Of a DNA stretch of 58,149 nucleotides, positions 1 to 58,149 are shown one piece after another (the stretch's first letter is position 1; each line of letters opens with the position of its first letter). The position numbers and the translations under genes are program-made. The notes beneath the pieces were generated by a model. The model was not told the DNA's origin. It searched no databases and was given only the letters and a program-made list of their open reading frames with translations. Origin of the DNA: Actinomycetota bacterium (GTDB lineage: Bacteria > Actinomycetota > Acidimicrobiia > Acidimicrobiales > AC-14); contig JBFMCT010000020.1 in assembly GCA_040754375.1 (NCBI GenBank), forward strand, positions 1-58,149. The letters are read 5' to 3'.

Positions 1-111
1 CCAAGCCGTGCGATAGAGCAGTACGACTGCTATCGCAACGACTACGACGACGATGACCAGCGAAAACGTGGCCTGGCCAGCTTGTGATCTGGCCGACCTC
101 CACCGCTGCAT
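1..111 (-). CDS. N-terminus of a single-helix membrane protein (runs off left edge)
   Basis: An ATG at 111 (minus strand) opens a frame that stays open for 37 codons to the window edge. It is preceded by a strong Shine-Dalgarno run (AGGGGGGAG) about four bases upstream. The peptide begins MQRWRSARSQAGQATFSLV and continues into an uninterrupted Val/Ile/Ala/Leu helix, then an Arg. A short basic leader, Gly-Gln-Ala and a hydrophobic helix resemble TadE-like pilin or pseudopilin starts, but the Glu expected at position 5 of a prepilin is missing. I call only a membrane-anchored protein of unknown function. It is transcribed away from the recombinase fragment to its right. Confidence 0.6.
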   Translation of the reverse strand, partial: MQRWRSARSQAGQATFSLVIVVVVVAIAVVLLYRTAW

Positions 112-200
112 GTTCTCTCCCCCCTGACGTGTGGGCCCTTCGTTCGGGATCCTGCTGGTGAGGCGGCGTAGGGGTGTGACGAAAGAAGCTGGCCCTGTGA

Positions 201-230
201 GCGCCGGGGACTCTATGGAAGCCCCGGCGC
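201..230. repeat. Inverted repeat / hairpin in a non-coding leader
   Basis: Nine-base arms GCGCCGGGG and CCCCGGCGC are separated by 12 bases. A T-rich run (CTCTTTTTTTC) lies about 40 bases further on, too far away for a canonical terminator. The element sits between a divergent minus-strand gene and the truncated recombinase, so it could be a leftover of the recombinase's lost upstream part or a regulatory hairpin. The rest of 112-370 shows nothing I recognise. Confidence 0.3.
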
Positions 231-370
231 CCTGTCATGGCGTTGCCGAGCGGTTTTCCTGTTGCAATGCCCCTCTTTTTTTCGGCCGCCGGCCCCAGCG
301 CTCATCCCGGCCGGACCGGCACTCCGTACTCGGGGTGCCACGAGCGCCGAGGAAAGCGGGCCGCCGCAGG

Positions 371-1417
371 ATGTCCCACCCCCAGCCACCAGACGCCACC
401 GCCAGCGTGCTCGCCGAGGTCGGGGCCGTGCTGGGCAACATCGAGAGCGACCGAGCCGCCCGGCGGCGGGCCACGACCGCCAACTTCGGGCCGCGGGGCT
501 TCGGGCACGTCCACGACCGGTCGAGGACCGTGGAGGTGGAGGCGGCCGCCATTCGGGACGCCGCCCGGCGGGTGCTCGGCGGCCAGACCCTCTCGTCGGT
601 CGTGCAGGAGTGGAACAGCCGGGGACTGCGGACGACCACCGGGGGGCCGTGGCGAGTCAACAGCCTGTCCGCCCTGCTGATCCAGCCCCGCCTGGCCGGC
701 CTAGACGTCAACGGCCGGGGCACTCTCGTGGAGAAGTGGCCGGCCGTCGTCGACATCGACACCCACCAGGCCCTCGTGGCCCTCCGGTCGTCGCGCGGCC
801 TGCAGCGGCGCCCCCCTCGCCGTTCCCTGCTCAACGGCCTTCTCCGGTGCGGCCGGTGCAAAGGGAGCCTCCACTTCCTCTACCGCAGCGACGCCAACCA
901 GTACTACCGCTGCCCGGCGCCGGCCGCCGGGGGTTGTTCGGGGGTCATCGTCAAGGCCACCCTGGTCGAGGACCACGTCAAGCACCTGGTGCTGGCCCGT
1001 GTCGGCTCCCCCGAGCTCACGAGGTCGGTGAGGTCGGCGTTCGAGCCCGTCGAGGACGTGCGGGCGGCCGTCCAGGAGGCGGCCGACGCCGTACGCGACG
1101 ACCTCGAACGGCTCAAGGAGCTGGCTGTGCTGTGGGCCGACCGCCAGATCACCTGGGCCGAGTGGCAGCCGGCCCGAGCCGACATCGCCCGCCGCCTGGA
1201 GGTCAACGAGGCCCGGCTACGGCAGTTCGACGAGGCCAAGGCGCTCCTGGACCTGGTGGGGACGGGAGACGAACTGGCGGCCGCATGGTCCTCCACTTCG
1301 GTCGATAACCGCCGCGAACTGATCCGCACGCTCGTCGACCACGTCGTCGTCGAACCCGTGGGCGGCACAGGGGGCAAGTTCCGTCCCGAACGGCTCCACG
1401 CCGTCTGGCGCCACTGA
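371..1417 (+). CDS. Serine recombinase lacking the catalytic domain (probable remnant)
   Basis: The 348-residue product matches the middle and C-terminal parts of large serine recombinases. A short piece of the E-helix (NIESDRAARRR, about residues 23-33) is followed by the Recombinase domain (about 50-150, including TTGGPW, a WPAVVD-like motif and a LLNGLLRC segment). A zinc ribbon follows (C160, C163, C181, C189), then a charged coiled coil (about 225-280). The N-terminal resolvase domain of roughly 140 residues with its catalytic serine is absent, and no room for it exists upstream. I chose the ATG at 371 because it follows AGGAAAG and GCAGG; the frame extends to 131, but that part has no recombinase character. 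It is probably an inactive relic of an integrated element, though a DNA-binding-only protein is possible. Confidence 0.75.
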   Translation: MSHPQPPDATASVLAEVGAVLGNIESDRAARRRATTANFGPRGFGHVHDRSRTVEVEAAAIRDAARRVLGGQTLSSVVQEWNSRGLRTTTGGPWRVNSLSALLIQPRLAGLDVNGRGTLVEKWPAVVDIDTHQALVALRSSRGLQRRPPRRSLLNGLLRCGRCKGSLHFLYRSDANQYYRCPAPAAGGCSGVIVKATLVEDHVKHLVLARVGSPELTRSVRSAFEPVEDVRAAVQEAADAVRDDLERLKELAVLWADRQITWAEWQPARADIARRLEVNEARLRQFDEAKALLDLVGTGDELAAAWSSTSVDNRRELIRTLVDHVVVEPVGGTGGKFRPERLHAVWRH

Positions 1418-1435
1418 CTCGCTCGTCAGCTCCGC

Positions 1436-2587
1436 TCAGTCAGAGGTGACAGCCTCGACCGCGGCCCGGCCGTCGGCTGCGGCCGCCTCGCCCATCCGGG
1501 CCAGCCACCGGCCGGGGTCACGGACCTCGTCGATCGAGGGCAGGTTCTCGGGGCCCCGCCACAAGAGGTCGACGTTGCCGGCCCCCGCCTTCTCTATGGC
1601 CTCGAGGAACTGCTCGCCGTCGTGGTACTGGCGGAGCTTGGCCTCGAGGCCCACCAGCTTCTGGAAGGCCCGGGTCGCACCGCTCGACTGGCGGCGCTGG
1701 TGCAGCACCTCCTTGAACCGGCCGGCGCTGGGGACCAGGTCAACTGCAGCCCGGTCCATGACCAGGTCGCCGTGGCCTTCGAGCAGGCTCATCAGGCCCT
1801 GGATGCGCCGGAACACGGCCGTCTGCTCGGGGGTGGCGAACAACGAGACGATGCCCCCCTCGTCGAGGGGGTTACGGCCCGCCTTCACCTCGGCCACGGC
1901 TCGCCGCAGGGCCTCCACGAACCGCTTGGGGTCGGGGTCGAAGGCGTCCAGGCTCTGCTCGACCAGCGAAAGGAAGTAGCCCCGCATCCACGGGACGCCC
2001 GTGAACTGCGCCCGGTGGGTCACCTCGTGGAGGGCGAGCCACAACCGGAACTCCCGAGGCGGGAAGGCGTAACGCTTCTCGAGGGCCAAGATGTTGGGGC
2101 CGACGTAGTAGACGATGTCCTGCTCGTCGGCGTCCTCGTCCTCGATGACGAGCAGGTCGTACTGGCCGAGCACCCGGGTCGACATCCAACCCAGCAGGGC
2201 GCCGACCTCCGCACCGGCGATCGAGCGGCCCGCACCCGCAGCCCGAGTGGAGCCCAGCCGCTCGCCCAGCCGGTCGGTGAGCGGGCGCAGGAGCCGGCGG
2301 AACGACGCGATGTTGGCCCTCACCCAGCCCTGGCGGTCGGTGACTCGTGCACGGGCGGGACCGGCCAGCGACCGTAGGCCGGTCTCCTTCTCGACCAGCT
2401 TCTCGGCCAGCTCGGTGAACTCGCGGAAGTCGGGCTCGAGCGACGAGTAGTGGTAGGACTCCTGTAGCGGGTCGCGCCCGGCGACACGCCGGGCGATGCG
2501 CTCGGCGACGTCCCAAGCGACGGGGTCGGGGGGGCGGCTCGGGCGGTCCTGGGGCCCAGGAGGAGAGTCGATGGCGGGTGCGGTCAC
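1436..2587 (-). CDS. Zinc-dependent metalloprotease-like protein (DUF2342 / F420 biosynthesis-associated family)
   Basis: The 383-residue protein has the features of the actinobacterial zincin_2 family (DUF2342, often called coenzyme F420 biosynthesis-associated). An acidic IEDEDADEQD stretch near 148-157 is followed by a YVGPNIL motif and the zincin motif HEVTH (187-191), then HRAQF. The two His and the Glu are the expected zinc ligands and general base. The link to F420 is by family name and phylogenetic distribution; the substrate is unknown. The start is GTG at 2587, with GAGGGGG five bases upstream. A 47-residue membrane protein lies 13 bases upstream on the same strand and is probably co-transcribed. 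Confidence 0.85.
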   Translation of the reverse strand: MTAPAIDSPPGPQDRPSRPPDPVAWDVAERIARRVAGRDPLQESYHYSSLEPDFREFTELAEKLVEKETGLRSLAGPARARVTDRQGWVRANIASFRRLLRPLTDRLGERLGSTRAAGAGRSIAGAEVGALLGWMSTRVLGQYDLLVIEDEDADEQDIVYYVGPNILALEKRYAFPPREFRLWLALHEVTHRAQFTGVPWMRGYFLSLVEQSLDAFDPDPKRFVEALRRAVAEVKAGRNPLDEGGIVSLFATPEQTAVFRRIQGLMSLLEGHGDLVMDRAAVDLVPSAGRFKEVLHQRRQSSGATRAFQKLVGLEAKLRQYHDGEQFLEAIEKAGAGNVDLLWRGPENLPSIDEVRDPGRWLARMGEAAAADGRAAVEAVTSD

Positions 2588-2600
2588 TGGCCCCCTCGGG

Positions 2601-2744
2601 TCACGGCTGCTTGGGGTACTTGGCGGCGACGGCCTTTCGCAGGTACGCGAGGAACACCCCGAGCACGGCCAGCACGCTCATGACCATGACCGGGAGCGCC
2701 AACTGGTACGTCCACGGCTTGGTGGCTGCGAGGATGAGGTCCAT
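2601..2744 (-). CDS. Small single-helix membrane protein, 47 aa
   Basis: This frame runs from ATG 2744 to TGA 2601. The product starts MDLILAATKPWTYQLALPV, has one strongly hydrophobic helix (about residues 14-33) and ends in a Lys/Arg-rich tail (YLRKAVAAKYPKQP). It lies 13 bases upstream of the zincin gene in the same direction. Codon use is GC-biased at third positions like its neighbours. I do not recognise a family. The location suggests a membrane partner of the zincin or simply the first gene of its operon; both are inference. Confidence 0.65.
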   Translation of the reverse strand: MDLILAATKPWTYQLALPVMVMSVLAVLGVFLAYLRKAVAAKYPKQP

Positions 2745-2811
2745 CGGACGATGGTAAACCGCCCATGGCCGACACCGACAACCGGCGGCCGGCCACCCTG
2801 GTCCGCGGGCG

Positions 2812-3006
2812 TCAGGCGATCTTCTTGCCCCGCATGCGGGGCACGACCATCGGCTCGTGGCTATAGCAGAACTTGCCGTCGTTGTAGATGGACAGGACGG
2901 TGCCGCAACCCGGGTGCCGGCACACCCTCCCGGCCTTGAAGGCCCTGGAGGGGCGGTGGCTCCCGCTGAGGGGCTGGGCCCCCACCGATTGCTCTGACAT
3001 GTTCAC
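2812..3006 (-). CDS. Small Cys/His protein, 64 aa, putative zinc-binding
   Basis: The product contains a compact motif CRHPGCGTVLSIYNDGKFC followed by YSH, with Cys and His spacing C-x4-C-x12-C-x2-H, typical of a small zinc finger. A basic tail (PRMRGKKIA) follows. Small actinobacterial proteins with the pattern C-x-H-P-G-C-x-T-x-L-S-x-Y-N are common, but their function is not known to me. The start is GTG at 3006, with GAGG five bases upstream; an in-frame ATG at 3000 is the alternative. It is separated from the rsrA-like gene by about 68 bases. Confidence 0.7.
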   Translation of the reverse strand: MNMSEQSVGAQPLSGSHRPSRAFKAGRVCRHPGCGTVLSIYNDGKFCYSHEPMVVPRMRGKKIA

Positions 3007-3074
3007 GGCAACCTCATCGGCGAGCGGGGTATTCCGCTTTAGCGAGCCGGCCGCCGGGACGGGGGCCGGAACCG

Positions 3075-3356
3075 TCAGAAGGGGGGAGGCTCGCCCAACC
3101 CGCCGCCGCGGCCGCCTCCGTCACGCATCTCCCGGATGGCCTCGGCCACCCTCATGCGCAGCTTCTCGGGGACGTGTTCGCGGCACTTGTGGGCGATGAC
3201 GATCCGCAGGTCGGCCTCGAAGTCGAAGGCGTCGAGACAGGGCGGGCAGTCGTCGAGGTGGCGCTGGATGAGGATACGGCGCTCCTCGGTGAGATGACCG
3301 TCGAGGTAGTGGTACAAGACCTCGACAGCCTCGGTGCAGTTGCGTTTGTCATGCAT
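3075..3356 (-). CDS. rsrA: Anti-sigma factor, RsrA/RshA-type (zinc, thiol-redox)
   Basis: The 93-residue product has the ZAS signature H33-x3-C37-x2-C40, preceded by C7 and followed by C58 in an HKCREHVPEKLRMRV segment, the arrangement of RsrA/RshA proteins. In that family zinc-bound Cys/His hold the partner sigma factor, and disulfide formation releases it. A Gly/Pro-rich tail ends the protein. The ATG at 3356 lies 11 bases after the stop of the sigma gene, so the two form an operon as in Streptomyces and mycobacteria. Redox control is inferred from the family; the needed residues are all present. Confidence 0.88.
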   Translation of the reverse strand: MHDKRNCTEAVEVLYHYLDGHLTEERRILIQRHLDDCPPCLDAFDFEADLRIVIAHKCREHVPEKLRMRVAEAIREMRDGGGRGGGLGEPPPF

Positions 3357-3367
3357 ACGTGGAGCCC

Positions 3368-3934
3368 TCACGCACGGGGGACCAGCCCTCGCTGGCGCCC
3401 GAACTCGTACAACCGCTTCTGCAGCGCCCTTCTTCCGCGATGGAGGCGAGACATGACCGTCCCGATCGGAATATCCAAGATCTCGGCGATCTCCTTGTAG
3501 GAGAACCCCTCGACGTCGCCCAGCAGCACCGCCAGGCGGAACTGCTCGGGCAGGGCCTCGATGGCCTCCTTGACCTCCGCCTCGGTGAACTGGTCGAGCA
3601 CCTCGTCCTCGGCGCTCCGGCCCGCCGACGCCCCTTCCAGGCCACCCAGCTTGCGGTAGAGGTAGAGGTTCTCCAGGTCGTCGATGTCGCTCTCCTCGGG
3701 GCGCCGCTTGCGCGCCCTGTAGGAGTTGATGAACGTGTTGGTGAGGATCCGGTAGAGCCACGCCTTGAGGTTGGTCCCCTCCTGGAAGCCCCCGAACCCC
3801 CGGTAGGCCTTCAGGTAGGTCTCCTGCACCAGGTCCTCGGCGTCGGAGGGGTTGCGGGTCATACGCAGGGCGGCCGTGTAGAGGGAGCCCATGTGCTCCA
3901 TGGCCAGCTCTTCGAAGCGCTCTCGGTCCGCCAT
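3368..3934 (-). CDS. sigR: ECF sigma factor, SigR/SigH family (thiol-oxidative stress)
   Basis: The 188-residue sigma factor has region 2 (about residues 1-85, with [17 protein letters not shown] and a [21 protein letters not shown] block very close to SigR/SigH) and region 4 (about 120-180, with [19 protein letters not shown] and a helix-turn-helix ending [16 protein letters not shown]). This family directs thiol-homeostasis genes under disulfide stress. It is followed 11 bases later by the RsrA-like anti-sigma gene. The start ATG has GAAGG four bases upstream. The opposite strand carries a set of small genes beginning at 4050, so 3935-4049 must hold divergent promoters; I could not identify a clear autoregulatory GGAAT-GTT promoter. 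Confidence 0.92.
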
Positions 3935-4049
3935 GTGCCTTCAAGGTACTCGGTCGGGGGCAGGGACCGGTCGGCGGGCCCAGAGGCGGGCACCGTGTTC
4001 GGCCCGGGCCCCGCCGGGGTAGGCACCTGGGGGACAGAGGAGGCTTGAT

Positions 4050-4334
4050 ATGTCTGAGCAGAGGTTCCTTGACGACCGGGTCGGTTCGTCCGACCACCCC
4101 CAGCACCGCGCCGACGACGACGAGGGCTACCGGGCACCGTCGGTGGACGAGACGGGCGTGGCCCAGCAGTCCATCTTCGACGGCGCCGGGAACGAGGTGG
4201 TGGTAGTCACCACGACCGACGAGGACGGGCGGCGTAAGCAGGGAACCGGCGCCAGCTTCGAGGAGGCCCTCGCCGACGCCCAGGACAGCTCCGAGCCCAT
4301 CGGTGACGGCTTCGGGCCCGGCGGGGGGCACTGA
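4050..4334 (+). CDS. Small acidic hypothetical protein, 94 aa
   Basis: The product is highly acidic and hydrophilic with no membrane helix. The middle (SIFDGAGNEVVVVTTTDEDG) looks like a beta-hairpin and the end is Gly-rich. ATG 4050 is preceded by AGAGGAGG at good spacing, which supports translation. The gene is divergent from sigR and is followed three bases later by a second small gene. I recognise no family. It could belong to the SigR regulon by position, but that is untested. Confidence 0.65.
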   Translation: MSEQRFLDDRVGSSDHPQHRADDDEGYRAPSVDETGVAQQSIFDGAGNEVVVVTTTDEDGRRKQGTGASFEEALADAQDSSEPIGDGFGPGGGH

Positions 4335-4337
4335 GCC

Positions 4338-4481
4338 ATGAGCAACACCGAGATGCCGGTCGACAGCGGGGTGTGCCAGCAGTGCGGGATGGGTGTACAC
4401 CTCGACGAGGCGGGGCGCACAGCGTGCGACGGTTGCGGCGAGCCCACCGACCGTTGCCGCTGCGTCGAGCCCGCTACCTGA
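4338..4481 (+). CDS. Cys-rich mini zinc-ribbon protein, 47 aa
   Basis: ATG 4338 opens three bases after the stop of the acidic protein. The product has three Cys pairs: C13-x2-C16, C30-x2-C33 and C40-x-C42, within motifs CQQCGMGV, CDGCGEPT and CRCVEP. The first two pairs form a clear rubredoxin-like zinc ribbon. Its place beside a SigR/RsrA thiol-stress pair is suggestive, because Cys-rich zinc proteins are often targets of or buffers for such stress. That link is inference. No named family is recognised. Confidence 0.6.
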   Translation: MSNTEMPVDSGVCQQCGMGVHLDEAGRTACDGCGEPTDRCRCVEPAT

Positions 4482-4528
4482 GCTCAAGCTCGGCGCCGCC
4501 CGCGCCGATACTTGACGAGAGGGAGAAA

Positions 4529-4544
4529 TAGGTCGTTCGACCTA
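4529..4544. promoter_or_regulatory. Inverted repeat TAGGTCG-TT-CGACCTA upstream of the 41-aa ORF
   Basis: Perfect seven-base arms flank a two-base centre, inside a less GC-rich stretch between the Cys-rich ORF and the one-helix ORF. A possible -35 (TTGACG, 4512-4517) lies 11 bases upstream. A compact dyad of this size fits a repressor operator; the cognate regulator is not obvious. Confidence 0.35.
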
Positions 4545-4591
4545 CAGGTCGGGTGCCATCGTGCCGAAGTAACGGCTGGAGGTGGTGCTCG

Positions 4592-4717
4592 ATGCACGAC
4601 AAGGAACGCACCGACTGGCTGGCGTGGCTGATCGTCCTGCTGATCTTTGGCGCCCTCTTCGCCGGGATCATGGCCTTGGCCCAAGGTGAGCGGCTCCCTG
4701 TCCCGTTCGTCGACTGA
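4592..4717 (+). CDS. Very small membrane protein, 41 aa
   Basis: ATG 4592 follows GGAGGTG at seven-base spacing. The product starts MHDKERTDWLAWLIVLLIF, forms one transmembrane helix (about residues 9-29) and ends with a short charged tail (GERLPVPFVD). The good ribosome binding site and upstream dyad argue for a real gene. Function unknown. It converges with the large MFS/spermidine-synthase-like gene, whose stop lies 18 bases beyond. Confidence 0.55.
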   Translation: MHDKERTDWLAWLIVLLIFGALFAGIMALAQGERLPVPFVD

Positions 4718-4734
4718 CTCGTCGACTGGCTCGC

Positions 4735-7056
4735 TCAGGGCCGGGGCCGGTTCTCGACGGCCACCGGGTTGTTGAGGAAGTACTCGTCGCGCGGGAACAG
4801 GTCGCGGTTGAGGGCGCGTTCTGGGACATCGGCCGCCGGCCCCCCGAACTGGAGCACGACGGGCTGCACGGTGGCGAAGAAGTTGCGGATCGACTCGAGC
4901 TGGCCGGGTGGCAGGACGAAGCGCCGTTCGGCCTCCAGGATCAGGGCGTCGACCCGGCCCAGCAGCACGTCGCGGTCGAAGGCGATGGGCTGGGAGCTGG
5001 CCACGAAGAACTGGGAGTTGCCGTAGGTCTCCACCGTGAAGGCCAAGGCGTAGTCGAACACCTCGGTGGCGCTGTTGACCGTGCGGGGCGTGGGCATCCA
5101 CTGGGCCATCATCCCGCCGGCGCCCATGCGGCTGCGGACCAGCTCGTAGAACTCGACCGAGTACAGGTTCCCGCTGAAGGCGCTCTGGTGGCGGATGGCG
5201 TCGACCGTGATCACGTCCCAGGGCTCGTCGGCGGCGATGAGGGCCTTGCGCCCGTCGCCCGTGCGCATGTCGACACGGGGGTCGGAGAACATGCGCTGGT
5301 TCTCCTGGGACCCTTCGGCCGCCAGCCCCTCCAGGAGGGTGATCTCCTTGCCGCACAGCTCGACCACGTCGACGGCCGACAGACGCTCGTCGAGAGACAT
5401 CCCGTAGGGCGTGGCCCCGATGCCCAGCCCGATCGACAGGGCCCGGTCGGGTCCCGGGTGCAGCAGAGCCGGGACCAGACCGATAAGCACGTGGTAGTCG
5501 TCGTAGGGATAGGCGTTCTGGGACGCTCCGTTGATGAACAGCAGGCTGGCACCGGCCTCGTCGGGCCGCATGGCGTTGACACACGCCCGGTCCTCCTCCA
5601 GCTTGAACGGCAACCCGTCGGCCGCGTGGAAGAAGGACCACAGCTCGCGGTTTGAGGGGAACAGCACGAGGGCGAGCGCCATCACGGAGACTGCCCCCGC
5701 AGCCAGGGCGACACGCCGCGACTGCGTGCTGGCCAGGAGCGCCCAAGCCACTCCGGGGACGACGAGCACGCCGGCCAGCAGGCGCAGGCTGCCCGAGGTG
5801 CCCAGCCGGTCGATCAGGACGAACCCCACGAGCAGGATGCCGGCCACGTTGCCGACCACGTTGGAGAACAGCAGGCGCCCCGTGCGCCGGCCCAGCGTGT
5901 CGAAGCGTCCCGCCACCAGGGCCTGGACGAACGGGAAGGCGGCCCCCATGAGCAGGACGGGCAGCCCCATTACGGCCAGCGGGCCGAGGACGTGGACGAA
6001 GGTGATGCGCCCCAGCTCGCGCAGCGGCCAGAACTGGTACTGGCCGAGGTTGTAGCCGTCTTTGGTGAAGTGGCGGGTGAAGGGCCCGTCGATCCCCAGC
6101 AGGCCCGGCCCCTCGACGAGCAGCAACAGGCCGCCCAGGGCAGCCACGCCCACGCCGAACTGGAGGCCCAGGAACCATCGTTGCGGACGCCGGACCTTGG
6201 CGACGAACAACGAGGCGATCGCCGTGCCCGTGCCGAACAGCACGAGGTAGAGCATCAGGACGTGGCCGAACGTGTACGAGTTCGAGCGCATGAGGGTGTC
6301 GATCACCCGGAAGAAGATCAGTTCCATCCCCAGAGCCACCGCCCCGGTGGTGCCGTAGAGCAGGTACCAGGGCCACGCCCGTGGGGCGGCCACCTCCGAG
6401 ACGCCGCTCGTCGGCGCGGGCGCAGGGACGGGCGCGGCCGCCCGTGCCCGGGCCGCGGCCCGCCACAGCAGGAAGACCGACGCGCCCGCCAACAGGTTGA
6501 TGGTGCCGGCCAGGCGGACGGTCGCCACGAAGCCCAGGTTGCCGACCAGCAGCCAGCCCGACACGGCCGCGCCCAGGCCCGCGCCCACCGTGTTCACCGC
6601 GTAGAGGCGGCCCACCAGGGGGGCGGCGTCCTCGATGCGGTCGACGACGCCCCGGGCGACCACCGGCAGGGAGATCCCCATCAGGACCGTGGGCACGACC
6701 AGGAGGACGAAGTGGAACAGGAACGAAGCCAGGGTGCCACCCAGGCCGGGCACGACCGACTGGTAGTAGTCGTAGAAGAGCCACAGGCTGAACCAGGCGA
6801 AGACCCCGATGCCGGCGTTGGCCGCCGCGTAGGCCAGCAACGCCTTCTTGGGGCCGAGGCGGTCGGCCACCGTGCCCCCGACGATCGTGCCGATCCCCAA
6901 GCCGGCCAGGAAGGCGGCCACGACCGTGGTGAACGAGAAGAGGTCGACGCCCGCGTGCATCGAGATCACCCGCTGCCAGACGACCTGGAGGGTCAGGGCG
7001 GAGAACCCTGTCGCCGCGAAGAGGGCGAACAGGATCGCCTTTGAACGGGTGGTCAC
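4735..7056 (-). CDS. MFS-like transporter fused to a spermidine-synthase-like domain
   Basis: The 773-residue protein begins with many membrane helices (about residues 1-450), including motifs AGLGIGTIVGGTVADRLGPKK and YAVNTVGAGLGAAVSGWLL seen in fused MFS/spermidine synthase proteins. The C-terminal soluble part (about 480-770) has a Rossmann methyltransferase-like fold: SIGLGIGATPYG (SAM-type glycine loop), DVVELC (acidic ribose-binding residue), and DVITVDAIRHQSAFSGNLYS. The family resembles polyamine aminopropyltransferases, but membrane-fused members have no proven substrate. The gene lies seven bases downstream of the mannosyltransferase gene on the same strand, so an envelope role is plausible. 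Confidence 0.8.
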   Translation of the reverse strand: MTTRSKAILFALFAATGFSALTLQVVWQRVISMHAGVDLFSFTTVVAAFLAGLGIGTIVGGTVADRLGPKKALLAYAAANAGIGVFAWFSLWLFYDYYQSVVPGLGGTLASFLFHFVLLVVPTVLMGISLPVVARGVVDRIEDAAPLVGRLYAVNTVGAGLGAAVSGWLLVGNLGFVATVRLAGTINLLAGASVFLLWRAAARARAAAPVPAPAPTSGVSEVAAPRAWPWYLLYGTTGAVALGMELIFFRVIDTLMRSNSYTFGHVLMLYLVLFGTGTAIASLFVAKVRRPQRWFLGLQFGVGVAALGGLLLLVEGPGLLGIDGPFTRHFTKDGYNLGQYQFWPLRELGRITFVHVLGPLAVMGLPVLLMGAAFPFVQALVAGRFDTLGRRTGRLLFSNVVGNVAGILLVGFVLIDRLGTSGSLRLLAGVLVVPGVAWALLASTQSRRVALAAGAVSVMALALVLFPSNRELWSFFHAADGLPFKLEEDRACVNAMRPDEAGASLLFINGASQNAYPYDDYHVLIGLVPALLHPGPDRALSIGLGIGATPYGMSLDERLSAVDVVELCGKEITLLEGLAAEGSQENQRMFSDPRVDMRTGDGRKALIAADEPWDVITVDAIRHQSAFSGNLYSVEFYELVRSRMGAGGMMAQWMPTPRTVNSATEVFDYALAFTVETYGNSQFFVASSQPIAFDRDVLLGRVDALILEAERRFVLPPGQLESIRNFFATVQPVVLQFGGPAADVPERALNRDLFPRDEYFLNNPVAVENRPRP

Positions 7057-7063
7057 GAGGCGG

Positions 7064-8308
7064 TCAGGATAGATAGAAGCCGCGGGCGAAGTAGGACGCG
7101 CCGGCCACCATCAGGGCACCGCTTACGAACAGTACGTAGACCCTGGCCTCGGGCCACTTGGCCAGGGCGGCCCCGGCGACCGCGAAGCAGGGGAAGGCGG
7201 CCAGCGTGTAACGGCCCATACCGAAGAAGTTCTTTGTCGAGATGGCGGCCACCCCGACGACCAGCAGTACGTAGACCCCGTAGCCCCACCCGAAGCGGCG
7301 TATGACGGCCGGGACCAGGGCCAGGCACCCGATCGTGGTGATCGGGTGCAGCAGGTAGGCGATCAGGTCGTGGGAGTTGTGGGAGAACATCTCCAGGCCC
7401 CGCAAGAAGTCGGTCTTGAACCACGTCTGGGGCCCGGGCTCCTGGCCCCACCCCTCCTGGGCCTCGACCCACGCCAGGGGGCTGCCGAAACGAGCCCACG
7501 TGTAGGCACTGAAGGCCCCGACCCCGAGACAGGCGAGCAGGACCCCTGCGTCTTTGGGCTTGAGCCCCTTGAGGCCCCCCCGGCGCTCGACCGCCCGGAT
7601 GACGAGGGCTATCACGACCAGGGCACCGATGGGCCGGGCCGCGGTGCCCACGGCGGCCACCAGGCCCGCCAATACCGGCTGGTCCCGCTCCAGCAGCAGG
7701 AACGCACCGACCATGGCGGCCACGAAGAGGGCGTCGGCGTACACCGCGCCGTAGAGAAAGAACGAGAACGGGTAGAGCAGCAGGAGCAGGACGGCCGTCC
7801 ACGCGGCCGTCACCGACCCCAGCTGGCGCTTGGCCCAGGACGCGAACAGCCCGGCGGCGGCCGCCCCCGATGCGATCGTGACGGCGATGCCGGCCACGAC
7901 CACGTTCCCGAAGATCCGCTCCCCCATCCGCATGAGCAGCGGGTACGCCGGGAAGTAGGCCACCGGGCTCTGGCCCGTCTCGGGGTGGTGCCAGTAGCCC
8001 CGCTCGGCGATGTTGAAGTACCACGCCCCGTCCCAGCGGAACCACCCGTCGAACCACGGCTGGCGCCGGAAGAACGTGGGCCGGGTGTGCTGGTGGGTGT
8101 AGGGCAGCAGGACCAGCGAGGCCGCCACCACGAAGGCCAGGACGGCGGCGAGGACCAGGTAGAGGACCACCGCCCGCCTTACGATCGACGGCTCCAAGCC
8201 CTGGCCGACCGGTGGCCCAGGCTCGTCGGTGGTCGGGGAAGAGGGGGCGGGGGCGGCCGGAGGCGACCCGCCGCCGACTTTGACGCGTTCGTGATCCCCC
8301 CTGTTCAC
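7064..8308 (-). CDS. PIG-V-like polytopic mannosyltransferase
   Basis: The 414-residue protein has a Pro-rich cytoplasmic N-terminus (about 1-45), about ten membrane helices, and the GT-C-like motif WFRWDGAWYFNIAERGYW followed by SPVAYFPAYPLLMR, characteristic of the PIG-V-related family in actinobacteria. These enzymes use polyprenyl-phosphate-mannose outside the membrane to extend glycans. The acidic residue in WDGAWY is the likely catalytic site. It is seven bases upstream of the MFS/spermidine-synthase-like gene, suggesting co-expression in envelope glycan metabolism; acceptor unknown. Confidence 0.8.
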   Translation of the reverse strand: MNRGDHERVKVGGGSPPAAPAPSSPTTDEPGPPVGQGLEPSIVRRAVVLYLVLAAVLAFVVAASLVLLPYTHQHTRPTFFRRQPWFDGWFRWDGAWYFNIAERGYWHHPETGQSPVAYFPAYPLLMRMGERIFGNVVVAGIAVTIASGAAAAGLFASWAKRQLGSVTAAWTAVLLLLLYPFSFFLYGAVYADALFVAAMVGAFLLLERDQPVLAGLVAAVGTAARPIGALVVIALVIRAVERRGGLKGLKPKDAGVLLACLGVGAFSAYTWARFGSPLAWVEAQEGWGQEPGPQTWFKTDFLRGLEMFSHNSHDLIAYLLHPITTIGCLALVPAVIRRFGWGYGVYVLLVVGVAAISTKNFFGMGRYTLAAFPCFAVAGAALAKWPEARVYVLFVSGALMVAGASYFARGFYLS

Positions 8309-8388
8309 AGGCTGGAGGATAACGGCCTGGACGAAGGGGCCCGGAGGGGGCCCGGGGTGCGCGACGATCTGCGATCGCCCTGAACATC

Positions 8389-9366
8389 GTGCTCATCGTC
8401 GTCGGCCTCCTGGTGCTGGCCAAGGGGGCCGACGTGTTCGTGGCCGGGGCTGCCCGGCTGGCTGTCACCCTCAAGGTCTCCCCGGTGGTGGTCGGGGCGG
8501 TGGTGCTCGGGTTCGGTACGAGCGCCCCCGAATGGCTCGTCTCGGCCCTGGCCGCGGCCCGGGGATCGCTCGACATCGCCATGGGCAACGCCGTGGGCTC
8601 CAACCTGGCCAACGTCACGCTCGTCCTGGGTATCGCCGGGATCATCGCCCGGCCCCACCCGGTCCCCCGAGTGGTGCGCCTCGAGGCCCCGCTCGCCCTG
8701 GGCAGCGTCGTGCTGCTGGCCGTGGTCCTGCAAGGCGACGGCGTCTCCCGCTGGGAGGCGGCCGCCCTGATCGCGGGACTGGCGGGCGCTCTCGTCCTGA
8801 TGCTCCGGGCCAGCGAGCCACCGGCCGAGCCGCCCAGTGAGGCCGACGCCGAATACCTGGCCGAGTTCGAGGAGCGCTTGGAGCACGGGCCCCACAAAGG
8901 TGCCGGCACCTCCGAAGGCTCGGCCAAGGGCGACGCCGGGCGGGTGGTGGTAGGTCTGGTTGCCACCGTGGCCGGCGCCCAGTTGCTGGTGGTCGGGGCC
9001 CAGCGGATCGTGGCCGAGATCGGCCTGACCGGTGGGTTCGTCGGGCTGACCCTGGTGGCCGTGGGCACCTCCTTGCCCGAACTGGTCACCTCCATACAGT
9101 CGGCCCGGCGCAACGAGATGGCCCTGCTGGCCGGCAACGTCCTGGGCAGCAACGTGTTCAACAGCACGATCGTGGCCGGCACGGCCGGGCTCATCGGCCC
9201 CGGTCCCATCGACGACACGGGCCTGACGCTGGTCGCCACCGGGGCCATGGTCGGGGCCGGCGCGCTGGCCTGGCTCTTCCTGGGAAAGTTCGGCAAAGGC
9301 CTGCAGCGCTGGGAGGGGATCGCCCTGCTGGTCGCCTACGCCGCCACGCTGTACCTCATCCGCTGA
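8389..9366 (+). CDS. Cation/Ca2+ exchanger family (CaCA, YrbG-like) antiporter
   Basis: The 325-residue membrane protein carries two inverted alpha repeats of the CaCA family: GFGTSAPEWLVSALAA...GNAVGSNLANV (about 45-80) and VAVGTSLPELVTSIQ...GNVLGSNVFNS (about 225-265). The Glu residues in SAPE and SLPE are the ion-binding acidic residues. An intracellular loop of about 60 residues separates the halves. The family exchanges Na+ or H+ for Ca2+ or other cations. The start is GTG 8389; upstream sequence has no clear ribosome binding site. Its 3' end overlaps the convergent DinB-like gene by 11 bases. Confidence 0.88.
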   Translation: MLIVVGLLVLAKGADVFVAGAARLAVTLKVSPVVVGAVVLGFGTSAPEWLVSALAAARGSLDIAMGNAVGSNLANVTLVLGIAGIIARPHPVPRVVRLEAPLALGSVVLLAVVLQGDGVSRWEAAALIAGLAGALVLMLRASEPPAEPPSEADAEYLAEFEERLEHGPHKGAGTSEGSAKGDAGRVVVGLVATVAGAQLLVVGAQRIVAEIGLTGGFVGLTLVAVGTSLPELVTSIQSARRNEMALLAGNVLGSNVFNSTIVAGTAGLIGPGPIDDTGLTLVATGAMVGAGALAWLFLGKFGKGLQRWEGIALLVAYAATLYLIR

Positions 9367-9943
9367 GACTGGGCCCGAACGGGTCCCGGCCGATGAACGC
9401 CAGGAGCCTGGTCTGGACGTCGGCGTCGTCGGGCACGTCGACACGCGGACCGTAGTGGCCGCTGTGGCGGAGGGCGTCGTCCATGGGCACCATGGCGGCC
9501 AGCATCTCGGCGCACCTCCCGGGGTCCAGGACCTCGTCCTGACCGGTGGCCCGGGCCAGGTCCCAGCGGTGGAGGAACACGTCACCGGTGTAGACCATGG
9601 CCACTGCCTGCCCGAGCGCCATGCGGCCGATGTGGGGGAAGTCGTGCTCGCGATCGGCCGCCTCGCGGTCGTCGAGCAGGGCCTGCACGGCGTCGCTGTG
9701 GGTGCGCCAGGCACCGGCCGGGTCCTCGTCGACCGGGGGGCCGGCCGGGAGCGTGATCCCCGTAGCGCCGCGCAGAAAGGCCGAGAACCAGTCGATGAGG
9801 TGGCGGACGACGTCACGGGCGACCCAGCCTTCGGGCGGCGCAGGCCGGTCCCAATCCTCGGGCCGTACGCCCTCGACGGTGGCCGTGAACGCGCCGGCGA
9901 CGCCCCGGTACTCGTCGGCGCCACCCATCGGGGCCCGGCCCAT
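9356..9943 (-). CDS. DinB/maleylpyruvate isomerase-like (TIGR03086-type) protein
   Basis: The 195-residue protein resembles the mycothiol-dependent maleylpyruvate isomerase N-terminal (DinB-like four-helix) family. It has RPEDWDRPAPPEGWVARDVVRHL near the N-terminus with the expected His, then WFSAFLRG, and later YTGDVFLHRWDLARATGQD with a conserved His. These His residues form the metal site in the family. ATG 9943 overlaps the TGA of the SRPBCC gene by one base, so it is the third gene of the arsR operon. The molecular role is not established; thiol-S-transferase activity is one possibility. Confidence 0.78.
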   Translation of the reverse strand: MGRAPMGGADEYRGVAGAFTATVEGVRPEDWDRPAPPEGWVARDVVRHLIDWFSAFLRGATGITLPAGPPVDEDPAGAWRTHSDAVQALLDDREAADREHDFPHIGRMALGQAVAMVYTGDVFLHRWDLARATGQDEVLDPGRCAEMLAAMVPMDDALRHSGHYGPRVDVPDDADVQTRLLAFIGRDPFGPSLSG

Positions 9944-10428
9944 CAGAGCTCGGCCACGAAGGCGTCGAGCTTGGCGTAACCCTGCTCCACGCCCGTCTCC
10001 ATCCCGCTGGCCATCCACTGGTCGCGGCCCTCGAAGCTGTCGACGAGCGACTGGGCGTGCAGGCGGGTGCGCCCGCCCCCCAAGTCCTCGAACCACAGCG
10101 TCTCGAGGGCGACGCCGTCGGGCACACCGTCGAAGGTGAAGGTCTGGACGATCCGGTCCTCACCCACCTCGTGGAACGAGCCGTGGAAGCCGTAATCCTC
10201 GCCGTCGCGGCTGGCCACGTAGCGCCACCGGCCCCCCGTCGTGGCCTCCCACTCGACGATGGTGGTCTCCATCCCGTCGGGGCCGACCCACCGGGCGAAC
10301 AGCTCCGGGTCGGTGTGGGCCCGCATGAGCTGGGCCGGGGTGGCGTCGAAGTCGCGGGTGATGTGGATGATCGGCACGGTCGGGTCGGCCTCGATCGTCA
10401 CCTGGTGACGGCTGCTGGTGGGGTTCAT
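9943..10428 (-). CDS. SRPBCC / AHSA1-family protein
   Basis: The 161-residue protein has the START-like AHSA1 pattern: an ITRDFDATPAQLMRAHTDPELFARWVGP N-terminal segment, a central GGRWRYVASRDGEDYGFHGSF, and an LWFEDLGGGRTRLHAQ strand. The fold makes a hydrophobic ligand pocket. Members in bacteria are very often encoded beside an ArsR-type repressor, as here: its ATG overlaps the stop of the arsR gene (ATGA), and its own stop overlaps the DinB-like gene. Ligand and physiological role are unknown. Confidence 0.87.
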   Translation of the reverse strand: MNPTSSRHQVTIEADPTVPIIHITRDFDATPAQLMRAHTDPELFARWVGPDGMETTIVEWEATTGGRWRYVASRDGEDYGFHGSFHEVGEDRIVQTFTFDGVPDGVALETLWFEDLGGGRTRLHAQSLVDSFEGRDQWMASGMETGVEQGYAKLDAFVAEL

Positions 10429-10796
10429 GACGCTGCTCCTCTCTGGCTGGTCGTGGGGTAGGTGATCGGCTTCTCGCCCCGCATCTCGGCTAGGACGGCG
10501 TCGAGGCGTTCGTAGCGCTCCTGAGCCTGTTGCCGGTAGCGCTCGACCCACTTGGTCATCAGGTCGAAGACCTGGGCCTCCAGGCGGCACGGCCGGCGCT
10601 GGGCGTCTCGGGTCTGGGTGACCAGGCCCGCCTCGGCCAGCACCTTGACGTGCTTGGACACCGCCTGGAGAGACACGCCATAGGGCTCGGCCAGCTCCCC
10701 GACGGTGGCGTCGCCCTCGGCCAGGCGGGCCACGATGTCGCGCCGCGTCGGGTCGGCCAGGGCCGCGAAGATCCTCGAAAGCTGGTCGTCGGCCAA
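10425..10796 (-). CDS. ArsR-family transcriptional repressor
   Basis: The 123-residue winged-helix protein opens with a typical RIFAALADPTRRDIVARLAEG, then the recognition helix VSLQAVSKHVKVLAEAGLV. It lacks the Cys metal motifs of ArsR/SmtB sensors, so it belongs to the metal-independent branch paired with SRPBCC proteins. The start is TTG 10796, preceded by AAAGGAG at about five bases. That ribosome binding site is the end of a 28-bp perfect palindrome, so binding there would block its own expression. It leads a three-gene overlapping operon (arsR, SRPBCC, DinB-like). Confidence 0.9.
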   Translation of the reverse strand: MADDQLSRIFAALADPTRRDIVARLAEGDATVGELAEPYGVSLQAVSKHVKVLAEAGLVTQTRDAQRRPCRLEAQVFDLMTKWVERYRQQAQERYERLDAVLAEMRGEKPITYPTTSQRGAAS

Positions 10797-10802
10797 GACG
10801 CT

Positions 10803-10830
10803 CCTTTATCAACCGATCGGTTGATAAAGG
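10803..10830. promoter_or_regulatory. Perfect 28-bp palindrome, probable ArsR operator (site 1)
   Basis: The sequence from 10803 to 10830 equals its own reverse complement. Its core is ATCAACCGATCGGTTGAT and the flanks are CCTTT and AAAGG-type. The AACC-n4-GGTT core is the dyad type I associate with ArsR/SRPBCC pairs. Its right-hand arm, read on the minus strand, contains the AAAGGAG ribosome binding site of the arsR gene, which implies autorepression. Confidence 0.75.
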
Positions 10831-10851
10831 TACGCTCTGGTCCCGGCGTTG

Positions 10852-10873
10852 TCAACCGATCGGTTTAGAAAGG
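10852..10873. promoter_or_regulatory. Second, degenerate copy of the ArsR operator (site 2)
   Basis: The stretch repeats site 1 (TCAACCGATCGGTT, then a diverged half TAGAAAGG instead of GATAAAGG). A 12-bp perfect dyad AACCGATCGGTT remains at 10854-10865. The centre lies 43 bp from the centre of site 1, close to four helical turns, so both could be bound on the same DNA face. It ends just before the stop codon of the methyltransferase gene. Confidence 0.65.
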
Positions 10874-11677
10874 TCAGTCGAGCGCCGGGCGCCGGCCGAA
10901 GGCGAAGAACTGGGGGACGAACAGCGTCGGCCGGAGGGCGGCCTGGTCGAGCCGGACGAAAGCGGCGTCCCAGCGGGCGACATCCGCCTCGGTCGCCAGA
11001 CCGGCGGCCACCAACGCGGCTCGCGCCGCCCAGCTCGGCGGGCGGAAGCCGGGCCGGACGGGCAGGATGTGGTAGCGGCCGTGGTGCTCCACGTCGACGA
11101 GGCCGGCCCCGGCCAGCAGCTCGGCCAGGCGGAGACCGATGGTGAGGTCATTGCCCTGTTGCGCGTGCCAGCGTTCGTAGCGGGAGTCGAGATCGGCGAC
11201 ATCGCTGTCGGCCGGGCGCAAGCGGAAGGCCGTCATGTCGATGTCGACGAGGTAGACGGCACCGCCCGGGCGGACGAGGGAGGCGGCGTGGTCGACGATG
11301 GCCTGCTCCCTCGAACCGTTGTGGGCCAGCACGTGGCGGATCATGACGAGGTCCACACTGCCGGGCGCGATACCGGTGTCGTGGGCCTCGCCCACGCCGA
11401 AGGTCACGTTGGCGACCCCGGCCCGGCCGACGACCGTCCGGGCCGCCTCGATCACCTCGGCGTCACGGTCGACTGACCGGACCGAGCCGGTGGCTCCGAC
11501 CAAGCGGGCCAGGAGTGCGGACACGGCACCGGGGCCACACCCGACATCGGCGACCGCCGCGCCCTCGACCACACCGGCCGCGGCCCACAGGTGGCCCTCG
11601 GCCTCGGCCGCGATCTCGGCCATGAGCTCATAGCGGGCCAGCTCCGCCTCGCTGAGCCTCAATGCGTACTCGCTCAT
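10874..11677 (-). CDS. SAM-dependent methyltransferase (class I)
   Basis: The 267-residue protein has the class I methyltransferase signature VADVGCGPGAVSALLARLV (motif I, about residues 42-60), SVDRDAEV (motif II acidic residue) and DLVMIRHVLAHN (post-motif), plus LVRPGGAVYLVDID. Substrate is unknown. The ATG at 11677 follows a G-rich run (GGGGGAGGC); the frame extends further upstream without a better start. The gene is upstream of the arsR operator; its stop codon abuts operator site 2, so the repressor could also act on read-through from here. Confidence 0.85.
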   Translation of the reverse strand: MSEYALRLSEAELARYELMAEIAAEAEGHLWAAAGVVEGAAVADVGCGPGAVSALLARLVGATGSVRSVDRDAEVIEAARTVVGRAGVANVTFGVGEAHDTGIAPGSVDLVMIRHVLAHNGSREQAIVDHAASLVRPGGAVYLVDIDMTAFRLRPADSDVADLDSRYERWHAQQGNDLTIGLRLAELLAGAGLVDVEHHGRYHILPVRPGFRPPSWAARAALVAAGLATEADVARWDAAFVRLDQAALRPTLFVPQFFAFGRRPALD

Positions 11678-11939
11678 GCCTCCCCCCGCCCTGCGCACCC
11701 ATCGTGGCCACACCCGCCGTCCAGGAGGTATTATCTACCCCCGTCGTCCGTGGTAGCACGGAGCACTGGTGGGGCCCGCCGGTCGCTTCGCTCACGACCC
11801 ACCAGGTCCGCGCTCAGCTCGACGAAAGTAGTTCGGGTACCTAACGCCCGGGCCGATGGAGCGGGGGAAGCTCTGTGCAAGGTGGTCGTGGACCACGTGG
11901 CGAGCGGGCTGAACACCGCGCATGCTTCGAACTTCCGGC

Positions 11940-12101
11940 ATGACTGGCGGCTACGGGCCACGGGGCGGGGTCAGGATCGGGGGCGTGTTCCTTACCGGCG
12001 ATGAGGACGTGAGCGACGAACTCTTGAGCCATGAGTCCGTTCACGCCGACCAAGTGGGCGGTTGGAGGACTCACATTTGCGGGGGCACAGCGGCGAGCTG
12101 A
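11940..12101 (+). pseudogene. Fragment of a zincin-like protein (HESVH motif)
   Basis: A 53-codon frame from ATG 11940 to TGA 12101 encodes GGVRIGGVFLTG, then ELLSHESVHADQ. The HExxH-like HESVH followed by ADQ, after a short beta-hairpin, is typical of small actinobacterial proteins with a metalloprotease-like site. Those are longer at both ends. Here an in-frame stop lies just upstream (11910) and similarity ends abruptly after the motif. I therefore call an eroded fragment. A functional micro-protein cannot be excluded. Confidence 0.4.
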
Positions 12102-12130
12102 ACCGGCAGAGTTATCTGTTGTCGTGAAGG

Positions 12131-12301
12131 TCATCCGGCGCCCAGTGGGACGAGGTCCCCGTACCGGCGGTCGAAGGGCTCCTGGTCCTCGATGGCGAGC
12201 GCTTGGGACAGCCGGCTCATCACCACGGTGAACCGATCGAAGAAACCGGCCTGGCCGAGGACCATCAGCCAGGGTGGGCCTCCATCCGTGCGCACTGACA
12301 C
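12131..12301 (-). pseudogene. C-terminal fragment resembling a retropepsin-like protein
   Basis: The frame (GTG 12301, or GTG 12295, to TGA 12131) encodes a coherent peptide with PPWLMVLGQAGFFDRFTVVM and then DQEPFDRRYGDLVPLGAG. The LGxxGFFDRF pattern is what I associate with the C-terminal end of retropepsin-like aspartic-protease-fold proteins in actinobacteria. The part that would contain the Asp-Thr/Ser-Gly active site is missing: a TGA stops the frame three codons before 12301, and tRNA-Thr follows. GAGGAG precedes the GTG, so expression of the 56-residue peptide is possible. A decayed gene is more likely. Confidence 0.45.
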
Positions 12302-12390
12302 AGCTCCTCAGCCAGATCGGCCGAACCGGACGTACCCGAGCATCGGGCGAGGAGGCTGTCCAACGCCCTCGTTCACAGCACCTGCGTGCG

Positions 12391-12464
12391 AGCCCGAGGT
12401 CGGATTCGAACCGACGACCTGCTCATTACGAGTGAGCTGCTCTGCCGAACTGAGCTACCCGGGC
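12391..12464 (-). tRNA. tRNA-Thr (CGT)
   Basis: The 74-nt cloverleaf is complete. The acceptor stem GCCCGGG pairs with CTCGGGC (one G-U), the D-stem is GCTC/GAGC and the anticodon stem GCTCA/TGAGC. The anticodon loop CTCGTAA gives anticodon CGT, which reads ACG (Thr). The T-stem is GTCGG/CCGAC with TTCGAAT loop. The discriminator base is T and no CCA is encoded. It lies next to two gene fragments, a typical position for integration and decay at a tRNA. Confidence 0.95.
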
Positions 12465-12631
12465 GGGACAGCCCAGGTTAGTGGGCTACGGCCGGGGCCG
12501 GGAGCGGGGCCGGTGACCGCGGGGGCGGGGGTACGTTCGACGTAGTCGGCTGCCAGCGACGGCTTGCAGCCGGTCAGGGCGGTCGACCTCGACGGGGCCC
12601 ATGGCCTCGTCGATGTTCAAGTCCCCCCTCG

Positions 12632-13735
12632 TCATGGTCGGCCCAGTGGTGCCAGGCGCAGTAGGAGCGCCTGCAGGAACAGGCTCTCGCTCGGGTTGCG
12701 GACGATGGCCTCGGCCGCGTCCTGGAGGGCGTCCACCGAGGCCGCCAGCTCACGGGCCCGGGCGGGGCCGGGACCCTCGAAGGCCGTGGCCTCGACAACT
12801 CCCGCGGCCAGGGCGTCGCGGTAGGTGCCGGCCAACACGGCCAGGCCGTAGCGCAGCTCGTCGGCCCGCAGGCGCCGCAGTTCCCGGCGTTGGCGCTCGA
12901 CCAGGAGCTTGCGGCCCCCGCCGCGCTCACCCGAACGTTCGATACGGGCCTCCAGGGCGGCTCGCTCCTCGGCGTGGCGGGCCTCCAGAGGGCCGACGGC
13001 GGCCGACCCGAGCATGACCACCAGCTCACCGGCCAGCCGGGACACCGTCGCCCCCGTGCCGTCGAGGCGGGCCGGCACGGAGCGCCAGAGCCGCCGGCGG
13101 TCCTCCAGGCCGGGATCGGAGGCCAAGATGCGGGCGCGGTCGAGGCGCCCCTCAGCCGCCTCGGCCGCCTCGGCCGCCCGGTCCGGCCCCACGCCTTCGG
13201 CCACCAGGGCAGCCTCGATCTCGTGCTGGCTCAGGCGCCCGAACTCGATGCGCACGCACCGGGAGGCGATCGTCACCAGCTCGGGGGGGAGGTGATCGGC
13301 CAGGACCAAGAAGATGGTGCTCGGGGGTGGCTCCTCGATCACCTTGAGCAGGGTGGGCCCCGCCTCTCGCACCAGGTGGAAATCGTTGAGCACCAGCACC
13401 TTGCGGTGACCCTCGTTGGGGGTGCGCATGGCCAGCCGCTGGATCTCCCGGGCCTGGCCGACGCTGATGTAGGCCCCGTCGCGCTCCACCGTCACCACGT
13501 CGGGGTGGACGTCGGCCAGTACCCGCCGGCACGTCTCGCACTGCCCGCAGCCGCCCTGGGGGCACATGACAGCGGCTGCGAAGGCGCGGGCCGCGGGGCG
13601 CTTGCCCCCGCCCGGAGGGCCGACGAACAGGTATGCGTGGACCGGGGCCCGGGCTGCGGCCCGGAGGGCGTTGACGGCCCTGGCCTGGCCCACCAGCGTG
13701 CCGAACACGCGGCCCTCCCCGGTCGCGCCGGTCAC
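12632..13735 (-). CDS. holB: DNA polymerase III delta-prime subunit (clamp-loader)
   Basis: The 367-residue AAA+ protein has a GQARAVNALRAA start, a P-loop-like VGPPGGGKRP (about 38-47), a four-Cys zinc module (C58, C63, C66, C69: CPQGGCGQCETCR), then LVLNDFHLVREAGPTLLKVIEEPPPSTIFLVLA, the standard delta-prime/gamma arrangement. The P-loop has Arg in place of Thr after GK, so ATP binding is probably lost, as in other delta-prime subunits. The GTG start overlaps the TGA of tmk (GTGA). The tmk-holB pairing is a classic bacterial arrangement. Part of the clamp loader that opens the beta clamp. Confidence 0.9.
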   Translation of the reverse strand: MTGATGEGRVFGTLVGQARAVNALRAAARAPVHAYLFVGPPGGGKRPAARAFAAAVMCPQGGCGQCETCRRVLADVHPDVVTVERDGAYISVGQAREIQRLAMRTPNEGHRKVLVLNDFHLVREAGPTLLKVIEEPPPSTIFLVLADHLPPELVTIASRCVRIEFGRLSQHEIEAALVAEGVGPDRAAEAAEAAEGRLDRARILASDPGLEDRRRLWRSVPARLDGTGATVSRLAGELVVMLGSAAVGPLEARHAEERAALEARIERSGERGGGRKLLVERQRRELRRLRADELRYGLAVLAGTYRDALAAGVVEATAFEGPGPARARELAASVDALQDAAEAIVRNPSESLFLQALLLRLAPLGRP

Positions 13736-14340
13736 AGTCCTAGGGCCCCGGCCACACGGGCCGCCACCTCGTCGACGTCGCCGGCCCCGTCGACCACGGC
13801 CCAGCGGCCGGGGTCGGCGGCCGCCAGGGACCGGTAACCGGACTCGACCCGGCGGTGGAACTCCCGGTCCTCGCCCTCCATGCGGTCCGGACCTTCGCCC
13901 GGGCGGGCCCGGGCCCGGGCCATGGCCACCTCGACGGGGACCTCGATGAGCACCACCGCGTCCGGTTCCAGTCCCCCCGACGCCCACCGCGTCAGCCACC
14001 GCAGGTCGTCCAGGGGAAGGCCCCGGCCGTAGCCCTGGTAGGCCAGCGTCGAGCCCGAGAACCGGTCGGTGACGACGTCTAAGCCCTTCTCCAGGGCCGG
14101 CCGGACCACCTCGGCCACGTGCTGGGCGCGGTCGGCGGCCATCAGGAGGGCCTCAGCCCGGGCATCGACGGTCGCACTACCCACAGCGGGGCCCAGTACG
14201 AGCGTCCGGACCCGCCGGCCCAGCTCGGTCGCACCGGGCTCGTGGGTGAGCACGGCCCCGAGCCGTTCGGCCAGCAGGCGGGCCTGGGTCGACTTGCCGC
14301 ACCCCTCCCCGCCCTCGAAGGCGACGAAACGACCCCTCAC
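13732..14340 (-). CDS. tmk: Thymidylate kinase
   Basis: The 202-residue protein shows the dTMP kinase P-loop (FVAFEGGEGCGKSTQ, about 5-19), the substrate-binding DRFSGSTLAYQGYGRG segment and the lid-like region rich in Arg (RARARPGEGPDRMEGEDREF). It phosphorylates dTMP to dTDP in the cytoplasm. The GTG start at 14340 overlaps the TGA of the MFS gene, and its stop overlaps holB, so MFS-tmk-holB form one transcriptional unit. Confidence 0.93.
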   Translation of the reverse strand: MRGRFVAFEGGEGCGKSTQARLLAERLGAVLTHEPGATELGRRVRTLVLGPAVGSATVDARAEALLMAADRAQHVAEVVRPALEKGLDVVTDRFSGSTLAYQGYGRGLPLDDLRWLTRWASGGLEPDAVVLIEVPVEVAMARARARPGEGPDRMEGEDREFHRRVESGYRSLAAADPGRWAVVDGAGDVDEVAARVAGALGL

Positions 14341-15701
14341 TCGGGTGCCCTCCCCTCGGGACGGAGGGCCGGCGCCCGCGGTGCCAGCGCACGGGCGGCC
14401 AGCACGCCGGCCGCCAGGATGATGGCGGCCCCGATCCACAAGGTCATCCGGACGCCGGGCACCGACGTGGGCAGGCTGTCGAGCAGGCCCGCGGCCAGAG
14501 GCGCGAAGGCCAGCGAGATCAGCAGGCACAGGCGCGACAGGGTGTAAAGCGTGGCGAAGATCCGGCCCCGCAACTCGTCCTCCACGCTCTCTTGCAGCAG
14601 GGTGAACCCCAGCACGTACACCGCACCCGCGCACACGCCCATCAAGCCGATGAACAGCATGGTCAGAGCCAGGCTCGACATGGCCGCGGCCACGGCCATG
14701 GCCGCCCCCGCGCCGAGCACGGCCAGTGGGAAGACCTTGGCGTGGGGTACCCGCTTCTGGATCGTCGAGACCCCGACGACGCCGACGGCCAGCCCCATGC
14801 CCAGGGCCGTCAGCAGCAGGCCGAAACCGGCCGGGCCGGCCCGCAGCACCCGTTCGGCGAACGTGGGGCCGAGGGGGGCGACCATGCCCCCGCCGATGAG
14901 CCCGGTGCCCAGCCCGACCAGCACCGAGCGCACCACCGGGCTGGTGCCGATGAACTTCCAGCCCTCCTTGAGCTCGGTGAAGGTGCGCCCCAGCTCGATC
15001 CGGCCCTTGCGCCTGGGGTTGTGAGGCAGGGCGACCGTCGAGAGCAGCGCGGCCGAGGTGAAGAACGTCAGGACGTCGACGTAGATGGCCAGCGATTCCT
15101 GGTTCAGCTCGAGGAAGCCGAGGGCGCCGGCGTGCTGGCCCAGCCATTCGGCCACCTTGGTCAACGAGGCGAACAGGGCCGAGCCGATGGGGAAGGTGCC
15201 GTAGGCCGCGGCCAACGACAGGGAGTTGGCGGTCGTGAGGCGGCTGGTGGGCACCAGGTTGGGGACCGACGCCTCCTTGGCGGGCGCCCACAGCAAGGTG
15301 AGGACCTCGAGGAAGAGCGAGGCGACCACCAGCCCCCAGATGGAGTTGATGAACGGGAGCGTGGCCAGCACGAAGCCGCGCCCCACGTCGCAGGACACCA
15401 TGACCCGCTTGCGGTCCCACCGGTCGACCAGCACACCGGCCACCGACCCGAAGAAGAACCCCGGGACCATGCGGGCGAACATGACGAGGCTGATGGCCGC
15501 CTCGGGCGAGCTACCCCCGATACGGGCAGCCAACGACAAGATGGCCACCAGGCCGATCCAGTCGCCCATGGAGGACACCACCTGAGCCAGCCACAGCCGG
15601 AAGAACGAGCTGGAACCGAGCAGGCGCGGGCCTGGGAGGTCGGGACCGGGTGAGGGGACGGCTGCCACCGGCGCCGTCTCGCTTTCGGCACCGGTGGGCA
15701 T
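14337..15701 (-). CDS. MFS transporter (MFS_3-like exporter)
   Basis: The protein (about 454 residues from ATG 15701) has a Pro-rich N-terminus, twelve predicted helices, the early FFRLWLAQVVSSMGDWIGLVAI motif and the loop motif GVLVDRWDRKRVMVSCD that mark MFS_3 drug/macrolide exporter-like proteins. A later LQESVEDELRGRIFATLYTLSR is typical of the same family. The start was chosen for GGTGAG just upstream; an in-frame GTG at 15779 lacks a ribosome binding site. Substrate unknown. It is translationally coupled to tmk. Between it and topA, 15702-15970 contains no gene I can support, only a weak hairpin at 15860-15878. Confidence 0.85.
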   Translation of the reverse strand: MPTGAESETAPVAAVPSPGPDLPGPRLLGSSSFFRLWLAQVVSSMGDWIGLVAILSLAARIGGSSPEAAISLVMFARMVPGFFFGSVAGVLVDRWDRKRVMVSCDVGRGFVLATLPFINSIWGLVVASLFLEVLTLLWAPAKEASVPNLVPTSRLTTANSLSLAAAYGTFPIGSALFASLTKVAEWLGQHAGALGFLELNQESLAIYVDVLTFFTSAALLSTVALPHNPRRKGRIELGRTFTELKEGWKFIGTSPVVRSVLVGLGTGLIGGGMVAPLGPTFAERVLRAGPAGFGLLLTALGMGLAVGVVGVSTIQKRVPHAKVFPLAVLGAGAAMAVAAAMSSLALTMLFIGLMGVCAGAVYVLGFTLLQESVEDELRGRIFATLYTLSRLCLLISLAFAPLAAGLLDSLPTSVPGVRMTLWIGAAIILAAGVLAARALAPRAPALRPEGRAPE

Positions 15702-15970
15702 GAGCTCACCCCGCAGGGGCCTGGGCCGCCGGCGCCGGGGCCAACCCCGTGACGCTCTGTTCTCAGGGGGCTCAGGCACGGTCGTTCAGGCTAGGTGACC
15801 GGTGTCAGAGCCCTCATCTGGTGGGCGGCCGCCCGGTTCGCTTCGCGCTCGCGGTTCATATGCCCTGGTCAGGGGCATTTCGACCGCCCGGACGCGGAGA
15901 GCCGGACGGCAATCGCACCGGTCGCCCAGGAGGCCGGTGCCTGTCGGGCGCATCTCCTCGTGCAGGGCGC

Positions 15971-18586
15971 TCAGGCCCCGGAGGCCTTGCGCCTGGCCCC
16001 TGCCCGCTTCCGGGGTGCGGTCGGGCCCTTGGCCCGGCGCTCGGCCAGGAGTTCGGCGGCCCGCTCGATCGTGATCTCCTCCACGTCGTCACCCTTGCGG
16101 AGCGAGGCGTTGGTCGTGCCGTCGGTCACGTAGGGCCCGAAACGGCCGTCTTTGACCACCACCTGGGCATTGGACACGGGGTCGGGCCCTAGTTCCCGCA
16201 GGGGGGCGGCGGCTGCCCGCTGGCCACCGCGCCGCTTGGGTTCGGCCAGCAGGGCGAGAGCCTCGTCGAGGGTGACGGTCAGCAGCCGGGCCTCGGAGTC
16301 GAGGCTGCGGGTCTCGGCCCCCTTCTTCACGTAGGGGCCGAACCGGCCGTTCTGGGCGGTGACCTCGACCCCGTCGGCTGGGTCGGCCCCGAGCACGCGC
16401 GGCAGGCACAGCAGCTCCAGCGCCGTCTCCAGCGAGACCGTCTCGATCGACATGTCCTTGAACAGCGAGGCCGTCTTGGGCTTCTTCTTGGAGTCGGCGG
16501 GGCCGTCGCCCAGCTGGACGTAGGGCCCGAACCGGCCCGCTTTGGCGATGACCGCCAGGCCCGTCTCGGGGTCGACCCCCAGTTCGCGGTCCCCGCTGGG
16601 CGCGGCCAGCAGCTCTTGGGCCTTCTCGGCCGTCAGCTCGTCGGGTGCCAGGTCCTCGGGAACGGCCGCCTTCTGCTCGCCCTGTTGTACATAGGGCCCG
16701 TAGCGGCCGACCCGCACGACCACGCCGTCGGCCCCGGGCACGGGGATCGAGTTGATCTCCCGGGCGTCGATGTCACCAAGGCGGTCCCCCACCAGGGCCT
16801 TGAGGCCCGGCCGGCCGTTGCCGAAGTAGAACCGCGAGAGCCACGGGAGCGACTCCTCGCGGCCGGTGGCGATGTGGTCGAGCTCATCCTCCATACGGGC
16901 CGTGAACTCGTAGTCGACCAGCTCGGAGAAATGCTGCTCGAGCAGGGCCACCACCGCGAACGCGATGAACGACGGTATGAGCGCCGTCCCCCGCTTCCAT
17001 ACGTAGCCCCGGTCCTGGATGGTCCCGATGATGGTGGCGTAGGTCGAGGGCCGGCCCACGCCCAGCTCCTCGAGGGCCTTGACCAACGAGGCCTCGGTGA
17101 ACCGGGCGGGCGGCTGGGTGGCGTGCTCCCGGGGCACCAGTTCGCTGGCCGTGACCCTGTCGCCCGGTGCGAGCTGGGGCAGGCGGACCTCGCGGTCCTC
17201 CAACTGGGCCTCGGGGTCGTCTGAGCCCTCGACGTAGGCCCGCAGGAAACCGGGGAACTCGATGACCTTTCCGGCCGAGGAGAACTCGGCATCCTCGCCG
17301 GTAGCCGTCTTGGCACCGAGCCGCACCTGGAGGCTGCGGCCCCGGACGTCGGCCATCTGCGAGGCCACCGTGCGCTTCCAGATCAGGTCGTAGAGGGCGC
17401 GCTCGTCGGCCGCCAGCTCGCCCGCCACCTGGTCGGGAGTACGGAACGTGTCGCCCGCGGGGCGGATGGCCTCGTGAGCCTCCTGGGCGTTGCGGACCTT
17501 CTTCTCGTAGCGCCGGGGCTTCTCGGGCACGTAGTCGGGCCCGTAGAGCTGGGCCGCCTGGTTGCGAGCGGCCGCGATGGCCGTCTCCGACAGCGTGGTG
17601 CTGTCGGTCCGCATGTAGGTGATGTAGCCGTTCTCGTAGAGGCGCTGGGCCACGCTCATGGCCCGAGCGGCCGAGAACCGCAGCTTGCGGCCGGCCTCCT
17701 GCTGGAGCGTCGAGGTCATGAAGGGGGCGTAGGGGGTGCGCCGGTAGGGCTTCTCCTCGACCGTGCGCACCGCGAAGTCGGCCCCCGCCAGTCCGTCGGC
17801 GACCTGCCGGGCACCGGCCCCGTCGAGCAGCCGGACGTTGTCCTTGGCCGCCGCCTTGAGGCCCCCGGTCTCGTCGAAGTCCCGGCCGGTGGCGAGGCGG
17901 GCCCCGTCGAGGGAGACGAGCGTGGCCCCGAAGCGCTCCCCGTCCTTGTCGAACACCCCTTCCACGTCGGCGTAGGTCCCCGACCGGAACCGCATCCGGG
18001 CCCGCTCACGATCGACGAGCACGCGGGTGGCCACGCTCTGCACCCGGCCAGCCGACAGCCGGGGGAGCACCTTCTTCCACAGGACGGGCGAGACCTCGTA
18101 GCCGTACAGGCGGTCGAGGATGCGCCGGGCTTCCTGGGCGTCGACCAACCGCCGGTCGAGCTCTCGGGACTGCTCGACCGCCTGGCGGATGGCCGTGGCG
18201 GTGATCTCGTGGAAGACCATGCGCTTGACCGGGATGCGGGCCGGGGGCGACAGCACCTCCAGGAGGTGCCACGCGATGGACTCCCCCTCACGGTCCTCGT
18301 CTGTGGCCAGGTAGAGCTCGTCGGACTCCTTGAGCAGCCGCTTGAGGTTGGCGACGACGTCCTTCTTCTCCTTGAGGAGCACGTAGAGCGGCTTGAAGCC
18401 GTTGTCGACGTCGACCCCCAGCCGGGCCCACGGCTCGCCCTTGTAGGCCGCCGGGATGTCCTTGGTGTCCCGGGGCAGGTCACGGATGTGGCCGACCGAG
18501 GATTCGACGACGTAACCGTTCCCCAGAAAGCGCGCGATCGTGCGCGCCTTGGCAGGGGACTCGACGATGACGAGGGGCTTGGCCAC
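15971..18586 (-). CDS. topA: DNA topoisomerase I (type IA)
   Basis: The 871-residue enzyme starts with the TOPRIM domain (LVIVESPAKARTIARFLG, and acidic DEDREGE near 96-102). The catalytic tyrosine is Y324 in GYITYMRTDSTTLS. The C-terminal third carries at least four repeats of the type GRFGPYV (for example VGRYGPYVQQG, AGRFGPYVQLG, NGRFGPYVKKG, DGRFGPYVTDG) instead of Cys4 zinc fingers, the usual actinobacterial design. A Lys/Arg-rich tail (APRKRAGARRKASGA) ends it. It relaxes negative supercoils. Monocistronic appearance, with hppA upstream. Confidence 0.96.
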   Translation of the reverse strand: MAKPLVIVESPAKARTIARFLGNGYVVESSVGHIRDLPRDTKDIPAAYKGEPWARLGVDVDNGFKPLYVLLKEKKDVVANLKRLLKESDELYLATDEDREGESIAWHLLEVLSPPARIPVKRMVFHEITATAIRQAVEQSRELDRRLVDAQEARRILDRLYGYEVSPVLWKKVLPRLSAGRVQSVATRVLVDRERARMRFRSGTYADVEGVFDKDGERFGATLVSLDGARLATGRDFDETGGLKAAAKDNVRLLDGAGARQVADGLAGADFAVRTVEEKPYRRTPYAPFMTSTLQQEAGRKLRFSAARAMSVAQRLYENGYITYMRTDSTTLSETAIAAARNQAAQLYGPDYVPEKPRRYEKKVRNAQEAHEAIRPAGDTFRTPDQVAGELAADERALYDLIWKRTVASQMADVRGRSLQVRLGAKTATGEDAEFSSAGKVIEFPGFLRAYVEGSDDPEAQLEDREVRLPQLAPGDRVTASELVPREHATQPPARFTEASLVKALEELGVGRPSTYATIIGTIQDRGYVWKRGTALIPSFIAFAVVALLEQHFSELVDYEFTARMEDELDHIATGREESLPWLSRFYFGNGRPGLKALVGDRLGDIDAREINSIPVPGADGVVVRVGRYGPYVQQGEQKAAVPEDLAPDELTAEKAQELLAAPSGDRELGVDPETGLAVIAKAGRFGPYVQLGDGPADSKKKPKTASLFKDMSIETVSLETALELLCLPRVLGADPADGVEVTAQNGRFGPYVKKGAETRSLDSEARLLTVTLDEALALLAEPKRRGGQRAAAAPLRELGPDPVSNAQVVVKDGRFGPYVTDGTTNASLRKGDDVEEITIERAAELLAERRAKGPTAPRKRAGARRKASGA

Positions 18587-18648
18587 GGTTCCTTCCTAGC
18601 GCAGTCAGCGCCAGAGGTTGTTCAGACAGGGGACCCCCTGTCAACTGG

Positions 18649-20961
18649 TCAACCCCCGGCGGCACCCGCTTCTTGCGGGGCGGCCGTCATCATGGCGGGC
18701 GCCTTGCGCTTGGAGAAGGCGATGGCGCCCATCAGCACGACCAGGGCCAGGCCGGCCACGGTGAACCGGGCGGGGTCGTTGTCGGACAGGTTTATGACGG
18801 CCGGCAGGATCAGCAGCGACACCAGGTTCATCACCTTGATCAGCGGGTTGAGGGCCGGCCCGGCCGTATCCTTGAACGGGTCTCCGACCGTGTCGCCGAT
18901 GACGGCTGCCTTGTGGGCCTCGCTCCCCTTGCCCCCCTCGTGGCCGTCCTCGATGTACTTCTTGGCATTGTCCCACGCCCCCCCGGAGTTGGAGAGGAAG
19001 TTGGCCATGAGCTGGCCGGTGAGGATGACGGCCGCCAGGAAGGCCCCTAGGGCGTAGACGTTGATCCCGAACCCGATGATCACCGGGGTGAGGGTGGCCA
19101 GCAGGGCGGGCGTGGCCAGCTCCCGCAACGAGGCGGCCGTGCAGATGTCGATCACGGGGCCGTAGTCGGGCCGCTTCTTGCCGGCCATGATGAGCCCGTC
19201 GGCGAACTGGCGGCGTACCTCCTGCACGACCGTGCCGGCTGTGCGGCCCACGGCCCGGATGGCCAGGGACGAGAACAGGAAGGCGATGGAGCCCCCGATG
19301 AGCAACCCGATGAACGTCTTGGGGTCGGCCACGTTGATGGGGATCACGTCGAACACGGTCTGGCCCGCCTCCTCCAGCTCTCTCAGTGCGGCCGTGCCCA
19401 GGGTCTCGGCCCCGATCGTCTCGATGAAGCTGGCGAACAGGGCCACGGCGGCGATGACCGCCGACCCGATGGCGAACCCCTTGGTCACCGCTTTGGTGGT
19501 GTTGCCCACGGCGTCGAGGCTGACCATGATGCGCTCGGGCTCGCCGCTGAACTCACCCGACATCTCGGCGATGCCGGCCGCGTTGTCGGCTACCGGGCCG
19601 AAGGTGTCCTCGGACACGACCACCCCCGTGGTGGCCAGCATGCCCATACCGGTGAGGGCCACCAGGTAGAAGGTGAACTGGATGTTGCCCTCGCCCAGGG
19701 CGATGGCCACCCCGATGGCCGACGCGATGGCCACGATGGCCCAGACCGAGCTCTCCAGGCCCGAGGAGATCCCCGAGAGCACGGTGGTGGCCGGGCCGGT
19801 GCGGGCCGACTCGGCGATCTCCTGGACGGGCGCCGTCTCGGTGGACGTGAAGTACTCGGTGATGCGGCTCACGACCTGGGCCAGGACCAGGCCGATGACC
19901 ACCGCCCAGAAGACCCGCAGGTTGCCGACGTAGAACTGGGCCACCAGGAACGTGCCGATCACCGTCAGCAGCCCGGCCGTCAGAAAGCCCCGGTTGATGG
20001 GAGCCATGGCCGACTTGTCCTTGGGAGTGGCCCGCACGGCGTACACACCCACGATCGAGGCCAGCACGCCCACGGCCCGGGCCACGACCGGGAACACGAG
20101 GCCGAGGGCGGGGTTCATGCCGATCGACTCGAAGGCGGCCACGCCCAGGATGATCGAGGCCACCAGGGTGACCTCGTAGCTCTCGAAGAGGTCGGCGGCC
20201 ATCCCTGCGCAGTCGCCCACGTTGTCGCCCACGTTGTCGGCGATGGTGGCCGGGTTGCGGGGGTCGTCCTCGGGGATGCCGGCCTCGACCTTGCCGACGA
20301 GGTCGGCGCCCACGTCGGCCGCCTTGGTGAAGATCCCCCCGCCCACCCGCAGGAACAGGGCGATGAGCGACCCGCCGAACCCGAACCCGACCAGGATGGC
20401 CGAGCTCGTGTTCTGGAAAAGCATGATGATCACGGTGGCACCGAGCAGGCCCAGGCCCACCGTGAACATGCCGGCCACGCCACCGGTGCGGAAGGCGACC
20501 TTGAGGGCGGCAGGCAGCGAGCCCGACCGGGCGGCCGCGGCGGTACGCACGTTGCCCCTCACGGCCAGGCCCATGCCGATGAACCCGGTGAGGCCGGACA
20601 ACAGGCAGCCGGCCAGGAAGGAAAGGGTGCGGAAGGCCCCGGACTGCAAGAACGACAAGGCCTCGGAGCCATCGGGCCGGAGCACGGCTGTCGAGGTGAT
20701 GAACACGATGATCACCAGAGGGACAAGGATCCAAGCGATCGTGCGGAACTGGCGCCGGAGGTAGGCCATGGCCCCCTCCTGGATGGCCAGGGCGATCTCC
20801 TGCATCTTGGGGGTGCCCTTGTCGGCCCCCAGCACCCCCTTCATCAGCAGGAAGCCCACGCCCAGCGCCAGCAGGGCCGTGAAGGCCGAGAACAGGAGCC
20901 AGAACCACTCTGCGCCGCCCAACTCGAACGCCTGGTACCCGCCCTCCGCGGCGACGATCAT
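18649..20961 (-). CDS. hppA: Membrane-bound proton-translocating pyrophosphatase, K+-independent type
   Basis: The 770-residue polytopic protein has the pyrophosphate-binding signature DVGADLVGKVEAGIPEDD followed by DNVGDNVGDCAGMAADLFE, and a later matching acidic region (DTVGDPFKD). It couples PPi hydrolysis to H+ pumping across the membrane. The segment DAVGNTTKAVTKGFAIGSA has Lys where K+-dependent enzymes have Ala (GNTTAA), so I assign the K+-independent H+-pumping class. The ATG overlaps the stop of a DtxR-family regulator (ATGA), which is unusual and implies co-expression. Confidence 0.95.
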   Translation of the reverse strand: MIVAAEGGYQAFELGGAEWFWLLFSAFTALLALGVGFLLMKGVLGADKGTPKMQEIALAIQEGAMAYLRRQFRTIAWILVPLVIIVFITSTAVLRPDGSEALSFLQSGAFRTLSFLAGCLLSGLTGFIGMGLAVRGNVRTAAAARSGSLPAALKVAFRTGGVAGMFTVGLGLLGATVIIMLFQNTSSAILVGFGFGGSLIALFLRVGGGIFTKAADVGADLVGKVEAGIPEDDPRNPATIADNVGDNVGDCAGMAADLFESYEVTLVASIILGVAAFESIGMNPALGLVFPVVARAVGVLASIVGVYAVRATPKDKSAMAPINRGFLTAGLLTVIGTFLVAQFYVGNLRVFWAVVIGLVLAQVVSRITEYFTSTETAPVQEIAESARTGPATTVLSGISSGLESSVWAIVAIASAIGVAIALGEGNIQFTFYLVALTGMGMLATTGVVVSEDTFGPVADNAAGIAEMSGEFSGEPERIMVSLDAVGNTTKAVTKGFAIGSAVIAAVALFASFIETIGAETLGTAALRELEEAGQTVFDVIPINVADPKTFIGLLIGGSIAFLFSSLAIRAVGRTAGTVVQEVRRQFADGLIMAGKKRPDYGPVIDICTAASLRELATPALLATLTPVIIGFGINVYALGAFLAAVILTGQLMANFLSNSGGAWDNAKKYIEDGHEGGKGSEAHKAAVIGDTVGDPFKDTAGPALNPLIKVMNLVSLLILPAVINLSDNDPARFTVAGLALVVLMGAIAFSKRKAPAMMTAAPQEAGAAGG

Positions 20962-21638
20962 GCCGACTGCTCCCTTCGTTCCACTTTTCGTACGTAGATC
21001 TGGCGGGCGACCTTGTCACCCAGCGTGCGGGCATGCCCGTCGACCCGGACCACCAGGGGCCCGTCGAACGGGTGCTTCTCCAGGACCTCGACGACCACCC
21101 CGGGCCGCACGCCCAGGGTGTCGAGGAACTCCACGACCGCGGGGTCGACCGACCCCGGGACGGCCACGACGGCCACGTCTCCGGCCTCGAGGTCATAGAG
21201 CGGGGGCATGGTCGGGATGTCGACGACCTCGGGCGCGGGGATCGGGAAGCCGTGGGGGCAGGCCGTGGGCCGGTCGAGAGCCACGTAGAGCCGGTCCTCG
21301 ACCTCCCGGGGCAGGTCGTGCTCGAACGTACCGGCCAGGCGGTCGGCTTCGTTCCAGGCGTAACCGAGCATGTCAGCCAGGAAGCGCTCGACGATCCGGT
21401 GGCGGCGGATGGCGGCCACGGCCGCCCGCTGGCCGGCGGCGGTGAGCTTGACCCCCTTGTACAGCTCGTGGTCGAGCAGGTCCCTCTCGGCCAGCCGCTT
21501 CACGGTGGCCGTCACCGTCCCGGGGGACAGCTTGAGCGACTCGGCCAGGGCGCCGGTATGGGCGTCCTGGCCGTTGTGGGCCAGGCGGTAGATCGCCTTC
21601 AGGGTCTCGCGCTCTGACTTCGTAAGCGACGGCTCCAT
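20958..21638 (-). CDS. DtxR/MntR-family metal-dependent transcriptional regulator
   Basis: The 226-residue protein has an N-terminal winged helix (about 1-70: AIYRLAHNGQDAHTGALAESLKLS, then GTVTATVKRLAERDLL), the dimerisation/metal domain (RHRIVERFLADMLGYAWNEADRLAGTFEH, with the His/Glu ligands, and DRPTACPHGFPIP containing the CxHG ligand motif), and a C-terminal SH3-like FeoA domain (about 150-220). These regulators bind DNA with Fe2+ or Mn2+. The coding region overlaps hppA by four bases. The start ATG 21638 lies close to the divergent gene at 21727, so the control region is only about 90 bp. Confidence 0.9.
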   Translation of the reverse strand: MEPSLTKSERETLKAIYRLAHNGQDAHTGALAESLKLSPGTVTATVKRLAERDLLDHELYKGVKLTAAGQRAAVAAIRRHRIVERFLADMLGYAWNEADRLAGTFEHDLPREVEDRLYVALDRPTACPHGFPIPAPEVVDIPTMPPLYDLEAGDVAVVAVPGSVDPAVVEFLDTLGVRPGVVVEVLEKHPFDGPLVVRVDGHARTLGDKVARQIYVRKVERREQSA

Positions 21639-21726
21639 GGTTTCGGCTCATGATAACCACGATTTTGGCGGCCTGAACGCTGGTACCGCCGGCCATCGCG
21701 GCGAGCCAGTTCGTAGACTGTGCCCG

Positions 21727-22191
21727 ATGAGCGGGACCGTCGAGCTGGTGAAGGTGAGGATCGTCGGCCTCCCCCTCGACGCCTATCAGGAGGCCGCCCA
21801 GCACACCGACGGGCTGATGCGCGAGTTCGCCCTGATCCGCGATCCGTCCACCGACGGCGCACCCGACGTCCCCCGGCGGCTGCTCGACCTCGTCGAGCGC
21901 CTGGGCCGGCAGTTCCAGGGGTTCACTGGCGACCAGGAGGCGGCCCTGGCCGCGGCCGTGGCCCGCGGGGTGACGAGCATCGACCTCGAGTACCTGGTGC
22001 CGGCGGCCGCACGTGATGCGGCCGTCGCCCTGGGCCAGATGCTCGACGAGGCCGACGAGTACTGCCGGCGGGGTGGGGCACTCCTGACGCTGGCCACGCC
22101 GCCCCGGGCGCTGGCCTTCCGGAGGTGGTTCCTCGACCAGTTCGTGCGCCAGATCGACGGGCAGGCACCGGAGCCCTGGGCCGCGGGGTAA
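21727..22191 (+). CDS. Conserved actinobacterial protein of unknown function, 154 aa
   Basis: The protein starts MSGTVELVKVRIVGLPLDAY and contains an alpha-helical core with QHTDGLMREFALI (about 27-39), PRRLLDLVERLGRQFQGFT and a C-terminal LATPPRALAFRRWFLDQFV segment. No transmembrane helix or known catalytic motif. I have an impression of similar proteins near RsbW/STAS modules in actinobacteria but cannot verify it. ATG 21727 sits in the short intergenic space opposite the DtxR gene. A sigma factor gene begins 32 bases downstream, so it may belong to the same signalling unit. Confidence 0.75.
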   Translation: MSGTVELVKVRIVGLPLDAYQEAAQHTDGLMREFALIRDPSTDGAPDVPRRLLDLVERLGRQFQGFTGDQEAALAAAVARGVTSIDLEYLVPAAARDAAVALGQMLDEADEYCRRGGALLTLATPPRALAFRRWFLDQFVRQIDGQAPEPWAAG

Positions 22192-22223
22192 ACCCCCGGG
22201 GCCCTCGCAACGTTGGTAGGGGT

Positions 22224-22742
22224 GTGGACCGCACCCCCGATCGCACCCCCGACCGGGACCCCGACTTCGAGGCGCTGTTCGAGTCGACCTTCCCCATGGC
22301 CCAGCGGGTCGCCTACCGCATCGTGGGCGACGCCTTCGTGGCCGAGGACCTAGCGGCTGAAGCCTTCGTGCGGCTCTACGCCCGCTGGGGCCGGCTGCGC
22401 GGAGAACCCGGTCGGGTCGGCTGGGTGCTGAGGGTGACGGCCAACCTGGCCATCGACACCGTCCGGCGAAAGCGACCGGTCCCCGAGGCCGGCTTCGCGG
22501 CCGACATGGAGGAAGCGGTGGTGCTGCGCTCGGCATTGGCGGCCGCCCTGTCCGCCCTGCCCGCCCGCCAGCGGGCCGTGGTCGTCCTGCGCTACCTGGC
22601 CGACCAGAGCGAGGACGACGTGGCCCGCCTGCTGGGCATCTCGGCCGGGACGGTCAAGGCCCACGCCCACCGGGCCACCCAGCGGCTCCGCCGCCAGTTC
22701 CACGACGACGAGGAGATCTCCATTGCCCTCCATCGAGCCTGA
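22224..22742 (+). CDS. ECF sigma factor (SigE-like)
   Basis: The 172-residue product contains sigma-70 region 2 (FESTFPMAQRVAYRIVGDAFVAEDLAAEAFVRLYARW, about 15-50) and region 4 (ALSALPARQRAVVVLRYLADQ, then the helix-turn-helix DVARLLGISAGTVKAHAHRATQRLR). The likely start is GTG 22224 after a GTAGGGG stretch; upstream codons in this frame do not look conserved. The downstream gene starts inside its last 20 bases. That gene encodes a membrane protein with an extracytoplasmic domain rather than a canonical zinc-finger anti-sigma factor. Confidence 0.85.
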   Translation: MDRTPDRTPDRDPDFEALFESTFPMAQRVAYRIVGDAFVAEDLAAEAFVRLYARWGRLRGEPGRVGWVLRVTANLAIDTVRRKRPVPEAGFAADMEEAVVLRSALAAALSALPARQRAVVVLRYLADQSEDDVARLLGISAGTVKAHAHRATQRLRRQFHDDEEISIALHRA

Positions 22743-23574
22743 GGAGCTTCCCCGGCGTCGCGGGCGCCAGGAACTGCTCGACCACATCTACTCCGAAGGC
22801 GAGCGGCGCCGGCGGCGCCGGCGGGCAGGTCGCGTGGGCCTGTCCGCCGTCGCCGCCCTGGCCGTGGGCGCGGCCGTGATGGCCGGTCTGCCCGCGGGCA
22901 CGCCGCAGCAGGTGGCGACCCGGGGGGCTACGGCCCCCGCCGCCCCCGGGTGGCCCGCTTCCGGCCCGGGCGGGGCCGAAGGGGGAGGGGAGGCGACGAC
23001 CACCTCGGTGGCCGAGCCGACGACGACCGTGGCCCTGGAGCCGGCTCGCCCCCTGGCCCCGACGACCGTCGCCCGGCCCGTGACCACGACCACGCCGCTG
23101 ACCGCCACCACCGCCGCCCCGCCCACCACCGTGGCTGGGCCGATCTGCCTGAACAGCACCGACGAGGCGTGCGGGCCGTTCAGGTGGGAGCCCGAGCCCG
23201 AGCCCAACCAGCCCCTGACCATCGACGTGACGGCCACGCCCCGACCGGACGACCCCCGCACCTTCGACTTCGCCGTCGTCTACACCGACCCCGACGCGCC
23301 CGTCGACGACGGCTGCCGCGGCGTCAGTTTCGGGGACGGCAACACCACCTACACCGGGAGCAGCCCCGGTTGCGTGGTGGCCGTTTGCCTGGCCGCCTAC
23401 GGGCCCTGGACGCCGCCCGTACCCGAGCCCGACCGGGTGGAGGCGGCGGTCAGCCACACCTACGCCGAACCTGGCACATACACGGTGTCGTTCTCGGCTC
23501 GCTCGCTCCACTCGCTGTGCCACGACCCGTACGGCAGCTACGGCGACCGCAAGATCACCGTGGTGGTGCCCTGA
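22723..23574 (+). CDS. Membrane protein with Thr-rich stalk and PKD-like domain, coupled to the sigma gene
   Basis: The 283-residue protein has a basic cytoplasmic segment (RRRRRRRAGR, about 28-37), one transmembrane helix (about 37-57), a Thr/Pro/Ala-rich stalk (about 85-140 with TTTSVAEPTTT and TTTTPLTATT) and a C-terminal domain (about 145-283) with a PKD-like C-terminal strand pattern (AVSHTYAEPGTYTVSFSARS) and six or more Cys. TTG 22723, with AGGAG eight bases upstream, overlaps the end of the sigma gene. I infer an anti-sigma or sensor role from the coupling and topology; the cytoplasmic part is short (about 36 residues) and shows no ZAS Cys/His motif. Confidence 0.72.
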   Translation: MPSIEPEELPRRRGRQELLDHIYSEGERRRRRRRAGRVGLSAVAALAVGAAVMAGLPAGTPQQVATRGATAPAAPGWPASGPGGAEGGGEATTTSVAEPTTTVALEPARPLAPTTVARPVTTTTPLTATTAAPPTTVAGPICLNSTDEACGPFRWEPEPEPNQPLTIDVTATPRPDDPRTFDFAVVYTDPDAPVDDGCRGVSFGDGNTTYTGSSPGCVVAVCLAAYGPWTPPVPEPDRVEAAVSHTYAEPGTYTVSFSARSLHSLCHDPYGSYGDRKITVVVP

Positions 23575-23581
23575 CCGAGCT

Positions 23582-25006
23582 TCACCCCGGCCGGGGGGTG
23601 TAGCGGGCGCCGTCGGCCGCAGAAGCCGGGCTGTCCACCAGCACGACGCCGCCCCAGACGACCATGGCCTCGCCGTCCCAGGCCCCCACCGGGTAGGCCC
23701 TACCAAGCAGGGCCACCTGCTCCAGGCGCCGCCAGGAACCCGACGCCGGGTCGTAGGCCGCACCGTCGCCCCGGGGGACGATGAGATCGGGCGCCAGGCG
23801 CCGCCCCCCCACCGGGCCGACCACCACGCCCGAGTCCCCTCCGCTGTCGGCCGCCAGGCCCAGGCCACCCCAGACCAGCATCTCCTGGCCCGACCAGACG
23901 GCCAGAGCGCTGGCCCGGGGCACGACGGGCGCGGCCGGCAGCTCCCGCCAGCGGTCCGTGGCCGGGTCGTAGGCCGCGCCGTCGGCCAGCAGCTCGGTGC
24001 CGCTGGCCCCGCCCCACACGATCAGCTCCCGGCCGCTCCACACCCAGGCGGCCCCGTTGCGGGGCGGCAGGGGCGAGGGCGCCAGGGCCCGCCAGGAGTC
24101 TCGGGCCGGGTCGTAGGCCGCGCCGTCGGCCCGGTCCTCGCCGCCCGCCGACCCGCCCCAGACCAGCACCTCCCGCCCGGTCCACACCGAGGCGGGGGCG
24201 GCCCGGCCCTCGACGGGAGCCGGGGCCAGGGGGCGCCACGAGTCCGTCGCCGGGTCGTAGGCCGCCCCGTCCGAGTGGGGCTCGCCGCTGCCCCCCCAGA
24301 TCACCAGCTCCCGGCCTGTCCAGACGGCGGCCGCCTCGCCCCGGGCGCTGATCGGTGCGGGCGCCACCGTGCGCCACTCGTCGCGGGCCGGGTCGTAGGC
24401 CGCGCCGTCGGCCAGCAGGCCCAACTGGTTGCTCCCGCCCCAGACGACCACCTCGGTGCCCGTCCAGGCGGCGGCCGCGCCGTCGCGGCCGTCGATCGGG
24501 GCGGCCGCCACCGTGCGCCACGTGTTCCGCGACGGCCCGAAGGCGGCCCCGTCGGCCATCCTCGGGGCCCGGGGCGAGGGGCACTCGGCGCCCGCGCAGT
24601 TCTGGCCTCCCCAGATGACCAGCTCCTGGCCCGTCCACACCGAGACGGCCGAGAACCGCCCGCACAGAGGCGAGCGCTCTAGCTCTGTCCAGGTCGTGCC
24701 GCCGCCGTCGGGCCCGATGCCCACGTCGGGCGCGGCCCGCGTGGGGCACGTGGGCCCGGCGGCCGTCTGCTGGGCGGGACGGTCACGCACCCACCAGATG
24801 GCCACCGCCAGCAGGACCAGCACCATGAAGGGCGGCCAGGCCGAGCTCTTCCGGGCCCGGCGGGGTGCGGTGGCGTGGTCGGGGCACTTGAACCCGACCG
24901 GGGTACGGATGGCGCACGACGGGCAGATGGGCTGCTCGCATTCGACACAGCTCAGTCGGGTCTCGGTACCGTGCCGGGCGCACACCGTCCCCGGGCTGTC
25001 GGCCAT
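23582..25006 (-). CDS. B-box-like zinc finger, membrane helix and Kelch beta-propeller protein
   Basis: The 474-residue protein begins with a Cys/His cluster (C9, H12, C20, C23, C28, C31, C41, H44) that matches a B-box-like zinc finger. One membrane helix follows (about 57-73), then roughly seven Kelch repeats (about 100-470), each with a DGAAYDPAxDxWRxLAPAP core and a VWTGRELVVWGG strand pair. A seven-bladed propeller outside the membrane with a zinc finger in the cytoplasm is the simplest reading. Function is unknown; Kelch propellers usually bind proteins or sugars. It is convergent with the PKD-like gene (seven bases between stops). Confidence 0.82.
   Translation of the reverse strand: MADSPGTVCARHGTETRLSCVECEQPICPSCAIRTPVGFKCPDHATAPRRARKSSAWPPFMVLVLLAVAIWWVRDRPAQQTAAGPTCPTRAAPDVGIGPDGGGTTWTELERSPLCGRFSAVSVWTGQELVIWGGQNCAGAECPSPRAPRMADGAAFGPSRNTWRTVAAAPIDGRDGAAAAWTGTEVVVWGGSNQLGLLADGAAYDPARDEWRTVAPAPISARGEAAAVWTGRELVIWGGSGEPHSDGAAYDPATDSWRPLAPAPVEGRAAPASVWTGREVLVWGGSAGGEDRADGAAYDPARDSWRALAPSPLPPRNGAAWVWSGRELIVWGGASGTELLADGAAYDPATDRWRELPAAPVVPRASALAVWSGQEMLVWGGLGLAADSGGDSGVVVGPVGGRRLAPDLIVPRGDGAAYDPASGSWRRLEQVALLGRAYPVGAWDGEAMVVWGGVVLVDSPASAADGARYTPRPG
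23748..24413. repeat. Nucleotide-level repeats inside the Kelch gene (144-bp period)
   Basis: The element GGGTCGTAGGCCGC plus CGTCGGCC-type sequence recurs at 23748, 23964, 24108, 24252 and 24390. Spacing is 216, 144, 144 and 138 bp, so three successive units are exactly or nearly 48 codons apart. The near-identity at DNA level implies recent tandem duplication or gene conversion of propeller blades. Confidence 0.7.
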
Positions 25007-25076
25007 GGGACGAGAGGCTATCTACCGGCACCGCCGGGGGCCCGCCCGCTGGCCCTTTGAAGCACACCGGTCGCGA

Positions 25077-25125
25077 ACGAGGACCGGCCCAAGGGCCGGT
25101 CCTCGTCGAAACGCCCGAAAGGGCG
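25077..25125 (-). terminator. Two tandem hairpins after the small basic-protein gene
   Basis: Directly after the stop codon at 25130 lies a CGCCC-GAAA-GGGCG hairpin (25112-25125), then a 14-bp perfect stem with a two-base loop (25077-25106; arms ACGAGGACCGGCCC and GGGCCGGTCCTCGT). No long T-run follows. GC-rich terminators without strong U-tracts are common in actinobacteria. The stem lies between two co-oriented minus-strand genes and would insulate the Kelch gene. Confidence 0.7.
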
Positions 25126-25129
25126 GCGT

Positions 25130-25564
25130 TCAGCTCCCGCGGCCGATGCCGGCTGCCTTGAGGACCCGGGGCTCAACGCCCGCCTCGCGCCATGCCTGGT
25201 AGGTGAGGCCCTTGCGTTGGCTGTAACCGGCAGCCACCGCGACGAACTCCGACTCGAGCCCCGCAAGGTCGACGCCCCCCTCACCCGACGCATCGAGCTG
25301 CTGCTGCAGGTCCATGCGCTCCTGGGTCAAGTGGAGACGAGACAGCGGGTCGGCGGTCGCCAACTTCTGCTCGACGTCGGCCAGGCGCTTGGACACCGTC
25401 TCGGTGGTGCGCTTGCGGCCCCGCTTGGGACGGTGGCTGTCGAGGGCCTCGAGGTACCGCCGGACCACCCTGCCCTGCTCACGGCCCTCCGCCAATGCCG
25501 CCTTGTGCTCGTCGCTCATCGTCCGGCTTGGCTTGGCCGCTGCCGCGGCAGCCTTCTTCGGCAT
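25130..25564 (-). CDS. Small basic conserved actinobacterial protein, 144 aa
   Basis: The protein starts MPKKAAAAAAKPSRTMSDEH, has a basic patch (SHRPKRGRKR, about 46-55, resembling an AT-hook-like stretch), a coiled-coil helix (about 60-95) and the C-terminal segment YSQRKGLTYQAWREAGVEP ending VLKAAGIGR. This C-terminal pattern is typical of a widespread actinobacterial family of unknown function; nucleic-acid binding is plausible from the Lys/Arg content and coiled coil. ATG 25564 is preceded by AAGGAGG. A small hairpin (25624-25639) and a TATAGG -10-like element lie upstream. Confidence 0.82.
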   Translation of the reverse strand: MPKKAAAAAAKPSRTMSDEHKAALAEGREQGRVVRRYLEALDSHRPKRGRKRTTETVSKRLADVEQKLATADPLSRLHLTQERMDLQQQLDASGEGGVDLAGLESEFVAVAAGYSQRKGLTYQAWREAGVEPRVLKAAGIGRGS

Positions 25565-25881
25565 TCCTGGGATCCTCCTTGTCGTTTCGGACCACCCCGG
25601 AGCCCAAGGGCACTGGCCGGACCATCGGCTGAAGCCGATATCCACTACCTATAGGGTTACCGCCGGACCCAATGCTTGTCGGGCACGGTGTGACGCGCTA
25701 ATGGTACATGAACCAGCACAGGACACCGGACATCCTCAAAGGCGTTCTCCGGCCAAGGGAAGCCAAAGCCGATCTTGACCCCAACCACCGCCGTGAAATG
25801 AGGACACCGGTGCCCTGGCTCATAATTGGCCATTAGCCGATCGGGCCGCTCAGAGCAAGCCGCCCTGCAGGCGCACGAGAT
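25565..25881. other. Intergenic region, about 300 bp, AT-richer than its surroundings
   Basis: It contains the leader of the small basic-protein gene, with a hairpin ATCGGCT-GA-AGCCGAT at 25624-25639 and a TATAGG hexamer near 25650 on the minus strand. The rest has no gene I can support. A 42-codon plus-strand frame (from about 25705) lacks a ribosome binding site. Its base composition is visibly less GC-rich than the coding regions. Confidence 0.5.
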
Positions 25882-25899
25882 GGCTCCCTGTCAGGAGCC
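25882..25899 (-). terminator. Short hairpin overlapping the RsbW stop codon
   Basis: GGCTCC and GGAGCC arms are separated by CTGTCA, and the stop codon of the RsbW-like gene is inside the loop and stem. The stem is short and lacks a T-run, so this is a weak terminator candidate. Confidence 0.35.
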
Positions 25900-26334
25900 G
25901 ACCGTCCGCACCGGACCATGCCACATGGCCAGCCGCACCTCGGTGCCGTCACCCGAGGAACTGATGTCTACCTCGTCGACGAGTGCCCGTATGAGGGGGA
26001 TGCCGAGCCCCCGCTCGAACTTCAGCCGGTCGGGGTCGGTCGGAGGCGGGTGATCGGGCAGCGACGCCGGGTCGAAGCCCGGGCCCTTGTCCTCGACGCT
26101 CACCCGCAGGGCCCGGTCGTCGGACCAGCAACGCAGCACGACCCCGTCGGGAGCCTCGACCGAGCCGTGCGCTTCGATGGCGTTCGTGCAGGCCTCGGAG
26201 ACGGCAATCTTCAGGTCGTCCACCTGGTCATCGGAAAGGGATGCCTCGCTGGCCGCCATGGCCGAGACCATGAGCCGGGCCAAGGCCACGAACTCGGGCC
26301 GAGCGGGGATCTCGAGCTCGACGACCTCGGACAA
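25891..26334 (-). CDS. RsbW-like anti-sigma regulatory kinase (GHKL ATPase)
   Basis: The 147-residue protein has the HATPase_c_2 fold of RsbW/SpoIIAB: the N-box DDLKIAVSEACTNAIEAHG (about 39-57), the G1 motif VSVEDKGPGFD (about 77-87) and the G2 motif RGLGIPLIRALVDEV (about 107-121). Such kinases bind sigma factors or phosphorylate a STAS antagonist. The rsbV-like gene lies immediately upstream (seven bases). The sigma factor they control is not in the immediate neighbourhood; the window has four sigma genes but none adjacent. Confidence 0.9.
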   Translation of the reverse strand: MSEVVELEIPARPEFVALARLMVSAMAASEASLSDDQVDDLKIAVSEACTNAIEAHGSVEAPDGVVLRCWSDDRALRVSVEDKGPGFDPASLPDHPPPTDPDRLKFERGLGIPLIRALVDEVDISSSGDGTEVRLAMWHGPVRTVGS

Positions 26335-26341
26335 CTAACGC

Positions 26342-26689
26342 CTAGTTCTGGGCCGGCGACCCGGTGGCGGCTTCAACCGAGTCGTGTATCGAGAACACCT
26401 TGGTCAGACCGGTGATCTCGAAGACCTTGAGGATCCGGCTCTGGGTGCACACCAGGAGCAGGTCGCCGTTGTGGCTGCGGAGGCGCTTGAGGCCGCCAAC
26501 CAGGACCCCCAGCCCGGTGGAGTCGAGGAAGTCGACGCCCTCGAGGTCGACGATGATCTGGTGCTTGCCCTCGCTGACCATCTCGATCAGGCGCTCGCGG
26601 AACTTCGGCGCGGTATAGACGTCGACTTCGCCCCGCACGCTCAGGACTGAGTAACCGTTGCGTTCGGTCACCTCGAGACCGAGATCCAT
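26342..26689 (-). CDS. STAS-domain anti-anti-sigma factor (RsbV-like)
   Basis: The 115-residue protein has the STAS core: [22 protein letters not shown] and the phosphorylation loop [20 protein letters not shown], with the Ser of DSTGLG as the expected phospho-acceptor. It would release the partner of the RsbW-like kinase when unphosphorylated. The gene precedes rsbW by seven bases, and they presumably share a promoter in 26690-26784. Confidence 0.92.
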
Positions 26690-26784
26690 TGACCCTCCTG
26701 TTCCGGTTCAAACCTAGCCTGTCCACGAGCCGTCAAGGGCCTCGGACCGCAAGGCTTGTACCGCCGGAGCGGCGGCGACGAAAC

Positions 26785-27819
26785 CTAACCGGTCAAGCGG
26801 GGGCGTGACGGGGTGGCCGGTATGGTCGTACTGACCGGGCGGGTCGTGGTCGTGGTCGGGCCCCGAACGGTCGTGGTGGGGCTCGGGGCCACAGTGGTGG
26901 TGGTCGCCCTCGGCGCGGTCGTGGTCGTGGTCGGGACCGTGGTCGTGGTGGGCCCGCTCGACGGCACGGTGGTGGTGGGTTGGCCCGGCGGGAAACCGGT
27001 CGTGGTGGTCGTGGCCGGCGGCTCGGTAGTGGTCGTCGGCGGCTCGATGATCACCTGGCTCCCGCCCAGCACGACCGGGTTGCCGGTGGTGGGGTTGACC
27101 GCCAGCGCACTTAGGAACGACGGGAACTCGATGAACTCGTCGTGCCAGCAGCACACGTCGAGGTCGTCGCTGAGGCCCACCTCGAGGCCGGCGGGCAGCA
27201 CGGTGATGTCGTCGAACTCCAGCCCCGAGATGGCCGTGAAGCCGCCGATCCCCCCCAGGTAGAGGTAAGGAGAGGCGAAGCCGGTCTGGGTCAGGCCGAT
27301 GAGGCCGCCCCCGTTGTTGACGAAGTCGGCGATGTCGGCCGCCCGGCCGACCAGCGCGTCGTTCTCCTCGTCGGTGAGCCCGCCGCTGGGCGACTCGGTC
27401 TCGCTGCTGACGACGGCCAGCATGGCCCACCCCGTGAAGTCGGCGGCCGCGATCGCGGCGGCGCCGTTGACGTAGCCCATCGTGGTGGTCAGCACCTCGA
27501 CGTCGAGGGCGCTCCAGAACGCGGTCACTTCGTCGACCAGCGGCGGGGTCGGGAACTTGCCCCCGCCGATCACGAAGATGCCCGATCCCCCGTTGGTCAC
27601 TTTGGTGAGCATGTCCTCCACGAGCCCGGCGTAGGCCGACACCGGGCCGTGGGCGCCCACCCCTCCGTCCTCGGCGTCGATGCCCAACACGGCCACCGGC
27701 CCTCCCACGACGTCGGAGTCGCTGGCTGTCGCGAACCAGACCCCGAGGGCGGCCACCAAGGCCACGATGGGGACCAAGGCCAGGGCCTTGGTCATCTCAC
27801 TGCGCTGCTCCCAGGACAT
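26785..27819 (-). CDS. Secreted/anchored protein with long Thr-Pro tail, next to pilT
   Basis: The 344-residue protein has an N-terminal membrane helix or signal anchor (about 10-30), a domain of about 220 residues with alternating beta/alpha hydrophobicity (AVLGIDAEDGGVGAHGPVSA, FVIGGGKFPTPPLVDEV, FVNNGGGLIGLTQTGF) and a C-terminal tail of about 80 residues dominated by TTTT, PP and V. The Gly-rich loops recall a class I glutamine-amidotransferase-like (ThuA-like) fold, but no catalytic Cys-His pair is visible. ATG 27819 with GGGAGG upstream is only 14 bases after the pilT stop, so it is probably read with pilT. Confidence 0.7.
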   Translation of the reverse strand: MSWEQRSEMTKALALVPIVALVAALGVWFATASDSDVVGGPVAVLGIDAEDGGVGAHGPVSAYAGLVEDMLTKVTNGGSGIFVIGGGKFPTPPLVDEVTAFWSALDVEVLTTTMGYVNGAAAIAAADFTGWAMLAVVSSETESPSGGLTDEENDALVGRAADIADFVNNGGGLIGLTQTGFASPYLYLGGIGGFTAISGLEFDDITVLPAGLEVGLSDDLDVCCWHDEFIEFPSFLSALAVNPTTGNPVVLGGSQVIIEPPTTTTEPPATTTTTGFPPGQPTTTVPSSGPTTTTVPTTTTTAPRATTTTVAPSPTTTVRGPTTTTTRPVSTTIPATPSRPRLTG

Positions 27820-27833
27820 CTGTCCGCCTCCCG

Positions 27834-28952
27834 TCAGCGGGCGTTGGCCGTCGCCGCCGCGGCCATCATCGCAGGTTGACCACTGGGCGGGCGCCGGTGG
27901 ACCTCGTCGGGGAACAGGCTACGGCTGACGGCCTCCTCGTAGGAGACCAGGCCGCGCTCGACCAGTTCGGTCAGCGAGTTCTCCAAGGTCCGCATGCCCT
28001 GGCGACGACCGGTGAGGATCACGTTGCGGATCTGGCGAGTCTTGCCCTCCTTGATCAGGTTGCGGACGGCGTGGGTGGCCACCAGCACCTCGAAGGCCGC
28101 CACCCGGCCGCCGTCCACCCGGGGCAGGAGGCGCTGGCTGACGACGCCCGCCAACGACCCCGCTAGCTGGACCTTCACCTGGTCCTGGTTCTCGGCCGGG
28201 AACACGTCGACGATGCGGTCGAGGGCCTGGGCGGCGTCGTTGGTGTGCAGCGTGGCGAACACCAGGTGACCGGTCTCGGCGATGGTCAGGGTGGTCTGGA
28301 TGCTCTCGGTGTCGCGCATCTCGCCCACGAGCAGCACGTCGGGGTCCTCGCGCAGCGCCGACCGCAGGCCCCGGGCGAACGACAGGCTGTCGGTGCCGAT
28401 CTCGCGCTGGCTGACGGCCGCCATGCGGGGTTCGTGCAGGTACTCGATGGGGTCCTCGAGGGTGACGATGTGGCACGCCCGGTTCTTGTTCACCCAGTCG
28501 ATGACCGAGGCCAACGTCGTGGTCTTGCCCGAACCGGTGGGGCCGGTGACCAGCACGAGGCCCTGGTGGAGCCGGGCGAAGGCCGAGACGGCCGCCGGCA
28601 ACCCGAGCACCTCGGGGCTGGGTATCTCGCGGGGGATGAGCCGCAGGGTCACGGCCACCTCGCCCCGGGTGTGGAAGCAGTTGCCCCGGAAGCGGGCCAG
28701 GTCGCGCCACGCGAAGGAGAAGTCGACCTCCCGCTCGCTCGTGAGGGCGGCCGACTGCTCGGGCGTGAGCAGGGCGTCGGCCATCCGGGCCGTGTCCTGG
28801 GGTGCGAGCGCAGGCTCCCCCTCCAGGGGCCCCATCTCGCCGTCGACCCGGGCCAGGGGCGGGCAGCCCGGGGTGAGGAGCAGGTCGGTGCCGCCCAGCT
28901 CCCACAGGGAAGCGAGGTGGCGCTCGATGAGTTGTTGGGTGGTCTTGGGCAT
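27834..28952 (-). CDS. pilT: Type IV pilus retraction ATPase PilT
   Basis: The 372-residue hexameric ATPase has the Walker A motif GPTGSGKTTT (137-146), the Asp-box LEDPIEYLH, Walker B DVLLVGEMRD (205-214), the His-box LHTNDAAQALDRIVD and the AIRNLIREGK-like segment (AVRNLIKEGKTRQIRN) conserved in PilT. It retracts pili by depolymerising pilin. AAGGAG precedes the ATG. It is the last pilus gene of the locus, separated from the pilin by a strong hairpin. Confidence 0.93.
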   Translation of the reverse strand: MPKTTQQLIERHLASLWELGGTDLLLTPGCPPLARVDGEMGPLEGEPALAPQDTARMADALLTPEQSAALTSEREVDFSFAWRDLARFRGNCFHTRGEVAVTLRLIPREIPSPEVLGLPAAVSAFARLHQGLVLVTGPTGSGKTTTLASVIDWVNKNRACHIVTLEDPIEYLHEPRMAAVSQREIGTDSLSFARGLRSALREDPDVLLVGEMRDTESIQTTLTIAETGHLVFATLHTNDAAQALDRIVDVFPAENQDQVKVQLAGSLAGVVSQRLLPRVDGGRVAAFEVLVATHAVRNLIKEGKTRQIRNVILTGRRQGMRTLENSLTELVERGLVSYEEAVSRSLFPDEVHRRPPSGQPAMMAAAATANAR

Positions 28953-28970
28953 GTGGGGCTCCTTGGCGAG

Positions 28971-29022
28971 CCGGGAGGGCCCGGGCCCCGGCGGTCAGCG
29001 TGCCGGCGCCGGGCCCTCCCGG
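28971..29022 (-). terminator. Large hairpin between the major pilin and pilT
   Basis: Perfect 14-bp arms (CCGGGAGGGCCCGG and CCGGGCCCTCCCGG) enclose a loop of 24 bases that can itself form a shorter CCGGC/GCCGG stem. It directly follows the pilin stop and precedes the pilT ribosome binding site. No U-tract follows. It would stabilise the pilin mRNA end and attenuate read-through into pilT. Confidence 0.7.
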
Positions 29023-29031
29023 CGGACTAGG

Positions 29032-29367
29032 TCAGACGCAGGGGCCGCCAGCCACAGCGGTGACCGTGTAGCTGGTACCGCCGCCGCCGAGGGTGATGTC
29101 GTGCAGGGTCGACTGCCGGGCCAGCAGGCCGTTGGCCACCAGGTTGGCTTCCGTCGTGTAGGCCCCGTTCATGGCGAAGTTGGCCTCTTCGGCGGTCACG
29201 AGCGTGTTGAAGTCGGTGTCGCACGCCGCACCCTGGCCCCGGTCCCCGAGGCCGCTCACGGCGAACACGACGATGGCGGCCAGGATCCCGAGGATCACGA
29301 TCACCACCAGCATCTCGATCAGGGTGAAACCCTGCTGGTCCCTCTTGGCAACTATGCGCTTGATCAC
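29032..29367 (-). CDS. Type IV major prepilin (PilA-like)
   Basis: The 111-residue protein has a short basic leader (MIKRIVAKRDQQ) and a class III signal with cleavage after Gly: G/FTLIEMLVVIVILGILAAIVVF, including the Glu at +5. The globular part has two Cys (C49 and the penultimate residue), the usual C-terminal disulfide. Its size and position next to pilT suggest the major subunit. Assembly requires the prepilin peptidase, which is not in the window. Confidence 0.92.
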   Translation of the reverse strand: MIKRIVAKRDQQGFTLIEMLVVIVILGILAAIVVFAVSGLGDRGQGAACDTDFNTLVTAEEANFAMNGAYTTEANLVANGLLARQSTLHDITLGGGGTSYTVTAVAGGPCV

Positions 29368-29395
29368 TTTCTTGTTCCTCCTGTTTGGTTCTCTG

Positions 29396-30802
29396 CTATT
29401 GGGCCCGCCACGACCGGACCGTCGGAGAACGGCCCGGATCGTTGGCGATCTTCACGACCGCCCGGCGGACGGTCGCGACCTCCCCCGGGGCGGCACCCGC
29501 CGCCGACGAGGTGAGAAGCACGGTGCGCCGGCCCTGGGCGGCCACCGCCGCCAGAGGCCCGGTGGCACCCGGGTTGGTCTGCACCACGAACCTCGAGGCG
29601 ACCACCCCGGCCATGAGCGGGGGCTGGGCGCTGGTGGCCCACACCGAGACCGAGGCGTCGGGGCTGTGCACCAGCCCGTGGACCGCAAACCGTGCAGTCC
29701 CCTGGTTGACCGTCAGCGCCGCCGCCGCGCTGTGGGCCACGTAACCTGCGGGCGCCGGTGAGGGCACGGTCATGATCGAGAAGCCGTTCGCCGGGCCGCC
29801 GCCGGTGGGCGTGCGGGTGAACAGCTCGACCTGGGTGGCGCCCGCCCCGAAGTCGCTGAGGGTGATCGTCGACGTCCCTCCGAGGATGAACACGACGCCC
29901 TTGCCCGATGCCTCCGAAAGAGGACCGGCCGACGAGTCGTTGGGGCAGGCCGCCGCCAGCACGTTGGTCTCCCCCGGGGCGGGCTCGCCGCCGATCGCCG
30001 TGCGGCTGGTGAAGCTGAGGTTCACGTTCTCGAAGTAGTAGACGCCGCTCTCGAAGTAGTTGCGGGCCCCGAGGTCGAGCGTCTCGCCCAGGCCCGTCGT
30101 GTACTTGCCGGGATGGTGGATGGTCCATGTGTGGCCGGTCGAGACGCAGAGGAAGGAGGTGCGCAACGACCGGATCGGCGGGGCTGGCGGCAGGGGGGCG
30201 ACGACCGTGGGCGCGGGGCCGGCGGCGCACGACCACAGGTCGGGCTCGCCGATGGACACACCTGGCGGCTGGGTGCAGCCAGCTGTGGCCGCGGCCACGT
30301 CGCCTCCGGTCACGGCCACGGTGCCCGCCAGGGCCATGTCGCCGGTCACGTACACGTCGCCCCCGTTGATGCCCACGGGCGCGGCCGCCCCTCCCACGAC
30401 CGAGAAGCTGTCGGCCGCCCCGCTGGTGGTCACGACCGACCAGGGGCCGGCCGCGGGCGAGGCCGCCGAGCCGGCCAGGGCCCGGCAGGTGACCGTCACG
30501 GTCCGACCGTTGATGTCGGGCGTGCCCGCCAGCACCTGCTCGCCGGCGGCTACGTCGGCGCAGTTGGCGTCAGACGTGCGCAGGGCCTCGATGCCCCACT
30601 CGAGGCCGCCGTCGGCCGCGTACGACCGGTCGTTGACGGCCCGGGTCACGCCCGTGGCCTTCAGGTTGACCTCGGTCTGGGCCAGCAGGGTGGCGATGAA
30701 CAGCCCGAAGAGCGACAGGAACCCGAGGGCGATCAGCAGCGCGGCGCCGCGCTCGTCGCCGTGCTCGTCGGCGTGCTCGTCGCGAAGCCGGCGGGCGGTC
30801 AC
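29396..30802 (-). CDS. PilX-like minor pilin/adhesin, 468 aa
   Basis: The product begins with a charged leader (TARRLRDEHADEHGDERG) and a hydrophobic helix ALLIALGFLSLFGLFIATLLAQTEV, in which the prepilin Glu is absent; this is the PilX-type N-terminus. The large C-terminal part (about 60-468) is rich in Gly, Val and Thr with beta-strand patterns (GGDVYVTGDMALAGTVAVTGGDV), and contains several Cys. It is far larger than typical minor pilins, so it may be a tip adhesin. GTG start overlaps the previous prepilin stop (GTGA). Confidence 0.8.
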   Translation of the reverse strand: MTARRLRDEHADEHGDERGAALLIALGFLSLFGLFIATLLAQTEVNLKATGVTRAVNDRSYAADGGLEWGIEALRTSDANCADVAAGEQVLAGTPDINGRTVTVTCRALAGSAASPAAGPWSVVTTSGAADSFSVVGGAAAPVGINGGDVYVTGDMALAGTVAVTGGDVAAATAGCTQPPGVSIGEPDLWSCAAGPAPTVVAPLPPAPPIRSLRTSFLCVSTGHTWTIHHPGKYTTGLGETLDLGARNYFESGVYYFENVNLSFTSRTAIGGEPAPGETNVLAAACPNDSSAGPLSEASGKGVVFILGGTSTITLSDFGAGATQVELFTRTPTGGGPANGFSIMTVPSPAPAGYVAHSAAAALTVNQGTARFAVHGLVHSPDASVSVWATSAQPPLMAGVVASRFVVQTNPGATGPLAAVAAQGRRTVLLTSSAAGAAPGEVATVRRAVVKIANDPGRSPTVRSWRAQ

Positions 30803-31344
30803 GGCGTCCTCCGCGAAGCCGACACGGTGTACTGGGCGCCGAGGTGGTCGGTGACGGTGAGCGACACGGTGGCCCCCGACACCGAGGCGGTGGCCGCCGA
30901 GCCGTCCGCCAGTGCCCGGCCCACGAGGGTCTCGGTGGCCGGGCCGCCGGTGGTGCACGCGAACCGGACCAGGTGCCAACGGCTGCCGTCGGCCACGACC
31001 CGCCACGAGGCGGAGTAGTTCGAGACGGCGGTCGTGGGCGGGGTACCCGCCGACGAGAACTCCCGCCACTGCAGGTGGAGGACGTTGGTGCCCACGCTGG
31101 CCCCGGCGCAGCCCGTGGGCGTGGCCGGGTCTGTGCCGACCGGGCCCGAAGACGACTCGATGTCGGGGGTCAGGTGGACGGCCAGGAGCTGGCGGTCGGC
31201 CGAGCTCACCAGCACCGAGGCCGTGCGGTCACTGGTCCGCAGCCCGACGACCATGGCCGAGGTGAGCGGCACCATGACGATGCCGAGGATGGCGACGGCC
31301 ACGACGACCTCGATGAGGGTGAAGCCCTGTTGGCCGCGGTTCAC
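30799..31344 (-). CDS. Minor prepilin (PilW/PilV-like)
   Basis: The 181-residue protein has a short leader MNRGQQG followed by the prepilin helix FTLIEVVVAVAILGIVMVPLTSAMVVGL. The C-terminal domain is beta-rich with at least two Cys. It overlaps the following PilX-like gene (GTGA) and the preceding prepilin gene (ATGA), so the three are translationally coupled. Confidence 0.88.
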   Translation of the reverse strand: MNRGQQGFTLIEVVVAVAILGIVMVPLTSAMVVGLRTSDRTASVLVSSADRQLLAVHLTPDIESSSGPVGTDPATPTGCAGASVGTNVLHLQWREFSSAGTPPTTAVSNYSASWRVVADGSRWHLVRFACTTGGPATETLVGRALADGSAATASVSGATVSLTVTDHLGAQYTVSASRRTP

Positions 31345-31775
31345 GACGGGTCCCTCTTGACGAACGAGACCGACTCGGTGGCCCGGCTGTCGGGTGTGGT
31401 CACGGTCACGGTCACGAGCTGGAGCCGGCCGTCAGGAGCCGGGCACGAGGGCGAGAACGCCGACCCGTCCCAGTGATCCACGCCGGTGACGGCCACGGCG
31501 GCCGCCGTCCAGCCGCCGGGTAGGGCTACACCGGCCGCCGGGTCGTAGGTGGAGGCGTCGGCACAGCTTTGGTAGGGGTTGGCCGTGGCGTCTTTGACGG
31601 CCCCGACGGCGCTCACGAGCACCGTGTGGGCCTGGGACTGCTTGAGGTGGTGGTCCGAGGCGATGATCGAGGTGCCCATGCCGCCCACGATCGTGGTGAT
31701 GGCGATGCCCAATATGGCCACGGCCACCACGACCTCGACGAGCGTGGTGCCCGCCTCCCGCGCGGTGGCGTTCAC
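31341..31775 (-). CDS. Minor prepilin with Thr at +1
   Basis: The 144-residue protein starts with NATAREAG and the helix TTLVEVVVAVAILGIAITTIVGG, i.e. cleavage after Gly leaves Thr at +1 instead of the usual Phe, but Glu at +5 is present. The C-terminal part has two Cys pairs (CADASTYDP, CPAPDGR). It starts with GTG overlapping the stop of pilC and ends overlapping the next prepilin. Confidence 0.85.
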   Translation of the reverse strand: MNATAREAGTTLVEVVVAVAILGIAITTIVGGMGTSIIASDHHLKQSQAHTVLVSAVGAVKDATANPYQSCADASTYDPAAGVALPGGWTAAAVAVTGVDHWDGSAFSPSCPAPDGRLQLVTVTVTTPDSRATESVSFVKRDPS

Positions 31776-32980
31776 TGCACCTGCACCTGGTTGAAGATCC
31801 CGTACATGGCCGAGATCAGAGCGATGGCCACGAACCCGACGAGCAGGCCGACCATGACGATCACCGCCGGCTCGAACAGGGTCGTGAGCCGCTTGACCTT
31901 GTACTCCAGCTCGATCTCGTAGAACTCGGCCGCCGTCTCCAGCTGCTGGTCGAGGGTGCCCGTCTCCTCGCCCACACGGACCATCTGGTTGGCCACGCCC
32001 GGGAACAGGCCAGTCGCCTCCAGGGGCTCGGACAGGCCCTCGCCGTTGACCATGCGCTCGCGCACCCCGACCAGCGACTCTTGGAAGACCCGGTTGCCGG
32101 CCGCTCCGGTAGCCACGGCCAAGCCGTCGGGAAGGGGCACGCCCGAGCGAGTCATGGCCGCCAGGATCCGGCAGAACCGCTCCAGCACGGCGAAGCGCAC
32201 GACGTCGCCGACCGCCGGGATGCGCAGGACCAGTGCATCGCGGCGGCGCTTGCCGACCTCGGTCCGAAGGGTCGCGAAGACGTAGGCACCGGCGATGGCA
32301 GCCACCGCCAGGATGGCCCACCAGAAGTTCGACACGAAGTCCCCGAGGGCGATCATGATGCGCGTCGGCAGCGGGAGGGTGGCGTCGAACGACTTGAAGA
32401 AGTCCTTGAAGCGGGGCAGCACGAACCCGGCCAGCACGGCCACCGTGACCAGCGACATGGCCAGCACGATCCCCGGGTAGATGAGGGCGGCCGTGATCCG
32501 GCGCCGGCCGTCTTCGTCCCGCTCGATGTAGCCCGCGAGCTGGTCGAGCACGCTGTCGAGGCTCCCGGTGAGCTCGGCCGAGGCCAGGATCTCCAGGTAG
32601 TAGCGGGGGAACACGTCGGGGTTGGCCCCCATGGCCGACGAGAACGTCTCGCCCGCCCGCAAGGCGTCGCGCACCTCGGCCAAGACCGTGCGGAACCGGT
32701 CGTTGGTCGTCTCCTCGGCGATCACCCCGATGGCGTCGACGATGGGCACGCCCGCCCGGATGAAGGCGGCCAGCTGGCGGGAGAAGTGCATGACCTCCAG
32801 GGGCTTGACCTTCTTGGGGGTGATCTCGGCGTGCAGGATCCCCTTCTGCTCGCGCAGGTGCACCTGGGTGAACTGGTAGGGGGCGAGCTGGGCCTTGGCC
32901 CCATAGGCGCTGCTGGCCTCAACCTGGCCCCGGGACTTCGTCCCGTCGGCCGCCAGTCCCTTGTACACGTAGACGGTCAT
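31772..32980 (-). CDS. pilC: Type IV pilus inner-membrane platform protein PilC
   Basis: The 402-residue GspF/PilC protein has two homologous cytoplasmic T2SSF domains (about 65-190 and 270-395), each followed by membrane helices, and motifs MHFSRQLAAFIRAGVPIVDAI and RFCRILAAMTRSGVPLPDGL typical of the family. The C-terminus ends with VGFVAIALISAMYGIF. It anchors the pilus and couples to PilB/PilT. It lies 18 bases downstream of pilB and overlaps the first minor prepilin gene. Confidence 0.95.
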   Translation of the reverse strand: MTVYVYKGLAADGTKSRGQVEASSAYGAKAQLAPYQFTQVHLREQKGILHAEITPKKVKPLEVMHFSRQLAAFIRAGVPIVDAIGVIAEETTNDRFRTVLAEVRDALRAGETFSSAMGANPDVFPRYYLEILASAELTGSLDSVLDQLAGYIERDEDGRRRITAALIYPGIVLAMSLVTVAVLAGFVLPRFKDFFKSFDATLPLPTRIMIALGDFVSNFWWAILAVAAIAGAYVFATLRTEVGKRRRDALVLRIPAVGDVVRFAVLERFCRILAAMTRSGVPLPDGLAVATGAAGNRVFQESLVGVRERMVNGEGLSEPLEATGLFPGVANQMVRVGEETGTLDQQLETAAEFYEIELEYKVKRLTTLFEPAVIVMVGLLVGFVAIALISAMYGIFNQVQVQ

Positions 32981-32998
32981 CGGCGGTGCTCCCTGGCC

Positions 32999-34822
32999 TT
33001 AGGCGACGTAGACCGTTCGCACGATCTCGCTGATGGTGGTGACGTCCTCCCGTACGAGGCGGACGCCTTCGTCCTGGAGGGTCCTCATGCCCTGGGCGCG
33101 AGCGAGCTCGCGCAGCTCGGGGGCCGGTGCCCGCCGTACGATCAACTCGCGCATGGCCTCGTCGACGGTGAGCAGCTCGTAGACGCCGATGCGCTCCTGG
33201 TAACCGGTCTGGCTGCAGAAGTTGCAGCCCGCCCCCTTCCAGAAGCGGTTCTTGGCCGGGCCGCCGAACTGGCGGAAGTAGGCCATCTCCTCGGCGCTCG
33301 GCCGGTAGGGCGCCCGGCACTCCGTGCACGTGCGCCGCACCAGCCGCTGGCCGACGATCCCGATGACCGAGCTGGCCACCAGGAACGACTCGATGCCCAT
33401 GTCGAGGAACCGCAACAGGGCCGACACGGCGTCGGTGGCGTGGATCGAGGACAGCACGAGGTGGCCGGTGAGGGCCGACTGCACGGCGATGCGGGCCGTC
33501 TCGGCGTCACGCATCTCGCCCACCAGGATCACATCGGGGTCCTGGCGCAGGATCGCCTTCAGCCCCCCGGCGAAGGTGACGTCGGCCGAGCTGTTGATCT
33601 GGGTCTGGTTGATCGACGGCACCACGTACTCGACGGGGTCCTCGATGGTGACGATGTTGCGGTCGGGGGTGTTGATCTCCGCGAGGGCGGCGTAGAGGGT
33701 CGTGGTCTTGCCGCTGCCCGTCGGGCCGGCGCACGCCACCATGCCGAAGGGCGAGCGCACCAGGCGGGTGAACTCGGTGCTCGTGCCCTCGGGCATGCCC
33801 AGCTCGCTGAGCTCGAACAGGCTCTTGCTCTTGTCGAGCAGCCTCATGACGACCGTCTCGCCCTTGATCGTCGAGCTGGTGGCCACCCGCACGTCCAGGG
33901 CCCGGCCGTCGATGACGGTGGCGAACTGGCCGTCCTGGGCCCGCCGCCGCTCGACGATGTTCATGTTCGCCATGATCTTGATGCGACTTGCCAGGACCGG
34001 GCCCATCGCCGGGGGGAGCGAGAGGACCTCGTGAAGTGCCCCGTCCACCCGGTAACGGACCCGGGTCCTGTCACCTTGCGGCTCGACGTGGATGTCCGAC
34101 GCCCGGTCACGAAGGGCCTGGGCCACGATGGCGTTGACCACTTCGACGACGGGGGCGTCGGGTTCGTCGGACCGCTCGACGGCGGCCGGTTCGCGGACCT
34201 CGCGGGCCGCGGCGGCCGCCTCGAACGCCTTGACCTGCTGAGCCACGTTGTCGAGCGCCCGGTAGGACGAGTCGATGGCTCGGCGGATGTCGTTGGACGC
34301 GGCCAGGACCAGCCGGACCGGGCCGCCGGTGGCGGCCGCCAGCTCGGGCGCGGCGGTCGATCCGGGCAGGTCGGCGACGGCGATCTCGGTGGCCCCCCCG
34401 GCCACTCTCAGGGGGATGGCGGTGAGCCGGCGGGCCACCTCCTCGGGGAGCCGGGCGAGGGCCGCGGGGTCGGCCTTGGTGTGGCGCAGGTCGACGACGG
34501 GAATCCCTCGCTGCTCGCCCACGACCGACACCACGTCGCGCTCGTCGACGATGCCCGCCTCCACCAGGAGCTCGCCGATCCGCCGGCCCGAGCTGCGCTG
34601 GCGGCGGAGGGCACCCTCCACCTGGGCCGCGGTCGCCAGCCCGTTGGCCACCAGCAGCTCACCCAGCAACCCGGAGCCCGGCCGGGGCGCGGTCCGGAGT
34701 GCGGGGCCCACCGGACGGGGCGCCGCACCGTGGCCGTTGGCCTGCTGCAGGCCGGTCGCGGTGGCCGCCTCGGCCAGCCGGGCCATCACGCCCGTCCGCG
34801 GCGATGTCGATCGAGGGCTCAT
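32999..34822 (-). CDS. pilB: Type IV pilus extension ATPase PilB
   Basis: The 607-residue GspE/PulE-type ATPase has an MshEN-like N-terminal domain (about 50-190, with LLGELLVANGLATAAQVEGAL and LLVEAGIVDERDVV), Walker A GPTGSGKTTT (366-375), Walker B DVILVGEMRD (430-439) and the tetracysteine zinc site C499-x2-C502...C533-x2-C536. It powers pilin assembly. MshEN domains in this family can bind c-di-GMP; I did not verify the binding motif. Its ATG overlaps the preceding unknown gene. Confidence 0.95.
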   Translation of the reverse strand: MSPRSTSPRTGVMARLAEAATATGLQQANGHGAAPRPVGPALRTAPRPGSGLLGELLVANGLATAAQVEGALRRQRSSGRRIGELLVEAGIVDERDVVSVVGEQRGIPVVDLRHTKADPAALARLPEEVARRLTAIPLRVAGGATEIAVADLPGSTAAPELAAATGGPVRLVLAASNDIRRAIDSSYRALDNVAQQVKAFEAAAAAREVREPAAVERSDEPDAPVVEVVNAIVAQALRDRASDIHVEPQGDRTRVRYRVDGALHEVLSLPPAMGPVLASRIKIMANMNIVERRRAQDGQFATVIDGRALDVRVATSSTIKGETVVMRLLDKSKSLFELSELGMPEGTSTEFTRLVRSPFGMVACAGPTGSGKTTTLYAALAEINTPDRNIVTIEDPVEYVVPSINQTQINSSADVTFAGGLKAILRQDPDVILVGEMRDAETARIAVQSALTGHLVLSSIHATDAVSALLRFLDMGIESFLVASSVIGIVGQRLVRRTCTECRAPYRPSAEEMAYFRQFGGPAKNRFWKGAGCNFCSQTGYQERIGVYELLTVDEAMRELIVRRAPAPELRELARAQGMRTLQDEGVRLVREDVTTISEIVRTVYVA

Positions 34823-35415
34823 CGGTCGGCCCCGGCCTGCCCCGTCGAACGGTTCCCCTCCACAAGTACAGATGATCGGCCTGTGCCCGCCGGGCCCCCA
34901 GGGCCGAAGGTCCCGACCTCGGTGGGCCCAACGGAGCTGAACGGATGGGCCGAGGCCACATCGGTGGCCGCCCGCTCACACTCGGTCACCAGGTCGCCAC
35001 CGGCCTCGACGACGGAGCGGGCCCACGGCTGGAAGGGGTTGTCGGCCGACACCCCGGCGACGACCAGCGCCGCGCCGGCGTGCAGCCCGCACACCGCGCC
35101 CAGCTCGGATTGGGCGGGCTGGCGGCTCATGCGGGCCCTGACGGTGACCACCACCGAGAAGCCCACGTCGAGGGGGCAGTGGCGGCCTTCGACCAAGGCG
35201 TTGCACGGGAAGGCCGGTTCTCCGGAGCGGTGGCAGGTCAGGGCACGGTGGCCCCTGGCCCCCAGGGCGGCCACGGCCTGGTCGACAGCCCAGTCGTCGG
35301 TACCCACGACCAGGACGTTGAGGGAGGGCCGGTCTGGGGTACCTAGTCGTTCCACGCCCCCACGGTGAACCGTCCAGGCCAACAGGCGGACGGGCCACGG
35401 CCAACGCTCGGCCAA
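34819..35415 (-). CDS. Unknown protein encoded upstream of pilB
   Basis: The frame holds up to 198 residues with an N-terminal Rossmann-like beta-alpha start (LNVLVVGTDDWAVDQAVAALGARGHRALTCHR), a Cys-containing middle (FPCNALVEGRHCPLDVGFSVVVTVR) and an acidic, Gly/Pro-rich tail. No catalytic motif is recognised. The stop overlaps pilB (ATGA), which argues for co-translation. The start is unsure: TTG 35415 and GTG 35355 are both possible, and neither has ideal ribosome binding site spacing. Confidence 0.65.
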   Translation of the reverse strand: MAERWPWPVRLLAWTVHRGGVERLGTPDRPSLNVLVVGTDDWAVDQAVAALGARGHRALTCHRSGEPAFPCNALVEGRHCPLDVGFSVVVTVRARMSRQPAQSELGAVCGLHAGAALVVAGVSADNPFQPWARSVVEAGGDLVTECERAATDVASAHPFSSVGPTEVGTFGPGGPAGTGRSSVLVEGNRSTGQAGADR

Positions 35416-35452
35416 CTCCCGCAGCCCCCGGCCGGTAGCATCAGGGCTGGCG

Positions 35453-36163
35453 ATGAAACTGCACGAACGGCCGGGGGTGAGCCCACGTCGGCGGGTGCTG
35501 GTGGTCGACGACGAGGGTTCGGTCCGTCGCCTGATCGCCCGTTACCTGTCGGCCGAGGGCTTCGACACCGAGGAGGCGGCCGACACCCCCCAGGCCTTCG
35601 AGGCCCTCGGCCGGTTCTCACCCGACCTGGTCCTGCTCGACGTCGTACTGCCGGGCGAGGATGGGCTCGACTTCCTGGCCCGGGTCCGGCGCACGAGTGA
35701 CGTGCCTGTCATCCTGCTGACCGCCAAGGGGGACGAGCCCGACCGGATCATCGGGCTCAAGCTGGGAGCCGACGACTATGTCGTGAAACCGTTCTCGCCG
35801 CCCGAGCTGGCCGCCCGGGTGAACTCGGTCCTGCGCCGGGCCACCGGGTCTCGGCCGCCGCTGCTGGAGATGGGCGACGGCCTGAGCATCGACCTGGCGG
35901 CCCGCAAGGTCCTGGTCGGTCAACGACCCGTCGCCCTCCGCGCCCGCGAGTTCGACCTGCTCTCCTTCCTGGCCCGCTCCCCCCGCCAGGTCTTCTCCAG
36001 GGAACAGTTGCTCGACCAGGTGTGGGGCTCGTCGGGCGACTGGCAGGACCCCCGCACGGTCAACGAGCACGTGCGCCGGATCCGGCACCACATCGAGGCC
36101 GAGCCCGACAACCCCCGCTGGGTGAAGACCGTCCGGGGGGTCGGCTATTACCTCGAACCCTGA
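35453..36163 (+). CDS. OmpR/PhoB-family response regulator
   Basis: The 236-residue protein has a receiver domain (about 14-125; acidic pair D19-D20, phospho-acceptor D63 in LVLLDVVLP, T90, K112) and a C-terminal winged helix (about 140-235, ending RTVNEHVRRIRHHIEAEP and VKTVRGVGYYLEP). It is divergent from the pilB-leading gene and its end overlaps the convergent hybrid kinase by 16 bases. Together with phoU nearby it may be PhoB-like (phosphate), but no pst genes are present and the kinase is not a PhoR type. Confidence 0.9.
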   Translation: MKLHERPGVSPRRRVLVVDDEGSVRRLIARYLSAEGFDTEEAADTPQAFEALGRFSPDLVLLDVVLPGEDGLDFLARVRRTSDVPVILLTAKGDEPDRIIGLKLGADDYVVKPFSPPELAARVNSVLRRATGSRPPLLEMGDGLSIDLAARKVLVGQRPVALRAREFDLLSFLARSPRQVFSREQLLDQVWGSSGDWQDPRTVNEHVRRIRHHIEAEPDNPRWVKTVRGVGYYLEP

Positions 36164-38730
36164 GCGCCCCGGCCGGCGATGGCCTCTCTCGCCTTGGCCG
36201 CTAGCTCCCCGGGCCCGAACGGCTTGGCCAGCAACTGGGCACCCTCGGGCAGCCCCTCGGACCACCCCGCCGACGTGTCCAGATAACCGGAGATGAACAG
36301 GGTCGGCAGGGGCCCACACAGCTCGGCCAGAACGGCGGCCAGGCTCACGCCGTCGACCTCGGGCATCACGACATCGGTCACCAGGAGGTCGAACCGCTCG
36401 CCGGCACGGGCCAGGCGCAGCGCCTCGGCCCCTCCCGGTGCCTCCGTCACGCCGTAGCCCTCCCGCTCGAGCATGTCCCTGGTCAGTGAGCGCACCGCCG
36501 GGTCGTCCTCCACCAGCAACACGCGCTCGCGACCTCCGGGGGCGGCCGCCGGCGAGGCGGCCGGCACGGCTGGCGTCCCCGCGGCAGCGGGCAGTTCCAC
36601 TGTGAACGTCGTGCCTTGGCCGGGCGCGCTGTCGACCTCCACCCGACCGCCGGCCTGGGTGACTATGCCGTAGACGGTGGCCAGGCCCAGACCGGCACTG
36701 GCCCGGCGGCGGGTGCTGAAGAAGGGCTCGAAGCAGCGTTCTCTCACCTCGGCGGTCATGCCCTCCCCGTCGTCGGACACCCGCAGTACGGCCCAGCCGG
36801 GGCGCCCGCTGGTCGCGATCTCCACGAGGCCGCCGCCGGCTACCGCGTCACGAGCGTTCACGGCCAGGTTGAGCAGGACCTGCTCGAGCTGGCCGGCGTC
36901 AGCCACTACCGCCGGTACCCCGGGCGCCGTGCTGACACGGACCTCGACGTCCTCGGGCAACAGCCGCCGCACGACCACGTTCATCGACTCGACGACGTGG
37001 TTCAGGTCGACCAGGGCGGGGGTGACGATCTGGCCCCGGGCGATCGTGAGGAGCTGGGCCGACAGGCTGGCCGCCCGTTCGCCCGCCTCCTTGATCGACT
37101 CGACGTGGGCGCGGCCGCCGTCCCCCTCGTCCATGGACCGCAGCAGCAGGTGGCTGTGGCCCAGTACGACGGTGAGGAGGTTGTTGAAGTCGTGGGCCAC
37201 GCCCCCCGCCATCCGCCCGACCGCCTCCATGCGCTTGGTCTTGGCCATCTCCGCCTCGAGGCGGCGCCGTTCGGTGACGTCGGCCAGCACCACCAGCAGG
37301 CCCGCGGCCGGCAGCGGGGCCGTGGACACCGACAGTTCGACAACGGCCGCCGACTGCAGGACCAGCCGACGGTCCACCATCGTCGGGCCTTCCGCCACCT
37401 CGGCGGCCAGGTCCACCGCGCCGCCCTCGGGCGGGTAGAGCACCGGGAACCGGCGGGGCTCCACCGAACCGGACCACCCCAGCAGGCGCACGGCCGCGGC
37501 GTTGGCGTCCCGGACCTCACCGGTGGGGCCGAGCTCGACTATGGCCAGGGGAGAGGCGTCCACCAGAGCCCGGGCGCGGGCCTCGCTCGTTCGCGCCCGC
37601 TCGTAGAGGCGGGCGCCCTCCACCGCCTCGGAGACGAGTTGGGCAAGAGAGACGAGCAGGGTCTCGTCGTGTTCGGCGTAGGGCCGGCCGTCCGCCCTTT
37701 CACCGACGACGATGGCACCCAGCACCGTACCCGACGTGTCGGTCAGCACCGCTCCCGGCCCGTCCCCGGGGCCCGCGGGGCGAGGGGGGACGCCAGGCGC
37801 GGGGCCGGGCTCGGGTGTCGGGGCGGCCGACGCCCGTGCCCGCTGGCAAAGACGGTCGACAACCGCCTCGGGGGGCCATGGGACGGCCCGAGAGACGGCC
37901 AGGCCACCGCCCATGGCATCGTTCGCGGTCTCACCGTCGCCGGCCTGGCCGTCGTCGGGCCTCACCAGGGCCACGCACGCGCTCGCGCCCATAACCCGGC
38001 GAGCTTGCTCGGCTCCCACGTCGAGCACCTCGGCCAGGGAGTGACGAGAGCGGACGGCCAGGGCGGCCTCCATGAGCCGGCGGAGCTGAGCGGCCCGGGC
38101 CCCAGCCTCCTCGGCCCTCTCCTGGCGCTCGCGCAACAACAGGGCCCGCTCGAGGGCGAAGGCGGCCCTACCGGCGACCTCCTCGGCGGCCGCCACGTCC
38201 GACGGGCGGAAGCCCCGGCGGGGCGGCACGGTGCCGCAACTGATGGCCGCCATGGTCAGGCCCCGCAGCCTCACCGGCACCACCAGGGCCGAGCCCGCGC
38301 CGCCAGGGCCAGCCGGCGGGGAGCCGAGGGCGCGGGCGCGGTCGGGGGGCGTCGTCCCCGGGATGTACAGGGCGGCCTGGCCGCTGGCGATCACCCCGGC
38401 GGCCGGGCCCGACCACGACGCCCGCAGCCGTTCCGCCTCGGCCCGCGGGCCGGGGCCAAGGCTCTCGGAAACCCGCCAACCGAGTGAGCGCACGCGGTCG
38501 CCGTCGGGAACGTCCACGGCACACCAGTCCGCGAACTCGGGCACCAGCACGTCCAAGACGCGGGCAAGGGCGACATCGGCATCGTCCACCACCGCCTCCA
38601 GGACGGCCCCGGCCGCCTGGACGAGGGCCAAGTGGCGGCGGGCATGGTCCGCGGCCATCTCCAGGCGGGCGTAACGGCCGTCCGGGTGCTCGTCGGCTTG
38701 CCCCTGCGGCTTGGCCCGCTCCCCGCCCAC
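36148..38730 (-). CDS. Hybrid histidine kinase (GAF-GAF-PAS-HisKA-HATPase-REC)
   Basis: The 860-residue cytoplasmic protein has two GAF-like domains (about 40-200 and 225-375), a PAS-like domain (about 385-485), a HisKA domain with H513 in GGVAHDFNNLL, an HATPase_c domain (N-box around 615-630 QVLLNLAVNARDAV; G-box DDGEGM about 653-658 and GLGLATVYGIV) and a C-terminal receiver (about 735-850; D786 in LLVTDVVMPEVDG, K836). No membrane helix, so the signal is internal. The architecture resembles blue-light or redox sensory hybrid kinases, but no LOV Cys motif is seen. The phosphotransfer target is unknown. Confidence 0.9.
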   Translation of the reverse strand: MGGERAKPQGQADEHPDGRYARLEMAADHARRHLALVQAAGAVLEAVVDDADVALARVLDVLVPEFADWCAVDVPDGDRVRSLGWRVSESLGPGPRAEAERLRASWSGPAAGVIASGQAALYIPGTTPPDRARALGSPPAGPGGAGSALVVPVRLRGLTMAAISCGTVPPRRGFRPSDVAAAEEVAGRAAFALERALLLRERQERAEEAGARAAQLRRLMEAALAVRSRHSLAEVLDVGAEQARRVMGASACVALVRPDDGQAGDGETANDAMGGGLAVSRAVPWPPEAVVDRLCQRARASAAPTPEPGPAPGVPPRPAGPGDGPGAVLTDTSGTVLGAIVVGERADGRPYAEHDETLLVSLAQLVSEAVEGARLYERARTSEARARALVDASPLAIVELGPTGEVRDANAAAVRLLGWSGSVEPRRFPVLYPPEGGAVDLAAEVAEGPTMVDRRLVLQSAAVVELSVSTAPLPAAGLLVVLADVTERRRLEAEMAKTKRMEAVGRMAGGVAHDFNNLLTVVLGHSHLLLRSMDEGDGGRAHVESIKEAGERAASLSAQLLTIARGQIVTPALVDLNHVVESMNVVVRRLLPEDVEVRVSTAPGVPAVVADAGQLEQVLLNLAVNARDAVAGGGLVEIATSGRPGWAVLRVSDDGEGMTAEVRERCFEPFFSTRRRASAGLGLATVYGIVTQAGGRVEVDSAPGQGTTFTVELPAAAGTPAVPAASPAAAPGGRERVLLVEDDPAVRSLTRDMLEREGYGVTEAPGGAEALRLARAGERFDLLVTDVVMPEVDGVSLAAVLAELCGPLPTLFISGYLDTSAGWSEGLPEGAQLLAKPFGPGELAAKAREAIAGRGAQGSR

Positions 38731-38759
38731 TTGGCTGCGCCCCTACGCTCCGGCCGGGC

Positions 38760-39419
38760 TCAGGTCTCGTCGCCCGGCCGGGGCTTGAAACCGCCGGTGG
38801 CGATGTAGTCGACCCGCCCGCCGATGTTGACGGCGTGGTCGCCCAGCCGCTCGTAGAACCGGCCCACGAGAGCCAGCTCGATGGCCACCGGGACACTCAC
38901 CTTGCCGCTGGCCAGCTCGGCGATGAAGCTCACGTGGAGGTCGTCGAGCTCGTCGTCGAGGTCGCGGAGGCGTTCGCCGGCCCCGGCCTCCCGGCTGTCG
39001 TAAACCCGGGCCGACTCCTGCCAGAGGCTGACGCCCACGCGTCCCATCTGCTGGATCAGCCCCCGTAACCGAGGAGTCAGCTCGCTGGTGATGCCCCGGG
39101 CCGCGCACTGGGCTATGTGTTCGGCCAGGTCACCGCTGCGCTCCAGTTCGGGCACTATGCGCAGCACCGACAGCAGGAACCTCAGGTCGGTGGCCAGGGG
39201 CCCCTGGAGGGCGAACTGGCGCTGGACCACCTTCTCGACGTCGACGTATAAGGCGTCGAGCAGGTCGTCGCGGGCCACGAGGTCGCGGGCCGCCTGGCGG
39301 TCCCCGGCCAGCAGGGCGTCGGTGGCCCCGCCGATGGCTTCGATGACCAGGGCGAACAGGCGCCGGACCTGGAGGTCGACGACCTCGAGCTCGCGATGGA
39401 ATGCGCTGCGGAGTTCCAC
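38760..39419 (-). CDS. phoU: PhoU phosphate-signalling protein
   Basis: The 219-residue all-alpha protein has two repeats of the PhoU three-helix unit, with acidic metal-binding motifs such as VVARDDLLDALYVDVEK (about 47-63) and a second RDLDDELDDLH (about 150-160), followed by ERLGDHAVNIGG. It modulates PstB/PhoR-type signalling. Here it is encoded next to a hybrid kinase and a PhoB-like regulator, without pst transporter genes. The stop is 29 bases before the kinase start. Confidence 0.93.
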   Translation of the reverse strand: MELRSAFHRELEVVDLQVRRLFALVIEAIGGATDALLAGDRQAARDLVARDDLLDALYVDVEKVVQRQFALQGPLATDLRFLLSVLRIVPELERSGDLAEHIAQCAARGITSELTPRLRGLIQQMGRVGVSLWQESARVYDSREAGAGERLRDLDDELDDLHVSFIAELASGKVSVPVAIELALVGRFYERLGDHAVNIGGRVDYIATGGFKPRPGDET

Positions 39420-39445
39420 TGGGCCTCGACCCTATTCGGGTCGGG

Positions 39446-40720
39446 TCAGCGTAGGCGTCCGGACGCCCCCGAGCCGGCCCCGACGTGTTCGGGCTCGGGC
39501 CCGAGCGGCTCCAGCTCGGCGATGTCGAACGGGCCCGGGCCGCCCGCGGCGGCCCCGCCCCCGGTCACCACCGCGGCCGCCCCCGTGGCCAAGCGCCGGT
39601 TGAGCCAGCGCAGGTGCAGGGCCGTCACGCAGAGGACCGACCCGGCGGCCACGGGTACGAGCAGGGCGCGACGGTTGGAGTCGTCGCCGCCCTCGGCCCC
39701 GAGCTCGCCCGTACCGGTGGACGATGCCGCCCTTCCCTGCTGGCGTCCCTCGATGGGCGAGGACGCCGGCGCCGACGTGGACGGGAAGGGCAGGTTGGCG
39801 TCGAAGCCGGTGTCGGGCAGGGTCGGGGGCGTGGGGGCCGGGAGCCGGGGTACGTCCACCGGTGACTGCTGCAGGAGCGAGCCCAAGTCGAGCTCGGCCG
39901 CCCCTCCGTCTTGGAGGCCACCTCCGGGAACGGCCGTCGTGGGAGGGGCGCTGGTCCCGCCGGGCACGCTGGAGGTGGTGGTCGTGGGCAGGGCCGGCAG
40001 GTTGGCCACCACGGCCGCCGAGCGGGTCTGGAGGGCCTCGCGGGGATCGTCGGGGACGGGCCCGCGGCGCACCGAAGCCACCTGGTATTGCACGGCCCCC
40101 CCGAGCTGGGCCGCACCCTGGTCGGTGAACGTCGTGTTCACGGTGGTGTGCAGGCCCACGAAGCCCCGCGAGTCGCTGTTGCGGTAGATGGCGTAACCCA
40201 GGAAGTCGGGGCTCATGGCCGGCGCCGTCCACGAGAGCTTGACGGTGCGGTCGGGCTGGGGCTCGGCCTTGAGGCCGGTCGGGGGCGCCGGGGGGACGGC
40301 CACCACGATGTCGCGCGTCGCCGACCCGTCGACTCGGAGCCCGCTGAGCAGGACGTGACCCACGGCCACGACCTCGACGGTGTAGGGACCGTTGTGGTCG
40401 AGTACTCCCGACGTGTAGCTGAACGGGACGGTCGGGTCGGACGAGCACGGGTTGCAGGCGTCACCGCTCTCGACCATGCCCCCGCCCCGGTAGAAGCGCA
40501 CGCTCACCCGCCCTACCGACGCGAACAGCGTGGCCGCGCTGGCCTCGCCGGTGACGGTCACCCTCCCCGAGGACGTGAACCACTCCCCAGGTTCGGGGGT
40601 GGCGATGTCCACCGACAGGCCGGCAGCCGCCCCCGCCACCGGGACCGGGCCCAAGGCCATCACCAACGACACGGCTAGGCCGGCGACCAGCGGCAGGGCC
40701 CGGCGTCTACGGCCGGTCAT
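39446..40720 (-). CDS. Secreted FN3-domain protein with Pro/Thr stalk and C-terminal membrane helix
   Basis: The 424-residue protein has a Sec signal peptide (about 1-32, ending AGAAAG), an N-terminal beta-domain (about 35-140), a fibronectin type III domain (about 143-235: PPTGLKAEPQPDRTVKLSWTAP and FLGYAIYRNSD) and a Pro/Thr/Ser-rich stalk (about 245-345). An LPDTG pentapeptide (301-305) lies within the stalk, about 47 residues before a C-terminal helix (352-372), not at the usual position directly before it. Its ATG overlaps the sortase stop, so it is co-translated with the sortase. Confidence 0.78.
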   Translation of the reverse strand: MTGRRRRALPLVAGLAVSLVMALGPVPVAGAAAGLSVDIATPEPGEWFTSSGRVTVTGEASAATLFASVGRVSVRFYRGGGMVESGDACNPCSSDPTVPFSYTSGVLDHNGPYTVEVVAVGHVLLSGLRVDGSATRDIVVAVPPAPPTGLKAEPQPDRTVKLSWTAPAMSPDFLGYAIYRNSDSRGFVGLHTTVNTTFTDQGAAQLGGAVQYQVASVRRGPVPDDPREALQTRSAAVVANLPALPTTTTSSVPGGTSAPPTTAVPGGGLQDGGAAELDLGSLLQQSPVDVPRLPAPTPPTLPDTGFDANLPFPSTSAPASSPIEGRQQGRAASSTGTGELGAEGGDDSNRRALLVPVAAGSVLCVTALHLRWLNRRLATGAAAVVTGGGAAAGGPGPFDIAELEPLGPEPEHVGAGSGASGRLR

Positions 40721-41325
40721 GCCGCCGGGAGGTCTCTGACCCAGGTGGCTTGCACGATCAGACGCTGGGCGGCCGACCCACGGGGGTGGCAGGTGGTCAG
40801 CGTGAGGGTGCGCTCGGCCGTCGGGTCGAGGACCGACATGTCCGTGGGTTCGACGATGAAGGGGGCCTTGGTGAGCTGGTAGACGCACCCGCCGATGGGG
40901 GTGGTCAGCTCGATGGTGTCACCCACCTTGAGCCGGTCGATGTTGCCGAACGGCTTGCCGTAGGTCGTGCGGTGCCCGGCGATAGCCACGTTGCCGGCCT
41001 CGCACGGCAGCGGGGTCTGGGGGTAGTGGCCGGCACCCGCCCGCAGTGCGCTGGGCGTGATGCCCTCGACGACCACCGTGTCGACGTCGAGGGCGGGGAT
41101 ACGTACCCGGGTCAGGCTGTCACCGGTCTCGACGGCCCGCTCCCGGTAGGCCTGCACCAACTCGGGACTGGCCAGCTGCTTGGTGAGCTGGCTCTGCAGA
41201 CGGGACTGCCACATGTTGGTGTAGAAGGGGTAGCCCACCAGGGCGAGCCCTCCTAAGAGCAGCAGGACCGAGAGCACCGAGATGCTGCGGCGGACGGCGG
41301 GCTTGGTGCGCAGGAGCTCTAGCAC
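40717..41325 (-). CDS. Class E-type sortase
   Basis: The 202-residue transpeptidase has an N-terminal membrane anchor (about 15-36), the catalytic His in IAGHRTTYGKPF (H118), the catalytic Cys in TLTTCHPRGSA (C179) and the catalytic Arg (R188 in AAQRLIVQ). The TLTTCHPRG pattern is typical of actinobacterial class E sortases, which recognise LAxTG. It would attach surface proteins to the cell wall. The gene lies between its probable substrate (upstream, ending LAKTG) and an FN3 protein. Confidence 0.9.
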   Translation of the reverse strand: MLELLRTKPAVRRSISVLSVLLLLGGLALVGYPFYTNMWQSRLQSQLTKQLASPELVQAYRERAVETGDSLTRVRIPALDVDTVVVEGITPSALRAGAGHYPQTPLPCEAGNVAIAGHRTTYGKPFGNIDRLKVGDTIELTTPIGGCVYQLTKAPFIVEPTDMSVLDPTAERTLTLTTCHPRGSAAQRLIVQATWVRDLPAA

Positions 41326-41427
41326 TGGGGCCGCCCACGGTTACGACGTTGGGTCATGGCTGCCTCAAGGCTACCGAAGGTCGGGCTGGGTGATCGTCAG
41401 CGACGGGGGGCGGGTGAAGGCGGAGCC

Positions 41428-41457
41428 GACGGGCAGGGCTCGGGGCCCTGGCCCGTC
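41428..41457 (-). terminator. Hairpin at the end of the LAKTG-protein gene
   Basis: Arms GACGGGCAGGGC and GCCCTGGCCCGTC pair over about 12 bp with one bulged G and a loop of five bases. The stem overlaps the stop codon at 41456. No U-tract is seen. It probably terminates or attenuates transcription between the sortase substrate and the sortase. Confidence 0.6.
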
Positions 41458-42739
41458 AGCGGCGGACCAGCAGCAGGCGCCGGGTGCCGAAGGCGGCCAG
41501 CAGGAGGGCGGCGCCCAGCATGGGCAGCCAAGCGTCGCTACCGGTCTTGGCCAGTTCCGGCTGGGGCACCGGGATGATCTGCTCCTGCTGGACCGAGATC
41601 TGGGCCGAGAGCCCACCTCCGGCCGCCTCGGCGTGGGCCAGGGCGATCCCTATGCCCCCGCTGAGGCCCTTGAGCAGTTGAAGGCTGACCCCGTCGGCCA
41701 CGGCCAGCTTGGAGCCGTTGGGGCCGTCGGACACCGAGCCGCCGCCGACGGTGATCGTCGACTCCAGCGGGGTGCCGGCCAGCAGCGTCAGGGGCTCGCC
41801 CAGCGAGACCGGGATGCTGGTGATGTTGCCCAGCAGGGGGATGCCGAGGTCGACCTGGACGAGAGCGGCCTGGAAGGAGGGGACGGCGGTGGCGTTCACG
41901 GCGCCGACCTCGCTCGGGCCCGGGCGGGTCACGTCGACCGCAGCCTGGGCCTTGCCGACCGTGATGGTGGCCAGCGGCGCGCCCAGGGGCGACAGACCGG
42001 GCAGGACCCGGATCACGGCCCCTTCGGCCACGCTCAGCGACTTGACCGAACCTGCCGACGTGGAGGCCTGAGAGGCCGACGGGCCGACACTGACCGACAG
42101 GACCGACGTGGCCCGCTCGAGACCCTCGAGCAGGTCGTCGACGAGGCTGTTGACGTTGAGGTTGAGCGCCCCCAGCAGGGGGTTGAGAAGGTTGCCCAGA
42201 AGGGCCAGGAGGGGGTCGACCACGGCGCCCACGGTCTGGCCCACGAGGGCGCTGACGGCGTCGAGCAGCGGGGTGAGCAGGCTGCCCCCGAGGTCGATCT
42301 CAGCCACCGTGCCGGTGGCCGCCGCCTGGGGCAGGCCGTTGGCCGTGGTGGCGGCCGCCTCGCCGCAGGCCGTCGCCAACGTGAGGAGCCCGAGCAGGGG
42401 AAGGTTGAGAAGGCAGGCGGGGTCGGGCGTGTCGGTCACGTTGTTGCCCTCGGCCAAGGCGTTGGCCACCGTGCCGGCCACGAGCAAGACCCCCGCTCCC
42501 TGGGCCTGGGCCTTGGGGCCGGCTTGGCCGGACTGCACCAGCGCGCTGGAGTGGCCCACGCTGACGTGGGTGCCCAGCAGGTTGATGTCGAGGCCCCGCG
42601 CCGACGCCGACGCGATGAAGGCCTCGGCGGCCGTGACAGTAGTCGTGGAACCCTGGGCACCTGCCGGGACGGCCACGAGGAAGGCCCCGGCGACGACGGA
42701 GCTCAGAACGGCCGCACCCGCTCGACGGATCTTGGACAT
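41456..42739 (-). CDS. Surface protein with LAKTG sorting signal (sortase substrate)
   Basis: The 427-residue protein has a Sec signal peptide (about 1-29, ending AVPAGAQG), a long domain rich in Ala, Val, Leu and Gly with repeating choice-of-anchor-like strands, and a classical C-terminal sorting signal: LAKTG (396-400), a hydrophobic helix and the basic tail RRLLLVRR. LAxTG is the motif of class E sortases, one of which is encoded just downstream. Start ATG 42739 follows GGGAGGGG at about ten bases. No enzymatic motif; a structural or adhesive wall protein is likely. Confidence 0.85.
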   Translation of the reverse strand: MSKIRRAGAAVLSSVVAGAFLVAVPAGAQGSTTTVTAAEAFIASASARGLDINLLGTHVSVGHSSALVQSGQAGPKAQAQGAGVLLVAGTVANALAEGNNVTDTPDPACLLNLPLLGLLTLATACGEAAATTANGLPQAAATGTVAEIDLGGSLLTPLLDAVSALVGQTVGAVVDPLLALLGNLLNPLLGALNLNVNSLVDDLLEGLERATSVLSVSVGPSASQASTSAGSVKSLSVAEGAVIRVLPGLSPLGAPLATITVGKAQAAVDVTRPGPSEVGAVNATAVPSFQAALVQVDLGIPLLGNITSIPVSLGEPLTLLAGTPLESTITVGGGSVSDGPNGSKLAVADGVSLQLLKGLSGGIGIALAHAEAAGGGLSAQISVQQEQIIPVPQPELAKTGSDAWLPMLGAALLLAAFGTRRLLLVRR

Positions 42740-42762
42740 GCGCTTCGTGCCCCTCCCAATAA

Positions 42763-42778
42763 TTGAGCAGCCGCTCAA
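42763..42778. promoter_or_regulatory. TetR-type dyad TTGAGC-n4-GCTCAA upstream of the LAKTG gene
   Basis: Six-base arms flank AGCC, located 24-39 bases upstream of the start codon in an AT-richer leader. TGAGC-n4-GCTCA resembles operators of TetR-family repressors. No such regulator is in the window, so this is a candidate only. Confidence 0.4.
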
Positions 42779-42843
42779 CGAATAGTCCCCAGCATGTCCC
42801 GCTTGTGAAAGACAGTTACCACGCTTCTAAGGATTTCGCCAGA

Positions 42844-42868
42844 GCCACGGAAGAATCCTCTCCGTGGC
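42844..42868 (-). terminator. Hairpin after the tad gene cluster
   Basis: GCCACGG and CCGTGGC arms enclose an 11-base loop, directly after the stop of the TadE-like gene (42876). The following minus-strand bases are not U-rich. It marks the end of the Tad operon. Confidence 0.5.
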
Positions 42869-42875
42869 CGGACGA

Positions 42876-43301
42876 TCACCGTTCGACACGCATGGTAGCC
42901 GACGCCTGGAGGCGAAGCTCCCCCACCAGTGCCCCGACCACGGGCACTGCGGTGGGTGACCGGTAGCGGGCTGTGACCTTCACCCGGCTACCCGGGGCGC
43001 CCCGGCCGGTGACCTCGACGTCGAGCCTCCCGGGGTCCAGCCCCGACGACGCCTCGGCGGCCGTACGGGCCGCTTCGGGGGCGGGGTCGACGGCCGCCTC
43101 GCGTGCGGCCTCTCGGGCGGCGTGCACCACCAGCACCTGGTCGCGGGCCAGCAGCCCCACCTGGACGACCAACAGGAGAAGCATGACGACCAGGGGCAGG
43201 ACGAGGGCCAGCTCCACGGCTGCCTGGCCCCGCGGGACACGGCCCGGCCGGGGTGTGAGCGAGCCGGCCGGGCCGGCTCGCTCACGAAATCGCCTCGTCA
43301 C
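42876..43301 (-). CDS. TadE-like minor pseudopilin
   Basis: The 141-residue protein has a basic leader, then RGQAAVELALVLPLVVMLLLLVVQVGLLARDQ, the signature of TadE/TadG-type pseudopilins with the Glu near the start of the hydrophobic helix. A C-terminal domain with repeated acidic and Gly-rich strands follows. The GTG overlaps the stop of the Flp-like gene (GTGA). It is the last gene of the Tad operon. Confidence 0.88.
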   Translation of the reverse strand: MTRRFRERAGPAGSLTPRPGRVPRGQAAVELALVLPLVVMLLLLVVQVGLLARDQVLVVHAAREAAREAAVDPAPEAARTAAEASSGLDPGRLDVEVTGRGAPGSRVKVTARYRSPTAVPVVGALVGELRLQASATMRVER

Positions 43302-43525
43302 GAGACCTTGCCGGTGATGGCCTTCATCACCTTCTCGAAGAGCTGCTCGACGAGATCGGTCTTCGTGGCCCAGGCCACGATGAGCAGGGCGACGGCCGCC
43401 GCCCCCAGCAGTACCAGCGCGTACTCGGCGGAGGCCTGCCCGCGCTCGTCGGGCACCAGGCGACGGCCGGCCCGGCCGGCCAGAGTCGTGAGGAAGAGGT
43501 AGAGGTGGATCGAGATGTCGGACAA
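43298..43525 (-). CDS. Flp-like pilin (DUF4244-type), 75 aa
   Basis: The small protein has a leader ending DERG, then QASAEYALVLLGAAAVALLIVAWATKT, the Flp/DUF4244 helix with Glu-Tyr near the cleavage site. It is the likely pilin of the Tad system. A ribosome binding site (GGGAGC) lies upstream of ATG 43525. 42 bases separate it from tadC. Confidence 0.87.
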   Translation of the reverse strand: MSDISIHLYLFLTTLAGRAGRRLVPDERGQASAEYALVLLGAAAVALLIVAWATKTDLVEQLFEKVMKAITGKVS

Positions 43526-43567
43526 CGTTGGCTCCCTTGAGGATGGGGTTGACTGCGGAGGGGGAAG

Positions 43568-44362
43568 TCACAGGTGCAGCGAACGCACCGCGCTGGCCAC
43601 CAGCGGTGCGACCGTCAGCAGGCCGAACGCCGGCAACGTGCACAGCACCAGGGGGAAGAGGAGCTTGACGGGGACCTTGCGAGCGGCCTCCTCGGCCCGG
43701 CGCCGGCGATCGCGACGGACCTCGTCGGCCAGCCGTTCGAGACCGGCCACCAGGGGGGCGCCATAGCGCTCGGAGGCCACCAGGGCGGCCACCACCGGCC
43801 TCATCGGCTCACCGGCGCGGACCGGCAGGTCGTCGAGGGCGTCGGACAGGCGACGGCCGAGGCCCACCTCGTGCATCACCCGGGCCAGCTCCTCGGCCAG
43901 GGGGCCAGGGGCGCGAGCGGCCACCCGGGCCACCGCCAGGTGGACGGTAAGGCCCGAGCTCACCCCCAGGACGAGGAGGTCGACGACGTCGGGCAGGTCG
44001 GCAGCCAGGGCCGCCAACCGGCGACGTTCGGCTCGGCGGGCGCGGGTCGCGGGCAGGGCCCAGGCCACGAGCGCGGCCGGGACGGCCGCCGGAGGGACGA
44101 CGGCCAAACACAACAGTGCGGCCACCAGGGCGGTCCCCAACCGGCGCGCGCCCTCGGGTGTCGGGGAACGCCCGGCCCACCCCAGCGCCCACCACCCCAG
44201 GGCCTCGACCGGCCCGCGCCGATCACCGGGCCTCCTCGCCGTCGGGCCCTCTCGACGCGCGGCTTCCACCATGGCACGAGCCCGGGCGGGAGCGGGCCGG
44301 TGGGGCCAGGCCACGCGGGCCACGACCGCCACCCAGGCCAGGACCAGAAGGGTGCCGGTCAC
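43568..44362 (-). CDS. tadC: Tad pilus platform protein TadC
   Basis: The 264-residue protein has an N-terminal helix, a T2SSF domain (about 115-220, including LPDVVDLLVLGVSSGLTVHLAV and LVASERYGAPLVAGLERLAD) and a C-terminal membrane region (KVPVKLLFPLVLCTLPAFGLLTVAPLV). GTG overlaps the TadB stop. It forms the inner-membrane platform with TadB. Confidence 0.9.
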   Translation of the reverse strand: MTGTLLVLAWVAVVARVAWPHRPAPARARAMVEAARREGPTARRPGDRRGPVEALGWWALGWAGRSPTPEGARRLGTALVAALLCLAVVPPAAVPAALVAWALPATRARRAERRRLAALAADLPDVVDLLVLGVSSGLTVHLAVARVAARAPGPLAEELARVMHEVGLGRRLSDALDDLPVRAGEPMRPVVAALVASERYGAPLVAGLERLADEVRRDRRRRAEEAARKVPVKLLFPLVLCTLPAFGLLTVAPLVASAVRSLHL

Positions 44363-45249
44363 AGCGCCACGCGAGTCAGGCGCTGCATCCACAGCCACCC
44401 CAGACCGTCGAGGACGACGCCGGTGGTCAGAAGGGCGATGCCGACCGGGGTGTTGAACAGGAAGTCGCCGGTACGGGGATCGGTAGTGACGGCGAAGGCC
44501 CCGAAGGCCAGTGGTGCCAGCCCGATGACCATGGCCGACACCCGGGCCTGAGAAGCCAAGGCCTTGACCTCGGCGGTGACGGCCAGGCGGTCCCGGAGGG
44601 TGGCGGCCACCCCGTCGACGGCCCGGGCCTGGGCGCCTCCGGTCTCCACTCCCAGACAGAGGGCGGCCACCGCCAGGCGGCACCCGGGCATGGGGTGGCG
44701 GGCTGCGAGCCCCTCGAGGGCCTCGACCAAGCTGGCTCCCTGGCCGGCCTGGCGGGCCACGCGGCCCAGCTCTCTCCCGAGTGGGCCCGCAGTGGCCACC
44801 GCGGCCTCGCCCACGGCCTGGCGCAGGCCGGCGCCCGACCGCAGCGATCTGGCCATGGCTTCCAGTGCCCCAGGCAGGCCCTCCTCCAGCCGGGCACCAC
44901 CGCGATGGCGGCGCGTGTGCAGCACGACCACCGGTATGACGACGGCGCAGGCCGCTACCAGTACGGCCACGGCAGCGCCCGCCACGGCCAGGGCCAGGGC
45001 AGGGCCGGCGGCCCCGCAGACGACCCACACCGACCAGACGCTGGACGCGGGGCGCTCGGACCCAGCCCGCTCCAGCCAGCGCTCCAACCACGGGGGCGCC
45101 GGAAGGGCGAGCAGGGCCAGGCCCCGACCGTCGTGGGGACCGGCGTGGGCCCGCATACGGCGGCGGCCGGCCTGGGCCCGGGTGGCCCGGACAGCCTGGC
45201 GCGCCGCCATAGCGGTAACGAGGACCAGGGCGGCCGCAAGCCAGCTCAC
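44359..45249 (-). CDS. tadB: Tad pilus platform protein TadB
   Basis: The 296-residue protein has membrane helices at both ends and a T2SSF domain (GLPGALEAMARSLRSGAGLRQA, ... LCLGVETGGAQARAVDGVA). The start GTG 45249 overlaps the CpaF stop (GTGA); longer upstream frame is not conserved. With TadC it forms the hetero-dimeric platform. Confidence 0.9.
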   Translation of the reverse strand: MSWLAAALVLVTAMAARQAVRATRAQAGRRRMRAHAGPHDGRGLALLALPAPPWLERWLERAGSERPASSVWSVWVVCGAAGPALALAVAGAAVAVLVAACAVVIPVVVLHTRRHRGGARLEEGLPGALEAMARSLRSGAGLRQAVGEAAVATAGPLGRELGRVARQAGQGASLVEALEGLAARHPMPGCRLAVAALCLGVETGGAQARAVDGVAATLRDRLAVTAEVKALASQARVSAMVIGLAPLAFGAFAVTTDPRTGDFLFNTPVGIALLTTGVVLDGLGWLWMQRLTRVAL

Positions 45250-46463
45250 GGCGAGCACCACGCGGGGTCGGCGGGGGGCGCCCACGGCACCCTCGGGCCC
45301 CTCGAGGGCAGGGAGACGACCGCGTCGGGACCGGCCAGGAGCCGGGTGCCGTCGCCGTCGGGCCCGGGCGCCCATAGGCGGTCGCCGGGGGAGCCGTCGG
45401 CCCCGCCGCTCGGCGCGGGCCCCACCGGCTCCACCTCCGCGACGGCCGTGACCCGCCGGGCACCGTCGGGGCGCCGGCTCACCTGGACCACGAGGTCGAC
45501 GGCGGAGCGGATCTGGGCGCGTACCGAAGCCAGGGGGAGGTTGAGGTCGCCCATGAGCACCATGGTCTCGACGCGCCGCAGAGCGTCGGCCGGGCTGTTG
45601 GCGTGGCATGTCGAGAGTGACCCCTCGTGGCCGGTGTTCATGGCTTGGAGCATGTCGAGGGCCTCCGGCCCTCTCACCTCCCCCACCAGGATGCGGTCGG
45701 GTCTCATGCGCAAGGCGTTGCGGACCAGCTCGCGCACCCTGACCTCGCCCGCCCCCTCGGCGTTGGCGGGCCGGGCCTCGAGGCGGACGACGTGGTCTCC
45801 CGGGAGGCGCAGCTCGGCCGCGTCCTCGACCGTGACCACCCGCTCGCCCGGTGGGATGTGGGCGCCCAGGGCATTGAGGAGGGTGGTCTTGCCCGCCCCG
45901 GTCCCCCCCGAGACCAGCACGTTGAGCCGGGCGACGACCGCCCACGTCAGTAGGGCGGCCACGGGCGGGGGGGCGAACGCCTCAACCGCCAGCGTGCGGG
46001 CGCCGAATCGGCGGATCGTGAGGCAGGGCCCGTCGACGGCCAGCGGGGGGACCACGGCGTTGACCCGGGAGCCGTCGGGCAGTCGGGCGTCGACCAGCGG
46101 GCTGCCCCGGTCGGCTCGTAGCCCGAGGGGCGCCACCACCTTCTCTATGAGGTGCTCGATCGTCGAAGCCGCCAGGTCGAGGGGCACACGCCTGAGGACT
46201 CCCGATCGTTCGACCCACACCCGGCCGGGACCGGGGCCGTTGACCATGATGTCGGTGACCGCGGGGTCGGCCAGCAGGGGTTGCAGGGGGCCCATCCCCT
46301 CGACGGCGGCCAGCACCTCACCGACCATCCGAGCCCGCTGGCGGGGTGCCAGGAGCGGGGCCTCCTCGCCCACGAGCGCCTCCACCCGCCTGGACAGGTC
46401 ACCCTCCCCGCCGCTCTCGAGCAGCCGGGCGTGGACCCGGGCCGTCGTCGACCCCTCTCTCAT
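45246..46463 (-). CDS. cpaF: Tad pilus assembly ATPase CpaF/TadA
   Basis: The 405-residue secretion ATPase has the N-terminal MVNGPGPGRVWVERSG motif (about 72-87), Walker A GGTGAGKTT (186-194), the VTVEDAAEL Asp box and Walker B RILVGEVRG (257-265), then MNTGHEGSLSTCHANSPADALRRVE, all characteristic of CpaF/TadA. A poorly conserved tail of about 50 residues ends it. The ATG 46463 overlaps the TAA of the TadZ-like gene by one base. Confidence 0.93.
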   Translation of the reverse strand: MREGSTTARVHARLLESGGEGDLSRRVEALVGEEAPLLAPRQRARMVGEVLAAVEGMGPLQPLLADPAVTDIMVNGPGPGRVWVERSGVLRRVPLDLAASTIEHLIEKVVAPLGLRADRGSPLVDARLPDGSRVNAVVPPLAVDGPCLTIRRFGARTLAVEAFAPPPVAALLTWAVVARLNVLVSGGTGAGKTTLLNALGAHIPPGERVVTVEDAAELRLPGDHVVRLEARPANAEGAGEVRVRELVRNALRMRPDRILVGEVRGPEALDMLQAMNTGHEGSLSTCHANSPADALRRVETMVLMGDLNLPLASVRAQIRSAVDLVVQVSRRPDGARRVTAVAEVEPVGPAPSGGADGSPGDRLWAPGPDGDGTRLLAGPDAVVSLPSRGPRVPWAPPADPAWCSP

Positions 46464-47131
46464 TACGCCACCGCCCCGAGGACCTGGTCGAAGGCCCGCT
46501 CGGCCGAGCGGGGGACGCGAGAGCCGAGCAGGCCGGCGTCGACGGCGCGCGCCACCGCCGGGTCGAGGGGCAGCTCGGCCCACACCGGGGCCCCGAGCAC
46601 GTCTTCCACGTCACGGCGCTGGAGCGCCCGGCCCGGCTCGGTGACCAGCACCACCCCGCTGGGGCGGATGTCGGCGTCGAGCGCCCGGCGCAGGGCGAGG
46701 TAGCAGGGTCGGAGCACGGCCAGGGACAGCACCGCGCCGGCGGCCAGCTCCCGGGCCGGTGAGCGGCCGGCCGTGCCGCAGTCGGCCACGACCGGCCGGG
46801 GATCGGCCCCGAGCAGGGCAGCCAGCATGTCGGCTCGATCGGCCCCACCACCGCCGGGTAACGACCCGCCGCAGGGAAGGAGGCGCAGTGAGCGCCCGAC
46901 CTCGACCTCGAGGCGCCCGAGGGCAACGGCGTCTACCCCGCCGGCCGCCCCCCACCAGTCGAGAAGCCCCGGCCCGGCCGCGTCGGGCACGCCCAGGGCG
47001 GCGGGCACGTCGCCGGTGAGGTCGGCGAGGACCGCTCCGCCCGCGCTGGCCCGCGCCCATAGCAGTGCCAGGAGAACGGACACCACGGTGGTGCCGCTTC
47101 CCCCCTTCGGTGACCAGCACGCAACCAGCAC
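46463..47131 (-). CDS. TadZ/CpaE-like ATPase
   Basis: The 222-residue ParA/MinD-like protein has the deviant Walker A motif SPKGGSGTTVV (about 7-17) with the signature Lys at position 9, and a later VVADCGTAGR that fits the Walker B-like segment. It is shorter than most CpaE proteins and lacks an N-terminal receiver-like domain. It is the first gene of the Tad operon and probably localises the machine. GTG 47131 has GGGGAGG four bases upstream. Confidence 0.82.
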   Translation of the reverse strand: MLVACWSPKGGSGTTVVSVLLALLWARASAGGAVLADLTGDVPAALGVPDAAGPGLLDWWGAAGGVDAVALGRLEVEVGRSLRLLPCGGSLPGGGGADRADMLAALLGADPRPVVADCGTAGRSPARELAAGAVLSLAVLRPCYLALRRALDADIRPSGVVLVTEPGRALQRRDVEDVLGAPVWAELPLDPAVARAVDAGLLGSRVPRSAERAFDQVLGAVA

Positions 47132-47138
47132 CGGACCT

Positions 47139-47184
47139 CCCCTCGTAACGTCTTGTATTACGAGGGGGAAGAGAAGATGATCAA
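47139..47184 (-). promoter_or_regulatory. Tad operon promoter overlapped by a 10-bp inverted repeat
   Basis: On the minus strand TTGATC (47184-47179) and TAATAC (47160-47155) are spaced by 18 bases, a plausible -35/-10 pair. An inverted repeat with arms CCCCTCGTAA and TTACGAGGGG (47139-47148 and 47158-47167, 9-base spacer) spans the -10 and the transcription start, and its last bases join the GGGGAGG ribosome binding site. A repressor there, or an mRNA hairpin, would control the whole Tad operon. Confidence 0.55.
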
Positions 47185-47254
47185 ATACTAGCAGACCCCG
47201 CGACAGGAGGCAACAGACAATCTGCGAGTGCTGGCGCCGGACGCGGAAAAAGAA

Positions 47255-47288
47255 GATGCCCGGCCTACCTCACGGCAGACCGGGCATC
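47255..47288 (-). terminator. Classical intrinsic terminator
   Basis: A 9-bp perfect stem (GATGCCCGG / CCGGGCATC) with a 16-base loop is followed on the minus strand by a T-rich run (TTCTTTTTCC, complement of 47243-47252). It directly follows the 25-residue ORF at 47303 and insulates the Tad operon from the genes to its right. Confidence 0.85.
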
Positions 47289-47302
47289 CCCGCAACCAGG
47301 GT

Positions 47303-47380
47303 CTAGTTGGCGCCCTTCACCTTCTTGGCGGCGACGACGCCGAGAGCAACAAGGACCGCGAGCAACAGGAGCTTCTTCAT
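47303..47380 (-). CDS. DLW-39-like micro-protein, 25 aa
   Basis: The ORF encodes MKKLLLLAVLVALGVVAAKK then VKGAN, a basic start and one hydrophobic helix. It matches the N-terminal half of the actinobacterial DLW-39 family, but it stops before the conserved Asp-Leu-Trp segment that names the family. It is followed directly by a strong terminator, so its mRNA is discrete. A weak ribosome binding site (GTAGG) is present. The short form could be a truncated member or a distinct micro-protein. Confidence 0.6.
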   Translation of the reverse strand: MKKLLLLAVLVALGVVAAKKVKGAN

Positions 47381-47437
47381 GGGCGACAAGCCTACCCGGG
47401 GGCCGGGCCCGGCGGAAAGGGCGCTAGCTTCTTCGTC

Positions 47438-47530
47438 GGAGGTGTCCGGGCGCCTGGTGGGCCCCACCGCCTTCAAAGCGGCTGAGACGGGTGATCCCCG
47501 TCTGGCGGGTTCGATTCCCGTCCACCTCCG
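47438..47530 (+). tRNA. selC: tRNA-Sec (TCA), selenocysteine
   Basis: The 93-nt element begins GGAGGTG and ends CACCTCC plus discriminator G, giving at least a 7-bp acceptor stem. The anticodon loop CTTCAAA (47471-47477) carries anticodon TCA, which reads UGA. The extended variable arm GACGGG-TGATC-CCCGTC forms a 6-bp stem, and the T-arm contains GGGTTCGATTCCCG. A long D-stem GGGC/GCCC is present. These are the diagnostic features of bacterial tRNA-Sec and resemble actinobacterial selC. No CCA is encoded. It implies the genome has selA, selB and selD elsewhere; none is in the window. Confidence 0.92.
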
Positions 47531-47669
47531 CTCCGCTGTCGGGCGGGCACCCGGGCCCTGGCCCGTGTGCCCTCCGGCAGACCTGGCCTGGCGCAGCCCG
47601 GCCAGCTTCTCGGTCGGGGCCATCCCCAACCACCGCCGCGAGCTGCGCCGGGAGGCGGGCACGCCGGTC

Positions 47670-48605
47670 TCAGACCGCCAGCAGGTCTCGGGCGCCGGTG
47701 TCGCTCGAAGGGTGGCGCAGCTTCGACATGGCCCTTGCCTCGATCTGGCGGATGCGCTCACGGGTCAGGTTGAAATGCTCGCCCACCTCTTCGAGGGTGC
47801 GGGGCTCGCCCCGGTCGAGGCCGAAGCGCAGGCGCAGGATCTCCCGCTCGCGCTCGTCGAGGGGCCCCAGCAGCTTGGCGATCTCGTCGGGCAGCAGGGC
47901 GGTGGCTGCCACCTCGAAGGGCGATTCGGCCGACCGGTCCTCGACCACGTCGCCCAGCTCGGCGTCCCCGTCCTCACGCAGGGGCTCCGAGAGCGAGAGA
48001 GGCTCGGCCGCGAACCGCAGCGCCTCGGTGACCTTGTCTTCGGGCATCTCGACCTCGGCCGAGAGCTCCGAAAGGGTGGCCGGACGGCCCAGCTTGAGCT
48101 CCAGGCGGGCGCGCGCCTTCTGGAGGCGAGCAAGGGTGTCGCCCGCGTGTACCGGCAGACGGATGGTCCGGCCCGTGTTGGCGATCCCCCGGGTGATGGC
48201 CTGGCGGATCCACCAGGTGGCATAGGTGGAGAACTTGAAGCCCTTGCGCCAGTCGAACTTCTCGACGGCGTGCATGAGCCCGAGGTTGCCCTCCTGGATG
48301 AGGTCCAGCAGGGGAAGTCCCGACGCCTGGTACTTCTTGGCGATGGAGACGACCAGCCGGAGGTTGGACTTCACGAACGTCGACTGGGCGAGCTGGCCCT
48401 CGTTGGCCACCCGGCGTAGCTCACGGCGCTTGCCCTGCGACAGGCCGCTCTCGGTATCTATCTGGGTGCGCGCTTCATTGCCGGCCTCGATGGCCTTGGC
48501 CAACCGGACCTCGTCGTCCTTGGTGAGCAGTGGGTACTGCCCGATGTCGGTGAGGTACAGGCGGACGAGGTCTTCCTCGTCCCGTTCCACGCGCTCTTTG
48601 GGCAA
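47670..48605 (-). CDS. Principal/group 2 sigma-70 factor (RpoD-like)
   Basis: The 311-residue protein has region 1.2 (DLVRLYLTDIGQYPLLT), region 2 (VKSNLRLVVSIAKKYQ and LPLLDLIQEGNLGLMHAVEKFDWRKGFKFSTYATWWIRQAI), region 3 (RLPVHAGDTLARL, GRPATLSEL) and region 4 (LDEREREILRLRFGLDRGEPRTLEEVGEHFNLTRERIRQIEARAM). It lacks the long acidic N-terminus of most RpoD proteins, so I favour a group 2 factor. The region between it and the next gene (48606-48743) holds a leader without further genes. Confidence 0.93.
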   Translation of the reverse strand: MPKERVERDEEDLVRLYLTDIGQYPLLTKDDEVRLAKAIEAGNEARTQIDTESGLSQGKRRELRRVANEGQLAQSTFVKSNLRLVVSIAKKYQASGLPLLDLIQEGNLGLMHAVEKFDWRKGFKFSTYATWWIRQAITRGIANTGRTIRLPVHAGDTLARLQKARARLELKLGRPATLSELSAEVEMPEDKVTEALRFAAEPLSLSEPLREDGDAELGDVVEDRSAESPFEVAATALLPDEIAKLLGPLDEREREILRLRFGLDRGEPRTLEEVGEHFNLTRERIRQIEARAMSKLRHPSSDTGARDLLAV

Positions 48606-48743
48606 CTCGAAACCTCTAGCTCTGTGGTAGACCGACCATCCAAGGAGAACGCGCTCGGAGACGCGATGATTCCGGCTGGACCCGGTCGGACTTGGCTGCT
48701 GTCGCCCTGAAGCATACCCGGGCGGTCAAGTCCCCCGGACCGT

Positions 48744-49205
48744 TCAGTGGATATCGTCGCCCATCGACGGCTCTCGCGGTCCCATGCGCCCTAGCAGTGC
48801 TTTCCCGACAGCCAGCTCGGCGTGGTCGTCCGCCAGGGCCAGCCTGAGCACGCGCCGCAGTGGCCCACCGGCAGCCACGTCCCGCTCCGCCTCGATGAGG
48901 AGCCGCTCGTAGTCCGCCACCAGCGCCGGCAGCACCACTCCGTACAGCGCCTCAAGTCGCTCGGTGGTCGTGGCCCCGGCCGGCAGGGCAAGGGCGTCCG
49001 ACCCCTCGGGCGCCGCCGGTGACCCCACCGGCAACAACCCCTCCCACAGCCCCGAGTGCCAACCGTGGCGGAAGGAGGCCTCCCTCAGCACCAGCTTGGT
49101 TTCGGCATCAGGCGTGGCGGGGACCCACGAGCCCACGACCTCGAACAGCCGCCGCTCCACGGCCGCGTACCGGCGGGCGGTGGCCTCCAGGGGCTGCAGC
49201 GGCAT
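48744..49205 (-). CDS. Ferritin-like conserved protein of unknown function
   Basis: The protein of about 153 residues has helical segments ATARRYAAVERRLFEVVGSWV, SFRHGWHSGLWEGLLP, LEALYGVVLPALVADYERLLIEAERD and LRRVLRLALADDHAELAVGKALL. Conserved Glu and His residues are placed as in ferritin-like four-helix proteins. Similar proteins are common in actinobacteria without an assigned function. The ATG at 49205 is my preferred start; an in-frame GTG at 49238 exists. Confidence 0.72.
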   Translation of the reverse strand: MPLQPLEATARRYAAVERRLFEVVGSWVPATPDAETKLVLREASFRHGWHSGLWEGLLPVGSPAAPEGSDALALPAGATTTERLEALYGVVLPALVADYERLLIEAERDVAAGGPLRRVLRLALADDHAELAVGKALLGRMGPREPSMGDDIH

Positions 49206-49292
49206 CGTCGCATAGCGTAGGAGCGTTGCTCCCGGCACTCGATGCCCACTCGGTGACGCCGGGTCGGCGGTCCCCCCGCTCGCTTGCCCCGG

Positions 49293-50996
49293 TCAGCCGC
49301 GGTAGCGGTTGGTGATGGGCAGGCGGCGGTCCTTGCCGAAGGCCTTGGGGGTGACCCGCACGCCCGGGGGGGCCTGGCGCCGCTTGTACTCGGCCTTGTC
49401 GACCAGGTCGACCACCCGGCGCACCAGGTCGGCGTCGAACCCGGCCCGCACCAGGTCGGCGGCCGTGGAATCGCCTTCGATATAGGCCTCCAGCACGGGG
49501 TCGAGCTGTTCGTAGGGCGGCAGGGACTGGTCGTCGCGCTGGTCGGGCCGCAGTTCGGCCGTGGGCGGCTTGGCCAGCACGTTGGCGGGGATGGCCGCCG
49601 CCTCCCGGGCCAGGGCGTAGACGAGGGTCTTGGGCACGTCCTTGATCACCGCGAACCCGCCCGCCAGGTCCCCGTACAGCGTGGAGAACCCGACCGCCAT
49701 CTCGCTCTTGTTGCCCGTGGCCAGCACCATCCAGCCGAACTTGTTGGACAGGGCCATCAGCAGCAGGCCCCGGGCACGGGCCTGGACGTTCTCCTCGGTC
49801 AGGTCGGGCGCCAGGCCCTCGAACGAGGGGCCCAGCTGGGCCAGCGCGGCGGCGTGCAGGGGCTCGATGGGCACGACCCGGCTCTCGATCCCCAAGTTGG
49901 CGGCCAGCTCCAGGGCATCGGCGGTCGAGGTGTCGCTGGTGAAACGCGACGGCATCAGCACCCCGTGCACGTGCTCGGGCCCGAGGGCCTCGGCCGCGAT
50001 GGCGGCCACCAGCGACGAGTCGACGCCACCGGACAGGCCGATCACCACGTCGGTGAAGCCGTTCTTGCGGACGTAGTCGCGGGTGCCCACCACCAGCGCC
50101 CGGTGGACCTCGGCCACAGGGGCCAGCACCGGGGCGAGCACCGCCGGCGCCGCAGGACCGAAGGCGGCGTCGGCTGCCCGCGGGGGGCTCACCAGCACCT
50201 CGTCGAGCGGCTGGGCCGGGGCCCGGCCCCGAGGGTCGAGCAGGCGCTTGCGGAAGACGGGACGCACGTCGAGGTCGACCACCATCGTGTGCTCGGCGAA
50301 CTGGGGGGCCCGGGCCACGATCTCGCCGATGGACGACACGGCCAGCGATGCCCCGTCGAACACCAGCTCGTCCTGGCCACCCACGGCGTTCACGTAGAGC
50401 AGCTCGCACGACGCGTCGGCCGCCCGGGTGGCCAGCATGCGCTCGCGCTCGGGCAAGCGGCCCGCGTAATAAGGGGACGCGCTGAGGTTGACCACCAGCT
50501 CGGCGCCACCGGCGGCCTGCTCGGCCATAGGCCCGGCGGGAGCCCACACGTCCTCGCAGATCGTCACCCCGACCCGCACCCCGGCCACCACGAAGAGCAC
50601 GAGCGGGCCGGAGGCGGGCGTGAAGTAGCGCTGCTCGTCGAACACCGAGTAGTTCGGCAGCAGGCGCTTGCGGTAGACACCCCGCACCGTCCCCGAGGCG
50701 CACACGGCCGCCGCGTTGTAGAGGTCACGGCGGGCGTCGACGAACCCCACCACGGCGGCACACCGGCCCGTACGCGACGCCAGCTTCTCCAGGGCGACCA
50801 GGTTGTCGGCCACGAAGCCGGGCTTGAGCAGGAGGTCCTCGGGCGGGTAACCGCAGATGGCCAGCTCGGGGAACACGGCCAGGTCGGCGCCCTCGGCCTC
50901 GGCCTCCGACAGGGCGCCCAGCACCCGCTCGACGTTGCCGTCGAGGTCGCCGACGACGGTGTCGATCTGGCAGGCGGCAACCCGCAGTCGGGCCAG
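49293..50996 (-). CDS. nadE: Glutamine-dependent NAD+ synthetase
   Basis: The protein has an N-terminal amidase (nitrilase-like) domain starting LRVAACQIDTVVGDLDGNV with VFPELAICGYPPEDLLLKPGF, and a C-terminal synthetase domain with the P-loop VIGLSGGVDSSLVAAIA. It makes NAD from deamido-NAD with Gln. The only in-frame ATG (51062) lies eight bases from the divergent sigma gene, leaving no room for promoters. A CTG at 50996 is preceded by AGGAGG at five bases, exactly before the conserved RLRVAACQID start, so I place the start there. That is unusual and depends on the ribosome binding site argument. Confidence 0.9.
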   Translation of the reverse strand: MARLRVAACQIDTVVGDLDGNVERVLGALSEAEAEGADLAVFPELAICGYPPEDLLLKPGFVADNLVALEKLASRTGRCAAVVGFVDARRDLYNAAAVCASGTVRGVYRKRLLPNYSVFDEQRYFTPASGPLVLFVVAGVRVGVTICEDVWAPAGPMAEQAAGGAELVVNLSASPYYAGRLPERERMLATRAADASCELLYVNAVGGQDELVFDGASLAVSSIGEIVARAPQFAEHTMVVDLDVRPVFRKRLLDPRGRAPAQPLDEVLVSPPRAADAAFGPAAPAVLAPVLAPVAEVHRALVVGTRDYVRKNGFTDVVIGLSGGVDSSLVAAIAAEALGPEHVHGVLMPSRFTSDTSTADALELAANLGIESRVVPIEPLHAAALAQLGPSFEGLAPDLTEENVQARARGLLLMALSNKFGWMVLATGNKSEMAVGFSTLYGDLAGGFAVIKDVPKTLVYALAREAAAIPANVLAKPPTAELRPDQRDDQSLPPYEQLDPVLEAYIEGDSTAADLVRAGFDADLVRRVVDLVDKAEYKRRQAPPGVRVTPKAFGKDRRLPITNRYRG

Positions 50997-51070
50997 TTGT
51001 CCTCCTCGCGATCGGGGCCAGTCGTGCGTGACGAGCCTACCGATGGTGAAAAGGCGTAGCATTTACCTCG

Positions 51071-52600
51071 ATGGACGATGCCCAGCTCGTCCAGCGGGCA
51101 GCTACGGGTGATACGGCGGCTCTCGCTCGTGTCTACGACCGCTACGCCGGCCGACTCCACGACTATCTGTGGTGGGTCCTGCAGGACCGCGACCAAGCGG
51201 ACGACGCCCTCTACGACACCTTCATAGAGGCGGCCGCCCGGGCCGATCAGCTGGTCGAGCCGGAACGGCTCCGCACCTGGCTGTTCGCCATCGCCAGCCG
51301 CCAGGCCCTGGCCGGTCGCCACCGTCCGGCCCCGGCCTCGTCTACGCCGGCCCCGCCCACGGGGGCCGGGGCGAGCTGGGGCGAGCTGGTGGAGGTGGTA
51401 CGAGCCGTCGGCGAGCAGCTCCCGGCCCGGGACCGGGCGATCTTGGACCTGCGGTGCCGCCAAGGCTTTGACGACGACGACCTGGCCGACATCCTCGGCG
51501 CCTCGCCCAGCCAGGCCGGGCCCATGGCCGACCGGCTGACCCACGAGGCCGAGGAGGCGTTGGCCGAGAACGTGGTGGCCTACCTGGGCCGCCAGGACTG
51601 CGACGAGCTCGCCGGCGTGCTGGTGGGCGCGGGGGCGATCCTGACCGCCTCCGAACGGCGCCTCGTCTCCGAGCACGCGTGGGACTGCCCGACGTGCGGC
51701 CCCCGGCGCCGGCGCCACCTCGCGGCCGGCACCCTCATGCGAGTGGGGCCCGCGGGGCCGCCCTCGCCTGAGATCGCCGGCCAGGTGCTCGAAGGAGCCG
51801 AGCTGGCGTCCCACCGCGGCCGGCCTTGGCCGGCCCGCCGGGGCGGGTTCCCGCCACCGCTGCCCATGGCCGGGCCTCGGCGCTGGCCCGTGGCCGTGGC
51901 TGCCGCCCTGGTGCTCGTTCTCGGGGCCGGCGCCCTGATCGCCACCCGCGACGACGGGGGCGGCGAGCGGGTGGCGGCCGTGGGCACGACGGTCGCCGTC
52001 CCGACGACGACGTCGCGCGCCACGACGACGGTGGCCCCCACCACGACGATGCCCGAAGGCGATGAGGGTGAGCCCGATGGCTCGACCACCACCGGCCGTC
52101 CCATAGTGGTCGCGGGCACCGGGGGAGCCGGGACGGGCGGCACCGGTGGCGGTGGCGGTGGCCCCGGGACCGGCGGGGGCGGGACCGGAGGGGGCAACAC
52201 GGGCACCACCGCGACGACGGTCGCCACCACCACGACCACGACGACCACGGTGCCGCCCGACGTCGACGGGCCGTCGCTCACCGGCCTGTCCGTCAGCCCG
52301 TCGACCGTGCGCCCCAATGGCACGTGCACCAACGCCGACCCCATGCAGACCACCGTCACGGTGACGGCCAGCGATCCGTCCGGTGTGAGCTCGGTCACGG
52401 CCATGTTGTCGACCGACCCAGAGTCGCTGAGGACGATGACCGCTTCCGGCGCGGGCAGCTACTCGGCGACCCTCGGACCGTTCAAGGCCTTGAACGCCCA
52501 CCTCCAGGAGATCGCCTTACCCGTGCTGGTCTCGGCCACCGACGGTGCCGGCAACGAATCGATCACCAGCGTCAGGCTGACCCTTCGCTGCACAACCTGA
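51071..52600 (+). CDS. ECF sigma factor fused to zinc-finger/TM/Thr-Gly-rich stalk/Ig-like domain
   Basis: The 509-residue protein has sigma region 2 (about 1-80: VQRAATGDTAALARVYDRYAGRLHDYLWW) and region 4 (about 105-165: LPARDRAILDLRCRQGFDDDDLADILGAS). Then a ZAS-like zinc motif H202-x3-C206-x2-C209 (HAWDCPTC), a cytoplasmic linker, one transmembrane helix (about 272-292), a Thr/Gly/Pro-rich stalk (about 305-395) and a C-terminal Ig-like/bacterial-adhesin-like domain (about 398-509). A sigma factor and its regulator in one polypeptide, tethered to the membrane, would need proteolysis or a conformational signal to act. ECF groups with fused zinc-finger and TM regions are described (for example ECF52-like); the Ig-like end is what I cannot match. 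Divergent from nadE. Confidence 0.85.
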   Translation: MDDAQLVQRAATGDTAALARVYDRYAGRLHDYLWWVLQDRDQADDALYDTFIEAAARADQLVEPERLRTWLFAIASRQALAGRHRPAPASSTPAPPTGAGASWGELVEVVRAVGEQLPARDRAILDLRCRQGFDDDDLADILGASPSQAGPMADRLTHEAEEALAENVVAYLGRQDCDELAGVLVGAGAILTASERRLVSEHAWDCPTCGPRRRRHLAAGTLMRVGPAGPPSPEIAGQVLEGAELASHRGRPWPARRGGFPPPLPMAGPRRWPVAVAAALVLVLGAGALIATRDDGGGERVAAVGTTVAVPTTTSRATTTVAPTTTMPEGDEGEPDGSTTTGRPIVVAGTGGAGTGGTGGGGGGPGTGGGGTGGGNTGTTATTVATTTTTTTTVPPDVDGPSLTGLSVSPSTVRPNGTCTNADPMQTTVTVTASDPSGVSSVTAMLSTDPESLRTMTASGAGSYSATLGPFKALNAHLQEIALPVLVSATDGAGNESITSVRLTLRCTT

Positions 52601-52642
52601 ACGAGCCCTGAGGAGAGGCCGGGGGCTGCGAGACTGCTGGCC

Positions 52643-55408
52643 GTGGCCGCCACCGCCGTCCAGGAGGCGATAGACCGCTCGGCGGCACCCGCCGTGGTGG
52701 CCGTTGCCCTGCAACGGCTGGAGGAGGCCCACCAGGGGCTGGCGGACCGGCTGGTGGCCGAGCCCGGTCTGTGCCGGGCCCTGGTGGCCGTCACGGCCGC
52801 CAGCCGGTCCCTGACCGAGCTGCTGGTCGCCGACCCGGCGGCTGTCGAGGTCATCGCGAACCTCGACGACCGGCGGCCCATGGGGACGATCTCGGCCAGC
52901 GCCGACCTGCGGCGCTGGAAGGCACTCGAACTGCTGCGGGTGGCGGCCCGTGACCTGCTGGGCATGGACGACCTTCCCCAGGTCGGGCGTGACCTGGCGG
53001 CGCTGGCGTCCGACGCCCTGCAGGCGGCCTACGAGCTCGCCGGCTCACCCCCGCTGGCCGTGATCGGGATGGGAAAGCTCGGGGGCTCCGAGCTCAACTA
53101 CTCCAGCGACATCGACGTGATGTTCGTGGCCCGGCCCGGGGACGAGGACACCGACCGGGCGGCGCGTGCCCTGATGGCCGCCGCCCGGGAGGCGTCGTTC
53201 CGGGTCGACGCCAACCTCCGGCCCGAGGGGCGGGACGGCCCCCTGACCCGCACCCTGGGTTCGTTCGAGGCCTACTGGGAACGGTGGGCGCAGACGTGGG
53301 AGTTCCAGGCCCTCATCAAGGCCCGGCCGGTGGCCGGGGACCCCGAGCTGGGCCAGGCGTTCCTGGCCAGCGCCCAGGAACGCCTTTGGGGCCGGCCGTT
53401 CACGGCCGACGACCTGCGGGCGGTGAGGACCATGAAGGCCCGGTCGGAGGCTGAGCTGGCCCGCAAGGGCCTGACCGACCGGGAGATCAAGCGGGGCCGG
53501 GGCGGCATCCGAGATATCGAGTTCGCCGTGCAACTGCTGCAACTGGTCCACGGGGGCCACGACGAGTCCCTCCGTTCGCCCACCACGCTCGACGCCCTGG
53601 GCGAACTGGGCCGTTCGGGCTATGTGGACGCGGCCGACGCCCGATCGCTGAACGAGGCCTACCACCTGCTGCGGACCGTCGAGCACCGCCTCCAGCTCGA
53701 ACGCGAGCAGCAGGTGCACTCCCTGCCCACCGACAAGGGGGCGCAGGACCGGCTGGCCCGCGTCCTGGGTTATCGCGACACGGTCGAGGCCACGGCCGGC
53801 GAACTGTTGTCCAGCTACCTGCGCCGGCTGCAGGCCGGGGTGCGCTCCATCCACGAGCACCTGTTCTTCCGGCCGCTGCTCGACGCCCTCTCGGCCCACC
53901 CGGCGGGCACCGTGCCCGCTCCGGCCATGCCCGCCGAGGCGGTGGTCGACCGGCTGGCGGCGTTCGGGTTCACCGACGCGGCCCGCACGCGCGCCGCCCT
54001 CGTCGAGCTGACGGGGGGGCTGACCCGTTCGTCGCGCCTGATGCAGCAACTGATGCCCCTGCTGCTCGACTGGCTCTCGGTGTCACCCGACCCCGACCTC
54101 GGGCTGCTCGGGCTGCGCAAGCTGGCCTCGGGGCGCCAGCGCACCACCGAACTGGCCGTCGCGTTCCGCGACTCGCCCGAGTCGGCCCGGCGCCTGTGCG
54201 TCCTGCTCGGCACCAGCGCCCGGCTGTCGGCCACCCTCGAACGCGAGCCCGACCTGATCCCCGCCCTCAGCACTCCCGAGGCCCTCGAGCCCCGGACGTC
54301 GGAGGCCATGGTGGCCGGGGCCACCGCGTCGTTCACGTGGCGCTCCGAGCTCGAGGACCGCCAGCGGGGCCTACAGAGGTTCCGCCGCCGGGAGGAACTA
54401 CGGATCGCGGCGGCCGACGTCCTCGGGCTGGCCGGAGACCTACCGGTGACCGAAGGCCCAGCAGCGCCCCGAGGTAGCCCGACGAACGGGGACGATCCGG
54501 TGGTCGTCACCGCCCGCCAGCTCACGGCGCTGGCCGAGGCCAGCCTCACTGCGGCCCTGGCCGCCGTGGGGCCGGCCGTCCCCTTCGCGGTGATAGCCAT
54601 GGGCCGCTTCGGTGGCGCCGAGCTGTCCTACGCCAGCGACCTCGACGTGCTGTTCGTCTACGAGGGGTCGACACCCGAGGAGTTCGCGGTGGCCGAACGG
54701 GCGGCCGAGTCGCTCCTGCGGTTCGTCTCCGGGCCCACGCCCGCCACCCAGGTCTACCCCCTCGACCTCGGCCTGCGTCCCGAAGGCAAGGACGGCCCGC
54801 TGGCCCGCAGCCTGGCCGGCTACCACCAGTACTACGAGCGCTGGGCGCAGACCTGGGAACTGCAGGCGCTCACCCGCGCCCGGTTCGTAGCCGGGGACGC
54901 CGACCTCGGCCGCCGGTTCCTCGACCTGGTCGAGCCCTACGTATGGCGCGACCCGTTCCCCGAGGCCGACGTGCGCGAGATCCGGAGGATGAAGGCCCGG
55001 GTCGAGCGTGAACGGATCCCCCCGGGCGAGGACCCCCAGTTCCACCTCAAGCTGGGCCGGGGTTCACTGTCGGACATCGAGTGGACGGCCCAGCTCCTCC
55101 AACTCCGCCACCGCACCCAGGCCACGGGGACGATGGCCGCCCTCGACCGCCTGCGAGACGTCGGCGTGCTGGCCGCCGACGACCACGAGGTGCTGGCTGA
55201 CGCCTACCGCTTCTGCGAGCGGGCCCGCAACCGCTGGTTCCTCGTCAAGGGATCACCCGACGACTCCCTCCCCCGCCGGCCCGAGCAGATGGCCCGCCTG
55301 GCCCGCTCCCTCGACACCACGCCCCACGACCTCCGCGAGAACTACCGCCGCGTCACCCGCCGGGCCCGCCACGTCGTCGAGCGCCTCTTCTACGGCAAGG
55401 ACGAGTAA
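52643..55408 (+). CDS. glnE: Glutamine synthetase adenylyltransferase/deadenylylase
   Basis: The 921-residue protein has two nucleotidyltransferase domains with GSELNYSSDIDVMFV (about 152-166) and GAELSYASDLDVLFVY (about 655-670), preceded by GMGKLG and AMGRFG. The domain order is deadenylylase-like N-terminal half, then the adenylyltransferase C-terminal half (ending RRARHVVERLFYGKDE), as in GlnE. It adjusts the activity of glutamine synthetase in response to nitrogen. The start is GTG 52643. The sigma fusion gene ends 42 bases upstream. No glnA or glnB in the window. Confidence 0.95.
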   Translation: MAATAVQEAIDRSAAPAVVAVALQRLEEAHQGLADRLVAEPGLCRALVAVTAASRSLTELLVADPAAVEVIANLDDRRPMGTISASADLRRWKALELLRVAARDLLGMDDLPQVGRDLAALASDALQAAYELAGSPPLAVIGMGKLGGSELNYSSDIDVMFVARPGDEDTDRAARALMAAAREASFRVDANLRPEGRDGPLTRTLGSFEAYWERWAQTWEFQALIKARPVAGDPELGQAFLASAQERLWGRPFTADDLRAVRTMKARSEAELARKGLTDREIKRGRGGIRDIEFAVQLLQLVHGGHDESLRSPTTLDALGELGRSGYVDAADARSLNEAYHLLRTVEHRLQLEREQQVHSLPTDKGAQDRLARVLGYRDTVEATAGELLSSYLRRLQAGVRSIHEHLFFRPLLDALSAHPAGTVPAPAMPAEAVVDRLAAFGFTDAARTRAALVELTGGLTRSSRLMQQLMPLLLDWLSVSPDPDLGLLGLRKLASGRQRTTELAVAFRDSPESARRLCVLLGTSARLSATLEREPDLIPALSTPEALEPRTSEAMVAGATASFTWRSELEDRQRGLQRFRRREELRIAAADVLGLAGDLPVTEGPAAPRGSPTNGDDPVVVTARQLTALAEASLTAALAAVGPAVPFAVIAMGRFGGAELSYASDLDVLFVYEGSTPEEFAVAERAAESLLRFVSGPTPATQVYPLDLGLRPEGKDGPLARSLAGYHQYYERWAQTWELQALTRARFVAGDADLGRRFLDLVEPYVWRDPFPEADVREIRRMKARVERERIPPGEDPQFHLKLGRGSLSDIEWTAQLLQLRHRTQATGTMAALDRLRDVGVLAADDHEVLADAYRFCERARNRWFLVKGSPDDSLPRRPEQMARLARSLDTTPHDLRENYRRVTRRARHVVERLFYGKDE

Positions 55409-55417
55409 GGACGAGTA

Positions 55418-55542
55418 GGCGCTTGCCTTTCCGATCGACAAGTCTGTTGTCGATGCAAGCGCCGCCCGACCGAGCGAGCGCCAGCGAGCCGGGCGGGGAT
55501 AGGGGAGCACGGCGCAGCCGTGCGCCGGGGGCGCAGCCCCCG
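55418..55542 (+). terminator. Cluster of four hairpins downstream of glnE
   Basis: Four stems are packed in about 125 bp. The first (55418-55463) has a nested structure: outer arms GGCGCTTGC / GCAAGCGCC and inner ATCGACAA / TTGTCGAT. Next is a CCGCCCG / CGGGCGG stem (about 55462-55495). Two stems with a GCA loop follow: GCACGGC-GCA-GCCGTGC (55507-55523) and CGGGGGC-GCA-GCCCCCG (55526-55542). They probably terminate glnE. Direct repeats AGGACGAGTA flank its stop codon. The identical loops suggest a repeated structured element. Confidence 0.65.
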
Positions 55543-55559
55543 AGGCGGCTAAGGCACAA

Positions 55560-55577
55560 CCTCAAGTACACTTGAGG
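55560..55577. promoter_or_regulatory. SoxR box (CCTCAAGT-AC-ACTTGAGG)
   Basis: The 18-bp dyad has eight-base perfect arms around an AC centre and matches the Escherichia coli soxS operator (CCTCAAGT-TA-ACTTGAGG) except at the centre. It lies 2 bases upstream of the soxR start codon, on the expected promoter strand or its complement. It supports autoregulation or a leaderless or divergent promoter. Confidence 0.88.
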
Positions 55578-55579
55578 AT

Positions 55580-56017
55580 ATGGAGGAGGAGCTGGCGATC
55601 GGGGCCGTGGCCGAACGAGCGGGGATGGCGGTCTCCGCTCTTCGCTTCTACGAGGACCGGGGCCTGATCCGCTCGAACCGATCGGCCGGGGGCAAGCGCC
55701 ACTACCCCCGCCATGTGCTGCGCCGGCTGGCCTTCATCCAAGCCGCGCAGCGGGTTGGGCTCAGCCTGGACGAGATCGGGCGGGCGCTGGCCACCCTGCC
55801 CGCCGACCACGGGCCGACGGCCGCCGAGTGGAACCGCCTGTCGGCCTCGTGGCGCCCGCTCGTCGACGAGCGCATCCGCCTCCTGGAGGCCCTGCGGGAC
55901 GACCTCGACGGCTGCATCGGCTGCGGCTGCCTGTCGCTGGAGTCGTGCCGGCTGCGCAACCCAGGCGACGCCGCCGCCAGCCAAGGCCCTGGTCCCCGCT
56001 ACCTGCTGGGGGACTGA
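55580..56017 (+). CDS. soxR: Redox-sensing MerR-family regulator SoxR
   Basis: The 145-residue protein has a MerR helix-turn-helix (about 5-70: AIGAVAERAGMAVSALRFYEDRGLI), a dimerisation helix and the [2Fe-2S] motif C112-x2-C115-x-C117-x5-C123 (CIGCGCLSLESC), followed by the usual NPGD and PRYLLGD end. It senses redox-cycling compounds or superoxide. The ATG follows the SoxR box by two bases, with no Shine-Dalgarno, suggesting a leaderless mRNA. The stop is TGA, after which the frame continues open for 53 codons (see the remnant entry). Confidence 0.95.
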   Translation: MEEELAIGAVAERAGMAVSALRFYEDRGLIRSNRSAGGKRHYPRHVLRRLAFIQAAQRVGLSLDEIGRALATLPADHGPTAAEWNRLSASWRPLVDERIRLLEALRDDLDGCIGCGCLSLESCRLRNPGDAAASQGPGPRYLLGD

Positions 56018-56179
56018 CCGGCCGGGCGAGCGTTGGGGGGCTGGCATACGCTCGGACGACCGTCCTGGCCTGTCGACCTCGCCTACGACGAAGGCCGCGA
56101 CCTGCTCTATGTCGCCAGCGCGGGTGGGGGCGGCGAGGGGTCCCCGCCGAGCCTCTACTTCCAGGCCGACGGCGTCTAG
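56018..56179 (+). pseudogene. C-terminal remnant in the soxR frame
   Basis: Directly after the soxR TGA the same frame stays open to TAG 56179 and encodes a coherent peptide with GRPSWPVDLAYDEGRDLLYV and a Gly-rich segment ending SLYFQADGV. The codons are GC3-biased, as in real genes. No start with a ribosome binding site is visible. It looks like the C-terminal end of a beta-propeller or WD-like protein that lost its N-terminus when soxR moved in. Read-through of TGA is an alternative but I do not favour it. Confidence 0.4.
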
Positions 56180-56265
56180 GAGCCCCGTAGCGGCAATCCA
56201 CGGCACCGTGGCCGCCCGGGATGGAGGCCGACAGTCCGACACGACCTTGGCCTACGGTGGGGGTC

Positions 56266-57204
56266 ATGGAGACGACAACCGACCGTCGAACACCTGCCCC
56301 CAACGGGGGTGGGCTCTCCATCGAGGTGGCCCATCTCACCAAGCGCTACGGCGATCGGGCCGTCGTCGCCGACCTGTCGTTCGTCGCCAGGCCCGGGCGC
56401 GTGACCGGGTTCCTCGGGCCCAACGGCTCGGGCAAGTCGACGACGATGAAGGTCATGGTCGACCTCGCGGCGGCCGACGGCGGCGAAGTGACGATCGGTG
56501 GCCATCGCTACCGCGATCTCCCGGTCCCGTCGGCCACGGTCGGCGCCCTCCTCGAGTCGAACGCGTTCCATCCCGGGCGCACCGGCCGCAACCACCTGCG
56601 GGTACTGGCCGACGCGGACGGCATCGGCCACGACCGGGTCGACGAGGTCCTCGAGCTCGTCGAGCTCCAGGACGCGGCTGACCGGCGGGTGGGCGCCTAC
56701 TCCCTGGGGATGCGGCAACGCCTCGGGTTCGCCGGCGCGCTGCTCGGTGACCCTCCTGTGCTCGTCCTCGACGAGCCCGCGAACGGTCTCGACCCCATGG
56801 GCATCCACCAGATGCGGGACCTGCTGCGGGCTCGAGCCTCGGCCGGGCACACGGTGCTCGTCTCCAGCCACCTCCTCGCGGAGGTCGAGTTGCTGGCCGA
56901 CGACGTCGTGGTCGTCAACCGTGGGCGGCTCGTGACCAGCGGGCCGCTCAGCGAGCTGCAGGAAGCCGCCATCCGGGCCCGGTGCTCCCAGCCCGAACGG
57001 CTCCACAGCCTGCTCGAGGACACCGGTGCCATCGTCGAACGTGTGGGCGACGCCCTCGTCGTGCGGGGAATGGCGATGGAGGATGTCGGCCGGCGAGCCT
57101 TCGACGCCGGGATCGTCATCCACGAGCTGGCGTCCCACGCCGGTTCGCTCGAAGAGCGCTTCCTCCAGTGGACCAGCGCCCCGGAGGGACCGGTCGGCAC
57201 ATGA
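56266..57204 (+). CDS. ABC transporter ATP-binding protein (DRA/CcmA-type)
   Basis: The 312-residue ATPase has Walker A GPNGSGKST (51-59), the signature-like YSLGMRQRLGFAGALLGDPPVLVLDEPANGLDP including Walker B and D-loop, and the H-loop SSHLLAEVE. The C-terminal 90 residues form a regulatory domain of the antibiotic-efflux/DRA subfamily. ATG 56266 has GGTGGGGG upstream. It overlaps the permease gene (ATGA). An ABC-2-type exporter for a lipid or antibiotic is likely; no substrate clue. Confidence 0.9.
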   Translation: METTTDRRTPAPNGGGLSIEVAHLTKRYGDRAVVADLSFVARPGRVTGFLGPNGSGKSTTMKVMVDLAAADGGEVTIGGHRYRDLPVPSATVGALLESNAFHPGRTGRNHLRVLADADGIGHDRVDEVLELVELQDAADRRVGAYSLGMRQRLGFAGALLGDPPVLVLDEPANGLDPMGIHQMRDLLRARASAGHTVLVSSHLLAEVELLADDVVVVNRGRLVTSGPLSELQEAAIRARCSQPERLHSLLEDTGAIVERVGDALVVRGMAMEDVGRRAFDAGIVIHELASHAGSLEERFLQWTSAPEGPVGT

Positions 57205-57968
57205 CGTGGACAAGGCTCCTGCGGGCCGAGCTCCGGAAGCTGACCACCACCAGGATGCCCTGGGCGTTCCTGGTGGTTCTGGTGGCGATGGCGGGGATCA
57301 ACGCTGCGGTGGTGATCGGGGGCACCGACTTCGACGGCACCAAGAGCTTCTTGGCCACGGCTGCCGACCAGCAGTCGCTGGTCGCCTTCGCCTCGAACGC
57401 CACCGTTCTGGCCGGGTTGTTCGGTGCCATGGCCGTGGCCCGGGAGTACGCCCACGGCACGGTGATCCCTACGTTCCTCAGCTCACCGCGCCGGCACCGG
57501 GCCGTCCTGGCCCAGTACGGTGCCATCGCCGTGGGCGGCACGGCCATCGGCTTGGCGGGGGCCGCCCTCACCAACGTGGCCGTGGCTGCTTCCCTCCCGA
57601 CCACCGACTTCGGCTTTCTCATCCCGCCGAGCGCAGTGGTGCGGGTCCTCGGCGCCGCCGCCTTCGCAGGCATGGCCGGCGCGCTGCTGGGTGCCGGCAT
57701 CGGCACGGTCGTGCGCAACCCAGGTGGCGCGGTCACCGGCGCAGTCCTCGCCCTCATCGTCGCCCCTCCCCTGATCGTGCAGATGGCCAACGAGGCCAGC
57801 GCCTGGGTCCCGGCGCCGCTGGCCACCGCCCTGTCAGGCGTGAGCGCCGAGGCGGCCGGCGTCGGGAGCCAGGCCGGCCCGGTCGCGGCCGTCGTGGCAC
57901 TGGCCGCGTGGGCGCTCGTCCCCGCACTGGTCGGCCTCGTCTCGGTCCAGCGCCGAGACGTCGTATAA
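57201..57968 (+). CDS. ABC-2-type transporter permease
   Basis: The 255-residue protein has a cytoplasmic N-terminus (MTWTRLLRAELRKLTTTRMPW) and about six membrane helices, the pattern of ABC-2 permeases such as those in antibiotic or polymer export. It starts within the stop of the ATP-binding protein gene. Helices include VPAPLATALSGVSAEA-type and AVVALAAWALVPALVGLV segments. Confidence 0.85.
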   Translation: MTWTRLLRAELRKLTTTRMPWAFLVVLVAMAGINAAVVIGGTDFDGTKSFLATAADQQSLVAFASNATVLAGLFGAMAVAREYAHGTVIPTFLSSPRRHRAVLAQYGAIAVGGTAIGLAGAALTNVAVAASLPTTDFGFLIPPSAVVRVLGAAAFAGMAGALLGAGIGTVVRNPGGAVTGAVLALIVAPPLIVQMANEASAWVPAPLATALSGVSAEAAGVGSQAGPVAAVVALAAWALVPALVGLVSVQRRDVV

Positions 57969-57984
57969 CCCACCGACGTCACCT

Positions 57985-58004
57985 GGCGGAACGAACGCTC
58001 CGCC
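57985..58004 (+). terminator. Candidate terminator after the ABC pair
   Basis: GGCGGA and TCCGCC arms enclose an 8-base loop, 17 bases after the permease stop. No T-run. The remaining window (58005-58149) is non-coding on present evidence. Confidence 0.4.
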
Positions 58005-58110
58005 GCCCTTGGTCGGTCCCGACGTAAGTGTTCAGGTCAGCGGGCGGCCTGACACGGATCTCTGAAGAATTCACCGTTGTAAGCAGGAGTCGCGCGGGGT
58101 GGTCGCGAAA

Positions 58111-58127
58111 GTGTGCACATGTCACAC
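58111..58127. promoter_or_regulatory. GTGTG-n7-CACAC dyad at the right edge
   Basis: Five-base arms GTGTG and CACAC separated by CACATGT. It is near the TGTGA-n6-TCACA consensus of CRP/GlxR-type sites but one base shorter in the spacer, so a CRP site is doubtful. Its gene lies beyond the window. Confidence 0.3.
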
Positions 58128-58149
58128 GACGCGCCCTCGGCCTCCGGGC

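Follow-up and report, generated by a model that had tools for sequence, protein, structure and literature searches.

The window, the 58,149-nucleotide stretch of actinomycetotal DNA analysed here, carries an open reading frame at positions 51071–52600 of the forward strand that starts with ATG and encodes a single polypeptide of 509 amino acids. It is flanked by nadE (NAD synthase; 49293–51062, reverse strand), its divergent neighbour, and by the downstream glnE (glutamate-ammonia ligase adenylyltransferase; 52643–55408, forward strand), both assigned by Pfam and synteny. The initial annotation described the product as combining sigma regions 2 and 4, an HxxxCxxC motif, one transmembrane (TM) helix, a stalk and an Ig-like domain, and each of these elements could be located within the frame. 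The order sigma2-sigma4-ZAS-TM-stalk-Ig-like, which is also the layout of the relatives, is almost certainly the architecture of this protein. Sigma region 2 (residues 1–82; 51071–51316, forward strand as for all parts of the gene) matches Pfam PF04542 with an E-value of 4.5e-5, 0.4 bits under the cut-off; structurally, SigW and other ECF sigmas align with its AF2 model. Sigma region 4 (residues 104–175; 51380–51595), whose HTH is unusually acidic in this copy, gives a weak match to PF08281 (E = 0.016) that is clear in 27 of 41 relatives. Profile and structure agree that regions 2 and 4 are present without region 3, the composition of an ECF sigma factor. The ZAS anti-sigma domain (51599–51697) contains the HxxxCxxC motif at residues 202–209 with a presumed upstream zinc ligand, C177, and an NCBIfam anti-sigma model matches residues 191–319 below its cut-off. 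A single TM helix follows (residues 274–292; 51890–51946; hydropathy 2.51), which the model extends to residues 272–296; since it is basic on its N-terminal side and acidic on its C-terminal side, the protein is predicted to be oriented N-in/C-out. The extracytoplasmic stalk (residues 293–397; 51947–52261) is Thr/Gly-rich as first described, corresponding to a Thr/Pro/Ser/Gly-rich stalk in relatives, but spans about 105 residues rather than about 90. The C-terminal Ig/PKD-like beta-sandwich (residues 398–509; 52262–52597), placed by model, profile and cysteine counts, contains the cysteines C419 and C507, which relatives also conserve.

An assembly frameshift joining two genes, or another fusion artefact, can be ruled out. 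Genome G003 encodes a contiguous homologue of 504 amino acids that is 41% identical over its full length, as well as an orthologue between nadE and glnE, and the same layout recurs in about 110 relatives from all over Actinomycetota, some of which are isolates (Aeromicrobium sp. Root344 and Actinophytocola oryzae, for example). Long fused homologues were found in many genomes by a protein search (148 relatives), and a scan of named genomes added 79 loci, among them isolates of Aeromicrobium, Actinophytocola, Phytoactinopolyspora, Mycolicibacterium and Mycobacterium. All 79 of these loci contain the ZAS motif and nearly all a TM helix; a genome scan with the window protein alone as query returned no relative. 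In two alignments the sequences were too diverse for conserved patterns to emerge. A 41-row alignment left only M1, W70, L117, C177, H202, C206 and C209 invariant, and the last four were invariant again when the cytoplasmic half was aligned in 72 rows; these four are the presumed zinc ligands. R76, considered as a universal DNA contact, was dropped, as the residue is family-specific. For the family as a whole, there is good support for a sigma factor joined covalently to an outside sensor and to its own anti-sigma domain.

The cytoplasmic half, residues 1–300, was modelled with AF2 from 72 sequences (pLDDT 84); the alignments for this and the following model comprised the window and related-loci sequences, with loci from the named-genome scan left out. 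The model was closest to SigW in its complex with RsiW (Foldseek E = 3.7e-4; VIA Z 15.6, rmsd 2.6 over 153 residues), and the next-best matches were CnrH and RpoE, again in anti-sigma complexes. Alignments with ECF sigmas bound to RNA polymerase either covered one domain only or, across the full length, had an rmsd above 20. The crystal structures of SigG1 and SigJ, which lack an anti-sigma partner, also align with the model, and AF2 may default to compact sigma arrangements. On the matches to SigW, CnrH and RpoE the sigma part is predicted to be in an occluded state, and since its domains match anti-sigma-bound SigW, self-inhibition in cis is likely.

The C-terminal region, residues 394–509, was modelled from 34 sequences as an eight-strand beta-sandwich (pLDDT 79), the strand number of an Ig-like fold. 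VIA-align matched this model to collagenase PKD domains with Z of about 10 and an rmsd of 1.7–2.2 over 84–89 residues (PKD domain 4aqo: Z 10.1, rmsd 1.7 over 84 residues), and a profile of the region run against PDB sequences recovered bacterial surface Ig domains and cadherins, with 2yn3 the best at 2.1e-7. Foldseek returned no match to the domain model at E ≤ 0.001, so three lines carry the Ig assignment: predicted topology, Z-scores from VIA and the profile of the sequence; no Pfam Ig family matched the window copy. The proposed Ig-like domain is borne out as a predicted fold, and the term "adhesin-like", also used in the initial annotation, holds as far as this resemblance of fold, which is its sole basis.

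Other members of the family carry other modules in the same outer position. Pfam matches there are of the BACON type in five members, PASTA in three, HYDIN-type Ig in three and Big_13 in one, and some members end in long regions that, judged by eye, resemble beta-propellers. Cysteines beyond the TM helix were counted in 74 complete named relatives: 46 have exactly two and 24 lack them. Members of the Ig-like class mostly space their two cysteines by 75–95 residues, one close to the first strand and the other close to the C-terminus, positions that fit a disulfide outside the cell; the Ig/PKD-like outer domain is, on this pattern, probably disulfide-closed. A second, mycobacterial two-cysteine class has its cysteines 5–7 residues apart near the C-terminus, in place of the Ig-like domain (loci L103, L111, L113, L114, L119, L121, L122, L126, L127, L129, L133 and L135). 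The interchange of two-cysteine Ig-like, BACON, PASTA and propeller modules appears to be new, as we found no description of it in the literature consulted.

Together, these data suggest that the gene product would unite an ECF sigma and its anti-sigma in one polypeptide anchored to the cytoplasmic membrane, in which the adjacent ZAS domain would keep the N-terminal sigma domains inactive in cis. A single helix would span the membrane, and the Thr/Gly-rich stalk would bear the Ig/PKD-like domain through the cell wall, where a surface or cell-wall event would most likely trigger regulated intramembrane proteolysis, freeing the sigma part to bind RNA polymerase. We give a probability of roughly 0.6 to this reading as a whole, namely a tethered, self-inhibited sigma factor with outside sensing and proteolytic release, belonging to an ECF48-like family and present in the window as a fast-evolving duplicate. 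Taken by itself, regulated proteolysis is slightly favoured as the release step, and we infer both it and the ligand class of the outer domain. A search for site-2 proteases elsewhere in the genome, suggested by the initial annotation, did find such genes, and they were also matched in all 14 control genomes; as almost every bacterium has such genes, finding them here is weak evidence that permits cleavage and no more.

The glnE locus was compared in ten genomes of the same bacterial family. The fused sigma gene lies between nadE and glnE in two of them, the window genome and G003, whereas the other eight have nadE directly beside glnE, divergently oriented and without an intervening gene. The G003 orthologue lies in two halves on separate contigs, which share exactly 35 bases at their overlapping ends; in an arrangement matching the window, the first contig carries nadE (78% identical) and an rpoD-like gene (98%), and the second carries glnE (73%). 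In the window, this rpoD-like counterpart, a sigma factor with regions 1.2, 2, 3 and 4 (47670–48605, reverse strand; 98% identical to that of G003), adjoins a stretch in which nadE and glnE are 73–78% identical. The tree places another G003 copy as sister (99/87) to the window/G003 orthologue pair. This pattern fits a duplication placed between two housekeeping genes, and loss from the other genomes could also have produced the distribution. Of the loci examined, only those of the window gene and the G003 orthologue have nadE and glnE as flanks, so these neighbours say little about function, and an operon-based assignment was rejected; they suggest no regulon.

Since the basic promoter-contact surfaces in regions 2.3/2.4 and in the HTH are typical of the family, their depletion in the window copy and its orthologue raises a serious, if less probable, alternative: that the window copy is an eroding duplicate which has kept its fold and membrane sensor but lost promoter recognition, and which does no switching or only titrates core polymerase or protease. 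The net charge of residues 130–165, covering the HTH, is −7 in the window protein and −5 in the orthologue. By comparison, 118 relatives average +0.3 (sd 1.4, minimum −3), and the other ECF sigmas of the window genome range from −1 to +5. Regions 2.3/2.4 have a net charge of +2/+1 versus 5.6 in relatives, although charge alone is no proof that DNA binding is lost. The window/G003 pair also evolves fast, with dN/dS of 0.40 for sigma2, 0.60 for sigma4 and 0.83 for ZAS, compared with about 0.1, 0.1 and 0.2 in most of 20 other family pairs and with 0.22 for nadE and 0.23 for glnE next to it; the next-highest pairs reach 0.36, 0.39 and 0.40, the sigma4 value of 0.39 coming from a pair with a dS of 0.06. 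Presence in two of ten genomes of its bacterial family points the same way. Against erosion, both orthologues retain an open frame and all four zinc ligands, overall dN/dS is still below 1, and sigma2 appears more constrained than sigma4, with a ratio of sigma4 to sigma2 dN/dS of 1.51 (interval 0.90–2.55) that is not a significant difference and, like the other values, comes from a single orthologue pair.

The window copy thus looks young and fast-changing, and promoter binding cannot be assumed from its retained fold and ligands; whether it acts as a promoter-specific sigma factor is, in our estimate, evenly balanced. A paralogue elsewhere in the same genome (G000:C3) is typical of the family and matches the family profile at E = 2.3e-122, compared with 3.8e-84 for the window copy, and as the better-conserved copy it is a stronger candidate for an active switch. 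Of the one-component surface-to-transcription switch originally proposed for this gene, the tethered layout is well supported for the family, but the transcription step is doubtful for the window copy, where basic residues are depleted and evolution is fast.

Two further readings retain the switch and change how it is thrown. Release might be conformational, with binding to or tension on the outer domain shifting the ZAS domain so that the sigma factor acts while still tethered. Because the sigma part is covalently linked, no partner would be lost, and conformational activation has been described for other ECFs with C-terminal extensions (PMC8999054). However, a single helix and a long flexible stalk would be expected to transmit a conformational change poorly, and IutY, which is likewise a fused sigma/anti-sigma, is activated through proteolysis (PMC8999054), so we regard conformational release as unlikely. 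The ZAS domain could instead sense the redox or zinc state of the cytoplasm as the signal, with the outer domain serving only to position the protein. The C-H-C-C ligand set is invariant in the alignments, its spacing is one that we take to resemble that of redox-sensitive ZAS proteins such as RsrA, and an oxidised form of SigW-RsiW has been solved (5wur). RsiW itself, however, has the same ligand type and is controlled by proteolysis, and the outer domains of the family, PASTA, BACON and disulfide-type Ig among them, are diverse yet recurrent, which argues for an extracytoplasmic input and makes an internal signal quite improbable. Least probable of all, the duplicate may have moved off promoter binding to become a membrane sensor that works through another route, such as titrating core polymerase or feeding a protease, in which case the Ig-like domain would have been kept and the acidic HTH would be an adaptation and not decay.

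In loci L079, L080, L085, L086, L087, L090, L092 and L093 a sortase gene, identified through Pfam in two representatives, shares the strand of the family gene at a distance of about 150–550 bases; it directly follows the family gene in L101 and is 1.5 kb downstream of it in L076. An Ilumatobacter-type branch adds seven loci with a sortase 2–3 kb upstream. Since these genomes hold up to ten sortases where counted, such adjacency is unlikely to arise by chance, with the qualification that the loci come from a few lineages and are not independent. We found no earlier description, in the literature consulted, of a recurrent sortase gene beside members of this family, and the association appears to be new. 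Secreted proteins resembling sortase substrates, with a hydrophobic stretch at the C-terminus and a basic tail, are also encoded at L076 and L079. The sortase nearest to the window gene (40720–41340, reverse strand; Pfam) is 10 kb away on the opposite strand, and an open reading frame without a Pfam match adjoins it (39628–40137, reverse strand). The window also encodes two further ECF sigmas of ordinary length without a fused ZAS domain (3413–3904, reverse strand, and about 22275–22475, forward strand).

Upstream of the gene, TAGCAT (51057–51062, forward strand), 8 nt before the start codon, is a candidate −10 box of a leaderless housekeeping-type promoter. A TANNNT motif occurs just upstream of the start in 27 of 120 family genes versus 9.1 expected from shuffles, a threefold enrichment that suggests leaderless transcription from such a promoter. 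A search of the 120 upstream regions for a shared two-box motif or self-recognised promoter yielded only motifs largely confined to close relatives, and autoregulation was not retained as an explanation.

The family presents a conserved sigma/anti-sigma/membrane scaffold with swapped outer modules, a natural set in which to ask how a surface signal reaches RNA polymerase within one polypeptide, and the sortase genes beside some members hint at a connection with the anchoring of surface proteins in certain lineages. Our literature search found no experiment on any member of the clade; as cultured Aeromicrobium and Actinophytocola carry members, the mechanism is directly testable.

The general concept of such a protein is already known. 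ECF48, ECF52 and ECF53 have been grouped as sigmas with a ZAS domain and one or two TM helices (PMC8999054), and the ECF52 protein SCO4117, the only characterised actinobacterial protein of this general layout found in the literature, combines a sigma factor, a zinc finger, a TM helix, a Pro-rich extension and an outside carbohydrate-binding domain, with release proposed to occur by proteolysis or conformational change (PMC5826349, PMC8999054). The idea of a fused sigma factor with its own outside sensor thus has precedent, but the Ig-like and other sensor types were not found described in the literature consulted. ECF52 resembles the window family in placing a sigma factor, zinc finger and TM helix on one chain with a low-complexity extension and an outside domain, but has a Pro-rich extension and an NPCBM domain instead of a Thr/Gly stalk and an Ig-like domain. 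No NPCBM match was obtained in the window protein or in its whole source genome (G000). When 87 sigma domains were placed in a maximum-likelihood tree, the window family formed one clade (100/94), and the ECF52-like proteins, identified through the NPCBM domain, formed another (100/97), so simple ECF52 membership is ruled out by tree and domain content alike. A fused sigma of 719 amino acids encoded outside the window in the same genome (G000:C15:4172–4891, L198), with a ZAS domain, a TM helix and a long Pro-rich tail, groups in the ECF52-like clade.

ECF48 is an actinobacterial sigma group with a C-terminal extension of a zinc finger and one or two TM helices, an architecture that the window family shares, and its reference protein is WP_048473130.1 of Mycolicibacterium chlorophenolicum (PMC8999054). 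The one sigma-ZAS fusion that the family profile found in an M. chlorophenolicum genome (L141) falls inside the window family's clade. As this species supplies the ECF48 reference, the family probably is, or contains, ECF48, an assignment made through the species and the tree. Unlike the window protein, the mycobacterial members have Pro/Thr-rich tails with no evident Ig-like domain.

SigW-RsiW of Bacillus subtilis is the closest parallel in structure, as anti-sigma-bound SigW is the best match to the predicted sigma part. RsiW, a ZAS protein, has a single TM helix and is cleaved stepwise. In this system, however, sigma and anti-sigma are two separate proteins, and there is no Ig-like outer domain. 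IutY (ECF243) of Pseudomonas putida shares the union of a sigma factor and a membrane anti-sigma in one polypeptide, and is activated through cleavage by Prc and RseP (PMC8999054), but is of the iron-starvation type with an outer-membrane receptor and belongs to another ECF group. SigI/RsgI of Clostridium thermocellum resembles the family in having a conserved anti-sigma scaffold that carries varied modules outside the cell, with intramembrane cleavage by RseP (PMC12203970), but sigma and anti-sigma are separate proteins, the sigmas are not ECF, and the outer modules sense substrate for cellulosome genes.
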